From assembly GCF_030268965.1 (NCBI RefSeq), contig NZ_BSSE01000006.1:1-64000 (forward strand): DNA of 64,000 nt, given 5' to 3'. Position numbers and translations under genes: made by a program. The stretch is from Microtetraspora sp. NBRC 16547. Lineage in GTDB: Bacteria; Actinomycetota; Actinomycetes; Streptosporangiales; Streptosporangiaceae. Of this stretch, positions 1 to 64,000 are shown in pieces; positions within the stretch are counted from its first letter, which is position 1; each line of letters opens with the position of its first letter. The notes under the pieces were generated by a model that saw only the letters and a list, made by a program, of their open reading frames with translations, did no database searches and was not told the DNA's origin.

Positions 1-2
1 TG

Positions 3-167
3 CGCACAGCCACACCCGCTCTCCTGCGCCGCCTCCTGTTCCAGATCCCCGCACGCCTCGTCCGGCGTGCCCGCAAACGCCTGATCCGGCTATGCGCCGA
101 CCATCCCCATACCGCCGACCTGATCACGGCCTGGAACAAGATTCGAGCCTTGTCCGCCCCCTCCTGA
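3..167 (+). CDS. IS1380-type transposase, C-terminal end
   Basis: Only the last 54 codons are present because the window starts inside the gene. The reading frame gives a basic tail with the segment FQIPARLVRRARKRLIRL followed by an ADHPHTADLITAW-type ending and a TGA stop. I recognise this as the usual C-terminus of IS1380-family DDE transposases in actinobacteria. Nothing can be said about whether the element is complete. The call rests on memory of the family tail and not on catalytic residues, which lie upstream of the window. Confidence 0.6.
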   Translation, partial: RTATPALLRRLLFQIPARLVRRARKRLIRLCADHPHTADLITAWNKIRALSAPS

Positions 168-348
168 CCGTGGCCCATCCGTCCCGACGAGGAGAAAGGC
201 CCCGCCTACCGGCCCGCCAGGGGAGACCGAGGGCCTAACCCGGCGACCACCGGGCCTTCTGCATGCCCGAACCCGGAACTCTGCACCCAGCACCCTGATC
301 AACACGACCCCAGGAAGGCTTGATCATGATCGTGAAAGATCTGGGCCG
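168..348. other. Probable right-end region of the IS1380-type element
   Basis: No gene is visible between the transposase stop and the next open frame. The stretch around 321-345 (TGATCATGATCGTGAAAGAT...) is a plausible right inverted repeat, but the left end is outside the window so the repeat cannot be verified. The next gene looks 5'-truncated exactly here, which suggests the element boundary lies near 345. Confidence 0.3.
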
Positions 349-891
349 GTGACCGAGTTATGCGCCGAGATGCCGGAGAGTGCCGCGATCACCGCCCTGG
401 CCGAGCGACTCACTCGTCAAAAGCTGCTGTTGCCTGCTGCCTATAGGCCGCCGGCATGGAGTCGGCGCCTCTTGGGACTCGCCATATCGCTCGCCGGTGC
501 TGCTGCGGTGATCTCCATCCTCACCGGACATCTGTTGGGTGCAGTACTCGCAGTCGTCGCAGTGGGTATTGGCGTGGCCGCATGGCGTCGGGGTGTCAGG
601 CTAAATAAGGCCCCCCTGACCGATGCCGGGCATTATGTCCTGGCCAACACGCTGACACGCAATCGGCAAGGGGAGATTCCGGGAATGGCCGATGTATCTG
701 TGGCCATGATAGGAAGCTCGGGCTTGATCAACCCTGAAGTTCGACGAGGACTTCAAATAGCGGAAGCATTTCCTGTGGGTAACGCAGAGGATTCATGGAC
801 CTGGAAGCCTACTCAAACACCGCCGAAGGATTACGCGGGTGGAAGTGGTGATCAATTTGGCGGGCTCCCGCCAGGGGCGGGACTGATCTGA
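349..891 (+). pseudogene. 5'-truncated TIGR04222-like membrane protein
   Basis: The frame opens with a GTG and encodes 180 aa. Residues 15-33 (ALAERLTRQKLLLPAAYRP) and the following hydrophobic stretch of about 45 residues resemble the middle of TIGR04222 membrane proteins, where an 'LVARGLLL' segment precedes two membrane helices. The family's N-terminal part is missing. The C-terminus ends in a Gly-rich GGSGDQFGGLPPG tail. The frame stays open upstream into the IS flank, so the GTG is probably not an original start. I infer that the IS insertion removed the 5' half. The family call is moderate, the truncation fairly likely. Confidence 0.45.
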
Positions 892-1764
892 ACTCGATTG
901 AGACCGTCGATGCTGTACCGTAGCGAAACACGGAAACGGGACGGCACAACTTCTCATCCCCCGCCGTCACAGCCCGATCAGGGCGAGGAACTTTCACTTC
1001 GTAACCGGCTCCGTTCGCGAGCAGGTGTTCGCGGTTGCTCGGCTTGGCCCGCCCGGCATGGCTACGTCTGCCCGACGAGGAGAATGCGCCACGAAGCGCT
1101 TCGTCATATATCCAACTCAGTTGGAAGAAGCGCGAAGGGGCGTCCTCACCCGAGGGCATCCCGCGCCGGACTGCTTCCTACGGCCCGAAGTGCTCGACGG
1201 CCTGGCCCAGCTACGCGCGTCCGGGTGGCGAGTCCAAGCTGGCCCCTTGGTCCTGAAGGTCTCCGAACGCATGCGCGCCTCGACTGGCGTAGAAGGCGGA
1301 CAGGCCGCAGAGCAAGATCTGTGACTGGGAACCGTTCGCGCGGCCTGGGGAACACGTCCCCCTGCTCCAGGTCAGCCACGGTGACGAGCGGGCCATCACA
1401 GATCCGCTCTAGTAGGTCGGCCTGCTCAGGTTCCAGCTCCACGCAGAGGGTGAGCACATGGAGGAGCCGAAGGAGCTCGGTAGTGAAAGCGGTATCGGGT
1501 GGTGCTGACCGGCGCCGGGTTGAACAGTTTCGCCTCGTCGCCGCCGAGTAGCTCGTCCGGAAGCTGACCAGGCCCGTCCGCGCATCGTCCTCTCCGCGCG
1601 CGGGCGGGCCTGTCTCATGTTCAGGTCGGGTGGATGCTCTGCCTGTGGATCACTGCGCCTGACGCACCCTGACGTTGGACTCCGTCATCAGCAGATCCGT
1701 GGCCAACTCGACGGCTACCTCCACCCCAGTCCCTTTGGGAGCACCCGGCCTGGTCAGGAAAGGT
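892..1764. other. No confident gene (possible minus-strand remnant near 1146-1460)
   Basis: Several open frames exist on both strands but none has a good start, ribosome binding site or recognisable domain. The best candidate is a minus-strand stretch ending near 1146 whose beginning (LCVELEPEQADLLERICDG) reads like a natural acidic helix-forming protein before it degrades into an Arg-rich shadow. It may be the remains of a small gene. Otherwise I see nothing here. Confidence 0.3.
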
Positions 1765-2184
1765 TCAGCCACAGTGCACGTTGTTGAGCGAGGTGGTCTT
1801 CGCGGCCACTACTGATCCGCTCACGTTAATACACGTGCCAGGCGCCGAGACGTACACCGGGCCAGCGTAGTACTGGTAATAGTCGGCATCGACGTCGTAC
1901 CCCGTGCCGTTGGCTCTCGATATCGAGACGCCCTTCCAGGTCGTGGTGCCGTAGTTGGAACCGTAACCGTAGGCCAAGGCGCAGTTCTTTCCGGTGCTGG
2001 AGCTGTAGTACACCTCCAGCGTGCCTGTGCGGGTCCCGGTCTTGGGGATGGCGTAGACGCCGACCCGGGAGTAGCTGCTGCCGCAGGGTCCGGCCGCGCT
2101 GGCCGGGGCGGCGCCCACCACCACCAGCGTGGTGGAGGCCAGGGCCGCGCCGGCCAGGAGGGTCGCCAGCTTACGTGTACGCAC
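1765..2184 (-). CDS. Secreted spore-associated-protein-like protein
   Basis: The mature protein resembles spore-associated protein A of streptomycetes, a small secreted protein found on spores or in culture fluid whose biochemical role is unclear. The chosen GTG start at 2184 has GAAAGGA six bases upstream and gives a classic signal peptide: RTRK, a hydrophobic core LATLLAGAALASTTLVVVG, and an ASA cleavage site near residue 31. The mature part is Tyr/Gly-rich with two or three cysteines, and the segment YYAGPVYVSAPGTCINVSGS matches the family's conserved end. Length is 139 aa. A longer open frame upstream of the GTG is not needed and lacks a ribosome binding site. It stands alone, with a gene remnant 30 bases upstream. 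Confidence 0.78.
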   Translation of the reverse strand: MRTRKLATLLAGAALASTTLVVVGAAPASAAGPCGSSYSRVGVYAIPKTGTRTGTLEVYYSSSTGKNCALAYGYGSNYGTTTWKGVSISRANGTGYDVDADYYQYYAGPVYVSAPGTCINVSGSVVAAKTTSLNNVHCG

Positions 2185-2213
2185 GAATATCCTTTCGATT
2201 ATCATAGATATGA

Positions 2214-2440
2214 TCATGAGTACCACCGGCCGACGGTCACCACCCACGAGTTGTACTCGATGTGACGGTTCCCACATATTGCGCCGTTGGTGATGACGAC
2301 GATCCAGATCTGCAGGTAGGCGGTGGCGTATTCGACGCGGACGGCACGGTCGTCGTGCTCCGGCTGCGAGACGACGTCTGGCCAGGCGTTCCAAGCGAAG
2401 GTCGCCCAGCACATCCACGCGTGACCCGCACACGCCAGCG
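2214..2440 (-). pseudogene. Remnant of a small secreted protein
   Basis: This frame reads CAGHAWMCWATFAWNAWPD and ends with NSWVVTVGRWYS before a TGA. The residue mix (Trp, Tyr, Val, one more Cys) looks like the end of a small secreted protein rather than a shadow frame. It has no signal peptide of its own, and upstream of about 2440 the frame becomes random. It abuts the truncated beta-propeller on the other strand, so both were probably cut by the same rearrangement. Confidence 0.3.
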
Positions 2441-2480
2441 CCCCGGCCTGCACGAAGCGAACCGGAGCGCCGCGGGGCGG

Positions 2481-3179
2481 AGCTACTGGGTCGTCATCAC
2501 TGAGTCGAACCAACGGCTGCTTGTCGAGGACGCCACCCCAAGCGACCTCGAGATCAGCCCGAACGGCCGGAGGCTGGCCTACCACAGCCGGAGCAAGCGC
2601 AAGGTCGTCGTGTATGACCTTCCGTCGGGGAAGATCAGCACGATATCGAAAGCCGATGCGTCGGACTACCGACTGTATTTTTCTCCGGACGGTCGCCGCC
2701 TCGCGTTCACTTCCGAGGACAAACTGTATGTCTGGGACGGCAAGCGGCGGCGTGTCCCGGGCTTTGGGCCGGAGTCGATACTGAACGGCTGGTTAGCGAG
2801 CGGGCAGGCCTTGCTGGTTGATGACTGGGAGGGTGCTCGGGCGGTCGATCTCAGTGGCAGCGTCTTGTTCAGCACAGAGGACTTGGGCTACTTGGGCCCG
2901 TTGCTCGACGGGAAGACGTGGATCGACGTCGACTATGACGAGAATCGCTTCACGCGGTACGGCCGGCGCACAGGTCGCCGGAGCATGCGGCTGCCCACGA
3001 CCGCGAGGCTCCAAAGGGTCGAGTGTTGGACCAGTGCGGACACCTTCGTGATCAGTACCTACGGCTACGGGCCCAGCAACTACTACCGGATTGACATCGA
3101 GACCGGGGAAGCCGAGCCTCTGCCTGCTCTGGTCCCGGAAGACCTGAAAGAGGTGCGGTTCCCCGGGTGTGCGTGGTGA
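2481..3179 (+). pseudogene. 5'-truncated beta-propeller (WD40/TolB-like) protein
   Basis: From about 2481 the frame shows propeller-type repeats: EISPNGRRLAYHS, then YFSPDGRRLAFTSEDKLYVWDG, followed by weaker blades to the C-terminus RFPGCAW. The FSPDG(R)xLAFxS pattern is the hallmark of TolB/WD40 blades. Only about 230 residues of propeller remain, fewer than a full ring, and no signal peptide or lipobox precedes them. The frame is open back to 2262, but that part has no blade pattern and overlaps the minus-strand remnant. I therefore read it as a C-terminal fragment of a larger, probably exported, propeller protein. Confidence 0.6.
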
Positions 3180-3444
3180 TCGACAAACCCGGGGCCGACA
3201 GTGGCGTGCGGGCGCTGGCCCGGTCCTATACAGCAACATCCCCTTACGCAATCGTCCCAGGATGAGCAAGGGCCCTAAGCGATTCCGTGTTGGCCTGCAA
3301 GCCGTACGCCGCCACTGGCCCTGACCGAGGACGGCTTCGCCGCCCCTGCGCGCCTGATCGGCTGACTCCGCCCACGTGGTCAGCCGAACGCTCGCGCTCC
3401 TTACTCACCGCAGATCGGCGACAGCCGGCGCGTCCGGTTCAGCG
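3180..3444. other. No gene seen
   Basis: The stretch between the propeller fragment and the left end of the TnpB element holds no convincing reading frame, repeat or terminator. Confidence 0.4.
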
Positions 3445-3460
3445 GTATATAGCGAGGAAT

Positions 3461-3480
3461 CCCGGGCGTTCACGCCCGGG
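3461..3480. repeat. Left-end hairpin of the TnpB element
   Basis: A perfect 8-bp stem with a TTCA loop. The right-end hairpin has the same TTCA loop, which supports the pairing of the two as transposon ends. Confidence 0.6.
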
Positions 3481-3510
3481 AGGAATCGCTTCCCTCGCCT
3501 CGCCCGGACG

Positions 3511-3706
3511 CTAGTCCGGGCGTTTCTGGTTCTCGATGTACTCCTTGATGATCGACAGTGGACCGTCGCCGCAGGACGCCGCGAAGTGCGACGGTGACCA
3601 GAAATGGCCGCCTCCGGTACTTGGTGGGGAAGACCGAATGCGCGTGGAGGCTGTAGACCGGTAGACCACACTGCGACGTCTGCGGATATCCGGATTCGGT
3701 TTCCAT
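3511..3706 (-). pseudogene. Collapsed Y1 transposase (tnpA) relic
   Basis: An ATG at 3706 is followed by YSLHAHSVFPTKYRR, which matches the N-terminus of IS200-type TnpA (usual form HxHLVFVTKYRR). Directly after it, in another frame, the DNA encodes HFWSPSHFAASCGDGPLSII and then EYIENQKRPD before a TAG. This is the family's C-terminus (usual form LWSPSYFAASCGG). About 80 internal residues, including the HUH metal-binding motif, are missing. The catalytic Tyr of the SYF motif reads His here. The gene cannot encode a transposase, so mobility would need a TnpA supplied from elsewhere. Confidence 0.75.
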
Positions 3707-3721
3707 CAACCAACCGATAAT

Positions 3722-4882
3722 GTGTTCGATGTGAAGCTGGTGATGCAGGTGAGGCTCCGGCCGACGCCCGAGCAGGCGGAGGCGCTGGAGGCGACCCTGC
3801 ACGCCTGCAACGACGCCGCGAACTTCGCCTCGATGACCGCGTTCACGACCGGAGACCGGCGCGAGTACGCGCTGCGCAAGCACACCTATCGCGAGATGAA
3901 AGCGCGCGGGTTGGGGGCGCAGGCCGCCCAGCATGTGATCAAGAAGGTCGCCGACGCCTACACCACACTGAAAGCCAACATCCGGGCCGGGAACCTGGGG
4001 CCGGGAGGCTCTGCGCGCCGTGCGCGGGCCGAGAGTAAACCGATCGTCTTCCGCGCCGGTGCCGCGCAGTCGTTCGATGACCGCTGCCTGTCCTGGCAGA
4101 TCGACGCGCGCATGGTGTCGATCTGGACCACGACCGGCCGGTTGAAGAACGTCGCGTTCACCGGGTCGGCCGACCAGCTCAAGACGCTCGCCTTGTACCG
4201 GAAGGGCGAATCCGACCTGGTCTGCCGGGATGGCATGTGGTTCCTGTACGCGACCTGTGAGATCCCCGATGTTCCGGTCGCCGAACCGGACGGGTTTGTG
4301 GGGGTGGATCTGGGCATTGCCAACATTGCCACCACCAGTGACGGTGCCCGCCACTGCGGTAAGGGCCTGAACGCGGTCCGCCACCGCAACCGGGAGCTAC
4401 GCCGCCGGTTGCAGGTTAAGGCCAGCAGGTCCGCCAAACGGCTGCTGAAGAAGCGCCGCCGCAAGGAGGCGCGGTTCGCCGCCGACACTAATCACCGCAT
4501 CGCCAAACGCATCGTGACCGAGGCAGAACGCACCGGACGCGGCATCGCCCTGGAAGATCTGGGCGGGATCCGTGACCGGGTACGGCTCCGCAAGCCCCAG
4601 CGGGTCACGTTGCACTCGTGGAGTTTCCACCAGTTGGGGAGCTTCATCGCCTACAAGGCGGCCCAGCGCGGGGTCGCCGTGATCCATGTGGATCCGGCCT
4701 ACACCTCCCAGACCTGCTCGGCCTGCGGGCATGTGGACAAGAGGAACCGGCCCGACCAGAAAACCTTCTCCTGTACGTCGTGCGGCTTCGCTGAGCACGC
4801 CGACGTCAACGCAGCCCGCAACATCGCCTCGCGCGGTGTCACGGGCTGGGCAGTGAGTCACGCTGCCGACGACGCGGCCTGA
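3722..4882 (+). CDS. tnpB: TnpB, RNA-guided nuclease of an IS605-type element
   Basis: TnpB proteins are compact RuvC nucleases guided by an RNA (omega RNA) read from the transposon's right end, and are ancestors of Cas12. The 386-aa protein is full length. The three RuvC acidic residues are visible: Asp in GVDLGIAN (about residue 199), Glu in IALEDLGG (about 279), and Asp in HADVNAARNI. A zinc ribbon with CSACG and CTSCG lies between the last two. The N-terminus (MQVRLRPTPEQAEALEATL) is the usual helix-turn-helix-like start. GTG at 3722 is the likely start. The neighbouring tnpA is a relic, so this gene has outlived its own transposase. Confidence 0.88.
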   Translation: MFDVKLVMQVRLRPTPEQAEALEATLHACNDAANFASMTAFTTGDRREYALRKHTYREMKARGLGAQAAQHVIKKVADAYTTLKANIRAGNLGPGGSARRARAESKPIVFRAGAAQSFDDRCLSWQIDARMVSIWTTTGRLKNVAFTGSADQLKTLALYRKGESDLVCRDGMWFLYATCEIPDVPVAEPDGFVGVDLGIANIATTSDGARHCGKGLNAVRHRNRELRRRLQVKASRSAKRLLKKRRRKEARFAADTNHRIAKRIVTEAERTGRGIALEDLGGIRDRVRLRKPQRVTLHSWSFHQLGSFIAYKAAQRGVAVIHVDPAYTSQTCSACGHVDKRNRPDQKTFSCTSCGFAEHADVNAARNIASRGVTGWAVSHAADDAA

Positions 4883-4964
4883 CCCGTACCTGCCAGGTAC
4901 GGCGAGGAGCCGCAAGCTCGGCCCTTCAGGGCCGAGAAGCTGACTCAGCTAATCCAGCGCACCG
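4800..4964 (+). ncRNA. Predicted omega RNA (scaffold) with guide reading into vapC
   Basis: In this family the guide RNA overlaps the 3' end of tnpB, runs through the right-end hairpin, and ends in a guide taken from the flanking DNA. Here the scaffold would cover the tnpB tail and the GTACCTGCCAGGTAC and CTCGGCCC-TTCA-GGGCCGAG stem-loops. Its guide would start at about 4945 with TCAGCTAATCCAGCG, the antisense of the last codons of vapC. The boundaries are approximate and expression is not shown by sequence. Confidence 0.45.
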
Positions 4965-5346
4965 GCTGTCCGGTTAGGCGGGAGATGGCGTCAAAATCGG
5001 CGTCTGCATGCAACACGGTGAGCTTGTGATGCCGAGCCGTCACCGCCATGAGCAGATCGACCGGAGAGGCACATTGGTGCCATCCCCTGTCAGCGAGCTC
5101 GCGCTGCAGCCGGCTTGTCTCGTCCCAAGCCGATTCGGGGATGAAGTGGTACGGAAAGGTCTCCTGGAGCAGGCTGTCGGCTTCGTAGAAGGCCGGTCGG
5201 CCGCCGACTGCTCTGAGGTACTCCTGCCTGATCGGCTCGCAGATGCCGACAAGCCCGGCGGAAACCGTGTGATCCCATTCCGCACCCACCTGACCGCGGT
5301 AGAAGCGGACCAAGGCACTGGTATCGATGAGATAGAGCTCTGTCAC
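4945..5346 (-). CDS. vapC: VapC-type PIN-domain toxin ribonuclease
   Basis: The 133-aa protein has the PIN-domain layout: Asp8 in LIDTSALV, Glu37/Glu42 in the CEPIRQEYL region, Asp97 in SPVDLLMAVTARHH, and the acidic cluster of HADADFD (residues 113-119). PIN toxins cleave RNA with these acidic residues and Mg2+ and are held inactive by VapB. GTG start at 5346 overlaps the vapB stop by four bases (GTGA), so the two are translationally coupled. The TnpB element ends directly at the vapC stop codon, leaving the coding sequence complete. Confidence 0.9.
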   Translation of the reverse strand: MTELYLIDTSALVRFYRGQVGAEWDHTVSAGLVGICEPIRQEYLRAVGGRPAFYEADSLLQETFPYHFIPESAWDETSRLQRELADRGWHQCASPVDLLMAVTARHHKLTVLHADADFDAISRLTGQPVRWIS

Positions 5347-5567
5347 GCCACAGCCTGTTGTGTGCCATCACCCTTCTCGATGGCCGAGAAATCGATCTCT
5401 CCCTCAGCAACCATCTCGCGCATACGAGCTATGGCGGCTGCACGTCTGCGTCGGTCGACGATCTCTCGTAGAGCGGCGTTGACCGTGTCTTTCTTGGAAG
5501 AAGTGCCGAGCAGTTTCGCGGCCTCGGCCAGGGCCTCGTCATCGAGGTCGATCAGGGTCTTGGTCAT
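5343..5567 (-). CDS. vapB: VapB-type antitoxin
   Basis: A 74-aa protein starting TKTLIDLDDEALAEAAKLLG with a ribbon-helix-helix-like N-terminus, a basic ALREIVDRRRR helix, and an acidic tail (MVAEGEIDFSAIEK) of the kind that wraps the PIN toxin. I chose the ATG at 5567 rather than the upstream GTG because GAGGTGG stands seven bases before it. It is the first gene of the coupled vapB-vapC pair and should bind its own promoter. Confidence 0.88.
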   Translation of the reverse strand: MTKTLIDLDDEALAEAAKLLGTSSKKDTVNAALREIVDRRRRAAAIARMREMVAEGEIDFSAIEKGDGTQQAVA

Positions 5568-5612
5568 GGACACCACCTCGCTCGTATATATAAATTCAGA
5601 TTAGTATATCAG
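5568..5612 (-). promoter_or_regulatory. vapBC promoter/operator region
   Basis: An AT-rich patch (minus strand GATATACTAATCTGAATTTATATATA) stands out from the GC-rich surroundings. TATATATA is self-complementary. This is a likely binding region for the VapB-VapC complex and RNA polymerase. No footprint-level detail can be claimed. Confidence 0.4.
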
Positions 5613-5754
5613 CAGATGCTGGCCGGCGAGAGTTCCAGCGGCAGGATCTCTGCGACCTGACGGGTTCCAGCCCGTCTTGGCCGGTTGCCGGTTGCCTGGG
5701 CGTACGGGCTAGCCTGATCATCTCTCCGAACAGCTCATAGAGGAGCTTTGAAGA
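5613..5754. other. Short gene-free stretch before the tRNA-Phe scar
   Basis: No gene seen. At its end AGGAGCTTTGAAG precedes an ATG at 5754, which opens a 14-codon frame (MSDDGNTDGSVGYQ) that ends in TAG at 5796-5798. This is probably the 5' stump of a gene that lay upstream of the tRNA-Phe locus. Confidence 0.3.
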
Positions 5755-5936
5755 TGAGCGATGACGGCAACACTGACGGCAGCGTCGGCTACCAGTAGCG
5801 CACTCTGGGCACCACCGACCACCTTCCACGCACAAGTGAGCACCGGCGATCTGGGTGACTGCTACAGCTGAAAAGCGGAAGGTCGGCAGTTCGACCCTGC
5901 CCCTGACCACATCATCTGAACAGCAAGAACGCCCCG
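5755..5936 (+). repeat. Long direct repeat, copy 1 (contains tRNA-Phe 3' half)
   Basis: About 180 bases are shared with 13367-13552. The match begins imperfectly (GACGGCAACACTGACGGCAG against GACGGCAAAGCTGACGGCAA). It becomes nearly perfect from CAGCTGAAAAGCGGAAGGTC to ATCATCTGAACAGCAAGAAC, then stops just after GCCCCGA. The two copies flank 7.4 kb that holds the giant phosphoesterase gene. The pattern suggests a duplicated attachment region. Confidence 0.75.
5868..5909 (+). tRNA. tRNA-Phe 3' half (scar, not functional)
   Basis: The 42 bases run from the anticodon loop CTGAAAA (anticodon GAA) through the variable loop, a fully paired T arm (GGCAG-TTCGACC-CTGCC), and the acceptor strand CCTGACC plus discriminator A. 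No matching 5' half, D arm or GGTCAGG acceptor strand lies upstream. The piece starts at the anticodon loop, as in attachment sites left by tRNA-targeting integrases. Confidence 0.75.
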
Positions 5937-5965
5937 AGCCGATCATGGCCCGGGGCTTTTTGATC
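5931..5965 (+). terminator. Terminator of the former tRNA-Phe gene
   Basis: GCCCCGAGCC and GGCCCGGGGC form a stem with one mismatch around a six-base loop, followed by TTTTT. It sits 20 bases behind the tRNA fragment. The second repeat copy has lost it. Confidence 0.7.
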
Positions 5966-6032
5966 TTCAAAGCTCGGAGGGCGGCCCAACGCTCCGGCGA
6001 CCGGCCTCACCCACGACCTTGATGGCTTGTCC

Positions 6033-6362
6033 GCACAGGTGATCCGGGAATCCTCGTGGAGCAGGGAACGGCTCGGTGTGGACAAGCTGGACCTGCTGTA
6101 CGCACACGCGTACCTCGAGGATTCCAAGGTGCCGCTGGAGGAGACCGTCGAGGCTTTCGCGGGTTTGGTCGAGGACGGCACCGTGGGTCACCTCGGGGCG
6201 AGTAACCATTGGGCGTGGCGACTCGAGCGGGCCAGGAACCTGGCGGCCGCGGCCGGGCTCCCGATTATGAGGTCCTGCAATATCACCATTCCTACCTGCG
6301 ACCGCGAACCGATCTGCCGACTCTGCGGTCCACGGACGGCAACCTCGGCGCGTCCAGCTGAT
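6033..6362 (+). pseudogene. Aldo/keto reductase fragment with frameshift
   Basis: The frame reads SRERLGVDKLDLLYAHAYLE, then PLEETVEAFAGLVEDGTVGH and LGASNHWAWRLERARNLAA, the middle of an aldo/keto reductase barrel. Near 6262 the reading shifts, and YEVLQYHHSYLRPRTDLP continues in another frame. The catalytic Asp/Tyr region at the front and the cofactor-binding end are both absent. It is an internal gene piece left between the tRNA scar and the giant gene. Confidence 0.75.
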
Positions 6363-6433
6363 GTTGCCCCGCTCGGCCGGTTCGGCACAGAGGCAATTCC
6401 CCCTGCCCCGCAGGCGGTCGGACTCGGGCGAGC

Positions 6434-6556
6434 ATGGCGACCGATGAGATCTTCTCTCGGCTCGACCTGGACGGTGACGGCCACCTCGCCCGCGACGAGT
6501 TCCGCACCCACTGGACAGAGTTCTGGGCAGGCGATGACCCGAACGCTCCCGGGCTG
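6434..6556 (+). pseudogene. EF-hand calcium-binding protein C-terminal fragment
   Basis: IFSRLDLDGDGHLARDEF is a clear EF-hand loop (D-x-D-x-D-G-H-L-x-x-x-E) and is followed by RTHWTEFWAGDDPNAPG, which resembles the end of secreted or cytosolic actinobacterial EF-hand proteins. Only one hand remains. Past about 6550 the frame no longer looks coding. Confidence 0.6.
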
Positions 6557-6784
6557 CGGATTCCCCGGCCCTCTCCGACCGTGACCTTCGTCGCGGCGAT
6601 CTCCTCCCCGTTGAGTGGTTTCAGAGTCGCTCAGCGCTTTGTCCAATGCATCCCAAATATGAGACTTGTCAGGTTTCTTTCTTGGTTCACCTTCGCTACA
6701 CGCGAGCGCAGCAGATCGTTTCACCTGCTGTGGTCTTTGTGATGCGGCAGTCGCCACTCCAGAACCACCTGAAACGGCAGAAAC
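6557..6784. promoter_or_regulatory. Leader of the giant phosphoesterase gene
   Basis: There is no gene here. A GTTCACC motif followed by TTCG (6685-6695) and a second TTTCACC (6719-6725) resemble half-sites of the actinobacterial PHO box, but they do not form a properly spaced tandem pair. No strong ribosome binding site is seen before the ATG at 6785. This is a weak hint of phosphate control only. Confidence 0.25.
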
Positions 6785-9700
6785 ATGACGCGCACCAGCG
6801 CACCACGAACACACACCTGGCCCGGTGCGATCACGGCGATCGCACTCGCAGCCGGCGCACTGGTCTGTGCACCGGCTTCGCCGGCCTCGGCGGCCGGCGA
6901 GGATCGGCCGACGTACCTCAACAGGTCCCTGTACACCGGCGAGTTCCACGCGCACACCTCCGTGAGTGACGGCGCCAAACTGCCGCCGGACGCCTACAAG
7001 CACGTCCATGACGAGACCGACGCCGACTTCTTCGCGGTGTCCGAGCACGACGTCATGTGGGACATCCGCAACGGCGACGACTTCATCGAGAACTGGCGGG
7101 ACGCCGACTCCGCCGAGTGGCGCTACCTCCACGAGAGCGCCGCGAAGTTCAATGCCGAGCAGGACGGCCTGGTCGCGGTCCCCGCGGTCGAGAACACCTG
7201 GTACGACGGCACCGGCCACATCAACGTGTTCAACAGCGACTGGCACGTGACGGCGCGGGCGACCGAGAAGGGCAGCGTCGACGGGTACGGCAACGTGTTC
7301 GGCACCGGCGACATGAAGTACGACTACTTCACGTTCCTGGCCCGCCTGAAGCAGGACCCGGACGTGATCGGCCAGTTCAACCACCCGTCCACCACGAGCA
7401 AGGGCGACTTCTTCGGCTTCAAGGGCCTTGACCCGGCCGCCGACGACCGGATGGCGCTCATCGAGGTCAAGTCCACCGATGCGGTGAACGAGTTCCAGAA
7501 GGCGCTGGACGCCGGCTGGCACCTGGCCCCGGTGTGGAACGGCGACGAGCACTCCGCGAACTGGGTGTCCGGGAACCCGTCGATCACCGGCGTGTGGGCC
7601 AAGGACCACTCCCTGGACGCCTTATACGCGGCGATGCGGGACCGCAGCCTCTACTCGACGGCCGACGTCAACGCGGTCCTCGCGTTCGGCGGCAACGGCA
7701 AGATCATGGGCACGGTCCTGCCGGGCGACACCACCAGCCTGGACGTCGAGCTCCGCCTCGCCGACCCGGACGCCAAGGACTCCTTCACCTCCGCGCGCCT
7801 CATCACCAACGGCGGCGCCGTCGCCCACGACTTCGGCAAGATCAGCGGCAACGACCTGACGCTGAAGACCAAGCTGGACGTCCGGGATGGCGACTTCTAC
7901 TACGTCCGCGCCGACCAGGCCGACGGCAACTTCCTGGTCTCCGCCCCGATCTGGATCGGGAAGACCACCCGCGGCGCGAACTACGCCCCGCGGATCACCG
8001 TGTCAGGCGATTTCCCCGCCACCGCGCAGTACGGTGACACGGTCACCCTGCCGAAGGTGACGGCCACCGACGACTCCGGCACCCAGCCCACGATCACGTT
8101 CGAGGTGTTCGACTCCGCGGGCAAGGTCCCGGTCTCCGGCGGTGCCTTCCGGATCCGCTCGTACGACGACGCGTTCGTGGTCGTGAAGGCGACCGACAAC
8201 CTCGGCAACACCAACGCCGAGATGCTCCGGATCCAGGTCTCCCAGGAGGCGCCGAACCCGGCGGGCGTCTTCCGCTTCGGCAGCAACGCGTCCGTGGGCG
8301 AGGTGCCCGGCGCCGCCGGCATCGCGGTCACCACCGACCGCGACGTCAAGCAGGTCTACGCACAGGTCCTGCCCGAGGGCTCGGACGACTGGTCCAAGGC
8401 CGATGTGCTGACCTCGACGAACGACCGCCCGTACGAGGTCAACACGGTCGGCAACGACGAGCCCGTCTACCAGCACTCCATCACTGGCCAGACGCTGCGC
8501 TCCCACGAGTTCCGGCTGACCGGGCTGAAGGTCGGCACGACGTACCGGTTCCGGTTCGGCGTGGCCCGCGACGGCCGTGCCCCCGCCCCTGCCGTCGAGT
8601 CGGCCTGGACCGGCGTACGGGGCAAGTTTCTCGCCGGCGGCGCCAAGGGGGAGCCGGTCTACATCCTGGGCGACATTCAGGTGCCCGACGGCAACGCCGA
8701 CGCCCTCACCCTGCCGGTGCGGGTGCTCGACCGGCTGAAGGGCCAGACGCCGGGCGGCGGTACCGTGATTCAGGTCGGCGACCTCGTCGACCGCGGAGGA
8801 CGGGGTGAGAAGTGGGCCGAGATCCACGGCTCCTTCCTGTCCGAACTCGACCTGCAATACGCGGGCGTGGTCGGCAACCACGAGACCTACGAGGACCTCG
8901 ACTACGACGCGGTCGGCAAGCAGCCGAGTGCGATCTTCACCAACATGTTCGCGCTGCCGCGCAACGGCGTGATCGGCGAGAGCAACTACTCCTTCGACCG
9001 CGGTGACATCCACTTCTCGGTGCTGAACTCCAACGTGCGCCTCGACGAGCAGCTCAAGTGGCTGGTCGACGACGTGCGCGCCTCGCACGCGACGTGGAAC
9101 GTCGTCGTCGGGCACTTCTCCTACTACGGCGGCCAGCACGCCGGCGACGGCGGCATGGACATCGACCGGGAGAAGGTCACGCGCGTGCTCGACCGGCTCG
9201 GCGTCGACCTGTACGTCGGCGGGCACGACCACGTCTACAAGCGGTCCACGATCTACGACGGGCGCTTGGCGAAGACCCCCGAGGAGGAGGCCGCAGGCAC
9301 CGCGTTCGTGACCATGGGGTCGTCCGGCCCGAAGTTCTACGACAACCAGCGGTTCTGGTGGGACGACAAGGTCTTCGACGAGAACGTCCAGATGGGCGGT
9401 GTCCTGAAGGCGACCGACGCCGGCCTGCAGCTGTCGACGTACACGATGGACGGGCGCCTGGTCGACGAGGTGACCGTCGCCAAACCGCGCGGTTCCTGGA
9501 AGGTCTCCTCGGCCGAGATCGAGAACCGTGAGCTGAAAGGTGTGGGTCTCCTGTCCTCCTCGGGCAGCCTGGACAAGGTCACCGTCATGGCCGCGACGTA
9601 CGACAACTCGCAGCAGCGGATGATCGACGTGCGTACCCTCGACGTCACCCTTGACCACCGCGGTCGCGAGCAGTACGTCCGCTTCGACACGCCGCTGCCG

Positions 9701-12700
9701 GTGGCGCCGAGCTCGACGGTCAAGCTGTTCACGTGGGACTCGCTGGCGTCCGGAAAGCCACTGCGGCCGGCCGTGACCCTGCGCGAGGGCCTGAGCGGTG
9801 AGGGCACCGAGAAGTCCCCGTACTTGATCGACTCGCCCGACGACCTGGCCAAGGTCGACAACGACCCGGCCAGTCACTACCGGCTCATCGCCGACCTGAA
9901 CCTGACCGGGCTCGACCGTGCTCAGATCGGTCGTACGACCAACTTCACGGGCGTCTTCGACGGCGACGGGCACACCATCTCCGGGCTGGCCGCCCTGGCC
10001 GACCAGGGGCCGGGCCTGTTCGCTGACAACCACGGCACGATCGAGGACCTGGTGGTCCAGGGCGACGTCACCACCGACCGTTCCACCGCCGGCCTGGTCG
10101 CCGACCAGAACCACGGCACGATCCAGCGGGTCCGCGTCGACGGGTCGCTGACCGCGAACAGCTACGTTGGCGGCATCACCGGCCACCATTTCGGCACCGT
10201 CCACGACAGCATCTCCACGGCGAACGTACGCGCGACGACCCAGTACGCCGGCGGTGTCGTCGGCGTCTCCGTCGGTGGGTCGGTCACCGAGAACGTCCTC
10301 GCCACCGGTGCGGTCCTCGCGAGCGGCTCATCCGCGGGCGGTGTGGCCGCCTACGGCTACACCGACACCCAGGTGAGCCACGCGGTCGCGTTGAACGCGA
10401 ACATCTCCGCGTCGAGCTACGCGCACGCCATCGTCGGTCGCGTCTACACCGGGCAGACCGCCACGCTCGAGGACAATCACGTCAGCCGTTCCGTGCCGAT
10501 CAGCGGGCAGTCGCTGACCGACCCGCCCGCGGCCGACAACCAGAAGGGCAATGTCGTCGCCCCCTCGGAGATCCAGCGGCAGGCCTTCTACGCGGAGCGC
10601 GGCTGGGACTTCGAGACCGTCTGGCAGTGGGACGACGTCGCCAAGCGCCCGACCCTGCGGATGGCGACGGAGACGCTCGAGCCGGTCCCGGCACCCGAAC
10701 TGCCGAAGGACGAGCGCGGCTTCTACGTCGTCGACAGCGTCGAGGACCTGATCCTGATGGGTAAGCACCCGTCCTACGACTACGTGCTCGCCGCCGACCT
10801 CGACCTGACCGGCACGCCGTTCACCAGCCCGCCGCAGCCGTTCATCGGCGAACTGGACGGCGCCGGCCACACCATCACGGGCCTGACCTCCACCACCGGT
10901 GGTCTGTTCGCCCAGATCTCCGGGCACGTCCACGACCTCGCGGTCCTCGACGCCAAGGTGAACACCACCACGGCTCGCGCTGGCATTCTGGCCAACAGCA
11001 GCACCGGCGCCATCGAGCGCGTGTGGGTCTCCGGGTCCGTGACCGCGGGCTCGCGTGCGGGCGGTCTCGTCGGTGACTCGCAGGGCATCGTGCGTGACGC
11101 CTACTCCACGGCGAACGTGCACGCGCTCGCCACCGAGGCGGGCGGCGTGATCGGCGTGGCCCTGGCCGGCTCCACCACGGAGCGGGTCTTCTCCACGGGC
11201 GCCGTCACAGCCGACGCCCGTAACGACGGTGGTGTGGTCGGCTACGGCTACACCGGCACCACCATCCGCGACTCGATCGCGCTCAACCCGACCGTCACCG
11301 CACCGTCCTGGGCGCACCGCTTCCTGGGCCGTGTGCTGGCGAACAACGTCGCCACGCTCAGTAACAACTGGGCGGCCGAGACCGTCGAGGCGAACTCGCA
11401 GGCCGAGACCGCGATCGGCCCGGCCACGCTCAACGGCGCCACCGCGACCCGAGACCAAACCGCCGACCAGGCCTTCTGGGCCGGCAAGCTCGGCTTCGAC
11501 TTCGAGTCGGCCTGGCAGTGGGACGCCGACGGCCGGCGGCCCGTTCTGCGCGCGGTGCCGGAGGACGTCCCGGCCGTCGAGGAGCCGGCCCCCGCGGGCC
11601 CGGCCCTGAAACGCGACACCGACGGCTTCTACCTCGTGCAGAAGCCCGGCGACCTCAAGGAACTGGCCGCGTACCCGTCCGAGCGGTTCCGCCTCACCGT
11701 GGACCTCGACCTGACCGGCATCGCCCGCATCACCCCGGCCTTCACGGGTGAGCTCGACGGCGCCGGCCACAACTTGACCGGGTACGCCTCCGCCGATGGC
11801 GGTCTGTTCGCCTCCGTCACCGGTCACGTCCGAGACCTGACCCTCGCTGACGCCTCCGTGCAGACGACCGCGGGGAACGTGGGCCTGCTCGCCGACCGCC
11901 TCGACGGCACCCTCGAGCGCGTCGCCACCACCGGCGCGATCGTCGGCAACACCACCGTCGGCGGCATCGTCGGGTACAGCTGTGGCATCCTGCGCGACGC
12001 ATGGTCCGCGGCCGGCGTCTCGACGAGCGGCGGCCGGTACGCCGGCGGCCTCATCGGCATCGCCGGCGGTGCCGCCCAGTGCGCCGCGACCACCGGCGGC
12101 AGCCTCACCGAGCGCACGTACGCGGCCGGCCCGGTCAACGCCGCCGGCAACCAGAGCGCCGGCGGTGTCAGCGGCTACGCCTACACCGGCACCACCATCC
12201 GTGACAACGTCGCCCTCAACCCGACGGTGACCGCGACCGGATGGGCGCACCGAATCGTCGCCCGCACCCTCAGCGGCGGCGCCCCGACCGTTGAGAACAA
12301 CCTCGCCTCCGAGACCGTGGTCGCCTCGGTGCAGAACATCGGAGACACCGCGCCGGAGAGCTTCAACGGCACCACCATCACCACCGCGCAGGCCGCCGAC
12401 CCGGCCACGTACACGTCGCTCAGGTGGGACCTGGAGAAGGTCTGGCAGTGGGACACCGGCCTCGGCCGACCGGTTCTGCGCGGCTCGACAACACCGGCCG
12501 CCAAGGCGACAGCGGCCGAACCCGCGGCTGCGAGGGAGACCGTCGCCGAGGCCGGAACGGTGCGGACCGTCGCATTCACCACCGCGGTCCCGCCGACGGC
12601 CGAGGCCACCGAGACCGGCGGCATCCACCACGAGGTGGTCGTAAACGACAACGGCACCGTCACGGTCACGGTGTCCGCCGGGACCGCCGCGGCGGCCAAG

Positions 12701-13216
12701 CAGTTGTCGTTCCTCCTGCTGAAGGCCGGCGCATCGACGTCGGCTCCGGCTGAGGACGACGTCGCCTACCTCGGAGAGGTCCGCCTCGACGAGCAGGGCA
12801 ACGCCACGGTCACCGTGCTCCTGAACCGGTCGGACGGGACGACCCTCGCGCTCAACACCTCCGGTGACACGGGGCGCTACGTCGCTTCGCTCCTCCCGCA
12901 GGAGCCCGGGACCCCGCCGATGAGTGTGCTGCACGACACCGTCACCGCCACGGTCAAGGCGAAGGAGAACGCCCCTGCTCAGGCGACGATCACCCTGGTC
13001 TGCGCCGGCGCGGAGAAGTGCCAGGAGCAGGTCACCATCCGCCACGACGGCCACCCTCTTGACACCAAGAAGGTCACGCTCCAGCCCGGCAAGACCCGCG
13101 ACCTGCAGCTCAACCTCCGCGACGAGGCCCGCGCCGCACTCCTCGCCGGCAGGTCTATCACCCTGGACGTCCAGATCGGCACGGCCTCGGCGGTCCAGGT
13201 GACCGTCACCCCGTGA
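6785..13216 (+). CDS. Giant secreted dual metallohydrolase (PHP + calcineurin phosphoesterase + 3 GLUG modules)
   Basis: The 2143-aa protein has a signal peptide (residues 1-37, ending ASPASAA). Residues 45-400 form a PHP/CehA-McbA-like metal hydrolase: GEFHAHTSVSDG, AVSEHD, AVENTW, FNHPS and NGDEHS supply the metal ligands. Around 400-620 are beta-rich linker domains. Residues 620-900 form a calcineurin-type phosphoesterase with GDIQVPD, GDLVDRGG, GNHET, GHFSYYGG and GGHDH. Three modules of about 290 residues follow (about 1005-1290, 1305-1585, 1610-1895). Each has a DLDLTG start, GLUG-like GG(L/I)VG repeats and a WxWDxxxxRPxLR end. A last beta domain closes the protein. Substrate is unknown, but phosphoesters outside the cell are likely. 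The gene stands alone between two tRNA-Phe scars. Confidence 0.85.
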   Translation: MTRTSAPRTHTWPGAITAIALAAGALVCAPASPASAAGEDRPTYLNRSLYTGEFHAHTSVSDGAKLPPDAYKHVHDETDADFFAVSEHDVMWDIRNGDDFIENWRDADSAEWRYLHESAAKFNAEQDGLVAVPAVENTWYDGTGHINVFNSDWHVTARATEKGSVDGYGNVFGTGDMKYDYFTFLARLKQDPDVIGQFNHPSTTSKGDFFGFKGLDPAADDRMALIEVKSTDAVNEFQKALDAGWHLAPVWNGDEHSANWVSGNPSITGVWAKDHSLDALYAAMRDRSLYSTADVNAVLAFGGNGKIMGTVLPGDTTSLDVELRLADPDAKDSFTSARLITNGGAVAHDFGKISGNDLTLKTKLDVRDGDFYYVRADQADGNFLVSAPIWIGKTTRGANYAPRITVSGDFPATAQYGDTVTLPKVTATDDSGTQPTITFEVFDSAGKVPVSGGAFRIRSYDDAFVVVKATDNLGNTNAEMLRIQVSQEAPNPAGVFRFGSNASVGEVPGAAGIAVTTDRDVKQVYAQVLPEGSDDWSKADVLTSTNDRPYEVNTVGNDEPVYQHSITGQTLRSHEFRLTGLKVGTTYRFRFGVARDGRAPAPAVESAWTGVRGKFLAGGAKGEPVYILGDIQVPDGNADALTLPVRVLDRLKGQTPGGGTVIQVGDLVDRGGRGEKWAEIHGSFLSELDLQYAGVVGNHETYEDLDYDAVGKQPSAIFTNMFALPRNGVIGESNYSFDRGDIHFSVLNSNVRLDEQLKWLVDDVRASHATWNVVVGHFSYYGGQHAGDGGMDIDREKVTRVLDRLGVDLYVGGHDHVYKRSTIYDGRLAKTPEEEAAGTAFVTMGSSGPKFYDNQRFWWDDKVFDENVQMGGVLKATDAGLQLSTYTMDGRLVDEVTVAKPRGSWKVSSAEIENRELKGVGLLSSSGSLDKVTVMAATYDNSQQRMIDVRTLDVTLDHRGREQYVRFDTPLPVAPSSTVKLFTWDSLASGKPLRPAVTLREGLSGEGTEKSPYLIDSPDDLAKVDNDPASHYRLIADLNLTGLDRAQIGRTTNFTGVFDGDGHTISGLAALADQGPGLFADNHGTIEDLVVQGDVTTDRSTAGLVADQNHGTIQRVRVDGSLTANSYVGGITGHHFGTVHDSISTANVRATTQYAGGVVGVSVGGSVTENVLATGAVLASGSSAGGVAAYGYTDTQVSHAVALNANISASSYAHAIVGRVYTGQTATLEDNHVSRSVPISGQSLTDPPAADNQKGNVVAPSEIQRQAFYAERGWDFETVWQWDDVAKRPTLRMATETLEPVPAPELPKDERGFYVVDSVEDLILMGKHPSYDYVLAADLDLTGTPFTSPPQPFIGELDGAGHTITGLTSTTGGLFAQISGHVHDLAVLDAKVNTTTARAGILANSSTGAIERVWVSGSVTAGSRAGGLVGDSQGIVRDAYSTANVHALATEAGGVIGVALAGSTTERVFSTGAVTADARNDGGVVGYGYTGTTIRDSIALNPTVTAPSWAHRFLGRVLANNVATLSNNWAAETVEANSQAETAIGPATLNGATATRDQTADQAFWAGKLGFDFESAWQWDADGRRPVLRAVPEDVPAVEEPAPAGPALKRDTDGFYLVQKPGDLKELAAYPSERFRLTVDLDLTGIARITPAFTGELDGAGHNLTGYASADGGLFASVTGHVRDLTLADASVQTTAGNVGLLADRLDGTLERVATTGAIVGNTTVGGIVGYSCGILRDAWSAAGVSTSGGRYAGGLIGIAGGAAQCAATTGGSLTERTYAAGPVNAAGNQSAGGVSGYAYTGTTIRDNVALNPTVTATGWAHRIVARTLSGGAPTVENNLASETVVASVQNIGDTAPESFNGTTITTAQAADPATYTSLRWDLEKVWQWDTGLGRPVLRGSTTPAAKATAAEPAAARETVAEAGTVRTVAFTTAVPPTAEATETGGIHHEVVVNDNGTVTVTVSAGTAAAAKQLSFLLLKAGASTSAPAEDDVAYLGEVRLDEQGNATVTVLLNRSDGTTLALNTSGDTGRYVASLLPQEPGTPPMSVLHDTVTATVKAKENAPAQATITLVCAGAEKCQEQVTIRHDGHPLDTKKVTLQPGKTRDLQLNLRDEARAALLAGRSITLDVQIGTASAVQVTVTP

Positions 13217-13259
13217 CGTATCCACCGGAGAGGCCCCGGCCTCTGCGGTGACTCCAGAA

Positions 13260-13297
13260 CCTGTGGCGCCCGCAGCCTCGGCTGCGGGCGCCACAGG
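13260..13297 (+). terminator. Strong hairpin behind the giant gene
   Basis: A perfect 17-bp stem built on CTGTGGCGCCCGCAGC, a CTCG loop and its exact complement. There is no T tract, which is common for actinobacterial terminators. It begins 44 bases after the stop codon. Confidence 0.7.
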
Positions 13298-13366
13298 TCA
13301 CCTCCCGCGTTGACTGATGGAGATGCGGTTCGTGCCGCCCCCGCTGCCGCCCCCGCTGCCGGCGTC
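13298..13366. other. Spacer between terminator and second scar
   Basis: No gene. It contains a short C-rich CCGCCCCCGCTG repeat motif and nothing else that I recognise. Confidence 0.3.
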
Positions 13367-13552
13367 CGACGGCAAAGCTGACGGCAACGTCGGCCACCCA
13401 CGCCGTACGTCAGAAACCGCCGAGCACTCTCCAGCCCCAGGTCAGCAAGGGCGAGGTGGGCGACTGCCACAGCTGAAAAGCGGAAGGTCGACAGTTCGAC
13501 CCTGCCCCTGACCACATCATCTGAACAGCAAGAACGCCCCGAAGCATGGGAG
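13367..13552 (+). repeat. Long direct repeat, copy 2 (contains tRNA-Phe 3' half)
   Basis: This is the partner of 5755-5936, in the same orientation. The tRNA core differs from copy 1 at one position (GACAG for GGCAG, which breaks one T-stem pair). The sequence diverges after GCCCCGA, so the tRNA terminator is missing. Together the two copies bracket the giant gene. Confidence 0.75.
13473..13514 (+). tRNA. tRNA-Phe 3' half, second scar
   Basis: It has the same 42-base span as the first scar: anticodon loop CTGAAAA to discriminator A. It lacks a 5' half and carries one T-stem mismatch, so it cannot be a working tRNA. Confidence 0.72.
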
Positions 13553-13623
13553 CAGGAGAAGCGCCCCGGAAGAGCCCCATCACGGCGGCGGCCGATTCGC
13601 GCTGCGCGGGCTAGCATCGGGCC

Positions 13624-14568
13624 ATGCCCTTGACCGCGAAGGACGTCGACCGGTTCGAGGCCTTCAGGCCGCGCTTGGAGGCCATCGCCTACCGCCTCCT
13701 CGGCTCCGCCGGGGAGGCCGAGGACGCCGTGCAGGAGACGTTCCTGCGCTGGCAGGCCGCCGACGTCGACCGCATCGAGGTCCCCGAGGCCTGGCTGACG
13801 AAGGTCCTCACCAACCTGTGCCTCAACCAGCTCACCTCCGCGCGGGCGCGCCGCGAGACCTATGTGGGCCAATGGCTTCCCGAGCCGCTGCTCGCCGGGG
13901 ACCCGATGCTCGGCCCGGCCGACACCGCCGAGCAGCGCGAATCGGTCTCGTACGCGGTCCTCACCCTCATGGAGCGCCTCTCCCCCAACGAGCGGGCGGT
14001 GTACGTGCTGCGGGAGGCCTTCGACTACCCGCATCGGGAGATCGCCGAGATCCTCGACATCACCGAGGCCGCCAGCCAGCAGATCTTCCACCGTGCCAAG
14101 AAGCACGTCGCGGACGGCAAGGCCCGCACCGAGGTCGACGAGGCCGCCGCCCGGCGGATCGTCGAGGAGTTCCTGGCGGCCGCCACCAGCGGCCGGATCG
14201 ATCCGCTCGTGCGTCTGCTCACCGAGGACGCCATCGCGATCGGCGACGGTGGCGGGAAGGTCCCGGCCCGCGCCAAGGCGTTCGAGGGTGCCGTCGCGGT
14301 GGCGAAGTTCCTGTGGGGCCTGCTCAAACCCGGCGCGGCCAAGCGCGCCTTGGTCGGCGGCTCGGCCGAGGTCTACGCCTGGACCGCCAACGGCGAACCC
14401 GCCGTCGTGGCCGCCGTGGACGGCCGGGTCGTCGGCGTCATGTGCCTGGAGGTCACCGCCGAGGGCGTCGCCGCGTCCCGCATCCAGGTCAACCCCGACA
14501 AGCTCGAGCGCGCGACCGCGCACTGGGCGGCCGCCGACCACGGGGAGCCGCTGTTCAACGCCTTCTGA
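13624..14568 (+). CDS. sigJ: ECF41-type sigma factor (SigJ-like)
   Basis: Residues 10-75 hold sigma region 2 (AYRLLGSAGEAEDAVQETFL) and about 110-160 hold region 4 (LSPNERAVYVLREAFDYPH followed by REIAEILDITEAASQQ). The C-terminal 130 residues form the SnoaL-like extension that marks ECF41 factors and tunes their activity in place of an anti-sigma factor. Length (314 aa) is standard. The next gene, 93 bases on, is an FAD oxidoreductase. ECF41 factors usually drive one neighbouring redox-type gene, so this is a likely regulator-target pair. Confidence 0.88.
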   Translation: MPLTAKDVDRFEAFRPRLEAIAYRLLGSAGEAEDAVQETFLRWQAADVDRIEVPEAWLTKVLTNLCLNQLTSARARRETYVGQWLPEPLLAGDPMLGPADTAEQRESVSYAVLTLMERLSPNERAVYVLREAFDYPHREIAEILDITEAASQQIFHRAKKHVADGKARTEVDEAAARRIVEEFLAAATSGRIDPLVRLLTEDAIAIGDGGGKVPARAKAFEGAVAVAKFLWGLLKPGAAKRALVGGSAEVYAWTANGEPAVVAAVDGRVVGVMCLEVTAEGVAASRIQVNPDKLERATAHWAAADHGEPLFNAF

Positions 14569-14661
14569 GCGCTATGTGAGGTGCTTCACATCGCGTTCCT
14601 GTCAGGAAACGGCGGGCCGCCCGGTTCAAGGGGCGAACCCGCGCACGACAGGAGCAAGGAA

Positions 14662-15858
14662 ATGCGGCACCGCATCATCGTCCTCGGAGCCGGATACGCC
14701 GGAGCCTTCGCCGCCGGCCGCCTCGCCAGGCGGCTCCGCCGCGAGGATGTCGCGATCACCCTCGTCAACGCCGAGCCCGACTTCGTCGAACGCGTCCGCA
14801 TGCACCAGCTGGCGGCCGGCCAGGACCTCAAGCCCCGGCCGTTCAGCGGGATGTTCGCGGGAACCGGCGTCGAACTGAGGCTCGCGAAGGTCACCGGCGT
14901 CGACGTCGACCGCAAGACCGTCGCCGTCATCGACGCGAACGGCGCCGAAGAACTCGCCTACGACACGCTCGTCTACGCCCTCGGCAGCGGCTGGAACGCC
15001 CAAGGCGTCCCCGGGACCACCGAGCACGCCTATGAGATCGCCGGCCGCCCCGGCGCACTCCGGCTGCGCGAGCGCCTGGCCCGCCTCGACGCCGGGCAGA
15101 CCGTGGTCGTCGTCGGCGGCGGCCTCACCGGCCTGGAGGCCGCGACCGAGATCGCTGAGACCCGCCCGGACCTCGACGTCGCCCTCGCCGCCCGCGGCGG
15201 CCTCGGCGACTGGCTCTCGCCCAAGGGTCGCGGGCATCTGCGGAAGGTCGTCGGCAGGCTCGGGATCACCGTGTACGAGCACGCCGCCGTCACCGGCGTC
15301 GAAGCCGACCGCGTCGCCACAGCCGACGGCAAGGCCATCCCGGCCGCGGTCACCGTGTGGGCCACCGGCTTCGCGGTCCACCCGATCGCGAAGGCGACCA
15401 CCCTGGAGGTCACCGGCGCCGGCCAGATCGTGGTCGACGGGACCATGCGCTCGGTCTCGCACCCGGACGTGTACGCCGTCGGCGACGCGGCCATGGTGAT
15501 GGGCCCCGGGGACAAGCCGCTGCGGATGTCGTGCGCCTCGGGCACCCCGGTCGCGTGGCAGGCCGCCGACGCGATCGCGGCGCGCCTGACCGGCGGGAAG
15601 CTCCCGAATGTGCCGATCCGCTACTTCGCCCAGTGCGTCTCGCTGGGCCGCAAGGAGGGGTTGATCCAGTACGTCACCGCCGACGACCGCACCGTGCAGG
15701 CGGTCCATACTGGACGACTCGCCGCCGTCTACAAGGAGCTGGTCTGCAAGGGCGCCGCCTGGGGCGTCGCCAACCCGACGTTCGGGCTGCCGACCCGGCG
15801 CCGCCGCGTCACGCGGGAGCGGGCCGCGGCGGGCTCGGCCGTCAACGCGCCGGCGTAA
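14662..15858 (+). CDS. FAD/NAD(P)-dependent oxidoreductase (NDH-2-like)
   Basis: The protein has two Rossmann motifs: IIVLGAGYAGAFAAG near the N-terminus for FAD and VVVVGGGLTGLEAATEIAE near residue 155 for NAD(P)H. The VYAVGDAAMVMG segment near residue 275 closes the FAD site. Length is 398 aa. This is the pyridine nucleotide-disulfide/NADH dehydrogenase type II fold, and the electron acceptor is unknown. I chose ATG 14662, preceded by AGGAGCAAGGA, over an upstream start that lacks a ribosome binding site. It is the likely target of the ECF41 factor upstream. Confidence 0.87.
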   Translation: MRHRIIVLGAGYAGAFAAGRLARRLRREDVAITLVNAEPDFVERVRMHQLAAGQDLKPRPFSGMFAGTGVELRLAKVTGVDVDRKTVAVIDANGAEELAYDTLVYALGSGWNAQGVPGTTEHAYEIAGRPGALRLRERLARLDAGQTVVVVGGGLTGLEAATEIAETRPDLDVALAARGGLGDWLSPKGRGHLRKVVGRLGITVYEHAAVTGVEADRVATADGKAIPAAVTVWATGFAVHPIAKATTLEVTGAGQIVVDGTMRSVSHPDVYAVGDAAMVMGPGDKPLRMSCASGTPVAWQAADAIAARLTGGKLPNVPIRYFAQCVSLGRKEGLIQYVTADDRTVQAVHTGRLAAVYKELVCKGAAWGVANPTFGLPTRRRRVTRERAAAGSAVNAPA

Positions 15859-15866
15859 AGCACGAA

Positions 15867-15905
15867 GCGAAGCGGGCGCCCTTGACGCGAGGGCGCCCGC
15901 TTCGC
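15867..15905 (+). terminator. Terminator behind the oxidoreductase
   Basis: A perfect 16-bp stem (GCGAAGCGGGCGCCCT and its complement) with a seven-base loop, starting eight bases after the stop codon. Confidence 0.75.
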
Positions 15906-15977
15906 TGTCGGTCTACGGCGACGATCGCCGGGTGGGGTGGCCAGCAGTGGGCTACCCGCATTGCGGGGGTCGGACGT

Positions 15978-16458
15978 TCATCTCGGCAGCGGGCCCCTCC
16001 AGTTCTTCTTGGCGACCTCCGTGGCCTGCTTCGTGTACTGCGACTTACCGAGCTCGGCCAAGGCCGAGGGCTTGGTCTGGCTGACGCCCAGGCACTTGGC
16101 GAACTGCTCGCCGAGCTGCGCGATCTGCTTGTCCTCGTCGAGCGCGACCACGGACTTGTCCAGCGTCGCTTCGAGCTTGGTGAGGTAGTCGTTGTACGAG
16201 GTGACGGTCATGCCGAGGTGCTGCTTGGCGGCCTTGGCGAAGCACCTGTCGTCGGCGGCGCGCCACTTCTTCAGCTCGTCCGCCGACATCGCCATCAGGT
16301 TCTCGTTGTTCGGGTTCTCCCCCCACACGGGGTTGACCACCGGGTCCTTCGGGAAGGCGACCATGGACCAGACGCCGAACCCGTACTTGGCCCGGTACGC
16401 GCGCAGCGCCTCATAGTCGCCCGCCAGCCGCTCGCGCTCTCCGGGCTCCGCGGAATCG
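15978..16458 (-). pseudogene. 5'-truncated hypothetical protein
   Basis: The frame reads GDYEALRAYRAKYGFGVWSM, then continues through DDRCFAKAAKQHLG and ends VAKKNWRGPLPR. It is a Lys-rich, helix-rich protein with two cysteines, perhaps the end of an exported lipoprotein. Coding signal continues upstream of the first ATG (16364) to about 16458 and is then cut off by the vapC stop, so the original start is lost. I do not recognise the family. The toxin-antitoxin module probably inserted into it or replaced its front. Confidence 0.5.
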
Positions 16459-16863
16459 TCACACGGACACTACGGTCACTACGCTTTCGAGCCCCTTGAA
16501 GTCGGCGTCGTTGCGCGTGTAGAGCGGCAGGCCTCGAGTGGATGCCACCGCTGCGATCATCAGATCCATCCTGCGAGGACGAGGGTCGCGATCGGCGGCG
16601 ATCGTGAGGGCCACCAGGGTCCCGTAGCGGGCGGCGGCGTCGCCGTCGAAGGGAAGCGGTTCGAAATCGGTGACGGCTGCCCCTAGTTTCTCCATGCGTG
16701 CGGCTCTGGCTCCAGCGTCTTTGGCCATGGCGACGCCTTGGTGGAGTTCGGCAAGAGTGATAGCGGTGATCTCCGGGATGGTCGGCAACCGCGCTGGGTC
16801 GATCAGACCCAGATCGATGTAGGTGCAGGTGTCGAGCACCCCCGACTCGTCACGGTCCGGCAT
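16459..16863 (-). CDS. PIN-domain toxin (VapC type), second module
   Basis: With the ATG at 16863 the protein is 134 aa. PIN acidic residues are visible: Asp11 in [10 protein letters not shown], Glu39 in [12 protein letters not shown], Asp100 in [11 protein letters not shown], and Asp119/Asp121 in [10 protein letters not shown]. It is a predicted Mg2+-dependent ribonuclease. The start lies 14 bases inside the end of the antitoxin gene, a typical coupled arrangement. It is only about 11 kb from the other vapBC module but pairs with a different antitoxin type. Confidence 0.87.
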
Positions 16864-17137
16864 GGTGGCGCTCCCAGGGATCGTTGTCGTCGCCGACGCG
16901 GTCTTCCGTGCCGAAGAACTCATCGGCCTCTTGCCGCATGCGCTCGTAGTCCACGTGTGGTAGCCGACGATGGCGAGCGACCAATTCCTCCGCGGTCAGG
17001 CGTCGTCTGCGGGCCAGGGGCCGCAATTCGGCGACCTCGATGCCGTTGCGGGTGATGTGGTAGACCTCGCCCGCTTCCACCGCATCCATGACGGCAGCCG
17101 AGTTGTTGCGGAACTCGCGCTGCGTAATCGTCTTCAT
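16850..17137 (-). CDS. Phd/YefM-type antitoxin
   Basis: A 95-aa protein starting [20 protein letters not shown], the classic Phd/YefM N-terminal DNA-binding fold, followed by [13 protein letters not shown]. The C-terminal half is charged and probably wraps the PIN toxin. I chose ATG 17137 because the family starts here. The longer open frame upstream has no family similarity. A TGCATCCAATGTAGCTTCTGG stretch just upstream of the start may hold the operator. Confidence 0.87.
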
Positions 17138-17388
17138 GCATCCAATGTAGCTTCTGGTGTCCCCAGGTGCTACGACGTTGTTCTTCGCCGGCGGATCCAA
17201 CGTCGTCGACGGCAACCCCGACGGCACGGCTGCCCGGCCTGCTCGCAGGCCGCCGGGCAGCTTTCGCCGGCCCCCGGGTCGTGGTGCCGAAGGTCATGGA
17301 GTCGCACGGCCCCAAGGCCGGCGGCGGTCCGGATCTCTGCTCAGCTTCGTCGTAGGCCTGCGGGCGGCCTTAATAGGGCTGGAACAGA
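17138..17388. other. Intergenic stretch with one hairpin
   Basis: No gene is convincing. GCTGCCCGGC (17229-17238) and GCCGGGCAGC (17252-17261) form a 10-bp stem followed by TTT, a possible terminator of unknown partner. Confidence 0.35.
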
Positions 17389-17940
17389 TCACGCTGTCCA
17401 GGCCGGATCCCGACCGATGATGCCGAGCAGGCGGTCGAACAGCGGAGCGTCGTCCGACACTGCCACCGGCGGCCCGAAGACACCGCGTTTCCTGGCCACC
17501 TCCACCATCTGGTCAGTGAAGTGCAGCGCCCGCGAGACGGCCTCGGGGTCCGGCTCGTACTCCTGACCGGTGGCTCTGGCCAGGTCCCAGCCGTGCACGA
17601 TCATGTCGACGAGGTACATGTGGGCCAGCGCGGTCATCGGCAGGCCCATGGCGGGGCTGGTCCCCTCCCATGCCTCGGGCCGCGACCAGGCGTCCAGCGT
17701 GCCCTCCGCTCGCTCGGGGAAGTCGCCCGTGTAAGGTCCCTGCTCGACGCTCGGTCCCTTGCGAGCCAGTGACTCGAACATCTCCGCCACCCACTCGAGG
17801 TGGTTGATCAGGTCCTTGACGTCGAACTTCGCGCATGGCGTCGAGAACCCGAGCTGCTCCTGCCGAACCGCGCGCACCAATCCTGTGGTCCGTTCGGTGG
17901 CGCGCGTCATGAGCGGCATCATGTCTTCCATGGCAGCCAT
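17389..17940 (-). CDS. TIGR03086-family (DinB-like) protein
   Basis: The 183-aa protein starts MAAMEDMMPLMTRATERTTG and contains FDVKDLINHLEWVAEMF and YLVDMIVHGWDLARATG. The helical NHL...HGWDLA pattern is typical of TIGR03086/mycothiol-dependent maleylpyruvate isomerase-like proteins, which use His residues to hold a metal. The actual substrate is unknown. The start lies within ten bases of the start of the divergent AraC gene, so its promoter must sit inside that gene's coding sequence or the annotated starts are slightly wrong. Confidence 0.8.
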   Translation of the reverse strand: MAAMEDMMPLMTRATERTTGLVRAVRQEQLGFSTPCAKFDVKDLINHLEWVAEMFESLARKGPSVEQGPYTGDFPERAEGTLDAWSRPEAWEGTSPAMGLPMTALAHMYLVDMIVHGWDLARATGQEYEPDPEAVSRALHFTDQMVEVARKRGVFGPPVAVSDDAPLFDRLLGIIGRDPAWTA

Positions 17941-18757
17941 CGTGCCCCGCCTGCCCGAGGCGCGGCTTGTAGAAACGCGACAGCGTGGCTGGGTCAATCC
18001 ATACGCGGGGCTCAACGCCTTCGATTTCGTCCGACAGGCGCCATCATCCGAAATTTCGGCGTATGTGGAGCACTTCTGGGTCGTCACATGGGCTGACCTC
18101 GCTGAGCCGTACGAACAGCGCATCGTCTCGCACCCCACCGTGAACATGACGATCGCCCAGGACTTTCACCGGATCGCGGGAGTGATCAAGGGCGGGTTCT
18201 CCTACACGATGCGGGGCAGCGGCCGCGTGCTCGGCACGCGCTTCCGCCCTGGCGGCTTCCGGCCGTTCCTCGGCGGTCCGGTGTCCCAGCTGACCGGCCG
18301 CTTCGTGGAGATCAGCGAGATGTACAGCGCAGCTGGCGCGACCCTGGTCGAGCAAGTCCTGACCGAGTCCAATCCCCGGGCCGCCATCGCACTCACCGAG
18401 ACGTTCCTGCTGAGTCTGGGGCCAAATCAGGATCCGCTAGCGGAAGAGGTCGCGGCATTGGTGGCGATGGCGGAGAGCGACGTGTCCGTGACCAGGGTCG
18501 ACGAGCTGGCCGCCAGATCGGGGCGGTCGGTGCGCTCGCTGCAGCGGCTGTTCCGGGACTATGTCGGCATCGGCCCCAAGTGGGTGATTCGCCGCTTCCG
18601 CCTGCACGAGGCCGCGGAGCGGGTTTACCAGGGCCTTGACCTCGCCACGCTGGCCGCCGAGCTTGGCTACACCGATCAGGCCCACCTGACCCGCGACTTC
18701 ACCGCCGCGGTTGGCATGCCGCCCGCGGCCTACGCCCGGCTCAGAAGCCAGGCCTGA
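17930..18757 (+). CDS. AraC-family transcriptional regulator
   Basis: The C-terminus carries the double helix-turn-helix: VDELAARSGRSVRSLQRLFR, then LATLAAELGYTDQAHLTRDF. The N-terminal half (NPYAGLNAFDFVRQ, YVEHFWVVTWDL-like) matches the DUF6597-type sensor domain. I put the start at ATG 17930. ATGs at 17909 and 17921 and a GTG at 17942 are alternatives. It diverges from the TIGR03086 gene, with start codons overlapping, and probably controls it. Confidence 0.8.
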   Translation: MAAIVPRLPEARLVETRQRGWVNPYAGLNAFDFVRQAPSSEISAYVEHFWVVTWADLAEPYEQRIVSHPTVNMTIAQDFHRIAGVIKGGFSYTMRGSGRVLGTRFRPGGFRPFLGGPVSQLTGRFVEISEMYSAAGATLVEQVLTESNPRAAIALTETFLLSLGPNQDPLAEEVAALVAMAESDVSVTRVDELAARSGRSVRSLQRLFRDYVGIGPKWVIRRFRLHEAAERVYQGLDLATLAAELGYTDQAHLTRDFTAAVGMPPAAYARLRSQA

Positions 18758-18895
18758 TCCAAACGTTCACTGGGAGTCCGTCTCCGGCGGGGTTCGCCGG
18801 TGAGTCGCGTGACTCCCAGCCGGTGCGCCGTGCCGGGGCCAGGGTGAGGCGTCCGTACGACCTCGCCGGTCGCGGCATTAGGTCGTGTCTGACGG

Positions 18896-19957
18896 CTACC
18901 GGTCAGAGGTCTCCCGTTCGCGAAGCGGCTGCTCGACAGCCTCCTGGACGCGGAGCTTGGTCTGACGGCGGCGGCGGGAGGCCAGAGCCGCGATGACGAG
19001 CCCGCAAAGGACGATGAGGAAAAGCAGCAGTGCCCAGGGGATGGTCCAGGCGTGCGTGGTGCTCTCAACGTTGGCGAGCGGGGCGACCGAGCCCGCCGCG
19101 TCGGTGAGCAGCGGCATGAGGGTGACCGTCCCCGTCAGTCTCAGCGCGGGAACCACTCCGTGTATCGGCACGGAGACCTTCCAGGTGTCGCCTGGGAGCA
19201 ACTCGGGCGAATCGTCGATGTGCCCCGCGTCCCCGCTCAGGCGCCCGAGGGGGCCGGATATGGACACCGTCTGCCGAGCGGTGAGGATGGCGTTGCCCGT
19301 GTTGTGGATCGTGTACGTGACGGTGGCATCACCCTTTCCCAAGGGGTTGGGCGTGCCCGAGTAGCGCACGTGCAGGTCCTCTACCGAGAGGCTCGGCTTG
19401 AGCTCTCCCCCCACGCGCAGGCGGATCCGGATGCCGAGACGGTGGTCCCCTTCGCTCCCGTCCGCTTCGCCGGCCTGCGCCGGCGAGGTGACGATGCCGC
19501 CCATGTATTCGCCGGGCGCGGCGCTGTCCGGAAGGGCGACGGTGAACGGCACCTCGACCGATGTGCCGGGCGGGACCGTCACGTCGGACCGGTCCGTGTG
19601 GACCCACGCACCCACCCCGGTCGACTTCGCGTCCTTCGCGGCCAGGTCGAGCCGGCCCTGCTCGGTGGTGAACCCGTCAGCGGCGTACACGGCCAGGTGC
19701 AGCGGCGTCGTGCCGTGGTTGACGACCACGAGGCCATCGTCCAACTGCCCGCCCGGGTCGAGGGTGTAGCGGTAGTTCTGGCGGCCGGACCCGAAGTCAT
19801 TGGAGGCCGTCCTGACCGCCCAGGAGACCTCGCCGTCCGCCGCCGCGGCGGGTGCCGTTCCCACTCCGAGGAAGCCGAGCACGGCGAGCAGCACCACGAC
19901 GGTGGCCTGGGCGAGGGATCCGGCTGCTGTGGTCGTACGCGGTCTGGGCAGGTGCAT
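18896..19957 (-). CDS. DUF916/WxL-interacting-like membrane-anchored surface protein
   Basis: The layout is a signal peptide (core ATVVVLLAVLGFLGVGTAPA), a first Ig-like domain with RYTLDPGGQLDDGLVVVN typical of DUF916, a second domain with LSVEDLHVRYSGTPNPLGKG, and a C-terminal membrane helix (IPWALLLFLIVLCGLVIAAL) followed by basic residues. DUF916 proteins bind peptidoglycan or WxL proteins in other bacteria. The role here is unknown. ATG 19957 is preceded by GAGGA eight bases upstream. Length is 353 aa. Confidence 0.78.
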   Translation of the reverse strand: MHLPRPRTTTAAGSLAQATVVVLLAVLGFLGVGTAPAAAADGEVSWAVRTASNDFGSGRQNYRYTLDPGGQLDDGLVVVNHGTTPLHLAVYAADGFTTEQGRLDLAAKDAKSTGVGAWVHTDRSDVTVPPGTSVEVPFTVALPDSAAPGEYMGGIVTSPAQAGEADGSEGDHRLGIRIRLRVGGELKPSLSVEDLHVRYSGTPNPLGKGDATVTYTIHNTGNAILTARQTVSISGPLGRLSGDAGHIDDSPELLPGDTWKVSVPIHGVVPALRLTGTVTLMPLLTDAAGSVAPLANVESTTHAWTIPWALLLFLIVLCGLVIAALASRRRRQTKLRVQEAVEQPLRERETSDR

Positions 19958-20003
19958 CTGATGGTCCTCGGGCAGTTCTGGGAGCGGCGGGATGGAAGGC
20001 ATG

Positions 20004-20041
20004 CGGTGGCGTGGAGGACCTGTGGTGGCGTGGAGGACCTG
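20004..20041. repeat. Two tandem 19-bp units
   Basis: The unit TGGTGGCGTGGAGGACCTG occurs twice in direct succession, followed by a partial third. It lies between the DUF916-like gene and the terminator of the phosphatase gene. Confidence 0.6.
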
Positions 20042-20043
20042 TG

Positions 20044-20074
20044 GTGGGGTGGGCACCGTCGGTGCCCACCCCAC
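20044..20074 (-). terminator. Terminator behind the phosphatase gene
   Basis: A perfect 14-bp stem (GTGGGGTGGGCACC and its complement) with a GTC loop. It lies 67 bases downstream of the minus-strand phosphatase stop codon. Confidence 0.65.
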
Positions 20075-20140
20075 GAGGTTGAGCGGGCCGGATCAGCTCA
20101 GCGCGGTGAGCGTGAGGAGCCCGGCACCACTCTCAGTCGT

Positions 20141-21670
20141 CTACTGAAGCCAGCCGGAGTCAGCCGCGGCCGACGTGTTCTCGTTGGCCTTGCCCTCGTT
20201 CGTGTGGATCACGACCTTGTCGACGCTGGAGCCGACCCCCGGAGCAGCGTCGGCACCGTTGTTCGGGCCGCACCACTTCACCTTGCCGAGCTCCACCGCG
20301 GCGTTGGGGGCGGCGCAGGTGCCGCTGCGGATGTTCTCGACGACGAGCTTGTTGCCGCGCACCTGGACCCGCACGTAGGTGCGGACGTGCTCCTGGTTCT
20401 CGACCGAGTTGGCCCAGTGGCTCTTGGGGTTCAGCGGGTCGGGACCGTAGTTCGGGTCCTTGTTCGGGTCCGGAGCGGTGAGGTCGTAGTACTTCGAACC
20501 CGACGCGGAGTTCGCCGTCACGTAGATGACGCCACCCGGACCCTTGGACACCTCGGCGGCGCCGGGCTGCTCGTCCGTGTTCGCCTTCTGACCGTTCTTG
20601 ATCACGTAGCTGCGCGAGTAGCTGTGGTCGTGACCCTGCAGGACCAGGTCGATGCCGAGGTTCGAGAAGGCGGTCGGGAAGTCCTGACGGCGCTTCTTGT
20701 TGTCGGAGTCGTTCGCGTGGCTGGCCGGCGAGTAGATCGCGTGGTGGTAGATGAGCACCGTGTGCTTGGCGTCGGCGCCCTGCTCCTTGACGACCTTGGT
20801 GATGTAGTCGATGTGCGCGGCGTCGGCGTCGTTGGCGTAGGCGTTGCTGTTGATGTCGATGAACAGGACGTTCTTGTACTTGAACCAGTAGTTACCGCCC
20901 GACCGGGTCGTCGCGCTGCCGTTGTAGTACGGCGCGGAACGGTCGGTGTTCGGCGTCCAGAAGTGCTGTTCGTACGCCTTGCCGCCGACGTCGTGGTTAC
21001 CGATGGTGGCGGCCCACGGGTACTGGCGCAGCTTGGCGGGCGCGAGGAACGCGTCCCACTGCGACTCGGTGTTGGCGGTCTCGACCTGGTCACCGCCCGA
21101 GACCAGCAGCTCGGCCTTCGGGTTGGCGGCGAGCGCGACGTCCAGGGTGTCGAGCCACCCGGCGCCGTCCTTCGCCGTGCTGCCGGACGAGCCGATCTGC
21201 GGGTCGCCGAAGAACAGGAAGTCGAGGTTGTTGCCGTTGAAGTCCTGGGTCGTGAAGGAGTACGTCGGGGACCACTGGCCCTCGGCGCCGACACGGTAGG
21301 AGTACGAGGTGTTCTGCTTCAGGCTGTCGATCGTGGCGTGGGCGTTGTAGCCGCCGTTGACGCTGTTGGCGGCGACCGTGGCCGGGAAGGTGACGGCGCT
21401 TGCGGGGAACTGGCCGTCGACGAGCTTGGACGTCGGCGCGACCTGGACCACCTGCGCGGTGTCGGCCGAGGAGTACCACGACACGACGCGCTGCGTTTCG
21501 TTGGTGCCCACGCCGAGGACGATGCCGGTGAGCGTCGTGCTGTCAGCGTGGGCCGCGGACGCCAGGCCGCCGCCGAACACCGCGGTGACACCGATGGCCG
21601 CCGCGGTGGCGCCCATGGCCATCCGGCGCAGAACAGACCCCGGGCCTTGTGGCCCCTTGTCGAGCTTCAT
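20141..21670 (-). CDS. Secreted purple-acid-phosphatase-like metallophosphoesterase
   Basis: This 509-aa secreted enzyme should release phosphate from phosphomonoesters. Residues 1-42 form a signal peptide with a twin-arginine-like LRRMAMG and an AHA cleavage site. Residues 45-142 form the fibronectin-like N-terminal domain of purple acid phosphatases (NTSYSYRVG near 120-128). The metal motifs follow: GDPQIG (155-160), GGDQVE (192-197), GNHD (224-227), YHHAIYS (about 295) and GHDHSYSRS (about 330). ATG 21670 was chosen over an upstream GTG because it starts the signal peptide. A PHO-box-like repeat lies 60 bases upstream. The HupE-like gene precedes it in the same direction. Confidence 0.88.
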   Translation of the reverse strand: MKLDKGPQGPGSVLRRMAMGATAAAIGVTAVFGGGLASAAHADSTTLTGIVLGVGTNETQRVVSWYSSADTAQVVQVAPTSKLVDGQFPASAVTFPATVAANSVNGGYNAHATIDSLKQNTSYSYRVGAEGQWSPTYSFTTQDFNGNNLDFLFFGDPQIGSSGSTAKDGAGWLDTLDVALAANPKAELLVSGGDQVETANTESQWDAFLAPAKLRQYPWAATIGNHDVGGKAYEQHFWTPNTDRSAPYYNGSATTRSGGNYWFKYKNVLFIDINSNAYANDADAAHIDYITKVVKEQGADAKHTVLIYHHAIYSPASHANDSDNKKRRQDFPTAFSNLGIDLVLQGHDHSYSRSYVIKNGQKANTDEQPGAAEVSKGPGGVIYVTANSASGSKYYDLTAPDPNKDPNYGPDPLNPKSHWANSVENQEHVRTYVRVQVRGNKLVVENIRSGTCAAPNAAVELGKVKWCGPNNGADAAPGVGSSVDKVVIHTNEGKANENTSAAADSGWLQ

Positions 21671-21729
21671 GTGTTTCCATCCATTTGGGGGAGTTGGGGA
21701 GATTTGCACGCTTTCGAAAAGCCGTGTCG

Positions 21730-21751
21730 TGGAGGTGAACGTGGGGTGGGC
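21730..21751 (-). promoter_or_regulatory. PHO-box-like direct repeat upstream of the phosphatase
   Basis: Two adjacent 11-base units on the minus strand, GCCCACCCCAC then GTTCACCTCCA, fit the loose pattern of the actinobacterial PhoP box (repeats related to GTTCACC). The site is 60 bases before the phosphatase start. That a phosphatase gene follows makes phosphate control plausible. Confidence 0.45.
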
Positions 21752-21786
21752 AGGCTGTTGCGCTCGCCGGAAGTTGTGACGTGATC

Positions 21787-23001
21787 TCAGATTTCAAGAA
21801 CGCGTTGCACGAACCACACCAGGCCCATCACGGACACACCCGTCGCGATGGCACCCGTCGCCCACAGTCCCGCGGCCGGTCGGCGGTGGCGCAGCAGGGC
21901 GAGCAGCGGGAAGACGACGATGATGATCGCCAGCTGGACGACCTCGATGCCCACGTTGAAGACGAGCAGCGACCACAGAAGCGTCCACGACCAGGCCTGG
22001 TCGATTCCCAGGGCCGCGGCGAAGCCGAGACCGTGCACGAGGCCGAAGCAGAAGACCACCGCGAGCCGGGTCCAGCCCGCGCGGTCCAGGGCGAGGTGAC
22101 CGTGACCGACCGTCTCGAGATCTGTGGCGTGCGATCGGCGTCGCCAGATCCGCCACAGATGCCAGCCGGCCACGACCGAGATCGAGAGGGCGATCACCGG
22201 CTCGACGAGCGACGCGGGCACCTCCACGAGGCCGAGAGCGGCGAGGATGAAGGTCACCGAGTGGGCCAGCGTGAAGGTCGTCGCCGCCAGCACGATCTCG
22301 CGCAGGCGGCGTGATCCCGCGATGAGCGCCAGCAGGAACAGGATGTGGTCGATTCCGTCGAGCAGGTGCTCGGCTCCGAGCCGGAAGAACTGCCAGAACC
22401 GCTCGATCCAGGACTGTTGCGTGGAGAACGACCGATGCTGAGCGTCGAGGGCGGTGCTTCCGGACTGCAGGTCGAGGTCGTAGGTGACGATCGTCTTGCT
22501 GTCGCGTACATAGCCCTCGGAACCCGGGAACAGCCCGCTGCGTACGTCGTGCGCTTCAGCGGACTCCGGGCACCGGTAGTCGAGGACCAGCAGCGCGTAT
22601 GGGACGCCCTCGCGTCGCCCGATCGTGAAGTCGCCGTCCCGGGCCGGGGCGCACGCGCTACCTCCGGCCGTGACGCCGAACCGTTCGGTCACGTACGCGA
22701 CGACCGAGTCGGCGTGGGTGTTGAGTGTGGCGGCCTGCTCCGCGGCGTCACCGGACTCGAACGCCGCGGTGCCCGCGCGGAAGAGCTGATCGTTCTTCTC
22801 GTTGTCGGCGGCGGAGACGACGAGCAGGTCGTACTCCAGTTGCAGCTCGGTGCGGACGTGCCCGGCCTCGGTCGAGGTGAGGTCGGCGTACACGGTCGAG
22901 GTGAACCCGTGGGCGAGAGCGGGCGCGGCACTGAGCAGGACGGCCACGGCTACGGCGGCGATGACGGCACCGGCACGACGCCGTGCGGCGGGGGACATAT
23001 G
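21787..23001 (-). CDS. HupE/UreJ-like membrane protein
   Basis: A 404-aa protein with a signal peptide (core VAVAVLLSAAPALAHG), an extracellular domain of about 190 residues, and a C-terminal block of six to seven helices. The membrane block begins FRLGAEHLLDGIDHILFLLA, the HxxxGxDHxLF motif of HupE/UreJ proteins, which are linked to nickel/cobalt uptake in some cases. The combined exported domain suggests HupE_UreJ_2. AAAGGAG precedes ATG 23001. It is upstream of the phosphatase gene, separated by 117 bases that include the PHO-box-like site. A metal supply role for the phosphatases is a guess. Confidence 0.8.
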   Translation of the reverse strand, partial: HMSPAARRRAGAVIAAVAVAVLLSAAPALAHGFTSTVYADLTSTEAGHVRTELQLEYDLLVVSAADNEKNDQLFRAGTAAFESGDAAEQAATLNTHADSVVAYVTERFGVTAGGSACAPARDGDFTIGRREGVPYALLVLDYRCPESAEAHDVRSGLFPGSEGYVRDSKTIVTYDLDLQSGSTALDAQHRSFSTQQSWIERFWQFFRLGAEHLLDGIDHILFLLALIAGSRRLREIVLAATTFTLAHSVTFILAALGLVEVPASLVEPVIALSISVVAGWHLWRIWRRRSHATDLETVGHGHLALDRAGWTRLAVVFCFGLVHGLGFAAALGIDQAWSWTLLWSLLVFNVGIEVVQLAIIIVVFPLLALLRHRRPAAGLWATGAIATGVSVMGLVWFVQRVLEI

Positions 23002-23036
23002 ACTCCTTTTGCGGTTTGGTGTACGAAATCTGCTCG

Positions 23037-23052
23037 ACTCGGATGAACGAGT
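23037..23052. promoter_or_regulatory. Inverted repeat between HupE-like gene and lipoprotein gene
   Basis: ACTCG-GATGAA-CGAGT is a short dyad in the divergent intergenic region, 36 bases before the HupE-like start. It could be an operator shared by both genes. Confidence 0.3.
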
Positions 23053-23172
23053 GGCCTCTCGCACGCGAACTCGCGACGAACCAAACCCGGCGGAGGCGGC
23101 CTCAGCTCCGAAGGCCGCAAACAATGAGGTAGGAAGTAGGCGCACTTCCCGCCATCCCGGAGGACGATCTCA

Positions 23173-23844
23173 ATGCGCCCTCGACTTCTGCCTGCCGGCA
23201 CACTGGCCGCTGCAGTCGCGACCGCTCTACTGGTCAGCGGATGCGGCTCCGGTGACGACTGGTCCCGGCCGCACGCGAAGCCCAGCGCCGTCGGCACCCC
23301 CGGCCCGGGGTTCTTCCCGGCCGCGTCGCCCGCCCCGGAGGCGACGATCACGCCGCGACCCGGCTCGTGGAACGGGGTTCGCCCGTCGGAGGGCTACCGA
23401 GTGGTGCTGCTCACCGCGGGGGACGACCCCCAGACCAAGACGCTGGTGAACGCCGTGACGGAGTGGGCCGAGGAGGAGCGCGTCAGCCTCAAGACCCTCA
23501 CGGCCACGGAGCCGGACCAGTTCATCCCGCGCATCAGCAGCGCGATCGAGATGAAGCCCGACCTCATCATCAGCGCCGGCAACGACCTCATCGACCCCCT
23601 GGCCATGGTCAGTCCCAACCACCTCGACCAGCAGTTCCTCGTGGTCGGCGCCGAACTGGCCGAGCCCACGGGGAACGTCACCGCCACCGACTGGACCGGT
23701 GCGTCGTTCCGCGGCGAGGGGCTCGGCATGTCGTCGACGTACGACCCCGCCACCTTCACCCCCGAGCGTGCCGGGCGCGCCGTCCGGGCCGGTGCCGCGG
23801 CGGTGCTCAACGGCTTGACCGGCCTGGTGATCTGGATCGACTAG
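23173..23844 (+). CDS. Lipoprotein with BMP-like substrate-binding fold
   Basis: A lipobox LLVSGC at about residue 24 follows a typical signal peptide. After a Pro-rich linker, the domain reads YRVVLLTAGDDPQTKTLVNA, MKPDLIISAGNDLIDP and QQFLVVGAELAEPTGNVTAT. This layout resembles the BMP/PBP1-type lipoproteins that bind nucleosides, although it is short (223 aa) and lacks the second lobe. GGAGG stands nine bases before ATG 23173. Ligand unknown. It diverges from the HupE/phosphatase genes. Confidence 0.7.
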   Translation: MRPRLLPAGTLAAAVATALLVSGCGSGDDWSRPHAKPSAVGTPGPGFFPAASPAPEATITPRPGSWNGVRPSEGYRVVLLTAGDDPQTKTLVNAVTEWAEEERVSLKTLTATEPDQFIPRISSAIEMKPDLIISAGNDLIDPLAMVSPNHLDQQFLVVGAELAEPTGNVTATDWTGASFRGEGLGMSSTYDPATFTPERAGRAVRAGAAAVLNGLTGLVIWID

Positions 23845-23983
23845 ACCGGGCCGCCGCCGTCCGCCGCCTCGTGATCCGGGAACGCTTCGACCCTGGTCGC
23901 GGACGGCTGCGGCCACCATGGGCGCTCGGCGACATCCGTCGCTGTCTGAGCCCGGAAGGGCGATGTGCCCCCTCGCCTGGTGG

Positions 23984-24372
23984 TCAGGACGACATGCAGG
24001 TGTCCCCTTCCGTACGGACGTTCGGGTAACCGGGGTAGGCCCACTGGCATACGTTCGTCATGGTGACCGCTCTCATTCCACTAGGGCCATAGCACGAGTA
24101 GTTGCCTACGCCGCCCACGCCGCCGAAGTATCCCTGACTCTGGCAGTAGGCGTTCACGTCGCTTTGCGACACGGTCCCGAGCACCTTCGGACCTGAAGGA
24201 GTCGGCTCTCGTCCGTTTGACGATGGCTGCTCCTGTCCGCTTGACGGCGTCCGCTTTCCCGCGTCTGACGGCGGCTCCACTGATGGCGACACCTTTCCCG
24301 CGTCTGGTCGTGGCCGCTCCACTGATGGTGAGGGTGGCTTCTCGGACGCCGAGGGCTTCGTGCCCTTCGGCG
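23984..24372 (-). pseudogene. Cys-rich C-terminal domain remnant with Ser/Pro linker
   Basis: A Ser/Pro/Lys-rich linker (KPSASEKPPSPSVERPRPD and onward) leads to a compact domain with SQSDVNAYCQSQGY, NYSCYGPSGM and NVCQWAYPGYP. Such four-cysteine domains cap the extracellular ends of many actinobacterial membrane kinases and similar receptors. No kinase or membrane helix precedes it. At about 24372 it joins a serine hydrolase fragment in another frame. Confidence 0.55.
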
Positions 24373-24880
24373 CATCGTCTGAGCGTCGACCTCGAAGGTC
24401 CACTGCCCCGCGTCGTAGCTGCCCGCGTACTCCGGCCCGGGTTCGCGCAGCGTCAGCCGTACGGCCTGCGGTGTGGCGCCGAGGAGGTGCTCCAGGCACC
24501 AGTCGATCACCAGGTTGCCCAGCGCCTTGCCGGGGGCGGAGTTGGTGAGCGTGGTGACGGCGAAGCCGCGCTCGGGCACCAGGACGAACGAGGACAACTG
24601 CAGGTTGCCGATGTTGCCGCCGTGCGTGACCAGCCGCACGCCCGCCTGCTCGTCCAGCAGCCACGGCAGCCCGATGCCGGTCCACGGCACGCCGAGCGGG
24701 ACGTGCTCCCTCTGCATCAGCTCCCTGGTGGCGGCGCCGACCGGCTCCTCGCCGCTCGCGCCCAGGTGGAAGGCGGCATAGCGGAGCTGGTCGCGCACCG
24801 ACGACACGAGCCCGCCCTCGGCCATGCGGAACTCGGGCAGCTGCTTGGGCGACCGGCTCGTCAGTAGGATCCCGGGCGGG
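24373..24880 (-). pseudogene. Serine hydrolase (beta-lactamase class C type) C-terminal fragment
   Basis: The frame contains SSVRDQLRYAAFHLG, GVPWTGIGLPWLLDEQAG, VRLVTHGGNIGNLQLSSFVL and VPERGFAVTTLTNSAPG, all typical of the C-terminal half of serine hydrolases such as esterases and D-Ala carboxypeptidase-like proteins. The HGG box is present, but the N-terminal SxxK catalytic serine region is absent. It is cut at both ends. Confidence 0.75.
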
Positions 24881-25061
24881 GATCGCCTTCAGGCGCGGGA
24901 GCGCGACTGAGCACAGCGAAGTGCCGATCGAGGCCATGGAAGCACGGCGCAGCTCCTCGGCGGCATCAACCGAACGGTGGATTTTCGGGTCAGCAGCATT
25001 CGCGGACGAGTATGGCCGGCAGATCGATTCGCCCCGAGCGCAGGCGAAAGATGCTTGAGTC

Positions 25062-25973
25062 ATGGCAGTCATCGAAGTCACAGACCTCCGCAAGCGGTAC
25101 GCGGACCTGACGGTTCTGGACGGGGTGTCGTTCTCCGTGGAGGAGGGCGAGATCTTCGGCATCCTCGGGCCGAACGGCACCGGCAAGACCACCACCGTGG
25201 AGTGCGTGGAGGGACTGCGGCGGCCCGACGGCGGGTCGATCAAGGTGCTCGGGCTCGACCCGGTCAAGGACGGGCGCAAGCTGCGCGAGCAGATCGGGGT
25301 GCAGCTCCAGCACACGCAGTTGCCGGAGAACATCAAGGTGTGGGAGGCGCTCGACCTGTATGCCTCCTTCTATGCCAAGCCGCGCAATTGGCGTGAGCTG
25401 CTGGAGGAGTGGGGGCTGGCGGACAAGCGCAATGCCCGCTTCGGGAAGTTGTCCGGTGGCCAGAAGCAACGGCTGTTCATCGCGCTGGCGCTGGTGGGCA
25501 ATCCGCGGGTGGCGTTCCTCGACGAGTTGACCGCGGGGCTCGACCCGCAGGCTCGCCGTACCACCTGGGAGCTGATCAAGCGGGTCCGGGCGAGTGGCGT
25601 GACGGTGGTGTTGGTCAGCCACTTCATGGATGAGGTGGAGGAGCTCTGCGACCGCGTCGCCGTCTTCGACCGCGGCACGATCGTCGCGATCGACACCCCG
25701 GCCGGGCTGGTCGACGGGATCGACGCCGAGCACCAGATGCGGTTCACGCTGATGGCGGGGGACATGGTCGAGCTGGGTGGACTGCCCGGGGTGACCGGCG
25801 TGACCAGGACGGGGAGCCGGGTGGTCGTCACGGGCAGGGGTGATTTCGCCACGGCGGTCACTGCTGAGCTCGCCCGCCACCACGTCCTGGTCAGCGATCT
25901 GCGCATCGACAAGCGCACCCTCGACGACGCGTTCGTCGCCCTGACCGGCCGTTCGTTCGACGCGACCCACTAA
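25062..25973 (+). CDS. ABC exporter ATP-binding protein
   Basis: The 303-aa protein has Walker A GPNGTGKTTT, the signature LSGGQKQRLFIALALVG, Walker B VAFLDELTAGLDP and an H-loop LVSHFMDE. The extra C-terminal domain of about 90 residues is typical of DrrA-like exporters. The Walker B glutamate is followed by LTAGLD, as in this subfamily. A permease follows 12 bases later, then a sensor kinase and regulator, so it is the first gene of a four-gene unit for regulated export, often of antibiotics or peptides. Confidence 0.92.
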   Translation: MAVIEVTDLRKRYADLTVLDGVSFSVEEGEIFGILGPNGTGKTTTVECVEGLRRPDGGSIKVLGLDPVKDGRKLREQIGVQLQHTQLPENIKVWEALDLYASFYAKPRNWRELLEEWGLADKRNARFGKLSGGQKQRLFIALALVGNPRVAFLDELTAGLDPQARRTTWELIKRVRASGVTVVLVSHFMDEVEELCDRVAVFDRGTIVAIDTPAGLVDGIDAEHQMRFTLMAGDMVELGGLPGVTGVTRTGSRVVVTGRGDFATAVTAELARHHVLVSDLRIDKRTLDDAFVALTGRSFDATH

Positions 25974-25985
25974 CGGAGAAGAACC

Positions 25986-26681
25986 ATGACCAAGCTCACC
26001 GTCGTCGAACTGAAGCTGCTGACCCGGGAACCCGGGGCGATTTTCTCGCTGCTCATCCCGTTGTTCATCCTGGTGGTCTTCGGCAGCTCGATCGAGCCGG
26101 GCGACACCGTGCTCCTGCCGATGGCGCTGGCGATCGCCGTGGGGCTCGTGGGTCTGTACATGCTGCCCACCACCATGGCCACCTATCGCGAGCGAGGCAT
26201 CCTGCGCAGGCTCTCCACCACGCCGGTACGCCCGGGAAACCTGCTGGTGGTGCAGCTGATCCTGCAGCTCGTCCTCGCGCTGACCGCATGCGGCCTGCTG
26301 CTGGCCGTCGGGGGCACCGTTCTCGGCGCCCACCTGCCGACCCGGGTGCTGTCCGGTGTGCTGACCTTTCTGCTCGGCACGGCGGCAATGTTCGCTGTCG
26401 GCCTGCTCATCGCGGCCCTCGCTCCGAACGGCCGGGCCGCCAACGGGATCGGCGTCCTGCTGTACTTCCCGATGGCCTACCTCGCCGGACTTATGCAGCC
26501 GACGGATCAGATGCCCGATATCTTGGCCCGCATTGGGGAGTACACCCCTCTGGGCGCTTTCCGGCAGAGCATGCAGGATGTCTGGGCGGGCGGCGCTCCC
26601 AGCCCTCTGTTGCTCGGTGTGATGGCCGCATACGCCGTGGTGATCAGCATCGCCGCGGCCAGGTTCTTCCGCTGGGAGTGA
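25986..26681 (+). CDS. ABC-2-type permease
   Basis: A 231-aa protein with six membrane helices. The start TKLTVVELKLLTREPGAIFS and the ERGILRRLSTTPVRPGNLL segment between helices 2 and 3 are the usual marks of ABC-2 permeases. GGAGAAGAACC precedes the ATG. It pairs with the upstream ATPase. Confidence 0.9.
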   Translation: MTKLTVVELKLLTREPGAIFSLLIPLFILVVFGSSIEPGDTVLLPMALAIAVGLVGLYMLPTTMATYRERGILRRLSTTPVRPGNLLVVQLILQLVLALTACGLLLAVGGTVLGAHLPTRVLSGVLTFLLGTAAMFAVGLLIAALAPNGRAANGIGVLLYFPMAYLAGLMQPTDQMPDILARIGEYTPLGAFRQSMQDVWAGGAPSPLLLGVMAAYAVVISIAAARFFRWE

Positions 26682-26688
26682 GTGAGGT

Positions 26689-27852
26689 ATGACCGGGCGG
26701 CTCGACCGATGGGAGCAGCTCCTGGAGCGCCAGATGGCGGCTGCGCCGTACGTCTTGCTGGCGACCTCCACGGTGCTCTCCCTGCTCACCGACGGCAGGT
26801 CGTGGGTCATGCTCGGCCTGGCCGCGCTCGCCGCCGCCTGGATCTGGCTGGTGCCGCGAGGCGCGGTCTACGTGGCCGGGCTGGTGGTGCTGATCGGAGC
26901 TCTTTGCACGCAGGGGATGTGGTTCGCGGGCTTCTTCGGCTTCACCGGATACCTCCACTCCTGGCAGTACCTGAAGGGGAAGTGGCGGTTCGCCGCGGTG
27001 ACCGCCACGGCGGCGATCAGCGTCGCGACCTACAACGGCGGGTTGCCCGATCCCACCCCGTCCGGAATCCTCACCTATCTGTTCTTCACCGGCGCCATCG
27101 TGGCCGGGGTCAGCCTGTTCAGCTTCGTCGGTGAGATCACGGCCGAGCGGAGCGCCGAACGCAAGCAGATGGTGACGCAGCTCGAGGCGACCATGAGCGA
27201 GAACGCGGGACTGCACGCCCAACTGCTGGTCCAGGCCCGCGAGGCGGGCGTTCTCGACGAACGGCAGCGCATGGCGGCGGAGATCCACGACACGCTCGCC
27301 CAGGGGCTGACCGGCATCATCACCCAGCTCCAGGCGGCGCAGCGGACCGAGGACTGGCGGCGTCATGTGGACAACGCGGTACAGCTGGCGCGGGAAAGCC
27401 TGGCCGAGGCCCGGCGTTCCGTACACGCGGTGGGACCCGGCCAGCTGGAGGCGGCGCCGCTGCATGAGGCACTGAGGGACGTCGTCACCCAGTGGGGTGA
27501 GCTCAACGGGGTACGTGCGGATTTCACCGCCACTGGTACGGTCCGTCCCATGCATCCGGAGGTCGAGGAGACGCTGCTCCGCACCGCGCAGGAGGCCTTG
27601 TCCAACGCGGCCAAGCACGCCGGTGCGTCCCGTGTCGGGCTGACCCTGTCGTACATGGAGGACGTGGTCACTCTGGACGTGCGCGACGACGGCGTCGGGT
27701 TCGACCCCGAGCGCGTCCGCGACGGCGGCGGCTTCGGCCTGACCTCGATGCGCAAGCGGGTGAGCCGGCTGACGGGCACGCTGGAGATCGAGTCGGAACC
27801 CGGTGCCGGCACCGCGATCTCCGCGAGCGTTCCGGCGGTGGCACGTGGCTGA
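26689..27852 (+). CDS. Sensor histidine kinase (HisKA_3, NarL type)
   Basis: The N-terminal half has about six membrane helices and no large external domain. The dimerisation box ERQRMAAEIHDTLAQGLTGI carries the phospho-accepting His at about residue 200. The ATPase domain shows the N box LSNAAKHAG and G box VRDDGVGFDPE. It overlaps the response regulator start by eight bases, so the two are made together. It probably senses the cell envelope or the substrate of the adjacent ABC exporter. Confidence 0.92.
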   Translation: MTGRLDRWEQLLERQMAAAPYVLLATSTVLSLLTDGRSWVMLGLAALAAAWIWLVPRGAVYVAGLVVLIGALCTQGMWFAGFFGFTGYLHSWQYLKGKWRFAAVTATAAISVATYNGGLPDPTPSGILTYLFFTGAIVAGVSLFSFVGEITAERSAERKQMVTQLEATMSENAGLHAQLLVQAREAGVLDERQRMAAEIHDTLAQGLTGIITQLQAAQRTEDWRRHVDNAVQLARESLAEARRSVHAVGPGQLEAAPLHEALRDVVTQWGELNGVRADFTATGTVRPMHPEVEETLLRTAQEALSNAAKHAGASRVGLTLSYMEDVVTLDVRDDGVGFDPERVRDGGGFGLTSMRKRVSRLTGTLEIESEPGAGTAISASVPAVARG

Positions 27853-28486
27853 GACCCCGATCCGGCTGCTGATCGTCGACGACCATCCCATCGTCCGGGA
27901 CGGCATCCGCGGCATGTTCGTCGGAGACCCGGACTTCGAGGTGCTCGGCGAGGCCGGAGACGGCGCCCAGGCCGTTGAACTCGCGCGGGCGCTGAACCCC
28001 GACGTGATCCTCATGGACCTCCGCATGCCCAGGATGGACGGCGTCGCGGCCATCAAGGAACTCGTCAGGCTGGGCATCGCGGCCCGCGTCCTCGTCCTCA
28101 CCACCTACGACACCGACAGAGACGTCCTGCCCGCCATCGAGGCCGGAGCCACCGGCTACCTCCTCAAGGACACCGGCCGCGACGAGCTCATCCGTGCCGT
28201 CCGTACGGCGGCGCGGGGCGAAGCCGTGCTGTCCCCGTCGGTCGCCACCCGCCTGCTCGGCCAGGTCCGCGCGCCCGCCGACCCGCTGAGCGCCCGGGAA
28301 CTGGAGATCCTCCACCTCATCGCCGAGGGCGCCACCAACCGCGAAGCCGCCGCGCGCCTGTTCATCAGCGAGGCCACGGTGAAGAGCCACGTGCTGCACA
28401 TCTACACGAAGCTCGGCGTCAACGACCGCGCGGCCGCCGTCGCCGTCGCCTTCCGACGCGGCCTGCTCACTTTGGAGAACGGCTGA
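27845..28486 (+). CDS. NarL/LuxR-family response regulator
   Basis: The GTG start at 27845 lies inside the kinase gene's end. The receiver domain has IVDDHPIVRDG and the phosphorylation site Asp58 in VILMDLRMP. The LuxR-type helix-turn-helix follows (LSARELEILHLIAEGATN, ARLFISEATVKSHVLHI). 213 aa. Likely controls the ABC genes upstream. Confidence 0.93.
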   Translation: MAETPIRLLIVDDHPIVRDGIRGMFVGDPDFEVLGEAGDGAQAVELARALNPDVILMDLRMPRMDGVAAIKELVRLGIAARVLVLTTYDTDRDVLPAIEAGATGYLLKDTGRDELIRAVRTAARGEAVLSPSVATRLLGQVRAPADPLSARELEILHLIAEGATNREAAARLFISEATVKSHVLHIYTKLGVNDRAAAVAVAFRRGLLTLENG

Positions 28487-28624
28487 CGGGCTATCCGGGA
28501 CGCGTGAGGCTCGTGGAGACGGCGGGCGCCGCCGGATCACGTTGAGGATCACTAGACCTGGAAGAAGATCGTCGAGATCTCCTCGTGAACCCCGGCCTGA
28601 CGACCGTCGAGACGTAGACCTGCG
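28487..28624. other. Gene-free stretch
   Basis: Nothing recognised between the regulator and the small frame that follows. Confidence 0.3.
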
Positions 28625-28882
28625 ATGATCGCTCGCTCCTGGTCGTTGGTCGCTGTCGCCTGGCGGGCGACATCGGGAGGACCAGAAGGGACGATTGTGG
28701 CCAGGTCGCCGGTTTTCGTGAACTTCGGCGCCACATCCGCCGTCTCAACATTGGGCAGTACCGGCTCCAAATACAAGCCCATCAGCTGGGACACATCCGG
28801 CAGGACCAAAGACATTTGGATCCAGGCATGCAAGTGGTCGCCTGTGAGCGGCAAAAAGGTCTGCGACTATGAATGGCACTGA
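28625..28882 (+). CDS. Possible small protein or C-terminal remnant
   Basis: The 85-aa frame ends SKYKPISWDTSGRTKDIWIQ followed by ACKWSPVSGKKVCDYEWH. The last 45 residues look like a natural two-cysteine exported domain, while the first 40 do not. There is no ribosome binding site or signal peptide. It could be the tail of a lost secreted protein. Family unknown. Confidence 0.35.
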   Translation: MIARSWSLVAVAWRATSGGPEGTIVARSPVFVNFGATSAVSTLGSTGSKYKPISWDTSGRTKDIWIQACKWSPVSGKKVCDYEWH

Positions 28883-28937
28883 CATCGGCGGGGTGAGCCC
28901 AGGTGCCGGGCCGTACGGCCCGGCCACGACGGGCGGT

Positions 28938-29585
28938 TTATCGGCACACCCCGGGGAGGTCGCACACCTTCTTCGCCATCTTCTTCGCGTCGCCGGCGAG
29001 CGTCTTCCTCAGTAGTGCCCGATCGCGGAGGATTCGGCCATCGCCGCGGTCGGCGAAGTCGGAGTAGAAGAACACGGCGCTTCCCCGTCGCGCCACCGCC
29101 CACATCGTGGGGGGCATGGTTTCATCGAGCTTGCCCTTCGTGTAGGCGTGGCCGGTGACGAATACGGCCTCGTCCCCGACCGACAACCGCGTGGCGGAGG
29201 ACCGGTATGAGCCACGCGAGCAGCGCTTCAGCTCGGCCCGTAGCTTGGCGAGGACCGCCTTGGCCGACGTGGCGTTCCGGTAGAGGACAAGCTGTTCGCC
29301 GCTGGAGGAGGGAGCGCTGGTCCCGTGCGTGATGGTACGCATCGCGACCCGGCCGTCGCGGGGCTTCGCTTTCGTGGAGCAGGGGTTGAGTTCGAGCTGG
29401 AGGGACGGCTTGTCGCTGATCTCCCACCATTCCTCGTCATCCAACGGCGGAGGGATGACCTTCCTCGCCTTCGCCTCGGTCAGCAGGAACCCCTTGGGGA
29501 TCTCGGCGGCGCTCGCGTGGGCCACGCCGGTTCCGCCCAGTGCCGATCCGAATACCAATGCCGTCGCTATAACGTGTTTGATCAC
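28938..29585 (-). CDS. Secreted PknH-like extracellular-domain protein
   Basis: A 215-aa protein with a signal peptide (HVIATALVFGSALGGTGVAHA). The mature part starts with FLLTEAKARKVIPPPLDD and has LYRNATSAKAVLAKLRAELKRC and AVARRGSAVFFYSDF. The pattern of sensor-like strands, a Cys pair around residues 70 and 127 and a helical 'AxxxLxxLRxxLxxC' segment matches secreted relatives of the PknH sensor domain. Ligand unknown. No operon partner. Confidence 0.6.
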   Translation of the reverse strand: MIKHVIATALVFGSALGGTGVAHASAAEIPKGFLLTEAKARKVIPPPLDDEEWWEISDKPSLQLELNPCSTKAKPRDGRVAMRTITHGTSAPSSSGEQLVLYRNATSAKAVLAKLRAELKRCSRGSYRSSATRLSVGDEAVFVTGHAYTKGKLDETMPPTMWAVARRGSAVFFYSDFADRGDGRILRDRALLRKTLAGDAKKMAKKVCDLPGVCR

Positions 29586-29619
29586 AACTGTGAGATGCGC
29601 GATCTTCCCGACAAGTTCG

Positions 29620-30888
29620 CTAGGACCGTGATCTTCTCCACATCCCGAACAGGAAGCGGGTCGGGCGGGTGCGGCGCACCACCAGTTCGTACGCGGCGAC
29701 CGTCAGGGCGAGCGAGGCCGCCACGATCGTGACGTACTTGACCGGCATCGTGGCGTCCCACCGGACGACCCCGTACGCGATGGCGACGAGGATCGGCTGG
29801 TGGAGGATGTACAGCGGCAGCACGGCCGCGGCCAGGTAGCCGTACAGCCGCCTGCCGAGGCCGGCCCGCGGCGCCGGAGGCGGCCCTCCGGGGTTGCCCC
29901 CAGGTGCGGCCGAAGGAAGCGGGGACTCGGGGTTCCGCGCGGTGCGGCGGCGGTCGAGCAGGCCCAGGATCGCGACCAGGCAGCACCAGCCGGCCGCGCC
30001 GTACAGCGCGCGGACCGCGATCGCGAGCGCGGTCATGTCGGTGAAGGGGTTCGCGCCGGGAGCCTCGCCCGCGATCAGGAAGCCCGGCATGCCGATCGCC
30101 AGCAGAATCAGGGCGGACACGACGGCCAGGATCGCGTCGCGGCGCATCGCGGTCCGGAACTGTTCGTCGGAGGCGAGCACGAACCCGTACAGGAAGAACA
30201 GCAGGTAGGCCCAGCGGCTCCATCCGGCGAACGGTTCCTCCATGCCCGCCAGGGCGGTGATCAGCGCGACGGGGACCGCCGGAAGCGCGAGGATCGCTCC
30301 GCGGGTTCGCATGGCGGCGGACAGCCGTTCGCGGATCCGGCGGCCGGGCTCGCGCGGCAGCCAGCGGACCAGCGGGGCGAGCAGGAGCGCGTACGCGAGC
30401 AGCATCACCACGAACCACAGATGGCCGGGCTCGAAGTGCTCGCCCTGCACGATGAAGGGGAACTCCGACAGGTCCAGCCGTACGTCGAAGAAGCGTGGCA
30501 GGAAGCGCGGATACGACTCCTGGTAGGCGGGATCCGCCCGCAGCCGCAGCCACTGCGGCACCGGTAGAAGGGCGACGGTCGCGAAGATCAGGGGCACGCC
30601 GAGCCGCAGCAGCCGTTCCATCGCGAACCCGGCGGGCCCGCGACGGCGGAGGGAGTGCCACGAGCCGAGACCGGCGATGAGGAAGAGCATCGGCATCGCC
30701 CACACCACGGCCAGGCCCGCCACGACCGTGGTCGCCTCGGTGGTCTGGGCGTTCTTGACGTAGTAGGCGTTGCGCGTGTCGAACACCAGCGCCGCGTGGA
30801 AGAACACCAGCCCGACCACCACGAGCGCGCGGATGGCGTCCAGCTCCGGCCGTCGTGTCTGCGGCGGATCGCGGCGCGCCGTCGTCAT
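29620..30888 (-). CDS. Acyltransferase 3 family membrane protein
   Basis: Ten or so membrane helices. The start is RRPELDAIRALVVVGLVFFH, and the typical arginine/histidine positions in helix 1 are visible (R in AIRAL, H in FFH). Further segments are LWFVVMLLAYALLL and LYILHQPILV near the end. Such enzymes move acyl groups from the cytoplasm to extracellular sugars, peptidoglycan or secondary metabolites. 422 aa, full length. It diverges from the asparagine-synthase-like gene. Confidence 0.87.
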   Translation of the reverse strand: MTTARRDPPQTRRPELDAIRALVVVGLVFFHAALVFDTRNAYYVKNAQTTEATTVVAGLAVVWAMPMLFLIAGLGSWHSLRRRGPAGFAMERLLRLGVPLIFATVALLPVPQWLRLRADPAYQESYPRFLPRFFDVRLDLSEFPFIVQGEHFEPGHLWFVVMLLAYALLLAPLVRWLPREPGRRIRERLSAAMRTRGAILALPAVPVALITALAGMEEPFAGWSRWAYLLFFLYGFVLASDEQFRTAMRRDAILAVVSALILLAIGMPGFLIAGEAPGANPFTDMTALAIAVRALYGAAGWCCLVAILGLLDRRRTARNPESPLPSAAPGGNPGGPPPAPRAGLGRRLYGYLAAAVLPLYILHQPILVAIAYGVVRWDATMPVKYVTIVAASLALTVAAYELVVRRTRPTRFLFGMWRRSRS

Positions 30889-31008
30889 CCTGCCTCCGCC
30901 GGGTCCGTGACAGCCGGGTAGCCGTCGTGCGTGACAGGGTCAGTTTGCTGCCATTTGCGGCACGCCGCCAGAACTCGGCGAGCATGCCGGGACGCGGGTG
31001 CGGATTGA

Positions 31009-33039
31009 TTGTGGCGCGTTCTCACCAACCTTTTCCTGACCGCCGACGTCTCTTACGGGTATGCGATTCGCGATCTATCGGAACACAGCCATGGCCGGGC
31101 CCGGTCGTTCCCGGGTGCCGGTTCTCCTTCATCTCGACGGCGGTACGGGCTGCCGGGCGGCGGGGGTGGCGCGTTGCGCGTCCATCTAGGCGTCGCGGCC
31201 AGGCGTGCCGGTGTCCCGCTACCGTCCGAGGCCCTCGCCGCGGCCCGCGAGGCCATAACGCGGGCCTTCCCGGTGCCCGCCGAGACCGTCGTCGCGGGCG
31301 AATGGCAGTCCGCGCGCGGCGACATCTCGCTGCTTTCCTGGTCCAACGAACCGGAAGACCACGGGCTGCCGGTGACGGTGCACGGCGATGGCCGGGTGGC
31401 GGGCGTCACGGGACATCTCAGCAGGCCACCGGACGCCGACACGCTGCTCGCGGCCTCGCGGCTGGGCGAGACGGCCGGCCGTACCGGCGGCTGCTTCTCG
31501 GTCCTGCGGGCCGGCGACGACGATCTGGCCGCGGCGACGGGCAGCACGGGAGCCTGCCCGATCTTCTACGCGGAAACTCCGGAGGTCCACGTCGTCGGCA
31601 CCCGTGCCCTGCTGGTCCACCTGGTCGCGCAGGCCGCCCGGACCGGCTCGGCTCGGCCCGAGATCGTCTGGAACCTGCTGGCGCTTGAGTCGATGGTGCG
31701 GATGGGGTACTTCCTCTCCGATGAGACCCCGTTCGAGGGTGTGACGGTGCTGCCGCCCGGCGGCGAGATCAGGATCGCCGGGGGGCGTCGCATCGTCACC
31801 GTCGTCCCGCTGCCGGTGGCGCGTCCCATGCCGACATCCAGGCGCGACATCCGCTCCCAGGTCGGCGAGCTGGCCGACGCGCTGCTCTCGTCGGTCGAGC
31901 CGCTGCTCGGGACGGCGGAGCCAGTACGGCTCTCGCTCACCGGAGGACGGGACAGCCGGCTGCTCGCCGCTTTGCTGCACGGCGCCGGCATCCCCTTCGT
32001 CGCCACGACGAGCGGGAACGACGGCGACCCGGACGTGGAGCTCGCGCGGCGCGTCGCCGCGGCGCTGGGCGTCGAGCATCGCGTCCACCGGCCGAAACGG
32101 TCCCCGGACGGCGGGAGCGTCGTCGTCCCGCATCCGCTGGTTCGCGCGCACAACGTCCGGTACGCCTGCGAGGGCATGCTGTCGGCGTACGAGAACGTGC
32201 CGGGACAGGCGCGCTTCGATCCGGCGCCGCGCATGTCGGGGCACGGCGGGGAGATCCTGCGCGCCGGGTTCCTGCACAACCAGGAGGACCCCGGCCACAA
32301 GGCGGTGAGGCGCCGGATGGAGGGCTTCTACGCGAAGAACGCGGACCTGCTGACCGAGCGGGCCAGGGAGCACACCCGGGCGCTGGCCGCCCCCTGGCTG
32401 GCCCGGTGCGACGAGAACCCGGCCGAGGCGCTCGACCACTTCTACGTCACGTATCGCGTCGGGCGGTGGCACGCCGCCTCGCGCGCCTCGCTGCTGCGCA
32501 CGAGTCGGCCGATCCCGCCGTTCCTGGACAACCGTGTCGTCCGCACCGCGCTCAGCATGGACCCGCTGTGGCGGCGTTCCGAGGATGTCGTCCACCGGGT
32601 GATCGACCACTTCGCGCCGGAGCTGCGCGGCATCCCGATCGAGGGCCGGCCGTGGCGTTTCGAGGTGGAGCGTTCCGACCACGGCTTCGTGAACCGGATC
32701 CTGCGCCGGCGCGCACGGACCCGGCCTCCCGTCGCCGGCACTGCCGGCACAGCCGGGGGAGCAGGCGGCGGGAAGCCGTGGAACTGGCGGTTGACGCCCT
32801 CCGAGGAGCTGGCCGGCCTGCTGCGCGAGGGTGTCGCCGCCGCGGGTGAGGCGCGGGTACGCGAGAGCCTGGCGAGTCTCGTCGAGGGCGACGAACTCGG
32901 CCGGTTCCTCGCGATCCTCCCGCGGCGGCGGATGGACGTGGTCTGGAACCTGTACACGGTCGCGACCATGATGGCCGACGGGTTCTCGGACCCCTCGCCT
33001 CCGGGGCTCGCGCCGCTGCGGATCCCCCGTCCGGGCTGA
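31009..33039 (+). CDS. Asparagine-synthase-related amide ligase
   Basis: The ATP-pyrophosphatase motif is SLTGGRDSRLLAALL (about residue 310), followed by the family's helical synthetase domain with FLDNRVVRTALSMDPLWRR. The N-terminal region keeps the GATase-like beta sheet (GRTGGCFSVLRAG, GACPIFYAE) but has no N-terminal Cys nucleophile, so glutamine use is unlikely. Such proteins adenylate a carboxylate and form amides in peptide or polysaccharide pathways. The start is uncertain: coding statistics look poor before about 31170, and TTG/GTG starts there are possible. No precursor peptide or RRE protein is seen nearby. Confidence 0.75.
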   Translation: MWRVLTNLFLTADVSYGYAIRDLSEHSHGRARSFPGAGSPSSRRRYGLPGGGGGALRVHLGVAARRAGVPLPSEALAAAREAITRAFPVPAETVVAGEWQSARGDISLLSWSNEPEDHGLPVTVHGDGRVAGVTGHLSRPPDADTLLAASRLGETAGRTGGCFSVLRAGDDDLAAATGSTGACPIFYAETPEVHVVGTRALLVHLVAQAARTGSARPEIVWNLLALESMVRMGYFLSDETPFEGVTVLPPGGEIRIAGGRRIVTVVPLPVARPMPTSRRDIRSQVGELADALLSSVEPLLGTAEPVRLSLTGGRDSRLLAALLHGAGIPFVATTSGNDGDPDVELARRVAAALGVEHRVHRPKRSPDGGSVVVPHPLVRAHNVRYACEGMLSAYENVPGQARFDPAPRMSGHGGEILRAGFLHNQEDPGHKAVRRRMEGFYAKNADLLTERAREHTRALAAPWLARCDENPAEALDHFYVTYRVGRWHAASRASLLRTSRPIPPFLDNRVVRTALSMDPLWRRSEDVVHRVIDHFAPELRGIPIEGRPWRFEVERSDHGFVNRILRRRARTRPPVAGTAGTAGGAGGGKPWNWRLTPSEELAGLLREGVAAAGEARVRESLASLVEGDELGRFLAILPRRRMDVVWNLYTVATMMADGFSDPSPPGLAPLRIPRPG

Positions 33040-33048
33040 GCGCGCCCC

Positions 33049-33077
33049 GCCGGCCACGACGGTCAGGAGCGGCCGGC
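33049..33077. terminator. Hairpin between convergent genes
   Basis: GCCGGCC (33049-33055) and GGCCGGC (33071-33077) can pair and sit between the convergent amide ligase and hydrolase ends. It could stop transcription from both sides. Confidence 0.35.
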
Positions 33078-34013
33078 GTCGTCCCCGTCGAGTTGGTCGA
33101 TGAAGGCGAGAACCCGGGCGCTGACCCGCTCCGGGAACTCGCCGTTGAGGGCGTGGGAGGCGTCGGGCCACAGTTCGACCACCCCTCGGGCGAGCAGTCG
33201 GCGGGCGCGGTCCGCGGCCCGGCCCGGGTTGTGGATGATGCTACGTCCGGCGATCACGGCGAGGGTCGGCACGTCGACCGCGGCGACCTGTTCATCCGAG
33301 GGGTACGTCGGCGGGGGCAGGAAGGAGGTGAACTCGCGCATCCCCGCGGAGATCAGGTCGGCGACCGGCTCGTCGCCGGAGAGGTCGGCTCCGCCGGAGA
33401 TCCAGCTCAGCAGCCGCAGCCGCCACGACTCGGGGAGCGGCCCCACCGATCCCAGCGAGACGGCGACCGCCTTCCAGGTGATCCGGCCGAACAGGCAGGC
33501 GGGGTCGAGCAGGCTCAGGGAGGCGATTTTCTCCGGAGCGTGTCTGGCGAGCTGAAAGGCGGTCCACCCGCCGATCGACACCCCGAGCAGGTGCGTCCGG
33601 TCGAGGCCGAGCCCGGTCAGGAGTTCCGCGAGCCAGACGCCCTGGTCGGCCGCGCTCGCGAACGGCTTGCTCTGCACCGAGAGGCCGGGCTCGCCGAGCA
33701 GGTCGACCGTGTAGACGGCGCGGCGCGAAGCGGTGAGACCGGCGAGGTTCGGCGCCCACATCGGGGTGGACGCGGTGCGTCCCGGCAGCAGGAGGAGCGG
33801 CCTTCCGGCGTCGGCGCCGTCCGCGCCGAAGCGGTAGACGCGCACGGTCCCGAAGCCGGTCGGCACGTCCTGGACCTCGTCGGGCGCCGGAAGGTCGGCC
33901 ATGGCCCGGTCGTAGTTCCGCCGGTAGCGCGCGTAGGCCGACGCGTCCGGGAAGTGGCCGAGGCGCCGTCGGCGGAACTCGGCTCCGATGTTGGGCCGCA
34001 CGAGGTCATTCAC
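33063..34013 (-). CDS. Alpha/beta hydrolase
   Basis: A 316-aa hydrolase with the nucleophile elbow GVSIGGW (about residue 166), an oxyanion segment LLLLPGRTASTPMW, and the catalytic His in DASHALNGEFPERV near the end. The acid is probably Asp in the IAGRSII region. It resembles the proline-iminopeptidase/carboxylesterase group. Its start faces the TetR gene across an 89-base region with strong dyads, so it is likely a TetR-controlled target. Confidence 0.87.
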   Translation of the reverse strand: MNDLVRPNIGAEFRRRRLGHFPDASAYARYRRNYDRAMADLPAPDEVQDVPTGFGTVRVYRFGADGADAGRPLLLLPGRTASTPMWAPNLAGLTASRRAVYTVDLLGEPGLSVQSKPFASAADQGVWLAELLTGLGLDRTHLLGVSIGGWTAFQLARHAPEKIASLSLLDPACLFGRITWKAVAVSLGSVGPLPESWRLRLLSWISGGADLSGDEPVADLISAGMREFTSFLPPPTYPSDEQVAAVDVPTLAVIAGRSIIHNPGRAADRARRLLARGVVELWPDASHALNGEFPERVSARVLAFIDQLDGDDAGRS

Positions 34014-34040
34014 GTACGGGTCCTCCGTTCCCCGTTGGCA

Positions 34041-34080
34041 GTACGATCGTATTGTATCGATATCACGATACGGTCGTATT
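34041..34080. promoter_or_regulatory. TetR operator region
   Basis: Several overlapping dyads occur: TACGATCGTA, GTATCG-ATATCA-CGATAC, and a mirrored GGTCGTATT/AATACGATC-like pair. This AT-containing palindromic patch sits between the divergent hydrolase and TetR genes, the classic position for autoregulation. Confidence 0.65.
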
Positions 34081-34102
34081 GCAAAAAGAGGGAGGGTAAG
34101 CC

Positions 34103-34708
34103 GTGCCCAAGCAGGTCGACCACGCGGCTCGGCGGGAGGAGATCGCCCAGGCGGCGCTGCGGCTGTGCGCGCGGGACGGCCTGGCCGGAGTGACCATCGG
34201 GCAGGTCGCGCAGGAGGCCGGTGTCTCCAAGGGGCTCGTGCAGCACTACTTCGCCGGGAAGGCCGATCTGCTGCGCGCCAGCGCCCACGTCCTGCGAGGA
34301 GAGATCGAGCGCCATATTCTCGAGGCCGTTCGGGACGCCCGCGGCCCGGCGGACACGCTGCGGCGCGTGCTGCTCGCGGTCGTCGAGCTGGGCGTGACCG
34401 CTCCGATCCCGCTGCTCGCCGGGCACGCGTTCCTGGCCAGGGCCGTCGCCGATCCGGAGATCCGCGACCTCTATCGTGCCGGCGGCGACGCCGTCCATCG
34501 CGAGATCGCCGCGCTGCTGGCGGCCTCCGCCCCGGCCCCGGACGTCGACCCCGGCGCGGAGGCGCACGCGCTGCTCGGTCTCGCGCGCGGCCTCTCCGAC
34601 GGGGTGCTGCTCGGAGACCTCGGCGTGGGTGATGCGGCCGCGATCGTCGACCACCACCTCCGCCGGATCCTGCCGGGGGCCGCGATCGGCTCCGATTCGC
34701 CCTCCTGA
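34103..34708 (+). CDS. TetR-family repressor
   Basis: The N-terminal helix-turn-helix reads RREEIAQAALRLCARDGLAG, then GQVAQEAGVSKGLVQHYFAG. 201 aa, with a ligand domain of the BetI-like C-terminal type. GTG/ATG start at 34103. GGGAGGGTAAG precedes it. It diverges from the alpha/beta hydrolase and probably represses both. Confidence 0.9.
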   Translation: MPKQVDHAARREEIAQAALRLCARDGLAGVTIGQVAQEAGVSKGLVQHYFAGKADLLRASAHVLRGEIERHILEAVRDARGPADTLRRVLLAVVELGVTAPIPLLAGHAFLARAVADPEIRDLYRAGGDAVHREIAALLAASAPAPDVDPGAEAHALLGLARGLSDGVLLGDLGVGDAAAIVDHHLRRILPGAAIGSDSPS

Positions 34709-34732
34709 CCGCGGCCTTTCAGGTGACGATCG

Positions 34733-35776
34733 TCAGGCGTCGTGCGGGCGGGGGCGGCGGAAGCCGTACGTCTCGTGCCGCCGGACGAACCCGAGCGACG
34801 CGTACAGTCCGGCCGCGGCGGTGTTCTCGGCGTTGTGGTTGACGGTGACCGCGGTCATGCCGTCCGCCGCCATGCGTCGCATCGCGTACAGCATGGCGGC
34901 GCGGGCGAGGCCGCGGCGCTGGAAGTCGCGATGGGTGCCGACCGGCTCGAAGTGCCCGATCCCGTTCCGCTCGTCCGTCCAGTAGACGGTGAACGCGGCG
35001 ATCCGCCCCTCGGGCGACTCGACGACGATCTCGCGGGCGGGGTCGTAGCCGGGCTTCTCCATGACCGCCGAGCGGTACAGGTCTCCCGTCCAGCTCTCCT
35101 CGAACGAGTTGTTGCGGGCCTCGGCGAGCCCGGCGGCGTCGTCCGGGCGGGCACCGCGCACGACGAACCCCGCAGGGAGCCGGGGCTCGGCGATCGGACC
35201 GCTCAGATCGCGCTCGTTGACGTGGTCCCAGACGCGGAAGTGGCTGAATCCGAGCCGGGTGAGCAGGTCGGCTCGCACGGTGTCGCAGTCGAAGAGGTCG
35301 GTCAGCACGAAGGGCTCGTCCTCGCCCATGAGGCGGCCCGTCGTCTCGTACGCGGTGCGGAGCATGTGTGACTCCGCCGCGGTCCCGCGCAGCGAGGGCG
35401 CGGTGAACACGTCGAAGGCCGCCCCGAAGCGCAGGTTGATCGCGAGCCCGGCGACGCCCGCCGCGTTCTCCCAGATGTGGACGAGCTCTCCGACCGGGCG
35501 ACGCCCGCGGAGGTTCTCGTAGATGCGGTGCGGCAGCTCGCCGATGTGGTCGTATCCGCAGCGGCCCGCCTCGGCGATCCACTCGGCGAAGGTCCGCTGG
35601 AGGTGGGGCAGATCCGCGTCTGTGTAGGGACGCACGGTCAGGTCGGCGGCGATGGTCACCCGGTCATCATTCCGGGTGAAGTGCCATCGTTCATCCCATT
35701 TTTCCGGGGGCGGACGATCCGCCGACGCACCCGCCGACCCCTCTCGCCGCTCCGGCGCGGCGTAGGGGCTCGTCAT
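34733..35776 (-). CDS. GNAT acetyltransferase, two-domain
   Basis: The C-terminal GNAT domain has the acetyl-CoA loop HRDFQRRGLARAAMLYAM and VNHNAENTAAAGLYASLGF. The N-terminal half resembles a degenerate GNAT repeat (LTVRPYTDADLPHLQR). The double-GNAT form is common in actinobacteria and acetylates small molecules such as drugs. The start at 35776 may be too early: a GTG at 35659 (VTIAADLTVRPYTD) is nearer to the first domain. Confidence 0.83.
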   Translation of the reverse strand: MTSPYAAPERREGSAGASADRPPPEKWDERWHFTRNDDRVTIAADLTVRPYTDADLPHLQRTFAEWIAEAGRCGYDHIGELPHRIYENLRGRRPVGELVHIWENAAGVAGLAINLRFGAAFDVFTAPSLRGTAAESHMLRTAYETTGRLMGEDEPFVLTDLFDCDTVRADLLTRLGFSHFRVWDHVNERDLSGPIAEPRLPAGFVVRGARPDDAAGLAEARNNSFEESWTGDLYRSAVMEKPGYDPAREIVVESPEGRIAAFTVYWTDERNGIGHFEPVGTHRDFQRRGLARAAMLYAMRRMAADGMTAVTVNHNAENTAAAGLYASLGFVRRHETYGFRRPRPHDA

Positions 35777-35838
35777 GGTGTGCCGCCACGGTCACGCTTT
35801 CAGAGCGCAGGACACTCTTGACACCATTGCTTCCAATG

Positions 35839-35853
35839 GAGAGCATTGCTCTC
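35839..35853. promoter_or_regulatory. Operator-like palindrome upstream of the membrane protein
   Basis: GAGAGC-ATT-GCTCTC is a perfect dyad 45 bases before the start of the next gene. A TTGACA lies just upstream at about 35818, so the palindrome falls in the promoter spacer or start region. Confidence 0.5.
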
Positions 35854-35897
35854 GAAGTGGAGCGATGCGCTATTCGATGTCTCGATCGGAGAGGTCC

Positions 35898-36530
35898 ATG
35901 ACCACCCCCAGCTCTTCCCGTGCCCGTCTTGGCGCCGGTTCCCTCGCGGCGGCCGGTGTCCTGTTCCTCCTGTATCCGGTGGTACGTCCGTACTCGGACG
36001 AGACGACCCTGGCCGGAGCCCGGGCGATGGCCTCCTCCGCCTGGGTGGCGTCGCACCTGTTCGCCGTGGCGGGGTTCGTCCTGCTCACGCTGGGCCTGCT
36101 GGCGTTGCACCTCGTCCTCGACCGGCCCCTCACATTGCCCGCCGTCGTGGTCACGTGGATCGGTGCTGGGCTGACGCTCCCGTACTACGGAGCCGAGGTG
36201 TTCGGCCTGAACGTCATCGCCGCCCGCGCCCTCAAGGAGCAGGACGCGTCCCTGCTCTCGCTCGCCGACGACTTCCGGTTCGGCCCCGCGGCGGTCACGA
36301 TGTTCGGGGCCGGGCTCCTGCTGCTCGGCGTCGGCGTGGTCCTCGCGGCCGTCGCCGTGTGGCGTTCGGGTGTGCTCTCGCGGTGGAGCGCCGTTCCGCT
36401 GGCCGTCGGGTTCGCCCTCTTCCTCCCGCAGTTCTTCGGCTCGCCGGCGCTCCGGATCGCGCACGGTGCCCTGATCGCGGTCGGCGCCCTGTGGGTGGCC
36501 GTGGAGTTGTGGCGGGCCCGCCGCGCCTGA
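35898..36530 (+). CDS. Multi-pass membrane protein (DUF4386-like)
   Basis: A 210-aa protein with five to six hydrophobic helices, for example LGAGSLAAAGVLFLLYPVV and LFAVAGFVLLTLGLLALHLV. ATG 35898 has GAGAGG nine bases upstream. No catalytic motif is seen. It resembles uncharacterised DUF4386-type membrane proteins. The strong palindrome in its promoter indicates a dedicated regulator encoded elsewhere. Confidence 0.7.
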   Translation: MTTPSSSRARLGAGSLAAAGVLFLLYPVVRPYSDETTLAGARAMASSAWVASHLFAVAGFVLLTLGLLALHLVLDRPLTLPAVVVTWIGAGLTLPYYGAEVFGLNVIAARALKEQDASLLSLADDFRFGPAAVTMFGAGLLLLGVGVVLAAVAVWRSGVLSRWSAVPLAVGFALFLPQFFGSPALRIAHGALIAVGALWVAVELWRARRA

Positions 36531-36632
36531 GCGGGCGCCCGCCCCATCCGGAGACGTCGCGGAGTGACTGCACGGTGCGACGCGGGGCAGGTAGGCGGTC
36601 AGGGACAGCGGACCGGTGAGGGGAGACCGTCC

Positions 36633-38375
36633 ATGGCCAGGCAGACCATCGCCGAGCAGTTCGTCGACATCCTCGGCCAGGCGGGCGTACGGCGGATCTA
36701 CGGTGTCGTCGGGGACAGCCTCAACCCGGTCATCGACGCCATCCGCCGGGCTCCCGGCATGGACTGGGTGCAGGTGCGGCACGAGGAGACGGCCGCCTTC
36801 GCGGCGGGCGCCGAGGCGCAGCTCACCGGCGACCTGGCGGCGTGCGCGGGCAGTTGCGGCCCCGGCAACCTGCATCTGATCAACGGCCTGTACGACGCGC
36901 ACCGCAGCATGGCGCCGGTGGTCGCACTCGCCGCGCAGATCCCCAGCAGCGAGATCGGCACCGCCTATTTCCAGGAGACCCATCCCGATCGGCTGTTCGC
37001 CGAATGCAGCCACTACTCGGAGCTGATCTCGCATCCTTCGCAGATGCCGCGGGTGCTGCAGACGGCGATCCAGCACGCGGTGGGCCGGTCGGGCGTCTCG
37101 GTGGTCAGCCTGCCCGGCGACATCGCGGCCCGGGAGGCGCCTCAGCGGGCGGCCGAGTTGGCACTGGTCACCCGCCGTCCCACGATCCGTCCGGCCGATG
37201 AGGAGATCGACACGCTCGCCGGGATGGTCGACGACGCCCGGCGGGTGACGCTGTTCTGCGGCAGCGGTACGGCGGGCGCCCACGATGAGGTCATGGCCTT
37301 CGCCGAACGGGTCAAGGCGCCGGTCGGCCACGCGCTGCGTGGCAAGGAGTGGATCCAGTACGACAATCCGTACGACGTGGGCATGTCAGGGCTGCTCGGC
37401 TACGGCGCGGCGTACGACGCCATGCACGAGGCGGACCTGCTGATCCTGCTCGGCACCGATTTTCCGTACAACGCCTTCTTGCCGGATGACGTGCGCATCG
37501 TGCAGGTAGACGTGCGGCCGGAGCATCTGGGACGGCGGTCGAAGCTGGACCTGGCGGTGTGGGGCGACGCCCGCGAGACGCTGCGTGCACTGATCCCGCG
37601 GGTCTCGGAGAAGACCGACCGCAGGTTCCTGGACCGGATGCTGAAGAAGCACGCGGATGCGCTGACGGGAGTCGTGGACGCCTACACCCGCGACGTGGAC
37701 AAGCATGTCCCGATCCATCCGGAGTACGTCGCCTCGGTCCTCGATGAGGAGGCCGCCGACGACGCCGTTTTCACCGTGGACACCGGCATGTGCAACGTCT
37801 GGGCCGCGCGCTACCTCACCCCGAACGGCCGGCGGCGGGTGATCGGCTCCTTCAGTCACGGCTCGATGGCCAACGCGCTGCCCCAGGCGATCGGCGCGCA
37901 GTTCGCCTACCGCGGGCGCCAGGTCGTCTCGGTGTCCGGCGACGGCGGGTTCTCCATGCTCATGGGGGACTTCCTGTCCCTGGTCCAGCACCGGCTCCCC
38001 GTGAAGGTGGTGCTGTTCGACAACTCCTCGCTCAGCATGGTCGACCTGGAGATGATGGTCGCGGGCCTTCGGCCGTACGGCACGACCTACCAGCACACCG
38101 ACTACGCCGCCATCGCCCGCGCGGCGGGGGCGCACGGTCTGCGGGTGGAGGATCCGCAGCGGGTCAGGGACGCGCTGCGTGAGGCGTTCCGCCATGACGG
38201 TCCGGCCCTCGTCGATCTCGTCACCGACCCGAACGCCCTCTCCCTGCCGCCGCGCATCACCGGGGAGCAGATCGCGGGGTTCGCGCTCTCGGCGGGAAAG
38301 ATGGTGCTCGACGGCGGAGTCGGCCGGATGGTCCAGATGGCTCGCGCCAACCTCCGCAACATCCCACGCCCCTGA
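36633..38375 (+). CDS. poxB: Pyruvate dehydrogenase (quinone)/pyruvate oxidase-type ThDP enzyme
   Basis: A 580-aa three-domain thiamine-diphosphate enzyme. The first domain has the catalytic Glu in VRHEETAAFAAGAEAQLTG. The third has the cofactor motif GDGGFSMLMGDFLSLVQH followed by KVVLFDNSS. The central domain has the usual FAD-binding features (LGTDFPYNAF). The closest functional group is PoxB, which turns pyruvate into acetate and CO2 and passes electrons to quinone at the membrane. GAGGGGAGACC precedes ATG 36633. Confidence 0.85.
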   Translation: MARQTIAEQFVDILGQAGVRRIYGVVGDSLNPVIDAIRRAPGMDWVQVRHEETAAFAAGAEAQLTGDLAACAGSCGPGNLHLINGLYDAHRSMAPVVALAAQIPSSEIGTAYFQETHPDRLFAECSHYSELISHPSQMPRVLQTAIQHAVGRSGVSVVSLPGDIAAREAPQRAAELALVTRRPTIRPADEEIDTLAGMVDDARRVTLFCGSGTAGAHDEVMAFAERVKAPVGHALRGKEWIQYDNPYDVGMSGLLGYGAAYDAMHEADLLILLGTDFPYNAFLPDDVRIVQVDVRPEHLGRRSKLDLAVWGDARETLRALIPRVSEKTDRRFLDRMLKKHADALTGVVDAYTRDVDKHVPIHPEYVASVLDEEAADDAVFTVDTGMCNVWAARYLTPNGRRRVIGSFSHGSMANALPQAIGAQFAYRGRQVVSVSGDGGFSMLMGDFLSLVQHRLPVKVVLFDNSSLSMVDLEMMVAGLRPYGTTYQHTDYAAIARAAGAHGLRVEDPQRVRDALREAFRHDGPALVDLVTDPNALSLPPRITGEQIAGFALSAGKMVLDGGVGRMVQMARANLRNIPRP

Positions 38376-38385
38376 CGGCGACCCT

Positions 38386-38426
38386 GGCAGTGTCTTTGGC
38401 GGCGTCTTTGGCAGTGTCTTTGGCAG
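38386..38426. repeat. 12-bp tandem repeat behind poxB
   Basis: The unit GGCAGTGTCTTT repeats three times (once as GGCGGCGTCTTT) plus a partial unit, starting 11 bases after the stop codon. Function unknown. Confidence 0.7.
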
Positions 38427-38470
38427 CGCCGCGTGCGAGCCGCAGCCCGCTCCGCGCCACGCCGGAGACT

Positions 38471-38504
38471 GACGACTTTCATAGTCTTGACAATAAAAGT
38501 TGTC
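38471..38504 (+). promoter_or_regulatory. Operator and promoter of the HTH regulator
   Basis: GACGACTTT and AAAGTTGTC form an inverted repeat with one mismatch around a TTGACA that may be the -35 box. The arrangement suits autoregulation by the HTH gene that starts at 38523. Confidence 0.5.
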
Positions 38505-38522
38505 GGTGACACTGTTGGCCGC

Positions 38523-39184
38523 ATGTTCGAAGTGGCGGTGATCGAGGACCCGGCGGCGGCCGAGGCCTCACTGGATCCGGTGCGCGCCCGGCTGCTCTCC
38601 GAGCTGGCCGAACACCGGTCGGCCACGATGCTGGCCGCCCGGGTCGGCCTGCCGCGCCAGAAGGTGAACTACCACCTCAAGGCGCTGGAGAAGCACGGGC
38701 TGGTCGAGCTCGTGGAGGAGCGCAGGAAGGGCAACGTCACCGAGCGCGTGCTGCGCGCCACGGCGGCGTCGTACATGATCTCGCCGGTCGCGCTCGCGGG
38801 CGTGCAGCCCGACCCATCCCGCTCACCCGACCGGCTGTCGGCACGCTGGCTGCTCGCCCTGGCCGCCCGGATGGTGGGGACGTCGGGGCTCTCATCACGG
38901 GCGCGGCGCGGGCGCGTAAGCGGGTCGCGACCTTCGCCCTGGACGGCGAGGTGCGGTTCGCCTCGGCGGCCGACCGCGCCGCGTTCGCGGAGGAGTTGGC
39001 GACCGCGGTCACCGCGCTGGTTTCCAAGTATCACGACGAGACGGCCGCGGGCGGACGCGATCACCGGGTGATCGTCGCCGTCCATCCGAGAGTGAAGGCC
39101 GCGCCTGGGTCGAAGACCGCGACGACGACCGAGGCAGAAATCAAGACAGAAACAGGGACGAACACAGAGACGAAGGAGTCCTGA
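38523..39184 (+). pseudogene. Frameshifted winged-helix (ArsR-like) regulator
   Basis: The first part encodes a winged helix: DPVRARLLSELAEHRSATML, AARVGLPRQKVNYHLKALEKH and GLVELVEERRKGN. After LALAARMV (about 38873) the frame breaks, and the remainder DVGALITGAARARKRVATFAL through to HRVIVAVHPRVK continues in another frame up to TGA at 39184. One base lost, or two gained, near the GTGGGGAC run would explain it. It may be a true mutation or a sequencing error. The gene ends one base before the SRPBCC gene, a common ArsR-SRPBCC pairing. Confidence 0.8.
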
Positions 39185-39185
39185 C

Positions 39186-39938
39186 ATGCCGCACGAGTTC
39201 GAGGTACGCGAGGAAATCGCCCTGGAAGCGACTCCCGAGCAGGTGTGGGAGGCGATCGCCACCGGTCCGGGAGTCGACTCCTGGTTCATGGGGCGGAACG
39301 AGATCGAGTCCCGCGAAGGTGGCCGGACGCGCCAGGAGATGATGGGCTTCACCAGCGAGGGCACCGTCACCGCCTGGGAGCCCGGGAAGAAGTTCGCGTT
39401 CCGGTCCGACGAGAACCCCGACGGCACGTTCATGGCCTTCGAATACCTCATCGAGGGCCGCGACGGGGGCAGCACCGTGCTGCGGTTCGTGCACAGCGGC
39501 TTCCTCGGCGATGACTGGGAGGCGGAGTACGACGCCCTCAAGGTGGGCGACCGCATGTACCTGGAGAAGCTGGCCGTCTACCTCAGGCAATTCGTCGGCC
39601 GGGTCTCGGCGCACAACGTGTTCGCCGTCGGGCCGCAGGTCCCGGACGCGGAGCGGGTCTGGTCGGCGTTCAAGGACGTGCTCGGCCTGACCGGGGCGCA
39701 GGTCGCCGAAGGCGATCCGGTACGGCTCGCCGTGGAGGGCCTCGCCCCGGCCGAGGGCGTCGTCGAGTTCGTCAGGCAGCCCAGCTTCCTGGGCGTGCGC
39801 ACGGACGAGGGGATCTACATGTTCATCCACGGCCACGAGGGCGCGGTCGTCGTGGAACAGCACGACTTCTCGGGCAGCGTCGACGGGAAGGAACTCGACG
39901 CGGCCTGGCAGGCCTGGCTCACCCGGTCTTTCGTCTGA
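39186..39938 (+). CDS. SRPBCC (AHSA1-like) domain protein
   Basis: The first 145 residues match the START/SRPBCC fold used by AHSA1-like proteins: FEVREEIALEATPEQVWEAI, PGVDSWFMG and STVLRFVHSGFLGDDW. The following 100 residues form a second, weaker domain. 250 aa. AHSA1-type proteins bind small hydrophobic ligands. It is translationally adjacent to the regulator upstream. Confidence 0.85.
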   Translation: MPHEFEVREEIALEATPEQVWEAIATGPGVDSWFMGRNEIESREGGRTRQEMMGFTSEGTVTAWEPGKKFAFRSDENPDGTFMAFEYLIEGRDGGSTVLRFVHSGFLGDDWEAEYDALKVGDRMYLEKLAVYLRQFVGRVSAHNVFAVGPQVPDAERVWSAFKDVLGLTGAQVAEGDPVRLAVEGLAPAEGVVEFVRQPSFLGVRTDEGIYMFIHGHEGAVVVEQHDFSGSVDGKELDAAWQAWLTRSFV

Positions 39939-40048
39939 CCCCGGTCCGTACCCGCCGTCGGGACGGGGGCCGCCTCCGGCCTGCCGACCGTCAGGGATCC
40001 TCGGGACGTCGCAGCGGGTCGGCGGCTTCGCCTGCCACCCGCTCGCCG

Positions 40049-40375
40049 TCAGCCGACCACCTTGACGTCGTAGAAGCAGAAGTGGTCCCGGATCTGGGCG
40101 ACATCGGGCTTCGGGTCCGGATATGCCCACACCAGGTCCGTCGCGTCCGGCCGCGACCAGTAGGACGCCTCGCCCTTGAAGGGGCAGTACGTGTGGGTCT
40201 CGGACGGGGTCAGGAGATCGGTGCGGACGTCCTCCGGAGGAAGGTAGTAGCGGACGGGCATTCCCGTCTCGCGCAGGAGGAGCGGGCGGCGGCTCTCCGC
40301 GAGGAGCACGCCGTCACGCTCGACGCGTACATGCTGGGTGCCCTGCTCGATGGTGATGCGGTGTCCCTCGGACAC
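40049..40375 (-). CDS. DUF427 protein
   Basis: The 108-aa frame shows the DUF427 pattern: VRVERDGVLLAESRRPLLL, PVRYYLPPEDV, TYCPFKGEASYWS and a closing DHFCFYDVKVV. The compact beta fold has no known activity. It is a single gene with ATG at 40375. Confidence 0.9.
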   Translation of the reverse strand: MSEGHRITIEQGTQHVRVERDGVLLAESRRPLLLRETGMPVRYYLPPEDVRTDLLTPSETHTYCPFKGEASYWSRPDATDLVWAYPDPKPDVAQIRDHFCFYDVKVVG

Positions 40376-40412
40376 GGTGCCTCCTGGTTCGCTCGGCGGC
40401 GGTTCTTCTCGG

Positions 40413-40567
40413 TCAGGTACTTCTCGAAAGCATCACTGACAGCATCTCAAGTCGGAACCAGTCCTCATCGGGCGCCCGGTCTGCGAGCCATGGAACGAGG
40501 CGGACGGCCGTGCTCGAGTGACTCGGGATGCTGTCCGATCGGAACAGCGTGAGATCCCAGAAATTCG
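40413..40567 (-). pseudogene. Remnant of a gene cut by the second TnpB element
   Basis: Outside the element's right tip the minus strand reads NFWDLTLFRSDSIPSHSSTA, then RLVPWLADRAPDEDWFRLEM, and ends MLSRST with a stop at 40413. It looks like the natural end of a protein whose front is missing. The first 22 residues of the open frame come from the insertion sequence. Family unknown. Confidence 0.45.
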
Positions 40568-40680
40568 GTGACTCCTCCGCTCCCTGAAGGAGCGGCTTCT
40601 CGCTAAGCCGCTTCCGCAGCGTCGCGAAGGACAAGCCCTGCCCTGAGGATGTTGACAGCCGCGTTCACGTCGGCATGCGC
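40568..40680 (-). ncRNA. Predicted omega RNA of the second TnpB element
   Basis: By family analogy, the scaffold overlaps the tnpB 3' end and the right-end hairpin. The guide would start just past 40568 with CGAATTTCTGGGATCTC, taken from the gene remnant beside the element. Extent and expression are inferred. Confidence 0.4.
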
Positions 40681-41793
40681 GGTATGCCCACACGCCATAC
40701 AGATGAACTCGGCCTGGGTGACGCGGTTCTCCTTCGCGCAGTGCCCGCAGCGGGCGCACGTGCGAGAAGTGTTGGCGGGGTTCACCGCGATCAGCTCTCG
40801 ACCGGCGCTTTCAGCCTTGTGCGCGAGGACCGTCAGGAACACCCCCCAACCCGCGTCCAAGATGCTCCGGTTCAACCCGGACTTTTGTGCGACATTCCGA
40901 CCAGGGGCTTGGATCGTGCCGGCGGCCGAGCGGGTCATGTTCGCGATCCGCAGATCCTCATGCACGATCACGCCGTAGTCACGGACCAACGCGAGCGCGG
41001 CCTTGTGCGCGCCATCCAGGCGCTGGCGGCGGACCTTCGCATGCACCACCGCGACACGGGCCACGGCCTTGCGTCGCCGCTTGGAGCCCCGCTTCTTGCG
41101 GGCGAGATCCCGCTGTGCCGCCGCAAGACGTCCGGCGGACGCCTGCAGGTGGCGCGGGTTGGCCAGGTGTTCCCCGTCGCTGGTCGTGACCAGCGACGCA
41201 ACGCCCACATCCAGCCCGACGACCGCGCCGGTCGCAGGCAGAGCTTGCGCGGGCACGTCATCGCAGGACAGGATCACGTACCAGCGGTTGCCTTCCCGCT
41301 TGATACCGATCGTCTTCACCCTGCCGAGCACAGGGCGGTGCTGATGCACACGGACATGCCCGACCCCTTGAAAGCGGACGAACGTCGCGGTGGGGTGCTC
41401 CGGTTGAGAGTCCCACCGGCAGCCGTCACCGTCCTTCGGCCACTCCACAGTGTCGAACCAGCCCCGCCCCTTGAAGCGGGGGAACCCCGGCTTCTGCCCG
41501 GCCTTGACGCGGCGGAAGAACGCGGCGAACGCCTTCTCCAACCGGCGGAGCGTGGCCTGCTGGGAGGAGAACGACCACCGGCCCTGCCCGGCGGGGTCAT
41601 CGGAGCGGATGTGCTTCAACTCCCCGGACTGGTCGCCGTAGCGCACGGCCACGCCCGCCTTGTGGTAGGCGGTACGGCGGTGCTCCAACGCCGCGTTGTA
41701 CAACACCCGGTGATCTTCCAAGCACTGCGCGAGCGTCGCGGCCTGCTTGCCGGTGGGGCGCAGCAGGAACTTGTACGACCTACGCACCCCCAC
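40603..41793 (-). CDS. tnpB: TnpB, RNA-guided nuclease (second element)
   Basis: 396 aa. RuvC residues are visible: Asp in VVGLDVGVASLVTTSDG, Glu in IVHEDLRIANM, and Asp in HADVNAAVNILRAG. The zinc ribbon is CARCGH and CMACGH. The N-terminus RRSYKFLLRPTGKQAATLAQ is typical. It differs clearly from the first TnpB. All catalytic positions are intact, so it should be an active guided nuclease if its RNA is made. Confidence 0.9.
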   Translation of the reverse strand: MGVRRSYKFLLRPTGKQAATLAQCLEDHRVLYNAALEHRRTAYHKAGVAVRYGDQSGELKHIRSDDPAGQGRWSFSSQQATLRRLEKAFAAFFRRVKAGQKPGFPRFKGRGWFDTVEWPKDGDGCRWDSQPEHPTATFVRFQGVGHVRVHQHRPVLGRVKTIGIKREGNRWYVILSCDDVPAQALPATGAVVGLDVGVASLVTTSDGEHLANPRHLQASAGRLAAAQRDLARKKRGSKRRRKAVARVAVVHAKVRRQRLDGAHKAALALVRDYGVIVHEDLRIANMTRSAAGTIQAPGRNVAQKSGLNRSILDAGWGVFLTVLAHKAESAGRELIAVNPANTSRTCARCGHCAKENRVTQAEFICMACGHTAHADVNAAVNILRAGLVLRDAAEAA

Positions 41794-42041
41794 CTCCCAC
41801 GTTCAGTAACGAGAACACCACGCTATCGGCAGCCACCGACAAAATCCGAAGGGAGGGAGCGCGGATTCCCCCGCCGGCTGAAGCAGGCAGTCCCCTCCGC
41901 GCGAATCTGATGGAATGTCACGAATCTCATGGTCGGAGAGGCTCGAATTCTTTAGATAAAGCGCCGTCCCGGCCCTGTACGGCGACGGCGAGTTCATCCG
42001 CGAGATCGAATCCGTTCGGCACGGGACGGATCATACGAAGA

Positions 42042-43637
42042 TCAGGCGGCGCCTGGGCGGATAGCCGAGAGGAGAATACGGAGTTCGCTGATCCGGAGCA
42101 GCCGGCCGGCGAGGGGGTAGAGCACAGTCCCCGTGGCGCCCGCGACGAGCAGGACGACCAGGGAGCCGCTCCACCCCGGTCCGATTGTGGGGGCGAGGAC
42201 GCGGGTGACCGCGGTGGCGGCGAGGCCTGCGCCGACCGCGGCGATCACCATCCGTGTGTGGGTGGAGAGCAGCCGGTGGCCGTCGACGCGTCCGAGCCGC
42301 GCCCTCAGGATGAGCGCCGCCACGACGAGGCCGATCGTGTTGGCGAGGGCGTATCCGGCGGCGAGGCCGACGAGCATGCCGGGATCTGGGGCGAGCGCCG
42401 CGGCCGCCCAGGCGGCGACGGCCGTGACGGCGGAGACGAGGACGCCGATCAGCGCCGGGGTGCGGGTGTCCTCCAGTGCGTAGAATCCGCGGATCATGAT
42501 CTGGTAGCCGCAGAAGGGCACGAGCGCGAGCCCGTACGCCGAGAGGACGGAGCCGGTCAGCCCGACGGCGGACGGCGTCGCGTTCCCATGCGCGAACAGC
42601 ACGGTGGTGATGTACGGGCCGAGAGTGATCAGCAATGCGGCGATCGGGAGCAGCGCGACGCCGGACAGGCGCAGGCTCTGGGAGAGTTCCGCGGTGACCT
42701 GGGCGAGGTCGCGTCGTGCGGCGGCCCGGCTCATCCTGGGCAGCACTCCCGTGATGAGGGACACCGTGATGATGGCGTACGGCAGTTGGAACAGCATGTA
42801 GGCGTTGGCGTAGACGCTGACCGCTCCGGCGCCGGCAGTCGAGGCGAGCCGGTTGACGAACAGCAGCGCCGCCTGGCTCGCGGCGACGGAGACGACCGCC
42901 CATCCGGCCATGCCCATGATTCGCCGGAGGCCGATGCCGCGGGGGTCGGCCCGCAGCCGAAGCCGGAACCCGGCTCGGCGGCCCGCCCAGGCGAGCAGGA
43001 TCATCTGTGCGGCCACGCCCGCGCTGGTGCCGATGCACAGCAGGAGCGTCTGCGCCGAGGTCAACTCCTCGATGCGGTGGCCGCCCCCGATGGCGAGGTA
43101 CGCGATCGCGGTGGCGATGACCACGAGGTTGTTGGCCACCGGCGCCCACATCGGGGCGGCCATGCGGCCGCGGGCGTTAAGTACGGCGGCCAGAGCCGTG
43201 CCGGCGCCGTAGAAGAGCACCTGCGGCAGGAAGAACCGGGTGAAAGTGATCGCCAGCCGCCGCTGGTCAGGAGTGAACCCGGGCGCGCACAGGTCCACGA
43301 TCTGCGGCGCGAACAGCATCGTGACCGCGACTGTGACGCCCAGGCCGTAGACGATCAGCGAGAGCAGCCGCTGCGCGAACACCTCGTCGGTGTGCCGTAC
43401 GAGAAGGGGGACCAGGACGCCGGCGAGCGCGCCGCCCAGCACCAGGTCGTAGATGGAGTTGGGCAGGGTGTTGGCCATGGTGTGCGCGTCGAGGAGGCGT
43501 GATCCGAGGCCGAGCGCCGCGACCAGGGCGAGGGTGCGGCCGAACCCGGTCACCCGGGAGACGAGCGTGGCCAGGGCCATCGCCCGCCCCGCCTTGGCGA
43601 GCCGCGGCTGTGGGCGCTCGTCCTGTGGTTCGTCCAT
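42042..43637 (-). CDS. murJ: MurJ/MviN-type lipid II flippase
   Basis: 531 aa with about 14 membrane helices of the MOP superfamily. The opening LVSRVTGFGRTLALVAALG matches the MurJ helix-1 region, and HTMANTLPNSIYDLVLGGAL and RGFYALEDTRTPALIGVLVS are family marks. MurJ flips lipid II for peptidoglycan assembly. Chromosomal murJ usually sits near the origin with other genes, so this copy may be a paralogue. GGAGGG precedes ATG 43637. The long open frame upstream of that ATG is not coding. Confidence 0.85.
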   Translation of the reverse strand: MDEPQDERPQPRLAKAGRAMALATLVSRVTGFGRTLALVAALGLGSRLLDAHTMANTLPNSIYDLVLGGALAGVLVPLLVRHTDEVFAQRLLSLIVYGLGVTVAVTMLFAPQIVDLCAPGFTPDQRRLAITFTRFFLPQVLFYGAGTALAAVLNARGRMAAPMWAPVANNLVVIATAIAYLAIGGGHRIEELTSAQTLLLCIGTSAGVAAQMILLAWAGRRAGFRLRLRADPRGIGLRRIMGMAGWAVVSVAASQAALLFVNRLASTAGAGAVSVYANAYMLFQLPYAIITVSLITGVLPRMSRAAARRDLAQVTAELSQSLRLSGVALLPIAALLITLGPYITTVLFAHGNATPSAVGLTGSVLSAYGLALVPFCGYQIMIRGFYALEDTRTPALIGVLVSAVTAVAAWAAAALAPDPGMLVGLAAGYALANTIGLVVAALILRARLGRVDGHRLLSTHTRMVIAAVGAGLAATAVTRVLAPTIGPGWSGSLVVLLVAGATGTVLYPLAGRLLRISELRILLSAIRPGAA

Positions 43638-43775
43638 CGGCTGTCCCTCCTGCGGCCGACCGGTGCGGCCGGGGTCGGCCAAGAGCAGTAGAGCACGCGG
43701 TACCGGAGCGCGCTGAGCGTTTCGCGGTGATTGGTGCAACCTGTCCGCCTCTGGACGGGGTGGCATGATCGACGG

Positions 43776-44219
43776 ATGCGTAAGGCTCAGGCCGCGGACG
43801 TGGCGGCCGTCAGACGGTTGGTCCTCGACGCCTACCAGCCGTGGGCGGAGGTCATCGGCAGGCCGCCGATGCCGATGGAGGCGGACTACGAGGCCCTCGT
43901 CGCCGAGGGGCGGGTGCACGTGCGGGACGCGCCCGACGGGATCGAGGGGCTCATCGTGCTGATCCCGGAGGACGGCGTGCTGCTCGTCGACAACGTCGCC
44001 GTTCGGCCCGACCGGCAGGGCAGGGGAGTCGGCCGGAGCCTGCTGGCCTTCGCCGAGGAGGAGGCGCGGCGGCTCGGGCTCCCCGCGCTGCGCCTCATCA
44101 CGAACGTCAAGATGACGCCGAACATCGCCCTGTACGCGTCGCTCGGCTACGCGGAGACCGGCCGCGACGAGCTGGACGGCCGCTTCGTCGTGCGGATGCG
44201 CAAGGAACTCGCGGACTAG
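43776..44219 (+). CDS. GNAT acetyltransferase
   Basis: 147 aa. The acetyl-CoA loop is VRPDRQGRGVGRSLLAFAEE, with NIALYASLGYAETG behind it. It is a small single-domain GNAT, with a substrate that cannot be told. ATG 43776 starts RKAQAADVAAVRRLV. Confidence 0.88.
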   Translation: MRKAQAADVAAVRRLVLDAYQPWAEVIGRPPMPMEADYEALVAEGRVHVRDAPDGIEGLIVLIPEDGVLLVDNVAVRPDRQGRGVGRSLLAFAEEEARRLGLPALRLITNVKMTPNIALYASLGYAETGRDELDGRFVVRMRKELAD

Positions 44220-44375
44220 CTAGGGCGCGTAGCGGATTGTGAGCAATCTGCGGGATTCGCCTGGATGGCGAAGCCTGATTCGATATGCCGTCTCGCGTGA
44301 CGCGAGTCCCCGGCTGCTGGATCATGGCAGGCAGGCGGGCCGGTGCGGCCCACCTGTCGTCCGGTGAGCGCAGGC

Positions 44376-45326
44376 TCAGAGGCAGCTTGTCCGCTTCAGG
44401 GACGTGGACCAGGCCGGGAGTACGTCGGTGATCCGCAGACGGGTTATGGACCAGAGTTCACGCCCTAGCCCCGGCGCGAGCTCCTGGCCGCCCAGGAAGA
44501 CGTAGGACGTCTTGTCGAAGATGAGGGATTCGTGGCCCCGGTGGTCCACCCGGGTCACGGCGATGCCCGATTTGCCAGTGGCGTCCTTGAGCTCTTCCAT
44601 CTCGATGCCCGGCAGGGTCGCGGCGATCTCGAAGATGGCCGCCTGCAGCTTGGGCGGGACCGGCGTGCCGAGGAGGCTGACGACGGCGTGCCAGGTCTGG
44701 GTCGCGGCGTCCGCGTTGGGGAACATCTCGCTACCGCGTTCGGCCAGCTTGTGCCGGAGCTGCTCCTGGTCGGCCGGCCACCCACGGAGGTCGGCGTAGC
44801 TCACGTAGACGTAGGCGCGGCCGGGGCACCGGGTCAGGAGTTCCTTGTACTCGTTGCGGTCCTGGGGGATGGACTTCGACGGCTTGTGCCAGAGGAGTCC
44901 TGGGCGGGAGCCGTCGACGGACTCCCAGACCTCGCCATTTATGTGGCGCGGACCGACGTTGCGAACCCCGTTCTCGGCGCGCGTCTTCGCGATCCACTCA
45001 TAGTGGAAGTACTGGTCGTCGCGGGGTTCCGGCCACGGGGTGGCGGTCGCGGTCGCGGCCTCGGCCGCCAGCCTCAGGACCTCGGCGGCGCTCGCGGGCG
45101 CGGAGGGGTTGAACGTCTGAACGGTGATCACTCCTACGGTCATCGCCGCGACCAGGCTGCCTGCGAGCATCAGACGCCGCAGGCCGATCGCCCGGGCCCG
45201 GGGCCGCCGCTTCGTGCGGGCTTCGGCCAGCAGGGCGGTACGGGCGGGGGCGAGGCGGTCCGCCGTGGGGTGCGGCTTGTCGGCGAACAGGTCGCGGAGT
45301 TCGGTCAGGTCGGTCAGTTCGTTCAT
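44376..45326 (-). CDS. CU044_5270-family membrane protein (sigma partner)
   Basis: 316 aa with one membrane helix (RLMLAGSLVAAMTVGVITVQ) after a cytosolic N-terminus of about 50 residues. The external part has DDQYFHYEWIAKTR and PGIEMEELKDATGKSGIAVT, as in the CU044_5270 family, which is routinely encoded beside ECF sigma factors and probably holds them at the membrane. Its start overlaps the sigma stop codon by four bases. Confidence 0.85.
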   Translation of the reverse strand: MNELTDLTELRDLFADKPHPTADRLAPARTALLAEARTKRRPRARAIGLRRLMLAGSLVAAMTVGVITVQTFNPSAPASAAEVLRLAAEAATATATPWPEPRDDQYFHYEWIAKTRAENGVRNVGPRHINGEVWESVDGSRPGLLWHKPSKSIPQDRNEYKELLTRCPGRAYVYVSYADLRGWPADQEQLRHKLAERGSEMFPNADAATQTWHAVVSLLGTPVPPKLQAAIFEIAATLPGIEMEELKDATGKSGIAVTRVDHRGHESLIFDKTSYVFLGGQELAPGLGRELWSITRLRITDVLPAWSTSLKRTSCL

Positions 45327-45901
45327 GAGGCCTGCTCCATCGTGGGGTCGGTGCTGCCGAGGGCGTTGCGGACGATGGCCCGCGCGCGGTTGAGGCGGGA
45401 ACGGACTGTTCCGATCGGGATGGACAGGGCGTCGGCGACCTCCTCGTAGGTGAGGTCGGCCCAGGCCACGAGTAAGAGGACGTCGCGGTCGCGGACCTTC
45501 AGTGAGGCGAGCGCCCGGGCGAGAGGGCGGCGTACGGCATGCGCGCTCGCCCGCTCAAGAGCTTGTTCCGCGGCGTCGTCGGCGTCGGGAAGCACGCTTA
45601 TTTTCGAGTACGCCTTATAGCGGTGTAGCTCGGCGCGCTGATGCCGGCGGATGAAGTTGGTTGTGATGCCGTACAACCACGGGAGGGCCTCCGGACGGGC
45701 GGTGTCGTAGTCGCGGCGCTGCCTGAACGCGGCGAGGAACGTCTCGGAGACGACGTCGTCGACCGTGTCGTCGCCGAGCCGGCGGGCCACATAACGGTGG
45801 ATGTGTCCTGCGTGCCTGTCGAACAGCAAGGCGAAATCCTCGGGATCTCGCCACGACCGTTCGATCAGGGCGGCGTCAGACAGGGTCGTACTGAGGGGCA
45901 T
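45323..45901 (-). CDS. ECF RNA polymerase sigma factor
   Basis: 192 aa. Region 2 reads DFALLFDRHAGHIHRYVARR and VVSETFLAAFRQ. Region 4 reads KVRDRDVLLLVAWADLTYEE followed by VADALSIPIGTVRSRLNRAR. It forms a two-gene unit with the downstream membrane partner (ATGA overlap). Upstream, minus-strand GTGTGAAAGACGGGCGACAC may be its own promoter. Confidence 0.92.
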   Translation of the reverse strand: MPLSTTLSDAALIERSWRDPEDFALLFDRHAGHIHRYVARRLGDDTVDDVVSETFLAAFRQRRDYDTARPEALPWLYGITTNFIRRHQRAELHRYKAYSKISVLPDADDAAEQALERASAHAVRRPLARALASLKVRDRDVLLLVAWADLTYEEVADALSIPIGTVRSRLNRARAIVRNALGSTDPTMEQAS

Positions 45902-46295
45902 GTGGTCGGGCCTTCCAAAGGAAGTAGTGTCGCCCGTCTTTCACACGAGTCAGGAAACGAGTTCACGGAACGCTGCCCGACCGCCCGGCAGGCTCGGGTG
46001 AAGGCGTCCTGGCCCCGGCAAGGTCGTCAGTGGGCCAGCCACGAAAAGCCTGCACCGGGCCCGTCCGGGGCGTCGCGAGCCTGCTCAACGCGCTCGCGCG
46101 ACTGGCCTTCGCCTACCTGCTCCCCATCGACGCCGCTCCGGTGGCCATGCAGGCGTGCTGGCCGGTCATCGCCGTTCCGCTGCAGGCCAAGAAGATCCAC
46201 GGACGCGACCCAGGCCATCCGCGCCATCTCCGAATACCAGGTGGTGACCTGGCGCATGAAGGCGCGAAGCGGGTGTGGGCCGGTCGGGGTGCCGC
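45902..46295. other. Intergenic stretch without a confident gene
   Basis: Near the sigma start the minus strand holds GTGTGAAAGACGGGCGACAC, a possible ECF-type promoter. Farther on there are open frames on both strands but none with a family pattern or ribosome binding site. Confidence 0.35.
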
Positions 46296-47123
46296 TTACC
46301 GGGCTCCGGCGAACGCCAGCCCCGCGGCGGAGGCGATCACCGTGGCGAGCACGACCATGACGAGGATCGTGCCGAGCGGGTTCCGGCGCCGGCTGGGATG
46401 CCCGGCGGCTTGGCGGGCCCGCTTCCGCTGGACGGTCACCACCGGCGAGGGCGGCGGGCGGTGTCTCACCACGGGGCGCGCGGGCGGCCTCGGCTGCTCC
46501 GGACGCGGAGTGGCCCGCACGGGAGGCGGGGGAGGCGGATCCGGTGTCTCCGTCGGCGAGGGCGGCACGACCGGCGGCGTCGGCGGAGGCGGTGGCGGCG
46601 TCTCGGGCGGCGTTTCCTGCGGTGGCTCAGGCGGCGTCGGCTCTGGCGCCGGTTCCGGTGGCGGTGCCGGTGTCGGGGGCGGCGGCTGGGGCGTGGAGCA
46701 CTGGGAGCCGCAGCCGCAGGGAGAGGTCCCTATCCCGATCCCCAGCCCCAGCTCGATCACGGTGTGCAGCTCGACGCAGATCCCCAGCTCCACCCCGAGC
46801 GCCGGTCCGTCCGCGCCGGGGTCGGCCGCTCCCAGGTGTGCTCCGGCGCGGGCGGAGAGTCCGACATCGGCCGCGCCCACGTCGGCCCTGGCCTGGGCGG
46901 AGGCCTCGACTCCCGTGTCGGCATCGGTGGAGAGCCCGACATCGGCCCCGCCCACGTCCGCGTGCAGGCGGGTGTCGGCCGCGGACGCGGGGTCGGCGAG
47001 GACGGCCGATCCGACGAACGCGGAGCCCGCGAGCACGGAGGCCGCCACCGCCGACGCCGCCAGGGCGTTCGCCGTCGCTCCGGTCGCGTTGCGGACGCCC
47101 GCCCGGCCGTGCCGCCCCCTCAT
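46296..47123 (-). CDS. Proline-rich, C-terminally anchored surface protein
   Basis: 275 aa. The layout is a signal peptide (ANALAASAVAASVLAGSAFV), then about 80 residues of degenerate repeats (ADVGGADVGLS, ADVGAADVGLS, AGAHLGAADPG), a Gly/Ile stretch with CGCGSQC, then 60 residues rich in Pro/Glu/Thr (PPETPPPPPPTPPVVPPSP). A basic segment and a terminal membrane helix (GTILVMVVLATVIASAAGLA) follow. It looks like a cell-wall-spanning stalk. Its start overlaps the stop of the DUF4239 gene by four bases. I do not know a named family. Confidence 0.7.
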   Translation of the reverse strand: MRGRHGRAGVRNATGATANALAASAVAASVLAGSAFVGSAVLADPASAADTRLHADVGGADVGLSTDADTGVEASAQARADVGAADVGLSARAGAHLGAADPGADGPALGVELGICVELHTVIELGLGIGIGTSPCGCGSQCSTPQPPPPTPAPPPEPAPEPTPPEPPQETPPETPPPPPPTPPVVPPSPTETPDPPPPPPVRATPRPEQPRPPARPVVRHRPPPSPVVTVQRKRARQAAGHPSRRRNPLGTILVMVVLATVIASAAGLAFAGAR

Positions 47124-47977
47124 CGGCCCTGAGGGGTCAGCGCGGCCCGGGGCGTCTGCGGGATCTCGGTCGTCGGACGTTTTCCTGACTTTTCCGGCTT
47201 CTCCGGCGTCTCCGGGATCTGGGGGATCCGCTGGATCTCCTGGGCCGCCGCGCGCAGCGCTTCCGGCTTGACCGCCAGCCCTCCGCTGAACACGTGCGAG
47301 ATGTCCCAGGCCAGGTACGTGCCGACACCGAGCAGCGCCGCCATCGTCACCAGCGGCACGATGGCCATGCCGCGGGGCCGCGCGCCCGCCAGGAACGGGA
47401 AGACGATGACAACGACACCGGTCAGGATCGTCAGAGCCATGACGCCCGCGGGAGGTGTGGTCCTGGCGTCCGCCGCCCGCTGATGCCGGGCGGCCGACAG
47501 GTTCGCGAGCGCGTCCAGGACCGCGCTCTTGGCGTCCCGCGCCTCGTCGCCGGTCACGCTGAGGCCCGTGACCTGGGAGCGCAGCCCATTGAGCAGGGCC
47601 GAGCCTTCGAGGCTGAGCCGCCCGTCCGCCATGAGCGGCCATTCCTTGTCGAGCACGAAGCCGAGGTAGCCGCGTAGCTGCGCCTGCACGGCCGAAGCGG
47701 CCGGAGCGGGCAGCGCCGTGGAGGCCCAGTAGGTCTGCACCGCCGCCTCGCCCTCGGCGTACGTGTTCTGGCGGGCGGCGTCGGCCGTCGTCCACGGCAC
47801 GATGATCGCGATGGCGAACACCAGCAGGAACAGCGCCGACAGCATCGCTCCCGCGTGGCCGGTGGACGGACCGCCTGGATCCCGGTCGTCAGTGCCCCGG
47901 CCGAGCTTCCGGAAGAGGGAGGCGGCCAGGGCCACCGTGCCGATCGCCGAGGCCACGGCGAGTATGCAGACCAGCAT
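47120..47977 (-). CDS. DUF4239-like membrane protein
   Basis: 285 aa. Helix 1 is LVCILAVASAIGTVALAASL, helix 2 SALFLLVFAIAIIVPWTTAD, and two more helices lie near the C-terminus (ALTILTGVVVIVFPFLAGA, VPLVTMAALLGVGTYLAW). The 80-residue middle with EGEAAVQTYWASTALP fits DUF4239 (bestrophin-like). ATG 47977 has GGGAG six bases upstream. Earlier ATGs at 47983 and 48046 are possible. It is coupled to the proline-rich protein downstream. Confidence 0.75.
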   Translation of the reverse strand: MLVCILAVASAIGTVALAASLFRKLGRGTDDRDPGGPSTGHAGAMLSALFLLVFAIAIIVPWTTADAARQNTYAEGEAAVQTYWASTALPAPAASAVQAQLRGYLGFVLDKEWPLMADGRLSLEGSALLNGLRSQVTGLSVTGDEARDAKSAVLDALANLSAARHQRAADARTTPPAGVMALTILTGVVVIVFPFLAGARPRGMAIVPLVTMAALLGVGTYLAWDISHVFSGGLAVKPEALRAAAQEIQRIPQIPETPEKPEKSGKRPTTEIPQTPRAALTPQGR

Positions 47978-48375
47978 GACCATCTCCCATTGCCGTGAAT
48001 TGACCGAGGGGGGCCCCGGCACATTACCGGTCGCATGTCGTGACATGACTATCACAATGCGTAAGAGATGGAATGCTCTCGCGGGCACAGAGGCGGGAAG
48101 GGACCCCAGCAAATGCGCGGCCTCGCGCCGCCGGTTCCGGACCTACGACCCCTGGTCACCATTTCGGTCCGGCGCATAATCCTGAGGGCCGTCCGGTGTC
48201 GCCGGTGGGAGCGGTCGATAGCGCGAGCGCGCGTTCGGCTTCGCCGCCGGCTGTGAGGAGCGGTGCGGCCGTGCGCGGAAGCCGTACGGCGAGGCCCGCG
48301 AGAGAGCGTGGCAGGATCGAAAGCCGGTCCAAAACTTGATCGAGAACACCCATGCCCCCTTCCTCCGAGGCCTTT

Positions 48376-50337
48376 ATGGACATCCCCCTCACCCTGACCC
48401 TCTCGTTCGGCATCCTCGTGATGATCATCGCGCTGGCTGTCGCGGCCAGACGACTCCTTGGCGTCAGGTTCGGCGCCATCCGCACCGCTCTGGCCGCTTT
48501 CATGGCGTTCTCCCTGGCCGGGCCGCTGCTGTCGCCCGTCATGATGTCGTTCGCGAGCACCGCAGAGAAAGACGACCCCGGGATCGGCCCGCTATGGGTG
48601 ATGGTTCTCGCGGTCATGTGCGTCGTGCTGATTCCCATGGTCATCCTGGTGGTCGCCGAGGCGCTCGTGCCGCCGGGATCCATCCCCGGACCGATCGAGT
48701 TCGCCCGCTCGCTGCGCGGCCGGATCTCCAGGGCCCGCCGTTACTCCCAGATCACCCGCATTGCGTTCCGGCACGGCCTCGGGCCGTACCTGCGGGGGCG
48801 CGGTGCCCGTCTCGACGACCGGAGCGGCAGGGTACGGCTCGCGCGGGCACTGCGCGGCGCCCTCGAAGACGGAGGCGTCACGTTCGTGAAGCTCGGCCAG
48901 GTGCTGTCCACGCGCCGGGACCTGCTGCCCGCCGAATTCGTCGACGAGCTCGGCAAACTGCAGGACCACGTCGCGCCCGCGCCGTGGGAACAGATCGAGC
49001 AGGTCCTCGTCGCCGAACTCGGCGGCCCCGTGGACGAGATCTTCGCCGAGTTCACCCGCCGCCCGTTGGCCGCCGCCTCCATCGCCCAGGCATACACCGC
49101 CCGCCTGCACACCGGTGAGAGCGTCGTGGTCAAGGTCCAGCGCCCCGCCATCCGTGTCGTCGTCGCCCAGGACCTCGACATCGTCGCCAGGCTCGCCCAC
49201 ACCCTGGAGACGAGAACCCGCTGGGGCCGCGCGCTCGGCCTGCGCGACCTGGCCGAAGGCTTCGCCGTCGCCATCCGGGAAGAGCTGGACTTCAGGATCG
49301 AATCCGGGAACATGGCCGCCGTCGCCGTCGCCGACTCCGGCGGTGGCACCGTCACCTATCCGTCCCCGTACGCCGAGCTGTGCACGGAACGCGTCCTCGT
49401 CATGCAGCGCCTGACCGGCGGCCCGCTGTCCGGCGCCACCCGTGAGCAGGGCCCCGAACTGGCTCGTACGCTGCTCGACTGCCTGCTGCGGCAGATCCTG
49501 CTCGAAGGCGTCTTCCACGCCGACCCGCATCCCGGCAACATCATGCTGCTCACCGACGGCACGCTCGGCCTCCTCGACTTCGGCTCCGTCGGCCGTCTCG
49601 ACGCTTCCGTACGCGCCGCACTGCAGCGCTTCCTGATCGCGATGAACCGCCAGGACCCGCTCGGTGTCACCGACGCGCTCTTGGATGTCGTCCCCAGGCC
49701 GGAAGAGATCGACGACGCGGCGCTGGAACGGGCGATGGGCCAGTTCATGGCCAGACATCTGGCTCCGGGTACGGGGAGCATGCTGATGTTCACCGACCTG
49801 TTCAGGATCGTCACCGAGTACGGTCTGTCCATCCCGCCCGAGGTCGCGGCCGTCTTTCGGGCGCTGGCCACGCTCGAAGGCACCCTCGTCACTCTCGCGC
49901 CCGGCTTCAACCTCATCGACGAGGCGCGTACGTTCGCCGGCGACTACCTGGCCGAACAGCTCGACACCACGTCGGTGAAGGACGCGGTCACCCATGAGAT
50001 CGCCACATTGCTGCCGATGCTGCGGCGGCTGCCCCGGCGTATCGAGCGGATCGCCAGCGCGGCCGAGCACGGCCGCTTCTCCATGAACGTACGCCTGTTG
50101 GCGGACGAGCGGGATCGGCGGTTCATCACCGGGTTGCTGCATCAGGTACTGCTCACGGTGCTGGGAGCCACAGCCGGGCTCATGGGCGTCGTCCTGTTGG
50201 GGACGGACGGCGGTCCCCGGGTGATTCCGGGAGTCATCAGTCTGTACGAGCTCATCGGGTTCAATCTGCTCGTCATCAGCTCAATCCTGGTGCTGCGCGT
50301 TCTCATCGGGGTCTTCCGCCGGGACCGCGCGGCCTGA
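48376..50337 (+). CDS. ABC1/UbiB-family protein kinase-like protein
   Basis: Two membrane helices open the protein and one or two close it. In between lies the ABC1 kinase-like domain: FVKLGQVLSTRRDLLP (KxGQ motif), AAASIAQAYTARL, VVVKVQRP with the ATP-binding Lys, EELDFRIESGNM, FHADPHPGNIMLL (catalytic Asp) and LLDFGSVGRL (DFG-like). Such proteins act on quinone or lipid pathways, with COQ8/UbiB as models. Length is 653 aa from ATG 48376; an ATG at 48352 is possible too. Confidence 0.88.
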   Translation: MDIPLTLTLSFGILVMIIALAVAARRLLGVRFGAIRTALAAFMAFSLAGPLLSPVMMSFASTAEKDDPGIGPLWVMVLAVMCVVLIPMVILVVAEALVPPGSIPGPIEFARSLRGRISRARRYSQITRIAFRHGLGPYLRGRGARLDDRSGRVRLARALRGALEDGGVTFVKLGQVLSTRRDLLPAEFVDELGKLQDHVAPAPWEQIEQVLVAELGGPVDEIFAEFTRRPLAAASIAQAYTARLHTGESVVVKVQRPAIRVVVAQDLDIVARLAHTLETRTRWGRALGLRDLAEGFAVAIREELDFRIESGNMAAVAVADSGGGTVTYPSPYAELCTERVLVMQRLTGGPLSGATREQGPELARTLLDCLLRQILLEGVFHADPHPGNIMLLTDGTLGLLDFGSVGRLDASVRAALQRFLIAMNRQDPLGVTDALLDVVPRPEEIDDAALERAMGQFMARHLAPGTGSMLMFTDLFRIVTEYGLSIPPEVAAVFRALATLEGTLVTLAPGFNLIDEARTFAGDYLAEQLDTTSVKDAVTHEIATLLPMLRRLPRRIERIASAAEHGRFSMNVRLLADERDRRFITGLLHQVLLTVLGATAGLMGVVLLGTDGGPRVIPGVISLYELIGFNLLVISSILVLRVLIGVFRRDRAA

Positions 50338-50692
50338 CCGGAGTGGTAACAGGGGCCCCTCGCGTTCCCGCTCGGGGACTCGGGCTCACGTTCGGGCTCA
50401 CGTTCGGGATTGCGCCGATGCGGATGTCCTCGGGTGGCACATCCGTTGCCGTGATGGACGTGCGAACTCACCGCCCGCCGGGGCAGGCCGCTGTGGGGTA
50501 GAGCCACCACGCGGATCCTGGCCGCGCTGCTGATCCTCACGAACACGGTTGGACGCGGGCGAACCTCCCCGGAACGACGAGGTCGACCTCGGGCAAGTGG
50601 CCGCGGAGGAGTCCCTGCGTCCGCGTCCCCGCCCGGAGGTTCAGGTCAGCCTGGCCATCGAGCCTGATGTGGTGGTCAACGGAACACACCAC
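50338..50692. other. Gene-free stretch with a short tandem repeat
   Basis: CGGGCTCACGTT occurs twice in tandem at 50381-50404. An open frame on the plus strand near 50549-50690 has no family pattern. I see no gene. Confidence 0.35.
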
Positions 50693-50900
50693 GCCGGTAC
50701 GTGGCAGGGAAGACCGAATGCGCGTGGAGGCTGTAGACCACACCGCGACCTTGGCGGATGTCTGGTTTCGGTTTCCATCACGGCGACATGAACCAACCGA
50801 TAGCGTGTTCGATGTGAAGCTGGTGGTGCAGGTGGGGCTCTGGCTGGCGCCCGAGCAGGCGGCGGCGCTGGAGGTGACGCAGCGGTGCCTGGCTCATCGC
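50693..50900 (+). pseudogene. Degraded second copy of the first TnpB element
   Basis: GGGAAGACCGAATGCGCGTG and TGTTCGATGTGAAGCTGGTG match the tnpA-tnpB junction at 3622-3745. The tnpB start reads FDVKLVVQVGLWLAPEQAAALE and then decays. Internal small deletions have removed parts of the tnpA N-terminus. It shows that the element once had several copies nearby. Confidence 0.75.
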
Positions 50901-51165
50901 GAAACTCAGCGCACCAGCAACCCGCACGTGATGGTCACCAAGGGCACCAAGGCCGGCCGCCACCGCCTATGCCAGCCACGTCCTGGACGCCTGCGGCGTC
51001 CTGCCCCGGATGCTCCGCTCCACCCGCCTGGTCGACCTGGTCAACACCATCGACCCCAAACTCGTCGCGGCGACCTTCGGGGTGGACCCCGAGGGCGTCA
51101 TGATCTATCTCGCCGACCATGTCCATGAGGGCCGCCTACTCGATCAGAACGAAATAGGATCATGA
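50901..51165 (+). pseudogene. Tyrosine recombinase (integrase) C-terminal fragment
   Basis: SNPHVMVTKGTKAGR is followed, after a frame change, by ATAYASHVLDACGVLPRMLR and STRLVDLVNTIDPKLVAATF and ends with EGVMIYLADHVHEGRLLD. This pattern occurs at the end of actinobacterial integrase/recombinase proteins, with R in the LRSTR region and the tail helix, as I recall the family. The fragment directly follows the tnpB relic. Confidence 0.6.
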
Positions 51166-51305
51166 TGCGATCTCCGCTTGCGGGCCGCGTGTTGGCCCCG
51201 GCACTGGTGACGTTGATCACTACCGTGTCAATCACCGTCCTCGCTCACGCGGGCTTCACCGGCCACGACACCGACGTCCTGGAAGGCCGCTTCACCTCGG
51301 CCTGA
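51162..51305 (+). CDS. Possible 47-aa membrane peptide
   Basis: Two adjacent ATGs open a frame with one hydrophobic helix (RVLAPALVTLITTVSITVLA) and stop at TGA 51303-51305. The start overlaps the stop of the integrase fragment. It may be a remnant of a longer gene. Confidence 0.35.
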   Translation: MMRSPLAGRVLAPALVTLITTVSITVLAHAGFTGHDTDVLEGRFTSA

Positions 51306-51450
51306 AATCCGTACTGAGCGGCCTGGCCGTCCGGTACCCCAACGCCCCGGTCCATCCAGAAAAGCGCCGTTTGGTCGCCCTGCCTGCGATGAGTTCCGGC
51401 GCTCCATCGGGTCTCCACTCCGGACGACCTCTACGACCAAGGAGGAGCTT

Positions 51451-52005
51451 ATGGGCAAGGTCATCTACTGGATGAACACCTCGATCGACGGCTACATCGA
51501 GGATCCTGACGGTGGCATGAACTTTATGGACCCGGCCGAGGACTTTCAGGAGGCGGCGAACGACCATGTTCGCCGGACCGCGGCGTTCCTGTTCGGGCGG
51601 CGGCTGTATGAGGCGATGGAAAAGCCCTGGACGCAGGACCTCGGCAAGGAAGGCGCCCCGGCCGTCGAGCGGGAGTTCGCCCAGTTCTACAAGGAGACGC
51701 CGCGGTACGTCTTCTCCGACACCCTCCAGACCGTCCCCGAAGGGGTCACGATCGTCCGTCGTAAGGACGCCGTGTCCGTGGTGACGCGCCTCAAGCAGGA
51801 GATCGACGGCACCCTCCAGCTCGGCGGCCCCGAGCTAGCCGTCTCCCTGCTGGACCTGATCGACGAGTTCTGGGTGTACGCACTCCCCGTGATCGTCGGG
51901 GGCGGCAAGCCGTACCTGCCCGTGAGAGAAGCACTGCGTCTGCGCCTGGTCGAGCACCGTTCCTTCGCCTCAGGAATCATGTTCCGGCGCTACGTACGAC
52001 CCTGA
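51451..52005 (+). CDS. RibD C-terminal/dihydrofolate-reductase-family protein
   Basis: 184 aa with the fold's usual start VIYWMNTSIDGYIEDPDGGM, then FLFGRRLYEAM and a GGPELAVSLLDLIDEFWVYA segment, ending with PVIVGGGKPYLP. This is the RibD C-terminal family, which includes reductases with NADPH and many of unknown substrate. GGAGGAG precedes the ATG. Confidence 0.9.
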   Translation: MGKVIYWMNTSIDGYIEDPDGGMNFMDPAEDFQEAANDHVRRTAAFLFGRRLYEAMEKPWTQDLGKEGAPAVEREFAQFYKETPRYVFSDTLQTVPEGVTIVRRKDAVSVVTRLKQEIDGTLQLGGPELAVSLLDLIDEFWVYALPVIVGGGKPYLPVREALRLRLVEHRSFASGIMFRRYVRP

Positions 52006-52129
52006 CCGACCAGGAGCGGACCCCGCGCGGGCGCACCCACGAGGGGCCCAGTGGCCGTACGCCCGTGCGCGAGGCTAGACGAAGTGGCGCCCGCGTCACT
52101 GAACCCGTGACCTTTCGGGACCACCTTGC

Positions 52130-52530
52130 ACAGGTTCGCGCGAACATGTGCGCTTTGCCGAACGGCTTGTTGGAGGTGACGATCAGCGAGGCGCGTTCAT
52201 AGCGACTGGACACCAGCTGGAAGAACACGTTGGCAGCCTCGGGCTCGAACGGGATATAGCCCACCTCGTCCACGATAGGGACGGGGATACGGGCGAGCTT
52301 GACCAGCTCCTCCTGCAGCCGGCCCACGGCGTAGGCATCGGCCAGACGGGCGTCCCGCCCAGCCCGGCCAGCAGTGCACACATCCCGGCGAACAGGTCCC
52401 CGCCCGCCCGGGAGGGCAGCATGCACGCCATCAGCCAGCGCGAGTAGCCCAAGACCATGACCAGCACCGGCGGGGTCGCGATCTGCCCGGCCCCGACCGG
52501 CACCTGCGCCGGCGCAGAGAGACTCCGTCC
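52130..52530 (-). pseudogene. IS21 relic: fused istA and istB fragments
   Basis: The first part encodes PPVLVMVLGYSRWLMACMLP, then SRAGGDLFAGMCALLAGLGG, which is the integrase core of IstA. The second part encodes ARIPVPIVDEVGYIPFEPEA and SSRYERASLIVTSNKPFG, the Walker B and sensor part of the IstB helper ATPase. The two genes' middle parts are joined and both ends are lost. It is a deletion relic. Confidence 0.85.
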
Positions 52531-52573
52531 GGAGGGGTCGTAACGATCACGAGATGTGGGCCAGATCCAGTTT

Positions 52574-53158
52574 TCACGCGTCGTCGACACAGGGCAGCAA
52601 GGTCACGATGTGTTGCTTGAGGAGCTCTAGCGGTTCCACTGACTGGCATGCCCTTGCCAGCACCATCCCGCCCTCCAGCGTCGCGAGTGCCAGTGTCGCC
52701 AGCCCTTTCGCGTTCGCGGGCTCGACGCCGTAGGAGACAAGGCCCTGTTCAAGCTCGTCCACCCACGACTCGTACGCCTCTCGGCATGCTTTCGACAGGG
52801 CATGTGAGGCCGGCACGGAATCCAGAGTGACAGTGGTGACCGGGAGTCCCTCCGAGAACCCCGACCTCTCCAGATGGGCAGCGAAATGTTCGGACATGCG
52901 GCTGATCCATTCCGCTGCCGTACGGCTGTCGCGCCGCGTCTGTCTGATCAACTCGATCGCGTCCCGGGTGGCGGCGTGCACCGCTTCGACTGCGATCTCC
53001 TCCTTGCCGCCAGGGAAGAGGAAGTAGGTCGACCCCCGGGGTGCACCGCTCTTCTCGAGGATCTGCGCGAGGCCGGTCCCGTGGTATCCCTGCCGGCACA
53101 GGAGAGCCCGCGCGCTCTCAACAATCTTGACCCGTGAGTCGGACTTCGCTCGTGCCAT
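52574..53158 (-). CDS. TetR/AcrR-family repressor (LmrA/YxaF-like)
   Basis: 194 aa. The helix-turn-helix reads KIVESARALLCRQGYHGTGL, AQILEKSGAPRGSTYFLFPG. The ligand domain with EGGMVLARACQSVEPL matches the LmrA/YxaF group. ATG 53158. It diverges from an NAD(P)-dependent epimerase 61 bases away and likely represses it. Confidence 0.9.
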   Translation of the reverse strand: MARAKSDSRVKIVESARALLCRQGYHGTGLAQILEKSGAPRGSTYFLFPGGKEEIAVEAVHAATRDAIELIRQTRRDSRTAAEWISRMSEHFAAHLERSGFSEGLPVTTVTLDSVPASHALSKACREAYESWVDELEQGLVSYGVEPANAKGLATLALATLEGGMVLARACQSVEPLELLKQHIVTLLPCVDDA

Positions 53159-53219
53159 GTGTGTACTATAGCGAACGTCATATATATACCGACCGTCATA
53201 CTTAGTTAGGAGACCCGGC
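53159..53219. promoter_or_regulatory. TetR/epimerase intergenic operator
   Basis: The direct repeat GAACGTCATATA / GACCGTCATACT (about 53173-53208) and the self-complementary TATATATA form an AT-rich patch between two divergent genes. This fits an operator for the TetR protein. GGAGA precedes the epimerase start. Confidence 0.5.
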
Positions 53220-54161
53220 ATGGCAACGGTCTTCGTCACCGGCGGCTCTGGCTTCATCGGAGGCCGCCTCATTTCCCGCCTGGTCAGCGAGGGGCACTCG
53301 GTCAAGGCGCTCGCTCGCAGCGATCTGGCCGCGCGGAAGGTGACCACACTCGGAGCGCGCCCTGTGCGGGGGGATCTCGATGATCTGGGCAGCGCGGCGG
53401 AGGGCTGTGACTGGGCCTTTCACGCCGCTGCGCAAACCCCAGGAACGGCTGACCGGCAGGCCTTCATCCGCGCCAATGTCGAGGGCACCCGTAATGTCCT
53501 GGAAGCAACAAGAAAGGCCGGTGTCAGTCGCTTCATCCACGTCGGAACAGAAGCGGCTCTCCGCGCAGGCGACCCGCTCATCAACGTCGACGAAACCGCG
53601 CCCTTACGACCCGATTCGCGTTCGCCGTACGCGGCGACCAAGGCGATGGCGGAGCAACTCGTCCGTGATGCCGGAGGCATCGTCATCAGGCCGTGTCTTG
53701 TCTGGGGTCCGGGAGACACCACGGCGCTGCCCCAGTTCATGGCAGCGGTGCGAAGCGGGAAGTTCGCGTGGATCGACCACGGCTCGCGGCTCACTGAGAC
53801 GACGCACGTCGACAACGTCGTTGAGGGCCTGGTCCGTGGCGCGGAAAAGGGCCGCTCAGGCGAGGCCTACTTTGTCACTGACGGCTCGCCTCTCGTTTTC
53901 CGGGAGTTTTTGACTGACCTGCTCGCCACGCAGAACCTCACGCCGCCTGCCCGCTCCATCCCCTACGGCGTGGCTTCGCGGATCACGAGCGTCCTGGAAA
54001 GGGTGTGGTTGAGGGGCACGCCCCCGCTGGACTACATGTCACTGTGGCTGACCGGGCTGGAGTGCACCATCGATATAACCAAGGCCCGCGCGGAGCTGGG
54101 CTACGCGCCCATCCGTACGCAGGCGGAGGGCTTGGCCGAACTCCGCACCCCCATTGCATGA
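53220..54161 (+). CDS. NAD(P)-dependent epimerase/dehydratase (extended SDR)
   Basis: 313 aa. The N-terminus has VFVTGGSGFIGGRL for the dinucleotide, and YAATKAMAEQLV (near residue 140) holds the catalytic YxxxK. The C-terminal part is LWLTGLECTIDITKARAELG, as in 3-beta-HSD-like epimerases. Substrate unknown. Divergent from its likely TetR repressor. Confidence 0.9.
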   Translation: MATVFVTGGSGFIGGRLISRLVSEGHSVKALARSDLAARKVTTLGARPVRGDLDDLGSAAEGCDWAFHAAAQTPGTADRQAFIRANVEGTRNVLEATRKAGVSRFIHVGTEAALRAGDPLINVDETAPLRPDSRSPYAATKAMAEQLVRDAGGIVIRPCLVWGPGDTTALPQFMAAVRSGKFAWIDHGSRLTETTHVDNVVEGLVRGAEKGRSGEAYFVTDGSPLVFREFLTDLLATQNLTPPARSIPYGVASRITSVLERVWLRGTPPLDYMSLWLTGLECTIDITKARAELGYAPIRTQAEGLAELRTPIA

Positions 54162-54493
54162 CGACCATCGTTCGGTTCTGTTCACGACCGTCGCCCCTCG
54201 GTCGGTCAACCAGAATTCGCCTCGCTGGACACTGGGGCCAACACGTCTCGGCATCGCGGATGAAAAGTGTGCTTTATCGGGAAAATGTTGATATCGGATC
54301 GCTGGGATTCGCATCCGACGTGGCCGCCGCATGCGGGGGAGAATGCGTTCGGCGCTGAGATGAGAAAGAATGCGTCCGGTGCGGAGATTCGCTCAGGCGA
54401 CGACTCCGGGTGGCGCGGTCAAGGCGCCGGCTGTCGAATGGTCATCGATCCTCGCGTGAGCGGATTTCGCTTTGCGAATTCCGAAAGGAAGCC
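54162..54493. other. Lower-GC intergenic stretch
   Basis: The region is noticeably richer in A and T than its neighbours (for example GAAAATGTTGATATCGGATC). No gene pattern is seen. GAAAGGAAGCC at its end is the ribosome binding site of the next gene. Confidence 0.35.
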
Positions 54494-55057
54494 ATGCGGA
54501 ACAGACTTGTCCCGTCCAACCCTGTCGGCCGCGTCGGCTTCGTCGCCATTGGGGTGGCCGTGCTCCTCGCCGGTTGCGACTCCGGCAGAGCGCCGACGCA
54601 GCATGTCGGCACCGTATCGAGTGGCCTCCCGTTGACCCCCATCCCATCCCCTGCGTCCCCCGCCCCATCCCAGGCATTTCCCAGCCCATCTCAGGTCTCC
54701 CCGAGTCGGCCTGTGGCATCCAAGAGGACCAACCTTGCGGCGTGTGCCGACGCGGACTGCGAAGTAGAGGTCCGGCCGGGTGACCGGCTGAAGATCAACA
54801 GTCGATTCGGTGTCGATGCGATCACCGTCAATTCCGTGAGTACCGAAGAGGTCAGACTGCGAATCGAAGGCACATCGGGCGGGTTGGACGTCGAAGGGGA
54901 GAACACCAGTGTCCAAGGGTCCTGCACCAACGGGCGCTGTCGTGATGAGGGAGAAATGTCGCTGACCACGGACATGCCAGGCCGCATCAACAAAGTCCGG
55001 TTGCGTCTGGTGAAATCGGACTTCTCGCATGCCGTTCTGATGCTCACGCCGGCATAG
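54494..55057 (+). CDS. Small lipoprotein
   Basis: 187 aa. Signal peptide VGFVAIGVAVLLAGC contains a lipobox LLAGC. A Pro/Ser linker (PSPASPAPSQAFPSPSQVSP) follows, then a beta-rich domain with the cysteine pairs AACADADCEVEVRPGD and GSCTNGRCRDEG. GGAAG precedes ATG 54494. The family is not recognised. It is likely anchored at the outer face of the membrane. Confidence 0.8.
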   Translation: MRNRLVPSNPVGRVGFVAIGVAVLLAGCDSGRAPTQHVGTVSSGLPLTPIPSPASPAPSQAFPSPSQVSPSRPVASKRTNLAACADADCEVEVRPGDRLKINSRFGVDAITVNSVSTEEVRLRIEGTSGGLDVEGENTSVQGSCTNGRCRDEGEMSLTTDMPGRINKVRLRLVKSDFSHAVLMLTPA

Positions 55058-55228
55058 ATGCCAAAGGAAGGCGAGGCGCAGTTGGCCTTGGTTTCGCCGC
55101 GCGAGGCCTGCTTCGTGTTGCCGACATCGACGCAGCTACTCCCCAGTGGTCACCAACCGCTCGATATCGGCACAGAGGGGAGGCGCGGATGGCATGCTAG
55201 ACGGACGGCGATCATAAGGAGACCAGCG

Positions 55229-55528
55229 GTGACCCACCCTCTCGGCACGCCGCCCGCGCCCCAGCGGACCCCTCTCGGCGCAGAGGAGAAGGTCCGGGCC
55301 GAAGCGGGCTTCGTTCCCCTCGTCGCCGAGCACCTCGCCGCCAGTGGTCGGTTCAGGGTGAGCGCCGACACCCCGGAGCTGGTGGAGCTGTTCCAGAGGG
55401 TCGCTCGCAGGGTGGGTGACATGCTGCAGCGGCCTGTGGTCAGCTATGCCAATGGCAGGTACATGGTGATCACCTTCGGCCAGGAGGAGGCCTCGTCCGT
55501 GGCCGTTGTCACTCAGTCGGATCGCTAG
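55229..55528 (+). CDS. Small hypothetical protein
   Basis: 99 aa from GTG 55229, with AAGGAG nine bases upstream. The segment ELVELFQRVARRVGDMLQRP followed by VVSYANGRYMVITFGQEEA suggests a helix then a beta hairpin. I do not recognise a family. The longer frame from 55058 has no ribosome binding site. Confidence 0.65.
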   Translation: MTHPLGTPPAPQRTPLGAEEKVRAEAGFVPLVAEHLAASGRFRVSADTPELVELFQRVARRVGDMLQRPVVSYANGRYMVITFGQEEASSVAVVTQSDR

Positions 55529-55548
55529 GCTCACGTGACTGGTACCGG

Positions 55549-56745
55549 TCACACCGCGGCGTGCGAGACAGGCAGCCCAAGCAACGAGCGCTTGACTTCG
55601 ATCCAGGCCCGGAGTTCATCTGCCAGGACTGTGGAGGAGATAGAGCGTAGGCAGGGCTGGATGGCGTGAATCTGGTTGCGCAGGCGGCGGGATAACCGAA
55701 CGTCGGCTGGATCGAGAGGCCGATCGGTGCAAAGGCGTGCGCCATTTGTCAGGGTCGTCGTCGCCGCAAGCCAACGCTCTACCGCCGCATCCATCGTCGG
55801 TAACTTGTCCGCCACGCTTAAGTCCCGGACCTCGGCGAGTGCAATGATCAAGTTCACGGCTGCCTCGTCCGCGGCGTCGACACCTCGTTCTGCCGCATGG
55901 TGGTCGAGGACGATGCGGAGTCGCCGCCATCGTGCGTTCTCTGCGGGAGTTCCTCCAGTACGCTGTGCGACCACGCTTCGAAGACAGGCCCACCAATCCG
56001 TTCTCTGGGGTTCCTTGGGTTCGCGCTTGTCCAGCCAGGTGACCAGTTCGGGTTCGGACAGGGTCAGCACGTGGTCGGCGTAGCCCCTGAATGCCTGCTC
56101 ACGTCCTTGGAAGGACCGCCACGCATACCGGCCTCCTGGCCCGAGCATCTTGAGCACCGTTCCGGGCGGTTCATCCCACTCGTCAGGGTCCGACACCGCG
56201 ATGAGCCCCATCTTCGATGTGGGCTCCCAGTAATCGACACAGCCCTCGTTGTAGGAGGGGCGCTCCTGCAGCGTGAACCCGCGCGCCTGTACGGCATCGT
56301 GCAGTTCACCGAAGTCGAGCCGAGGCCGGAAACCGCCATAGCGGTCCACGAGGGCGGCCTCGACCTCGTCACCACTGGTAAGCCAGGGCAGCCGGTGGGT
56401 CTGGGCTCCGAAGTAGATGACCGCCCACTTGTCCTGTGGGCGGTCCCGCCACCAGCCGAACTCGACCAGACCGAAGTCGGAAATCATCCCCGACGGCGCC
56501 TCGAACGTGTGGTCGCGCCCGAGCACCTCCTCGACGTCTGCCAGTTCGCTGGTGTGGTCAACGCCCAGCACTGTGCCGGTGATCATCAGATCGGCAAAGA
56601 AGTCCAGGTCACCCACCGATTCATTGTCCGCCGCGAGTCCCACGGACGCATCCGAATATCGGCGAGCCAGCACATTTGCCTCGACAGCGCCTCGCACTAT
56701 CTCGCCCGGCGAACGATCAAGGGTGATTACCCGGCGAGTGTCCAT
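55549..56745 (-). CDS. Hypothetical protein with immunity-protein-like N-terminus
   Basis: 398 aa. Residues 45-115 (DFFADLMITGTVLGVDHTSE, VLGRDHTFEAPSGMISDFGL, VEFGWWRD) resemble the 'VLG ... YGLVEF' module found in proteins near polymorphic toxins of actinobacteria. The C-terminal half is helical with a LRSVVAQRTGGTPAENARWR segment. No toxin lies next to it. It is a single cytosolic protein. The functional idea is weak inference. Confidence 0.5.
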   Translation of the reverse strand: MDTRRVITLDRSPGEIVRGAVEANVLARRYSDASVGLAADNESVGDLDFFADLMITGTVLGVDHTSELADVEEVLGRDHTFEAPSGMISDFGLVEFGWWRDRPQDKWAVIYFGAQTHRLPWLTSGDEVEAALVDRYGGFRPRLDFGELHDAVQARGFTLQERPSYNEGCVDYWEPTSKMGLIAVSDPDEWDEPPGTVLKMLGPGGRYAWRSFQGREQAFRGYADHVLTLSEPELVTWLDKREPKEPQRTDWWACLRSVVAQRTGGTPAENARWRRLRIVLDHHAAERGVDAADEAAVNLIIALAEVRDLSVADKLPTMDAAVERWLAATTTLTNGARLCTDRPLDPADVRLSRRLRNQIHAIQPCLRSISSTVLADELRAWIEVKRSLLGLPVSHAAV

Positions 56746-56757
56746 CTCGCCGGGCAA

Positions 56758-57000
56758 CTACCCCCGCCAGCGCAGCGTGGATGTTGGCCGGAAGCATGAG
56801 CATGAACAGCAGCGCCAGGCAGATCCCGGCTGCTCGCCGGGTGGTCGGGAGCACGAGGCCCATAGCGCCGGCCAGCGGGAGCGCCCAGTCCCATAGGGAA
56901 CCCCGGCCCGGGATATCGCGGCCGCAGTCGCGATGCCACAAGACCATGAGCGGCCCCAAGGTGTGGTTTGCCTCACCTTTTTCTGGGATGTCCTGGTCAT
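56758..57000 (-). pseudogene. DoxX-family membrane protein fragment
   Basis: The minus strand reads SLWDWALPLAGAMGLVLPTT, RRAAGICLALLFMLMLPANI and HAALAGV, which is the conserved end of small DoxX membrane proteins (GxxLLLPxTRRxAGxxLxxxxxxxFPANI). The N-terminal helices are gone. It sits between the hypothetical gene and the next two-component system. Confidence 0.65.
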
Positions 57001-57034
57001 GTCGTCGAGCCGTACCGCTCTCTACGGTTGACGC

Positions 57035-58261
57035 ATGACCACTCCCTGGGACCGGATCCGCGGCCACTGGTCGACGCGGACCTGGCTCCGTACCATCCAC
57101 GTGACGGCGGGCGTCCCGATCGCGCTCATCTCGATGGCAGCGATCTTGGGGCTGGTCGCGCTGTCGATCGTCCTGGTGTGGACGGTCGTCGTCCCCTTGG
57201 TCGCGCTGCTGATCCTCACCCGGATCGTTCCGCTGCTCACCTGGCTGCAGCGCTCCCGGTTTGCCGCCTTCCTCGACCAGGGCATCCCCCCGCTACCGCG
57301 TCTCCCTCGGGACGAGAGCCCGCTCAGACGACTTTTCCTGCAGGCGCGATCGGGCAGGCTGTGGCGGCAGATCGCCTATCACCTGGCGATCGGGCCGCTG
57401 ATCGGCGCGGTGGGCTTCCTCGGCGGGGTCGTGGCGTGGTCGGCGTGCCTGGTCGCAGCCATCATCACCGTGCAACTCCTGATGGCAGGAGGCGGCTGGA
57501 CCACCGCCCTGCCCGCAGCGGGCGCGCTCGCGCTGTTCGTGGTGGTGCCCTGGCTGCTTCAAGGGATCAGCGCGCTCGACACGGTCGCGGCGCGGGCGCT
57601 GCTCGGTCCCAGCGTGAAGGACGAGCTGGTCAGGCGGGTGGAGACGCTGCGGGAGAGCCGGGCCGAGGTGGTCGAGGCCGCCGACGCGGAACGCCGCCGG
57701 ATCGAACGCGACCTGCACGACGGCACGCAGCAGCGGCTCGTGTCGCTCGCCCTCAACCTCGGCATGGCCCGCACCGCCTTCACCGACCTGCCCGAGCCCG
57801 CTCGCCAGGTGATCGTGCGCTCGCACGAGGAGGCCAAGCAGGCGTTGAAGGAACTGCGCGACGTCGTGCAGGGGTTGCACCCGGCCGTGCTCAACGACCA
57901 GGGCCTGGACGCGGCGTTGTCCGGCCTCGCGGCGCGCGCCCCCTTCCCCGTACGGCTCAGCGTCGACGTGCCGGAACGCGCCTCTCCCGTGATCGAGGCG
58001 GTGGCGTTCTTCGTCGTCTCCGAAGCACTCACCAACATCGCCAAGCACGCGCGGGCCTCCGGGGCCGAGGTCTCCGTGCGCCGCGACGGCGATGTGCTCC
58101 GCCTCGTCATACGCGACGACGGCCGTGGGGGCGCCGACCCCTCCAAGGGGTCGGGCCTGAGCGGCCTCGCGCAGCGGACCGGATCGGTGGACGGGACCCT
58201 GCGCATCGAGAGCCCGAGCGGCGGTCCGACGACGATAGAGGTGGAACTGCCGTGCGCGTAG
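57035..58261 (+). CDS. Sensor histidine kinase (HisKA_3 type)
   Basis: 408 aa with four to five membrane helices in the first 210 residues. The dimerisation box RRRIERDLHDGTQQRLVSLA holds the phospho-accepting His at about residue 228. The ATPase domain shows LTNIAKHARASGAEV and IRDDGRGGADPSKGSGLSGL. Its end overlaps the GTG of the regulator by ten bases. It forms one unit with the regulator and, probably, the small surface protein after it. Confidence 0.92.
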   Translation: MTTPWDRIRGHWSTRTWLRTIHVTAGVPIALISMAAILGLVALSIVLVWTVVVPLVALLILTRIVPLLTWLQRSRFAAFLDQGIPPLPRLPRDESPLRRLFLQARSGRLWRQIAYHLAIGPLIGAVGFLGGVVAWSACLVAAIITVQLLMAGGGWTTALPAAGALALFVVVPWLLQGISALDTVAARALLGPSVKDELVRRVETLRESRAEVVEAADAERRRIERDLHDGTQQRLVSLALNLGMARTAFTDLPEPARQVIVRSHEEAKQALKELRDVVQGLHPAVLNDQGLDAALSGLAARAPFPVRLSVDVPERASPVIEAVAFFVVSEALTNIAKHARASGAEVSVRRDGDVLRLVIRDDGRGGADPSKGSGLSGLAQRTGSVDGTLRIESPSGGPTTIEVELPCA

Positions 58262-58893
58262 TACTCGCCGAGGACTCCATCCTCCTCCGGGAGGGCCTGG
58301 TCTGGGTCCTCGGGTCCGCCGGCATCGAGGTCGTGGCCGCGGTGGCCGACGCCGAAGGGCTGCTGCGGGCGGTCGACGAACACGAGCCCGAGCTCGTCGT
58401 CACCGATGTGCGGATGCCGCCGTCGCACACCGACGAGGGCCTGCGCGCGGCGCTGCTGCTGCGGCACCGGCAGCCGGAGCTGCCGATCCTCGTGCTCTCG
58501 CAGTACGTCGAGGAACGCTACGCGACCCGGTTGTTGTCGATGGCGACGTCCGGCATCGGATATCTGCTCAAGGATCGGGTGGCCGACGTCGCCGAGTTTC
58601 TGGACTCGCTGCGGCGGGTCGCCGCGGGCGGCACGGCGCTGGATCCCGAGGTGGTCGCCCAGCTGCTGCTGCGCCGGCACAGCGATCCGCTGGACCTGCT
58701 GACCCGCAGGGAGTACGAGGTGCTCGCGCTGATCGCGGAGGGGCGGTCCAACGCCGGCATCGCCGAGGCCCTCGTGGTCTCCGAGAGCGCGGTCGGCAAG
58801 CACATCAACAACATCTTCGCCAAGCTCGGGCTCTCCGGCGCCGAGAAGGATCACCGGCGGGTGCTGGCCGTACTGCGATTCCTGAAGATCTGA
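58252..58893 (+). CDS. NarL/LuxR-family response regulator
   Basis: 213 aa. Receiver domain VVLAEDSILLREGLVWVLGS with Asp52 in LVVTDVRMPP, and a LuxR helix-turn-helix (LTRREYEVLALIAEGRSNAG, EALVVSESAVGKHINNIFAK). GTG 58252 was chosen because it lies inside the kinase end. The far longer frame upstream is a shadow. Confidence 0.93.
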   Translation: MRVVLAEDSILLREGLVWVLGSAGIEVVAAVADAEGLLRAVDEHEPELVVTDVRMPPSHTDEGLRAALLLRHRQPELPILVLSQYVEERYATRLLSMATSGIGYLLKDRVADVAEFLDSLRRVAAGGTALDPEVVAQLLLRRHSDPLDLLTRREYEVLALIAEGRSNAGIAEALVVSESAVGKHINNIFAKLGLSGAEKDHRRVLAVLRFLKI

Positions 58894-58901
58894 GAGGCGA
58901 C

Positions 58902-59438
58902 ATGATGCGAAGAGCGGTGCGGACCAGGTGGATCGCCGCCGGCGCGGCGCTGACCGTGTCCGCGGTGGTGGCGATGGCGTTGGCGGCGTGGTCGGAGATC
59001 CGCGTTCCCCACAGCTACGACTTCTCCTTCCCCGGCTCCTACCAGTCGTCGGTCCTCGATCAGAAGGGGACCGAGACGAGGACCATGACGTACGCCGTCA
59101 CCACGCCCCAGATCATCGTGGACGTGCGGGGAACGGTCGGCGTGCGGGTCGCTCCTGGCGTCCCCGGACGCCTCTCCGTCAAGCGGGAGACCACCTGGCG
59201 CGGCGGGCCGCCCTCGATGAGCGAGACCTGGGAGCACGGGAAGACGCTGCGCGCCGAGGTGAGCTGTCCGAGGGACCTGGGGCGGACGGACCCCGACTGC
59301 CGCACCGACTACACCCTGAGCGTGCCGCCCGGCGTCGACGTGCTGGTGACGACACCCGACTGGACCATGCCGTGCCCGCCAGCCGCGGCCGAGGTGACCT
59401 GCGGCCCCGCGTCACGCGACCCGCGCCCGGCATCCTGA
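58902..59438 (+). CDS. Membrane-anchored protein (DUF4097-like beta domain)
   Basis: 178 aa with one N-terminal helix (IAAGAALTVSAVVAMALAAW). The rest is beta-rich, with VTTPQIIVDVRGTVGVRVAP and TDYTLSVPPGVDVLVTT; the latter resembles adhesin-like DUF4097 repeats. It starts eight bases after the response regulator, with GAGGCGAC in front, so it probably belongs to that operon and may be its output or a sensor of it. Confidence 0.7.
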   Translation: MMRRAVRTRWIAAGAALTVSAVVAMALAAWSEIRVPHSYDFSFPGSYQSSVLDQKGTETRTMTYAVTTPQIIVDVRGTVGVRVAPGVPGRLSVKRETTWRGGPPSMSETWEHGKTLRAEVSCPRDLGRTDPDCRTDYTLSVPPGVDVLVTTPDWTMPCPPAAAEVTCGPASRDPRPAS

Positions 59439-59840
59439 GCCGTCCATCCATCTGGCCGAGATCGGCTGATCCGAGGGCTGCGACCAGCGTCGTACGGCGC
59501 TGATCGGCGGTCGGGCCTGAGACGGGGCGCGCCTGAACGAGTTCGCCCAGTTCATGGTCGAGATCGAGGGGCAGATCCGCTGACCACAGGCATCCGACGC
59601 GCCGTCTGGTCAGGGGCCTCGACCCGGCGGCGCGCCCCTCACCCGCCACCGGCGGATCCATCACCTTCCGGCGTCGATGGCGGCGGAAGGCGCGTTCACT
59701 GCGAGGCGCACCGGCTGCCGAAGACCTCAAGTCAGGCGGGTACTTCCGCCGTCACCAGGAACAACAGGGCCGTGGCAAGGAAGGGGCCGGAGGCTAACGT
59801 CTCGATCCATTGGGCGGCATCGCCGTCGAGATAGCCGGCG
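59439..59840. other. Intergenic stretch with a minus-strand remnant
   Basis: At the right end the minus strand reads AAQWIETLASGPFLATALLF, LVTAEVPA and then stops at 59732. This may be the end of a small membrane protein that once followed the MarR gene. The rest holds no gene. Confidence 0.35.
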
Positions 59841-60296
59841 TCACAGTGCGTTGCGCAGCGCCTGGACGATGCCGGCGAGCTGGGGGTCGGCGCCTGTGGC
59901 GTCGAACTCGGAGGCGAGCGCCTCGGCGTAGGTGCCGCGTGCTGCGTTGTAGCGCTCGCGGCCCTCGCCGGTGATGACTGCGTAGACACCTCTCCCGTCG
60001 GCAAGGCAGACGTCTCGGTACGCGAAGCCGACCGCGTCGAGCCGACCGACCAGGCGGGTCACCGAGCTCTGGTTGAGCCCGATTCGGTCGGCCAGCTCTT
60101 GCATACGCAGTTCGCCGTCGTCGGCCTGGGCAAGGTCCGCCAGCGCGCGGTATTCGGAGAGTCCGATGCCGTGTGCGCGCTGGAGGCTCTGGGTCAGCCT
60201 GCGTTCCACCCGTGCGTGCAGGGCCAGAACCTTGCTCCAGACGGCCTGGTCGGAGGAGGCGGACGGGGCGTCAGCGCTCAAGTTTGTCTGCGCCAT
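59841..60296 (-). CDS. MarR-family regulator
   Basis: 151 aa from ATG 60296. The winged helix is GELRMQELADRIGLNQSSVT, RLVGRLDAVGFAYRDVCLAD. It diverges from the two SMR transporter genes. The intergenic DNA carries two copies of a TGTACATGCA motif, so the protein most likely represses the transporters and itself until an amphipathic cation binds. Confidence 0.9.
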   Translation of the reverse strand: MAQTNLSADAPSASSDQAVWSKVLALHARVERRLTQSLQRAHGIGLSEYRALADLAQADDGELRMQELADRIGLNQSSVTRLVGRLDAVGFAYRDVCLADGRGVYAVITGEGRERYNAARGTYAEALASEFDATGADPQLAGIVQALRNAL

Positions 60297-60337
60297 GGTT
60301 CGAGTAGTCCTCCCGCAGTCGGTGCGCTTGACAACAA

Positions 60338-60420
60338 GATACATGTACATGCAAGCTCTTGCTCGCCACCCCTTCTCAGCTCGAGGCGAAGCATGGCTAT
60401 TTATATGCATGTACAAGCAA
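60338..60420. promoter_or_regulatory. MarR operators, two inverted sites
   Basis: Plus-strand ATACATGTACATGCAAGC and, about 60 bases away, minus-strand GCTTGTACATGCATATAA share the core GTACATGCA in opposite orientation. They lie between the MarR gene and the first SMR gene and are clearly AT-richer than the flanks. Confidence 0.65.
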
Positions 60421-60436
60421 TCTTTGGAGGCTCTTC

Positions 60437-60853
60437 ATGTCCGCCAACCCGACGCCTGCCGACTCGACGTCCGACTCAACGTCCAACTCGACGTCCAACT
60501 CGACGTCCAAAGGCTGGGCCTGGCTGCTCTTCTCGTCCCTGTTCGAGATCACGTTCGCGCTCAGCACCAATGCCACCGACGGATTCACCCAGCTGTGGCC
60601 GTCCCTGCTGACCGCCGCCGCGGCCTCGTGCGGCATCTTCACCCTGTCTCAGGCACTCAAGACGATTGACGTGGGCGTCGGTTACACCGTCTGGTCCGGC
60701 ATCGGCGCTGTCGGAACGGTCGTCTTCGGCACGATCATCTACGACGAGCCCATGACCGTCTGGAAGGTCGTCGCTTTCATCCTCATCATCGGCGGCGTTC
60801 TCGGCCTCCGAATCTCCGACAACGTCGCGGCCAAGAAGGCCGCGGTCGCCTGA
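60437..60853 (+). CDS. SMR-family multidrug transporter subunit 1
   Basis: 138 aa with four helices after a polar repeat tail. Family marks are AWLLFSSLFEITFALSTNAT (membrane Glu for proton/cation exchange), TLSQALKTIDVGVGYTVWSG and LILIIGGVLGLRIS. The N-terminal STSNSTSNSTS repeat comes from a 12-base tandem repeat and is unusual. Paired with the next gene, it should form a heterodimer like EbrA/EbrB. TTTGGAGG precedes the ATG. Confidence 0.92.
   Translation: MSANPTPADSTSDSTSNSTSNSTSKGWAWLLFSSLFEITFALSTNATDGFTQLWPSLLTAAAASCGIFTLSQALKTIDVGVGYTVWSGIGAVGTVVFGTIIYDEPMTVWKVVAFILIIGGVLGLRISDNVAAKKAAVA
60461..60508 (+). repeat. Four 12-bp tandem units inside the SMR gene
   Basis: Units such as GACTCGACGTCC and AACTCGACGTCC repeat four times in frame and encode (D/N)STS. 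Such in-frame repeats can change length by slippage without breaking the protein. Confidence 0.8.
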
Positions 60854-60902
60854 CCTTCCCACCTGCCTCGGCTCAGCCATCCCGCGCAGAAAGTTCACCG
60901 TC

Positions 60903-61220
60903 ATGACCTGGGTCTACCTCGGCGTCGCCATCCTCTTCGAAATCGCCTTCGCCCTCGGCACCAACGCCACCAAGGGCTTCACCCGCCTGGTGCCGTCCGT
61001 CCTCACGCTGCTCGCTGCGGCGGGCGGCATCTACATGCTCTCGCTCGCCCTCCGCCAACTGGACGTCAGCGTCGGCTACACCATCTGGACCGGCATCGGC
61101 GGCGTCGGAACGGTCGTGCTCGGCGCGATCCTCTTCAAGGAACGGATCACCGCCGCGCGGCTGATCTCCTTCGCTTGCATCATCGGCGGCGCCATCCTGC
61201 TCCGCCTGACCGCGGTCTGA
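60903..61220 (+). CDS. SMR-family multidrug transporter subunit 2
   Basis: 105 aa, four helices. VYLGVAILFEIAFALGTNAT carries the membrane Glu; LSLALRQLDVSVGYTIWTGI and SFACIIGGAILLRL complete the pattern. It follows subunit 1 by 49 bases and is of similar type but without the N-terminal repeat, fitting a paired SMR system that exports cationic drugs or quaternary amines. Confidence 0.93.
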   Translation: MTWVYLGVAILFEIAFALGTNATKGFTRLVPSVLTLLAAAGGIYMLSLALRQLDVSVGYTIWTGIGGVGTVVLGAILFKERITAARLISFACIIGGAILLRLTAV

Positions 61221-61234
61221 GCCGGGAGCGCACG

Positions 61235-61390
61235 TTGCGCGTCTCCACGATCCCCCACTACCAGTTGGCCGTACACGTCCAGGACGCCGTCCGCATCAGC
61301 CGCGGGCGCGTCGCCCGAGGCGGGATCCCCTTCGTCGGCGTGGTCGTCAACGACGGGCGCGTCCTCGGCACCGGCCATACGCGCGCTGGA
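61235..61390 (+). pseudogene. Nucleoside/guanine deaminase N-terminal fragment
   Basis: A TTG with GGGAG upstream opens LAVHVQDAVRISRGRVARGG, IPFVGVVVNDGRVLGTGHTR, the start of the cytidine/guanine deaminase fold just before the HAE zinc motif. The zinc site is missing because an IS5-type transposase tail follows in the same frame. It lies 15 bases after the second SMR gene. Confidence 0.65.
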
Positions 61391-61699
61391 GCAGGCCGCC
61401 ACCGAGACGGCCTGCTCACGCTGACCGACCTGGGCTATGAGAACCTCAGCCCGGCCATCCGCACCCCGGTCAAGAAGCCCAAGAACGCCGAACTCACCGA
61501 GCAGAAGGCGTACAACCAGGTCATCCGCGGTGTGCATGCCGTCGCCGAACGCGCGAACTCGCTGCTTAAAACGACCTTCAAGGCGCTGCGGCGGGTCAGC
61601 CGCGGCCCGTGGCGGATCGGCGCGATCGTGGCAGCCGCGCACGTCATCCTCCGCCTCGAACACGGCAGATACCTGACCGAAGATCACAATCCGTCATGA
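61391..61699 (+). pseudogene. IS5-type transposase C-terminal fragment
   Basis: LLTLTDLGYENLSPAIRTPV, KKPKNAELTEQKAYNQVIRG, VHAVAERANSLLKTTFKALR and GPWRIGAIVAAAHVILRLEH form the conserved tail of IS5-family DDE transposases, including the catalytic Glu in AVAERANSLLK. The DDE aspartates are absent. It is fused in frame to the deaminase piece. Confidence 0.8.
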
Positions 61700-61891
61700 T
61701 CCGTTACGCGGAAAGGCTCATCGCTGGGTGCTGAACGAGGTGCTTGGGTGCCCGTCTGCTGGTGACCTACGGAGGAGTCTGACGTCCGAGGTTCAATCGG
61801 ACACCAAGTCGGGTCATCCGTAGGGCTGCTTGGGGTTGTTAACGCCCGTGTGATCGGGTTCAAACCACTAACGCCACGCTAACGAACGATC
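61700..61891. other. Gene-free stretch before the tRNA-Pro scar
   Basis: No gene or clear repeat seen. It probably contains the outer end of the IS5 relic. Confidence 0.3.
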
Positions 61892-61927
61892 AAGGGCCTG
61901 ATCGCTGTCTTCAGCAATCAGGCCCTT
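61892..61927 (-). terminator. Terminator of the former tRNA-Pro gene
   Basis: AAGGGCCTGAT and ATCAGGCCCTT form a long stem extended by CGCTG/CAGCA with one mismatch. It lies 17 bases behind the tRNA-Pro fragment on the minus strand. Confidence 0.7.
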
Positions 61928-61944
61928 AACCTGCATCTATCGGG

Positions 61945-61986
61945 TCGGGATGGCGGGATTTGAACCCACGGCCTCTTCGTCCCGAA
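61945..61986 (-). tRNA. tRNA-Pro (CGG) 3' half, scar
   Basis: On the minus strand the 42 bases run from the anticodon loop TTCGGGA through CGAAG, the T arm GTGGG-TTCAAAT-CCCGC, the acceptor strand CATCCCG and discriminator A. The matching CTTCG strand and the 5' half (CGGGATG, D arm) are absent. The span is the same as in the two tRNA-Phe scars, as expected of an attachment site. Confidence 0.72.
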
Positions 61987-62200
61987 CCCTGGCATGGAGA
62001 CCAGTGGAAAGTGTTGGGTGGGCCGGTGCGGATCGCATCATGTGATCGCACAGGTTCTGTGCGGCGAATGCCATGCCCCCGAGGTGAAGACCGCGATTGA
62101 GGTCGTGGGGTTTCGTGTAGCGCGGTGCGCAGTTGGGACTGTGCGCAGGCCGGCCCCGCCCGTCCCTCGATGATGAGAGCGCCACCCCTCCCCGTGTCGA

Positions 62201-62929
62201 TCAGCTCACGCGGTGCGGGCGAGGGACCTGGGCGAATGTGGACAGCCTGAACCACCGGGGCACGGCGCGACGTAGCGCCTCCGGGCCGTGTACCTCGACA
62301 GCCCCGGAGCGGAGGGCGTCGGACCAGGTGAGATCGCCACGCCAGATCTCGGTCATCCGCCGCAGGCCCACGATCACCTTCACCGTCAGCGGATAGCCGG
62401 GATCGTCGTCGCATACGTCGACGTCGCCGCGGGTGATAACCAGCCACCAGTCGCGGGTGTGCGCTGCCACATCGGTGAAGCTGAACTGCACCACCGTGCG
62501 CTGTTCAGGGATGACGTCGTGGTCGACGTTGCGGTGCATGTCCCACAGCAGCAATTGCGGGTCGAGGTCCTCGTCACCCAGCTCCGGGATCCAGCGGATG
62601 CCCCAAGCGCCCAGTGCTTCGACCACCGGCTGCAGCTCATGCCCGGCCGCAGTGAGCTGGTACCGCACCCGGTTGCCGTCGGGACGGCGCTCCAGGACGC
62701 CCGCGCGCTCCAGCCGGTTTAGTCGCCTGGACAGCAGGGAGGGGGACATCCTCGGCACCCCGCGGCGCAGCTCGTTGAAGTACCGGCTTCCGGTGACCAG
62801 TTCCCGGATGATGAGCAGCGTCCAGCGCTCGTCGAGCAGCTCCATCGCCTTTGCAACAGGGCAGAATTGTCCATACGAGGATCCCACGCCGTCAGGGTAA
62901 CCCCGAGACGAAATCACCAGGTGGTACAC
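62201..62929 (-). CDS. HxlR-family regulator with C-terminal SCP2-like domain
   Basis: 242 aa. The HxlR winged helix reads FCPVAKAMELLDERWTLLII, SRYFNELRRGVPRMSPSLLS and RLERAGVLERRPDGN. The 120-residue C-terminal part (RTVVQFSFTDVAAHTRDWWL and onward) resembles SCP2-like ligand domains found in this regulator group. The start at 62929 is the longest. A GTG at 62887 is possible. It diverges from the acyl-CoA dehydrogenase gene. Confidence 0.87.
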   Translation of the reverse strand: MYHLVISSRGYPDGVGSSYGQFCPVAKAMELLDERWTLLIIRELVTGSRYFNELRRGVPRMSPSLLSRRLNRLERAGVLERRPDGNRVRYQLTAAGHELQPVVEALGAWGIRWIPELGDEDLDPQLLLWDMHRNVDHDVIPEQRTVVQFSFTDVAAHTRDWWLVITRGDVDVCDDDPGYPLTVKVIVGLRRMTEIWRGDLTWSDALRSGAVEVHGPEALRRAVPRWFRLSTFAQVPRPHRVS

Positions 62930-62930
62930 A

Positions 62931-62940
62931 TCTAGTACTA
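62931..62940. promoter_or_regulatory. HxlR operator-like palindrome
   Basis: CTAGTACTAG is a perfect 10-base dyad in the 44-base space between the two divergent genes. Confidence 0.5.
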
Positions 62941-62973
62941 GAGGCGGGTGCCTGGCGTTTTTAACGTCGAGCC

Positions 62974-64000
62974 ATGACTCTTACAGTGAACCCGACCGAG
63001 CACGACGCCGACGTCGTCGCGCTGGCCGCCAAGGTCGGCCTGAGGTGCGCGCCGAGCGAGGCGGAACACGACCTGCACGCTACCTTCGTCGCCGAGGGCT
63101 ACCAGGCGATGAAGGATTACGGTTACCTGCGGCTGGCCGTACCCACGGAGTTCGGCGGCCTGGGGGCCGCACTGCGTCAAGTCGTGCTGGCTGAGGGCGA
63201 GCTCGCCCGGCATGCCGGGTCGGCCGCGCTGGCCGCGGCCATGCACCTTTACATGACTCTGGTCCAGTGCTGGCGGCACCGTCGAGGCGCGCCGGACGCC
63301 GAGGGCGCGCTGCGCCGAGTTGCCACGGACGGGCTGATCATGGCTACCAGCGGCGGATCGGACTGGGTGTGCCCAACGACGACGGCCGTCGAGGTCGACG
63401 GTGGGTTCCGGTTCACCGGACGGAAGACGTTCTGCTCACAGGCGCCGGTCGCGACTGTCATCTCGACCTCGGCAGTGCTCGGGGAACCCGGACCCGACGC
63501 CGAGGTGCTGCACGCGGGGGTACCGCTGTCCAGCCCCGGCGTGTCGCTGGTCGAGACCTGGGACACCCTCGGGATGCGTGGCACTGCCAGCCATGACCTG
63601 GTGTTCGACGACGTGTTCGTCCCGGCCGACAAGATCCTCGGTCGCCGGCCGTACGGGAAGCTCGCGGGGCCGCTGCTGGTCGCCGCCATTCACTTCGCGC
63701 CCGTCGTGAGCGCGGTCTATCTGGGCATTGCTCAGGGGGCGTACGACGAGGCGCTCCGCGTCCTCGGCGCGCGTGCCGGAGACCCTGCTCCGGCGGCGGT
63801 ACGTCAGCTGGGGGAGATAGCCGCCCGCCTGCGGGTGGCCTGGTGGGCGCTGATCGCCGCTGTCGAGGAAGTCGGTGACGACCCGCCGGCGGACGAGCCG
63901 ACCTTGATCACGCTGATGGTGGCCAAGCGGCACGCCGTGTGTGAGGCGAAGGCCATCGTCGACCTCGCTCTCGATGTCGTGGGAGGTGCGGCCTTCTTCC
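62974..64000 (+). CDS. Acyl-CoA dehydrogenase (3' end beyond window)
   Basis: The frame is open from ATG 62974 to the window edge, giving 342 residues. Family marks: LRLAVPTEFGGLGAALRQVV, ATSGGSDWVCPTTTAVEVDG, FRFTGRKTFCSQAPVATVIS and WDTLGMRGTASHDLVFDDVF followed by VPADKIL. These form the helical N-domain and the FAD-facing beta domain. The C-terminal helical domain with DVVGGAAFF starts at the edge. It oxidises an acyl-CoA or related thioester, substrate unknown. It is a likely target of the divergent HxlR regulator. Confidence 0.88.
   Translation, partial: MTLTVNPTEHDADVVALAAKVGLRCAPSEAEHDLHATFVAEGYQAMKDYGYLRLAVPTEFGGLGAALRQVVLAEGELARHAGSAALAAAMHLYMTLVQCWRHRRGAPDAEGALRRVATDGLIMATSGGSDWVCPTTTAVEVDGGFRFTGRKTFCSQAPVATVISTSAVLGEPGPDAEVLHAGVPLSSPGVSLVETWDTLGMRGTASHDLVFDDVFVPADKILGRRPYGKLAGPLLVAAIHFAPVVSAVYLGIAQGAYDEALRVLGARAGDPAPAAVRQLGEIAARLRVAWWALIAAVEEVGDDPPADEPTLITLMVAKRHAVCEAKAIVDLALDVVGGAAFF

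Follow-up and report, generated by a model that had tools for sequence, protein, structure and literature searches.

Overall architecture

The window, a stretch of 64,000 nucleotides, comes from the soil actinobacterium Microtetraspora sp. NBRC 16547. On its forward strand, which carries all of the features given coordinates here, an ORF at 6785–13216 is open throughout and encodes a protein of 2143 residues; one ortholog matches it at 94% across the full length. In order, the chain comprises a signal-like start, a PHP domain, two linkers (one Ig-like, one PAP-N-like), a calcineurin-type domain and three GLUG β-helix modules. Residues 1–37 (6785–6895) form a probable Sec signal peptide, recognized by eye from the sequence rather than by a predictor, and similar hydrophobic N-terminal stretches occur in many orthologs. 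The PHP (CehA/McbA-like) metallohydrolase domain spans residues 44–395 (6914–7969) and is followed by an Ig-like linker domain, residues 396–500 (7970–8284), seen as β-strands in the model. The PAP N-terminal (FnIII-like) domain, residues 501–618 (8285–8638), is assigned from the model, a fold match and a weak Pfam match (E 0.0018). The PAP-fold metallophosphoesterase occupies residues 622–900 (8648–9484), after which the model places a further β-rich domain at residues 901–1001 (9485–9787).

A sequence-only reading of this locus had proposed that two different metallohydrolase domains share one chain. This proposal holds: every motif that it quoted is found in the translation of the ORF, and the expected ligands are present at both sites. 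Structure prediction, which it had named as a check, gives an AlphaFold2 model with a predicted PHP fold and a predicted purple-acid-phosphatase fold for the two catalytic domains.

The PHP domain

The PHP motifs are GEFHAHTSVSDG (residues 52–63), SEHD (86–89), FNHPS (198–202) and NGDEHS (252–257), and the likely metal ligands judged by motif are H55, H57, D62, H88, E136, H145, H200, D254 and H256. On alignment, these nine positions are invariant in 25 of 25 homologs and are present in the 2143-residue protein. The NCBIfam profile CehA_McbA_metalo (NF038032) matches residues 50–391 over its full length (model positions 3–314 of 315, E 6.8e-21), and the PHP motifs are common to both. Since the score of 75.0 bits lies below the curated cut-off of 80, we call the domain CehA/McbA-like and not a member of the family; among four orthologs, the Jiangella protein passes with 81.7 bits, and the other three (75.2, 77.1 and 63.9) lie below the cut-off. 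The AlphaFold2 model supports the PHP fold, with matches to 3e38 (Z 17.8) and 2anu (Z 16.6). This fold match comes solely from the model, as the domain gave zero matches to PDB sequences up to E 10.

CehA and McbA are described as carbamate esterases (PMC8292978), so a PHP site of this kind need not imply phosphate chemistry. The Microtetraspora protein differs from this family in its fusion to a PAP-fold domain and in its promoter, which points to phosphate and not to carbamates. A second point of comparison is Sb-PDE of Sphingobium TCM1, likewise an exported enzyme of the PHP superfamily; it is described as a secreted zinc enzyme that hydrolyses phosphodiesters and also, with lower kcat/Km, a monoester (PMC5460133). 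Sb-PDE differs in having 441 residues and, by its description, a PHP domain only.

The PAP-fold metallophosphoesterase domain

The calcineurin-type motifs GDIQVPD, GDLVDRGG, GNHE and GGHDH are all present, and Pfam Metallophos (PF00149) matches residues 624–818 with an E of 2.9e-17 and 64.1 bits, above the cut-off of 21.5. The putative ligand positions are D630, Q632, D666, D669, N698, H699, H777, H785, H814 and H816, and they include the conserved Asp, Asn and His ligands of PF00149 (D630, D666, N698, H777, H814 and H816). Many calcineurin-type enzymes have His at the position of the Gln in GDIQ; Gln is found here in all six of the phosphoesterase rows compared.

In the AlphaFold2 model, the closest predicted fold is that of purple acid phosphatase (1xzw, VIA Z 33.6, rmsd 3.2, 357 residues). 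The likeness to the plant-type enzymes (1xzw, 1kbp and the wheat phytase 6git; Z 28.5–33.6) extends over both the N-terminal domain and the catalytic fold. The domain has six of the seven metal ligands of purple acid phosphatases. The ligand Tyr of these enzymes sits in GDxxY; in the present protein the motif reads GDLVD, with Asp669 at that position, and therefore a purple Fe(III)-tyrosinate centre is not expected. The same pair of PAP-N and phosphoesterase domains is also found in long proteins encoded on Metabacillus and Pseudobutyrivibrio plasmids, in which the first enzyme is a phosphodiester glycosidase (NAGPA) and not PHP.

GLUG modules and C-terminal region

The three GLUG modules lie at residues 1002–1300 (9788–10684), 1319–1600 (10739–11584) and 1615–1905 (11627–12499), with approximate residue limits; all three are defined by the motif repeat, and the first also by model and fold match. 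The WxWDxxxxRPxLR motif reported earlier indeed occurs three times, as WQWD....RP.LR at 1280–1292, 1577–1589 and 1887–1899. Module 1 is predicted to fold as a GLUG β-helix (pLDDT 93.2). In this protein the Pfam Glug profile (PF07581) stays under threshold, at 16.3 bits against a cut-off of 20.5. A scan of the organism's own genome gave no Glug match at E 0.001; of four orthologs, two exceed the cut-off, at 40.3 and 33.9 bits, and the other two have no match at E 0.01. The modelled β-helix resembles BACOVA_03286 (3n6z, Z 37.7) and the GLUG region of M26 IgA1 proteases (Z 23.4–26.9). Unlike these proteases, the Microtetraspora protein has three tandem modules and no match to a Pfam protease family. 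Several orthologs lack module 3. In the C-terminal region, residues 1915–2143 (12527–13213), residues 1931–2044 or thereabouts correspond to what in Georgenia, Ornithinimicrobium and Microbacterium is a gene of its own, located downstream.

Distribution and decay of the second site

One scan of 84,980 species genomes with two PHP peptide patterns, which would overlook remote fusions, relatives with the phosphoesterase alone and PHP motifs that have diverged, gave 27 related loci at 51–94% identity, in Actinomycetota and one member of the Bacillota (Cohnella). Homolog searches of genomes scored 2 to 6 candidates per genome. The architecture search that had been suggested thus found the PHP and phosphoesterase domains fused in frame, with their order unchanged, in 23 loci, the remaining four being frameshifted or fragments; at such divergence the fused order is not due to chance. 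No protein of identical architecture is characterized in the literature searched, nor does any title within that literature describe a fusion of PHP with a metallophosphoesterase. Across genera, the flanking ORFs listed for the window and 11 of the 27 loci (L070 not included, L068 and L073 in part) show no consistently common neighbour except the downstream gene for the C-terminal domain, and no supporting partner gene. For the loci listed, a function read from an operon or neighbourhood is thereby set aside. No relatives turned up in a single-protein scan of viral contigs.

Ligands were counted in 25 of the 27 loci (L086 and L088, broken early, were left out). The phosphoesterase positions are intact in 19 of these, changed in five and out of frame in one. 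In Jiangellaceae and Actinopolymorpha, ten distinct proteins have lost ligands of the calcineurin-type site; nine of them retain an intact PHP site, and the tenth has no PHP region left. This clade has support of 100/100 in both trees. The model alignment (A4) comprised 22 loci and the window, without L071, L082, L086, L087 and L088; L082 and L087 were left out of the trees too. Because dS from the experimental Biopython routine was erratic, dN alone was used. Since the second site has lost ligands in ten proteins and PHP is intact in nine, the PHP head looks indispensable and the PAP-type head optional. Loss of ligands in either domain had been named as grounds for abandoning the two-enzyme view; none is lost in the Microtetraspora protein, but some are lost in this one lineage of orthologs. 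In view of this clade, the idea that two consecutive chemistries necessarily belong together is not supported, and obligatory two-step action is rejected as a general rule.

The decay invites another reading, namely that one rod simply bundles two broad-range hydrolases that act independently, with no substrate hand-over, so that either can be lost. The pairing of the same PAP-type domain with NAGPA in two Bacillota plasmid proteins also fits it. Nevertheless, the pair keeps its order and frame in 23 of 27 loci, as counted by a PHP-pattern scan that would miss phosphoesterase-only relatives, and we consider independent heads unlikely, though the strongest of the rivals.

Upstream region

PhoP (PHO) boxes are described as 11-nt direct repeats with a GTTCACC-like core (PMC4415409, PMC6283541). 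A candidate PHO box of four 11-nt units, GTTCACCTTCG CTACACGCGAG CGCAGCAGATC GTTTCACCTGC, lies at 6685–6728 (+ strand), 100 to 57 nt before the start codon. Many genera, and most lineages though not all, have repeats of the GTTCACC type in an 11-nt register ahead of the gene. Promoter tests covered the window and 23 loci (L082, L086, L087 and L088 were left out). Within at most 140 nt, GTTCA[CT][CT] is found on the coding strand of 17 of the 24 genes, at a background probability of 0.048 each, and on the opposite strand of none; start codons were chosen by us, and the upstream regions of L077, L079, L081, L083 and L085, without ATG or with an unclear start, are shifted. A spacing of 11 is the highest among all spacings from 7 to 44. 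A two-unit score of at least 11 is reached by eight of 14 lineage representatives versus 0.7% of 840 control windows. The excess persists without the window's lineage (Fisher p 8e-10 for 13 representatives; 1e-6 when the worse of two per genus is taken), with p values that are optimistic because the loci share ancestry and the repeat was first spotted by eye and tested afterwards.

As a positive control, pstS of the same genome carries GTTCACTGCCC GTTCACCTTTA ACAGGGGATTA AGTCACCTTGA in the same layout (0, +11, +33) as upstream of the 2143-residue gene. From the repeats and this shared layout, induction by phosphate starvation is predicted, and the gene is likely to be under such control. The phosphate-related role suggested by the sequence-only reading gains support from the same features. 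The repeat is absent in Cohnella and the Ruania MAG, weak in J. asiatica and marginal in two Nocardioides (p 0.088 and 0.084). Within the Microtetraspora genome itself, strong repeats are missing from two phoD-like genes and from a phosphoesterase paralog, and the exact two-unit pattern has one match genome-wide, at no recognized Pho gene. An upstream regulatory RNA was rejected: the Rfam hit, at 11.1 bits where the gathering score is 45, is no more than chance.

The promoter also bears on a reading in which the PHP head would hydrolyse carbamates or carboxylesters in the manner of CehA/McbA, its best curated family match, and phosphate chemistry resides in the PAP-type head only. Against this, the promoter of Jiangella muralis has retained a strong repeat of 11 nt (p 0.002) despite a degraded phosphoesterase site; phosphate control would thus seem warranted by the PHP head on its own, and we regard the carbamate reading as improbable.

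Proposed function

We consider it probable that the protein belongs to the Pho regulon and is an exported enzyme that scavenges organophosphates at a surface, with PHP performing the main cleavage and the PAP-like head, where alive, releasing phosphate from the product. At low phosphate, PhoP would bind the upstream 11-nt direct repeats and turn the gene on, and the chain would be exported via Sec. The PHP head would catalyse the central hydrolytic step, with a phosphodiester as the most likely substrate by analogy with Sb-PDE and similar PHP enzymes; teichoic acid, a phospholipid headgroup and nucleic acid, proposed earlier, are candidates, none of them favoured by the results. The PAP-fold head, whose site is complete here, would then most likely strip phosphate from the resulting monoester, while the GLUG β-helices and the C-terminal domain would keep both heads at a polymer or surface. 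Both the substrate and the order of action are what we infer.

More tentatively, we propose a class, not described before, of surface phosphate harvesters with two heads and Pho control, which may have spread across actinobacterial families and passed into Bacillota. In this class the CehA/McbA-like PHP phosphodiesterase would be obligatory and the PAP-fold head an optional second step, which in Jiangellaceae and Actinopolymorpha would have become a pseudoenzyme that perhaps serves to bind substrate. CehA/McbA-like PHP proteins, named for pesticide hydrolases, would thereby gain a testable physiological role in phosphate starvation. The family also offers a natural experiment on fused enzymes, in which the full fusion and its half-dead counterpart can be set side by side on a common set of substrates.

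An alternative role as a surface adhesin, in which domains that were once enzymes now bind, is suggested by the resemblance of the GLUG modules to part of IgA1 proteases and by the pseudoenzyme-like PAP-type domain of one clade, but is highly improbable given strict conservation of the PHP ligand positions in 25 of 25 homologs and of the PAP-type positions in 19. For the scavenging enzyme that we favour, anchoring to a polymer by the GLUG part, as suggested earlier, may apply; the Actinopolymorpha member is without GLUG, and the Cohnella member carries additional SLH domains.

Domain organization and predicted structure

The reading frame at 6785-13216 on the + strand encodes 2143 residues, beginning with a stretch that appears signal-like. 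The CehA_McbA_metalo profile (NCBIfam) matches residues 50-391 over nearly its entire length, with an E value of 6.8e-21 and a score of 75.0 bits, below the cut-off of 80. Metallophos (Pfam) is matched at residues 624-818 (E 2.9e-17), and residues 518-596 give a weak match to the N-terminal domain (Pfam) of purple acid phosphatase (PAP). The three GLUG modules can all be aligned with one another, and each ends in WQWD....RP.LR. The Glug family (Pfam) scores below its cut-off in this protein (16.3 versus 20.5 bits); two of four scanned orthologs exceed the cut-off (40.3 and 33.9 bits) and the other two gave no match.

We modelled residues 38-1001 with AlphaFold2 from a 23-row alignment (mean pLDDT 81.9; residue number is model number plus 37). 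Model residues 453-863 align to sweet potato purple acid phosphatase with a Z of 33.6 and an rmsd of 3.2 for 357 aligned residues, and model residues 1-300 align to the PHP protein BVU_3505 (3e38) with a Z of 17.8 and an rmsd of 3.6 for 220 aligned residues (both VIA-align 2). The PAP ligands are matched by D630, D666, N698, H777, H814 and H816. The tyrosine of purple acid phosphatases is replaced by Asp669; thus, the second head has the PAP fold without the purple-forming residue. GLUG module 1 (pLDDT 93.2) is modelled as a β-helix resembling 3n6z (Z 37.7, rmsd 2.4, 287 aligned), with a Z of 23.4-26.9 against IgA1 proteases.

Distribution of the two-headed protein

An ortholog at 94% identity lies in a genome classed in the same genus, and a pattern scan of genome contigs found the same locus in Microtetraspora niveoalba. 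Matches at E 1e-15 were found in 13 of 250 genomes of the family: the PHP domain and phosphoesterase share one frame in nine of these and are split over two frames in one, and the other three are fragments or relics. The class survey gave 15 matches in 394 genomes, three of them to the phosphoesterase only. In the phylum survey, 24 of 396 genomes drawn had a match at E 1e-10; a single match covering both domains was seen in the window's own genome only. The pattern scan yielded 27 loci, in Streptosporangiaceae, Asanoa, Nocardioides, Jiangella, Haloactinopolyspora, Actinopolymorpha, Georgenia, Ornithinimicrobium, Frigoribacterium, Microbacterium, a Ruania MAG and Cohnella lupini, a member of the Bacillota with 66% identity. 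Both domains share one frame in 23 loci; two of the others are frameshifted (L082, L087) and two are fragments (L086, L088).

Per-domain identities show that the domain order is kept; the number of modules that align to the GLUG modules of the window protein varies from zero to three. The Actinopolymorpha protein ends after the phosphoesterase, with no GLUG-like sequence following in the three frames examined, and the Cohnella protein ends in SLH repeats. Broken genes or short relics occur in several Streptosporangiaceae (L005 in genome G002, L086, L088, and genomes G536 and G610), one being a 48-residue relic at 92% identity in a same-genus genome; this breakage suggests frequent loss.

Loss of the second site in one clade

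The nine PHP positions H55, H57, D62, H88, E136, H145, H200, D254 and H256 are invariant in all 25 homologs compared. The phosphoesterase ligand set is intact in 19, out of frame in one and changed in five, namely three Jiangella, Haloactinopolyspora and Actinopolymorpha. Nine rows from further genomes, four of them identical to proteins already counted, added five proteins with the same loss; six other added rows, from Streptosporangiaceae, keep the set intact. The ten loss proteins are mutually distinct (highest pairwise identity 92.8%). Their changes are Q632A, D669P/A, N698D, H699A/G/T, H785G/A and H816N/D/E/Q; in Haloactinopolyspora (L062) a frameshift precedes motif V, which the next frame gives as GGHDN. 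D630 is deleted in three. Since an Asp substituted for Asn or His could still bind a metal, the second site in the other loss proteins could be changed rather than dead.

Nine of the ten retain an intact PHP site. The remaining one comes from a Jiangella-like genome; there, what looks like an IS transposase (L058:1-1500) takes the place of the PHP half, and the phosphoesterase-GLUG half is still open. Separate trees of the PHP and phosphoesterase parts each group the four named loss members whose frames are open as a single clade, with 100/100 support. Within this clade the phosphoesterase/PHP divergence ratio is 1.81; three other groups give values of 0.96, 0.80 and 0.93. The corresponding dN ratio is 1.7-2.6 in four loss-clade pairs, and the range for ten other pairs, 0.4-1.7, touches it.

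A candidate PHO box in the promoter

Streptomyces PhoP is described as binding 11-nt direct repeats, with GTTCACC as the most conserved core and with weak third units in some sites (PMC4415409, PMC6283541, PMC7244524). A candidate lies at 6685-6728. The repeat was first spotted by eye in Streptosporangiaceae promoters and tested afterwards. Of 24 genes, 17 have GTTCA[CT][CT] on the coding strand no more than 140 nt upstream (background probability 0.048 each), and none has it on the opposite strand. Around 13 sites, of which four are from Streptosporangiaceae, similarity to GTTCACC peaks at +33 and +11 among 76 offsets, followed by +34 and -11. Over spacings of 7-44, the two-unit score is highest at 11 (10.43), with 33 the runner-up (9.57). 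Scores of at least 11 were reached by 8 of 14 lineage representatives versus 0.7% of 840 control windows; the Fisher p is 8e-10 without the window lineage and 1e-6 when each genus is represented by the weaker of two members, values that relatedness makes optimistic. In this test Nocardioides is marginal, and Cohnella, Ruania and J. asiatica give no support.

The pstS gene of the same genome carries GTTCACTGCCC GTTCACCTTTA ACAGGGGATTA AGTCACCTTGA, sharing the layout 0, +11, +33 with the long-protein gene. Two phoD-like genes there are without a strong repeat, and the exact two-unit pattern occurs once genome-wide, adjoining no gene recognized as Pho. A separate metallophosphoesterase paralog (G000:C14:101197-101568, in the window's own genome; 33% identity) has no strong PHO-type repeat upstream. 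A short ORF at 6434-6742, whose 3' end overlaps the candidate box, contains DLDGDGHLARDEF, by eye an EF-hand-like motif.

Functional implications

An exported PHP and PAP-fold protein under predicted phosphate control fits organic-phosphate scavenging. Phosphate chemistry of the PHP head is in doubt mainly because CehA and McbA are described as carbamate esterases (PMC8292978). Sb-PDE, a secreted zinc PHP enzyme, is reported to hydrolyze diesters and, with lower kcat/Km, a monoester (PMC5460133). The J. muralis promoter has a strong repeat (p 0.002) and its protein a degraded second site, which suggests that the PHP head by itself is worth retaining under phosphate control. The partner of the PAP-type domain can vary, since two Bacillota plasmid proteins (L032:5830-9948, L034:2440-8652) fuse the PAP-N and phosphoesterase pair to a phosphodiester glycosidase (NAGPA).

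C-terminal region and neighboring genes

Residues about 1931-2044 of the window protein match a separate gene immediately downstream in Georgenia, Ornithinimicrobium and two Microbacterium (L085:13498-14253, L078:13560-14126, L080:13484-14107, L081:13611-14240). These genes are secreted-looking; three show 34-41% identity to the window protein and the fourth matches orthologs. The product of the Microbacterium gene in L085 terminates in LATTG, then hydrophobic residues and finally RRR, by eye a sortase-like tail. Immediately downstream of the long-protein gene in the window, at 13624-14568, lies an ECF sigma factor of the SigJ/SigX4 type; across the other loci it has only one match, with 50% identity and on the opposite strand (L084:14108-15052).
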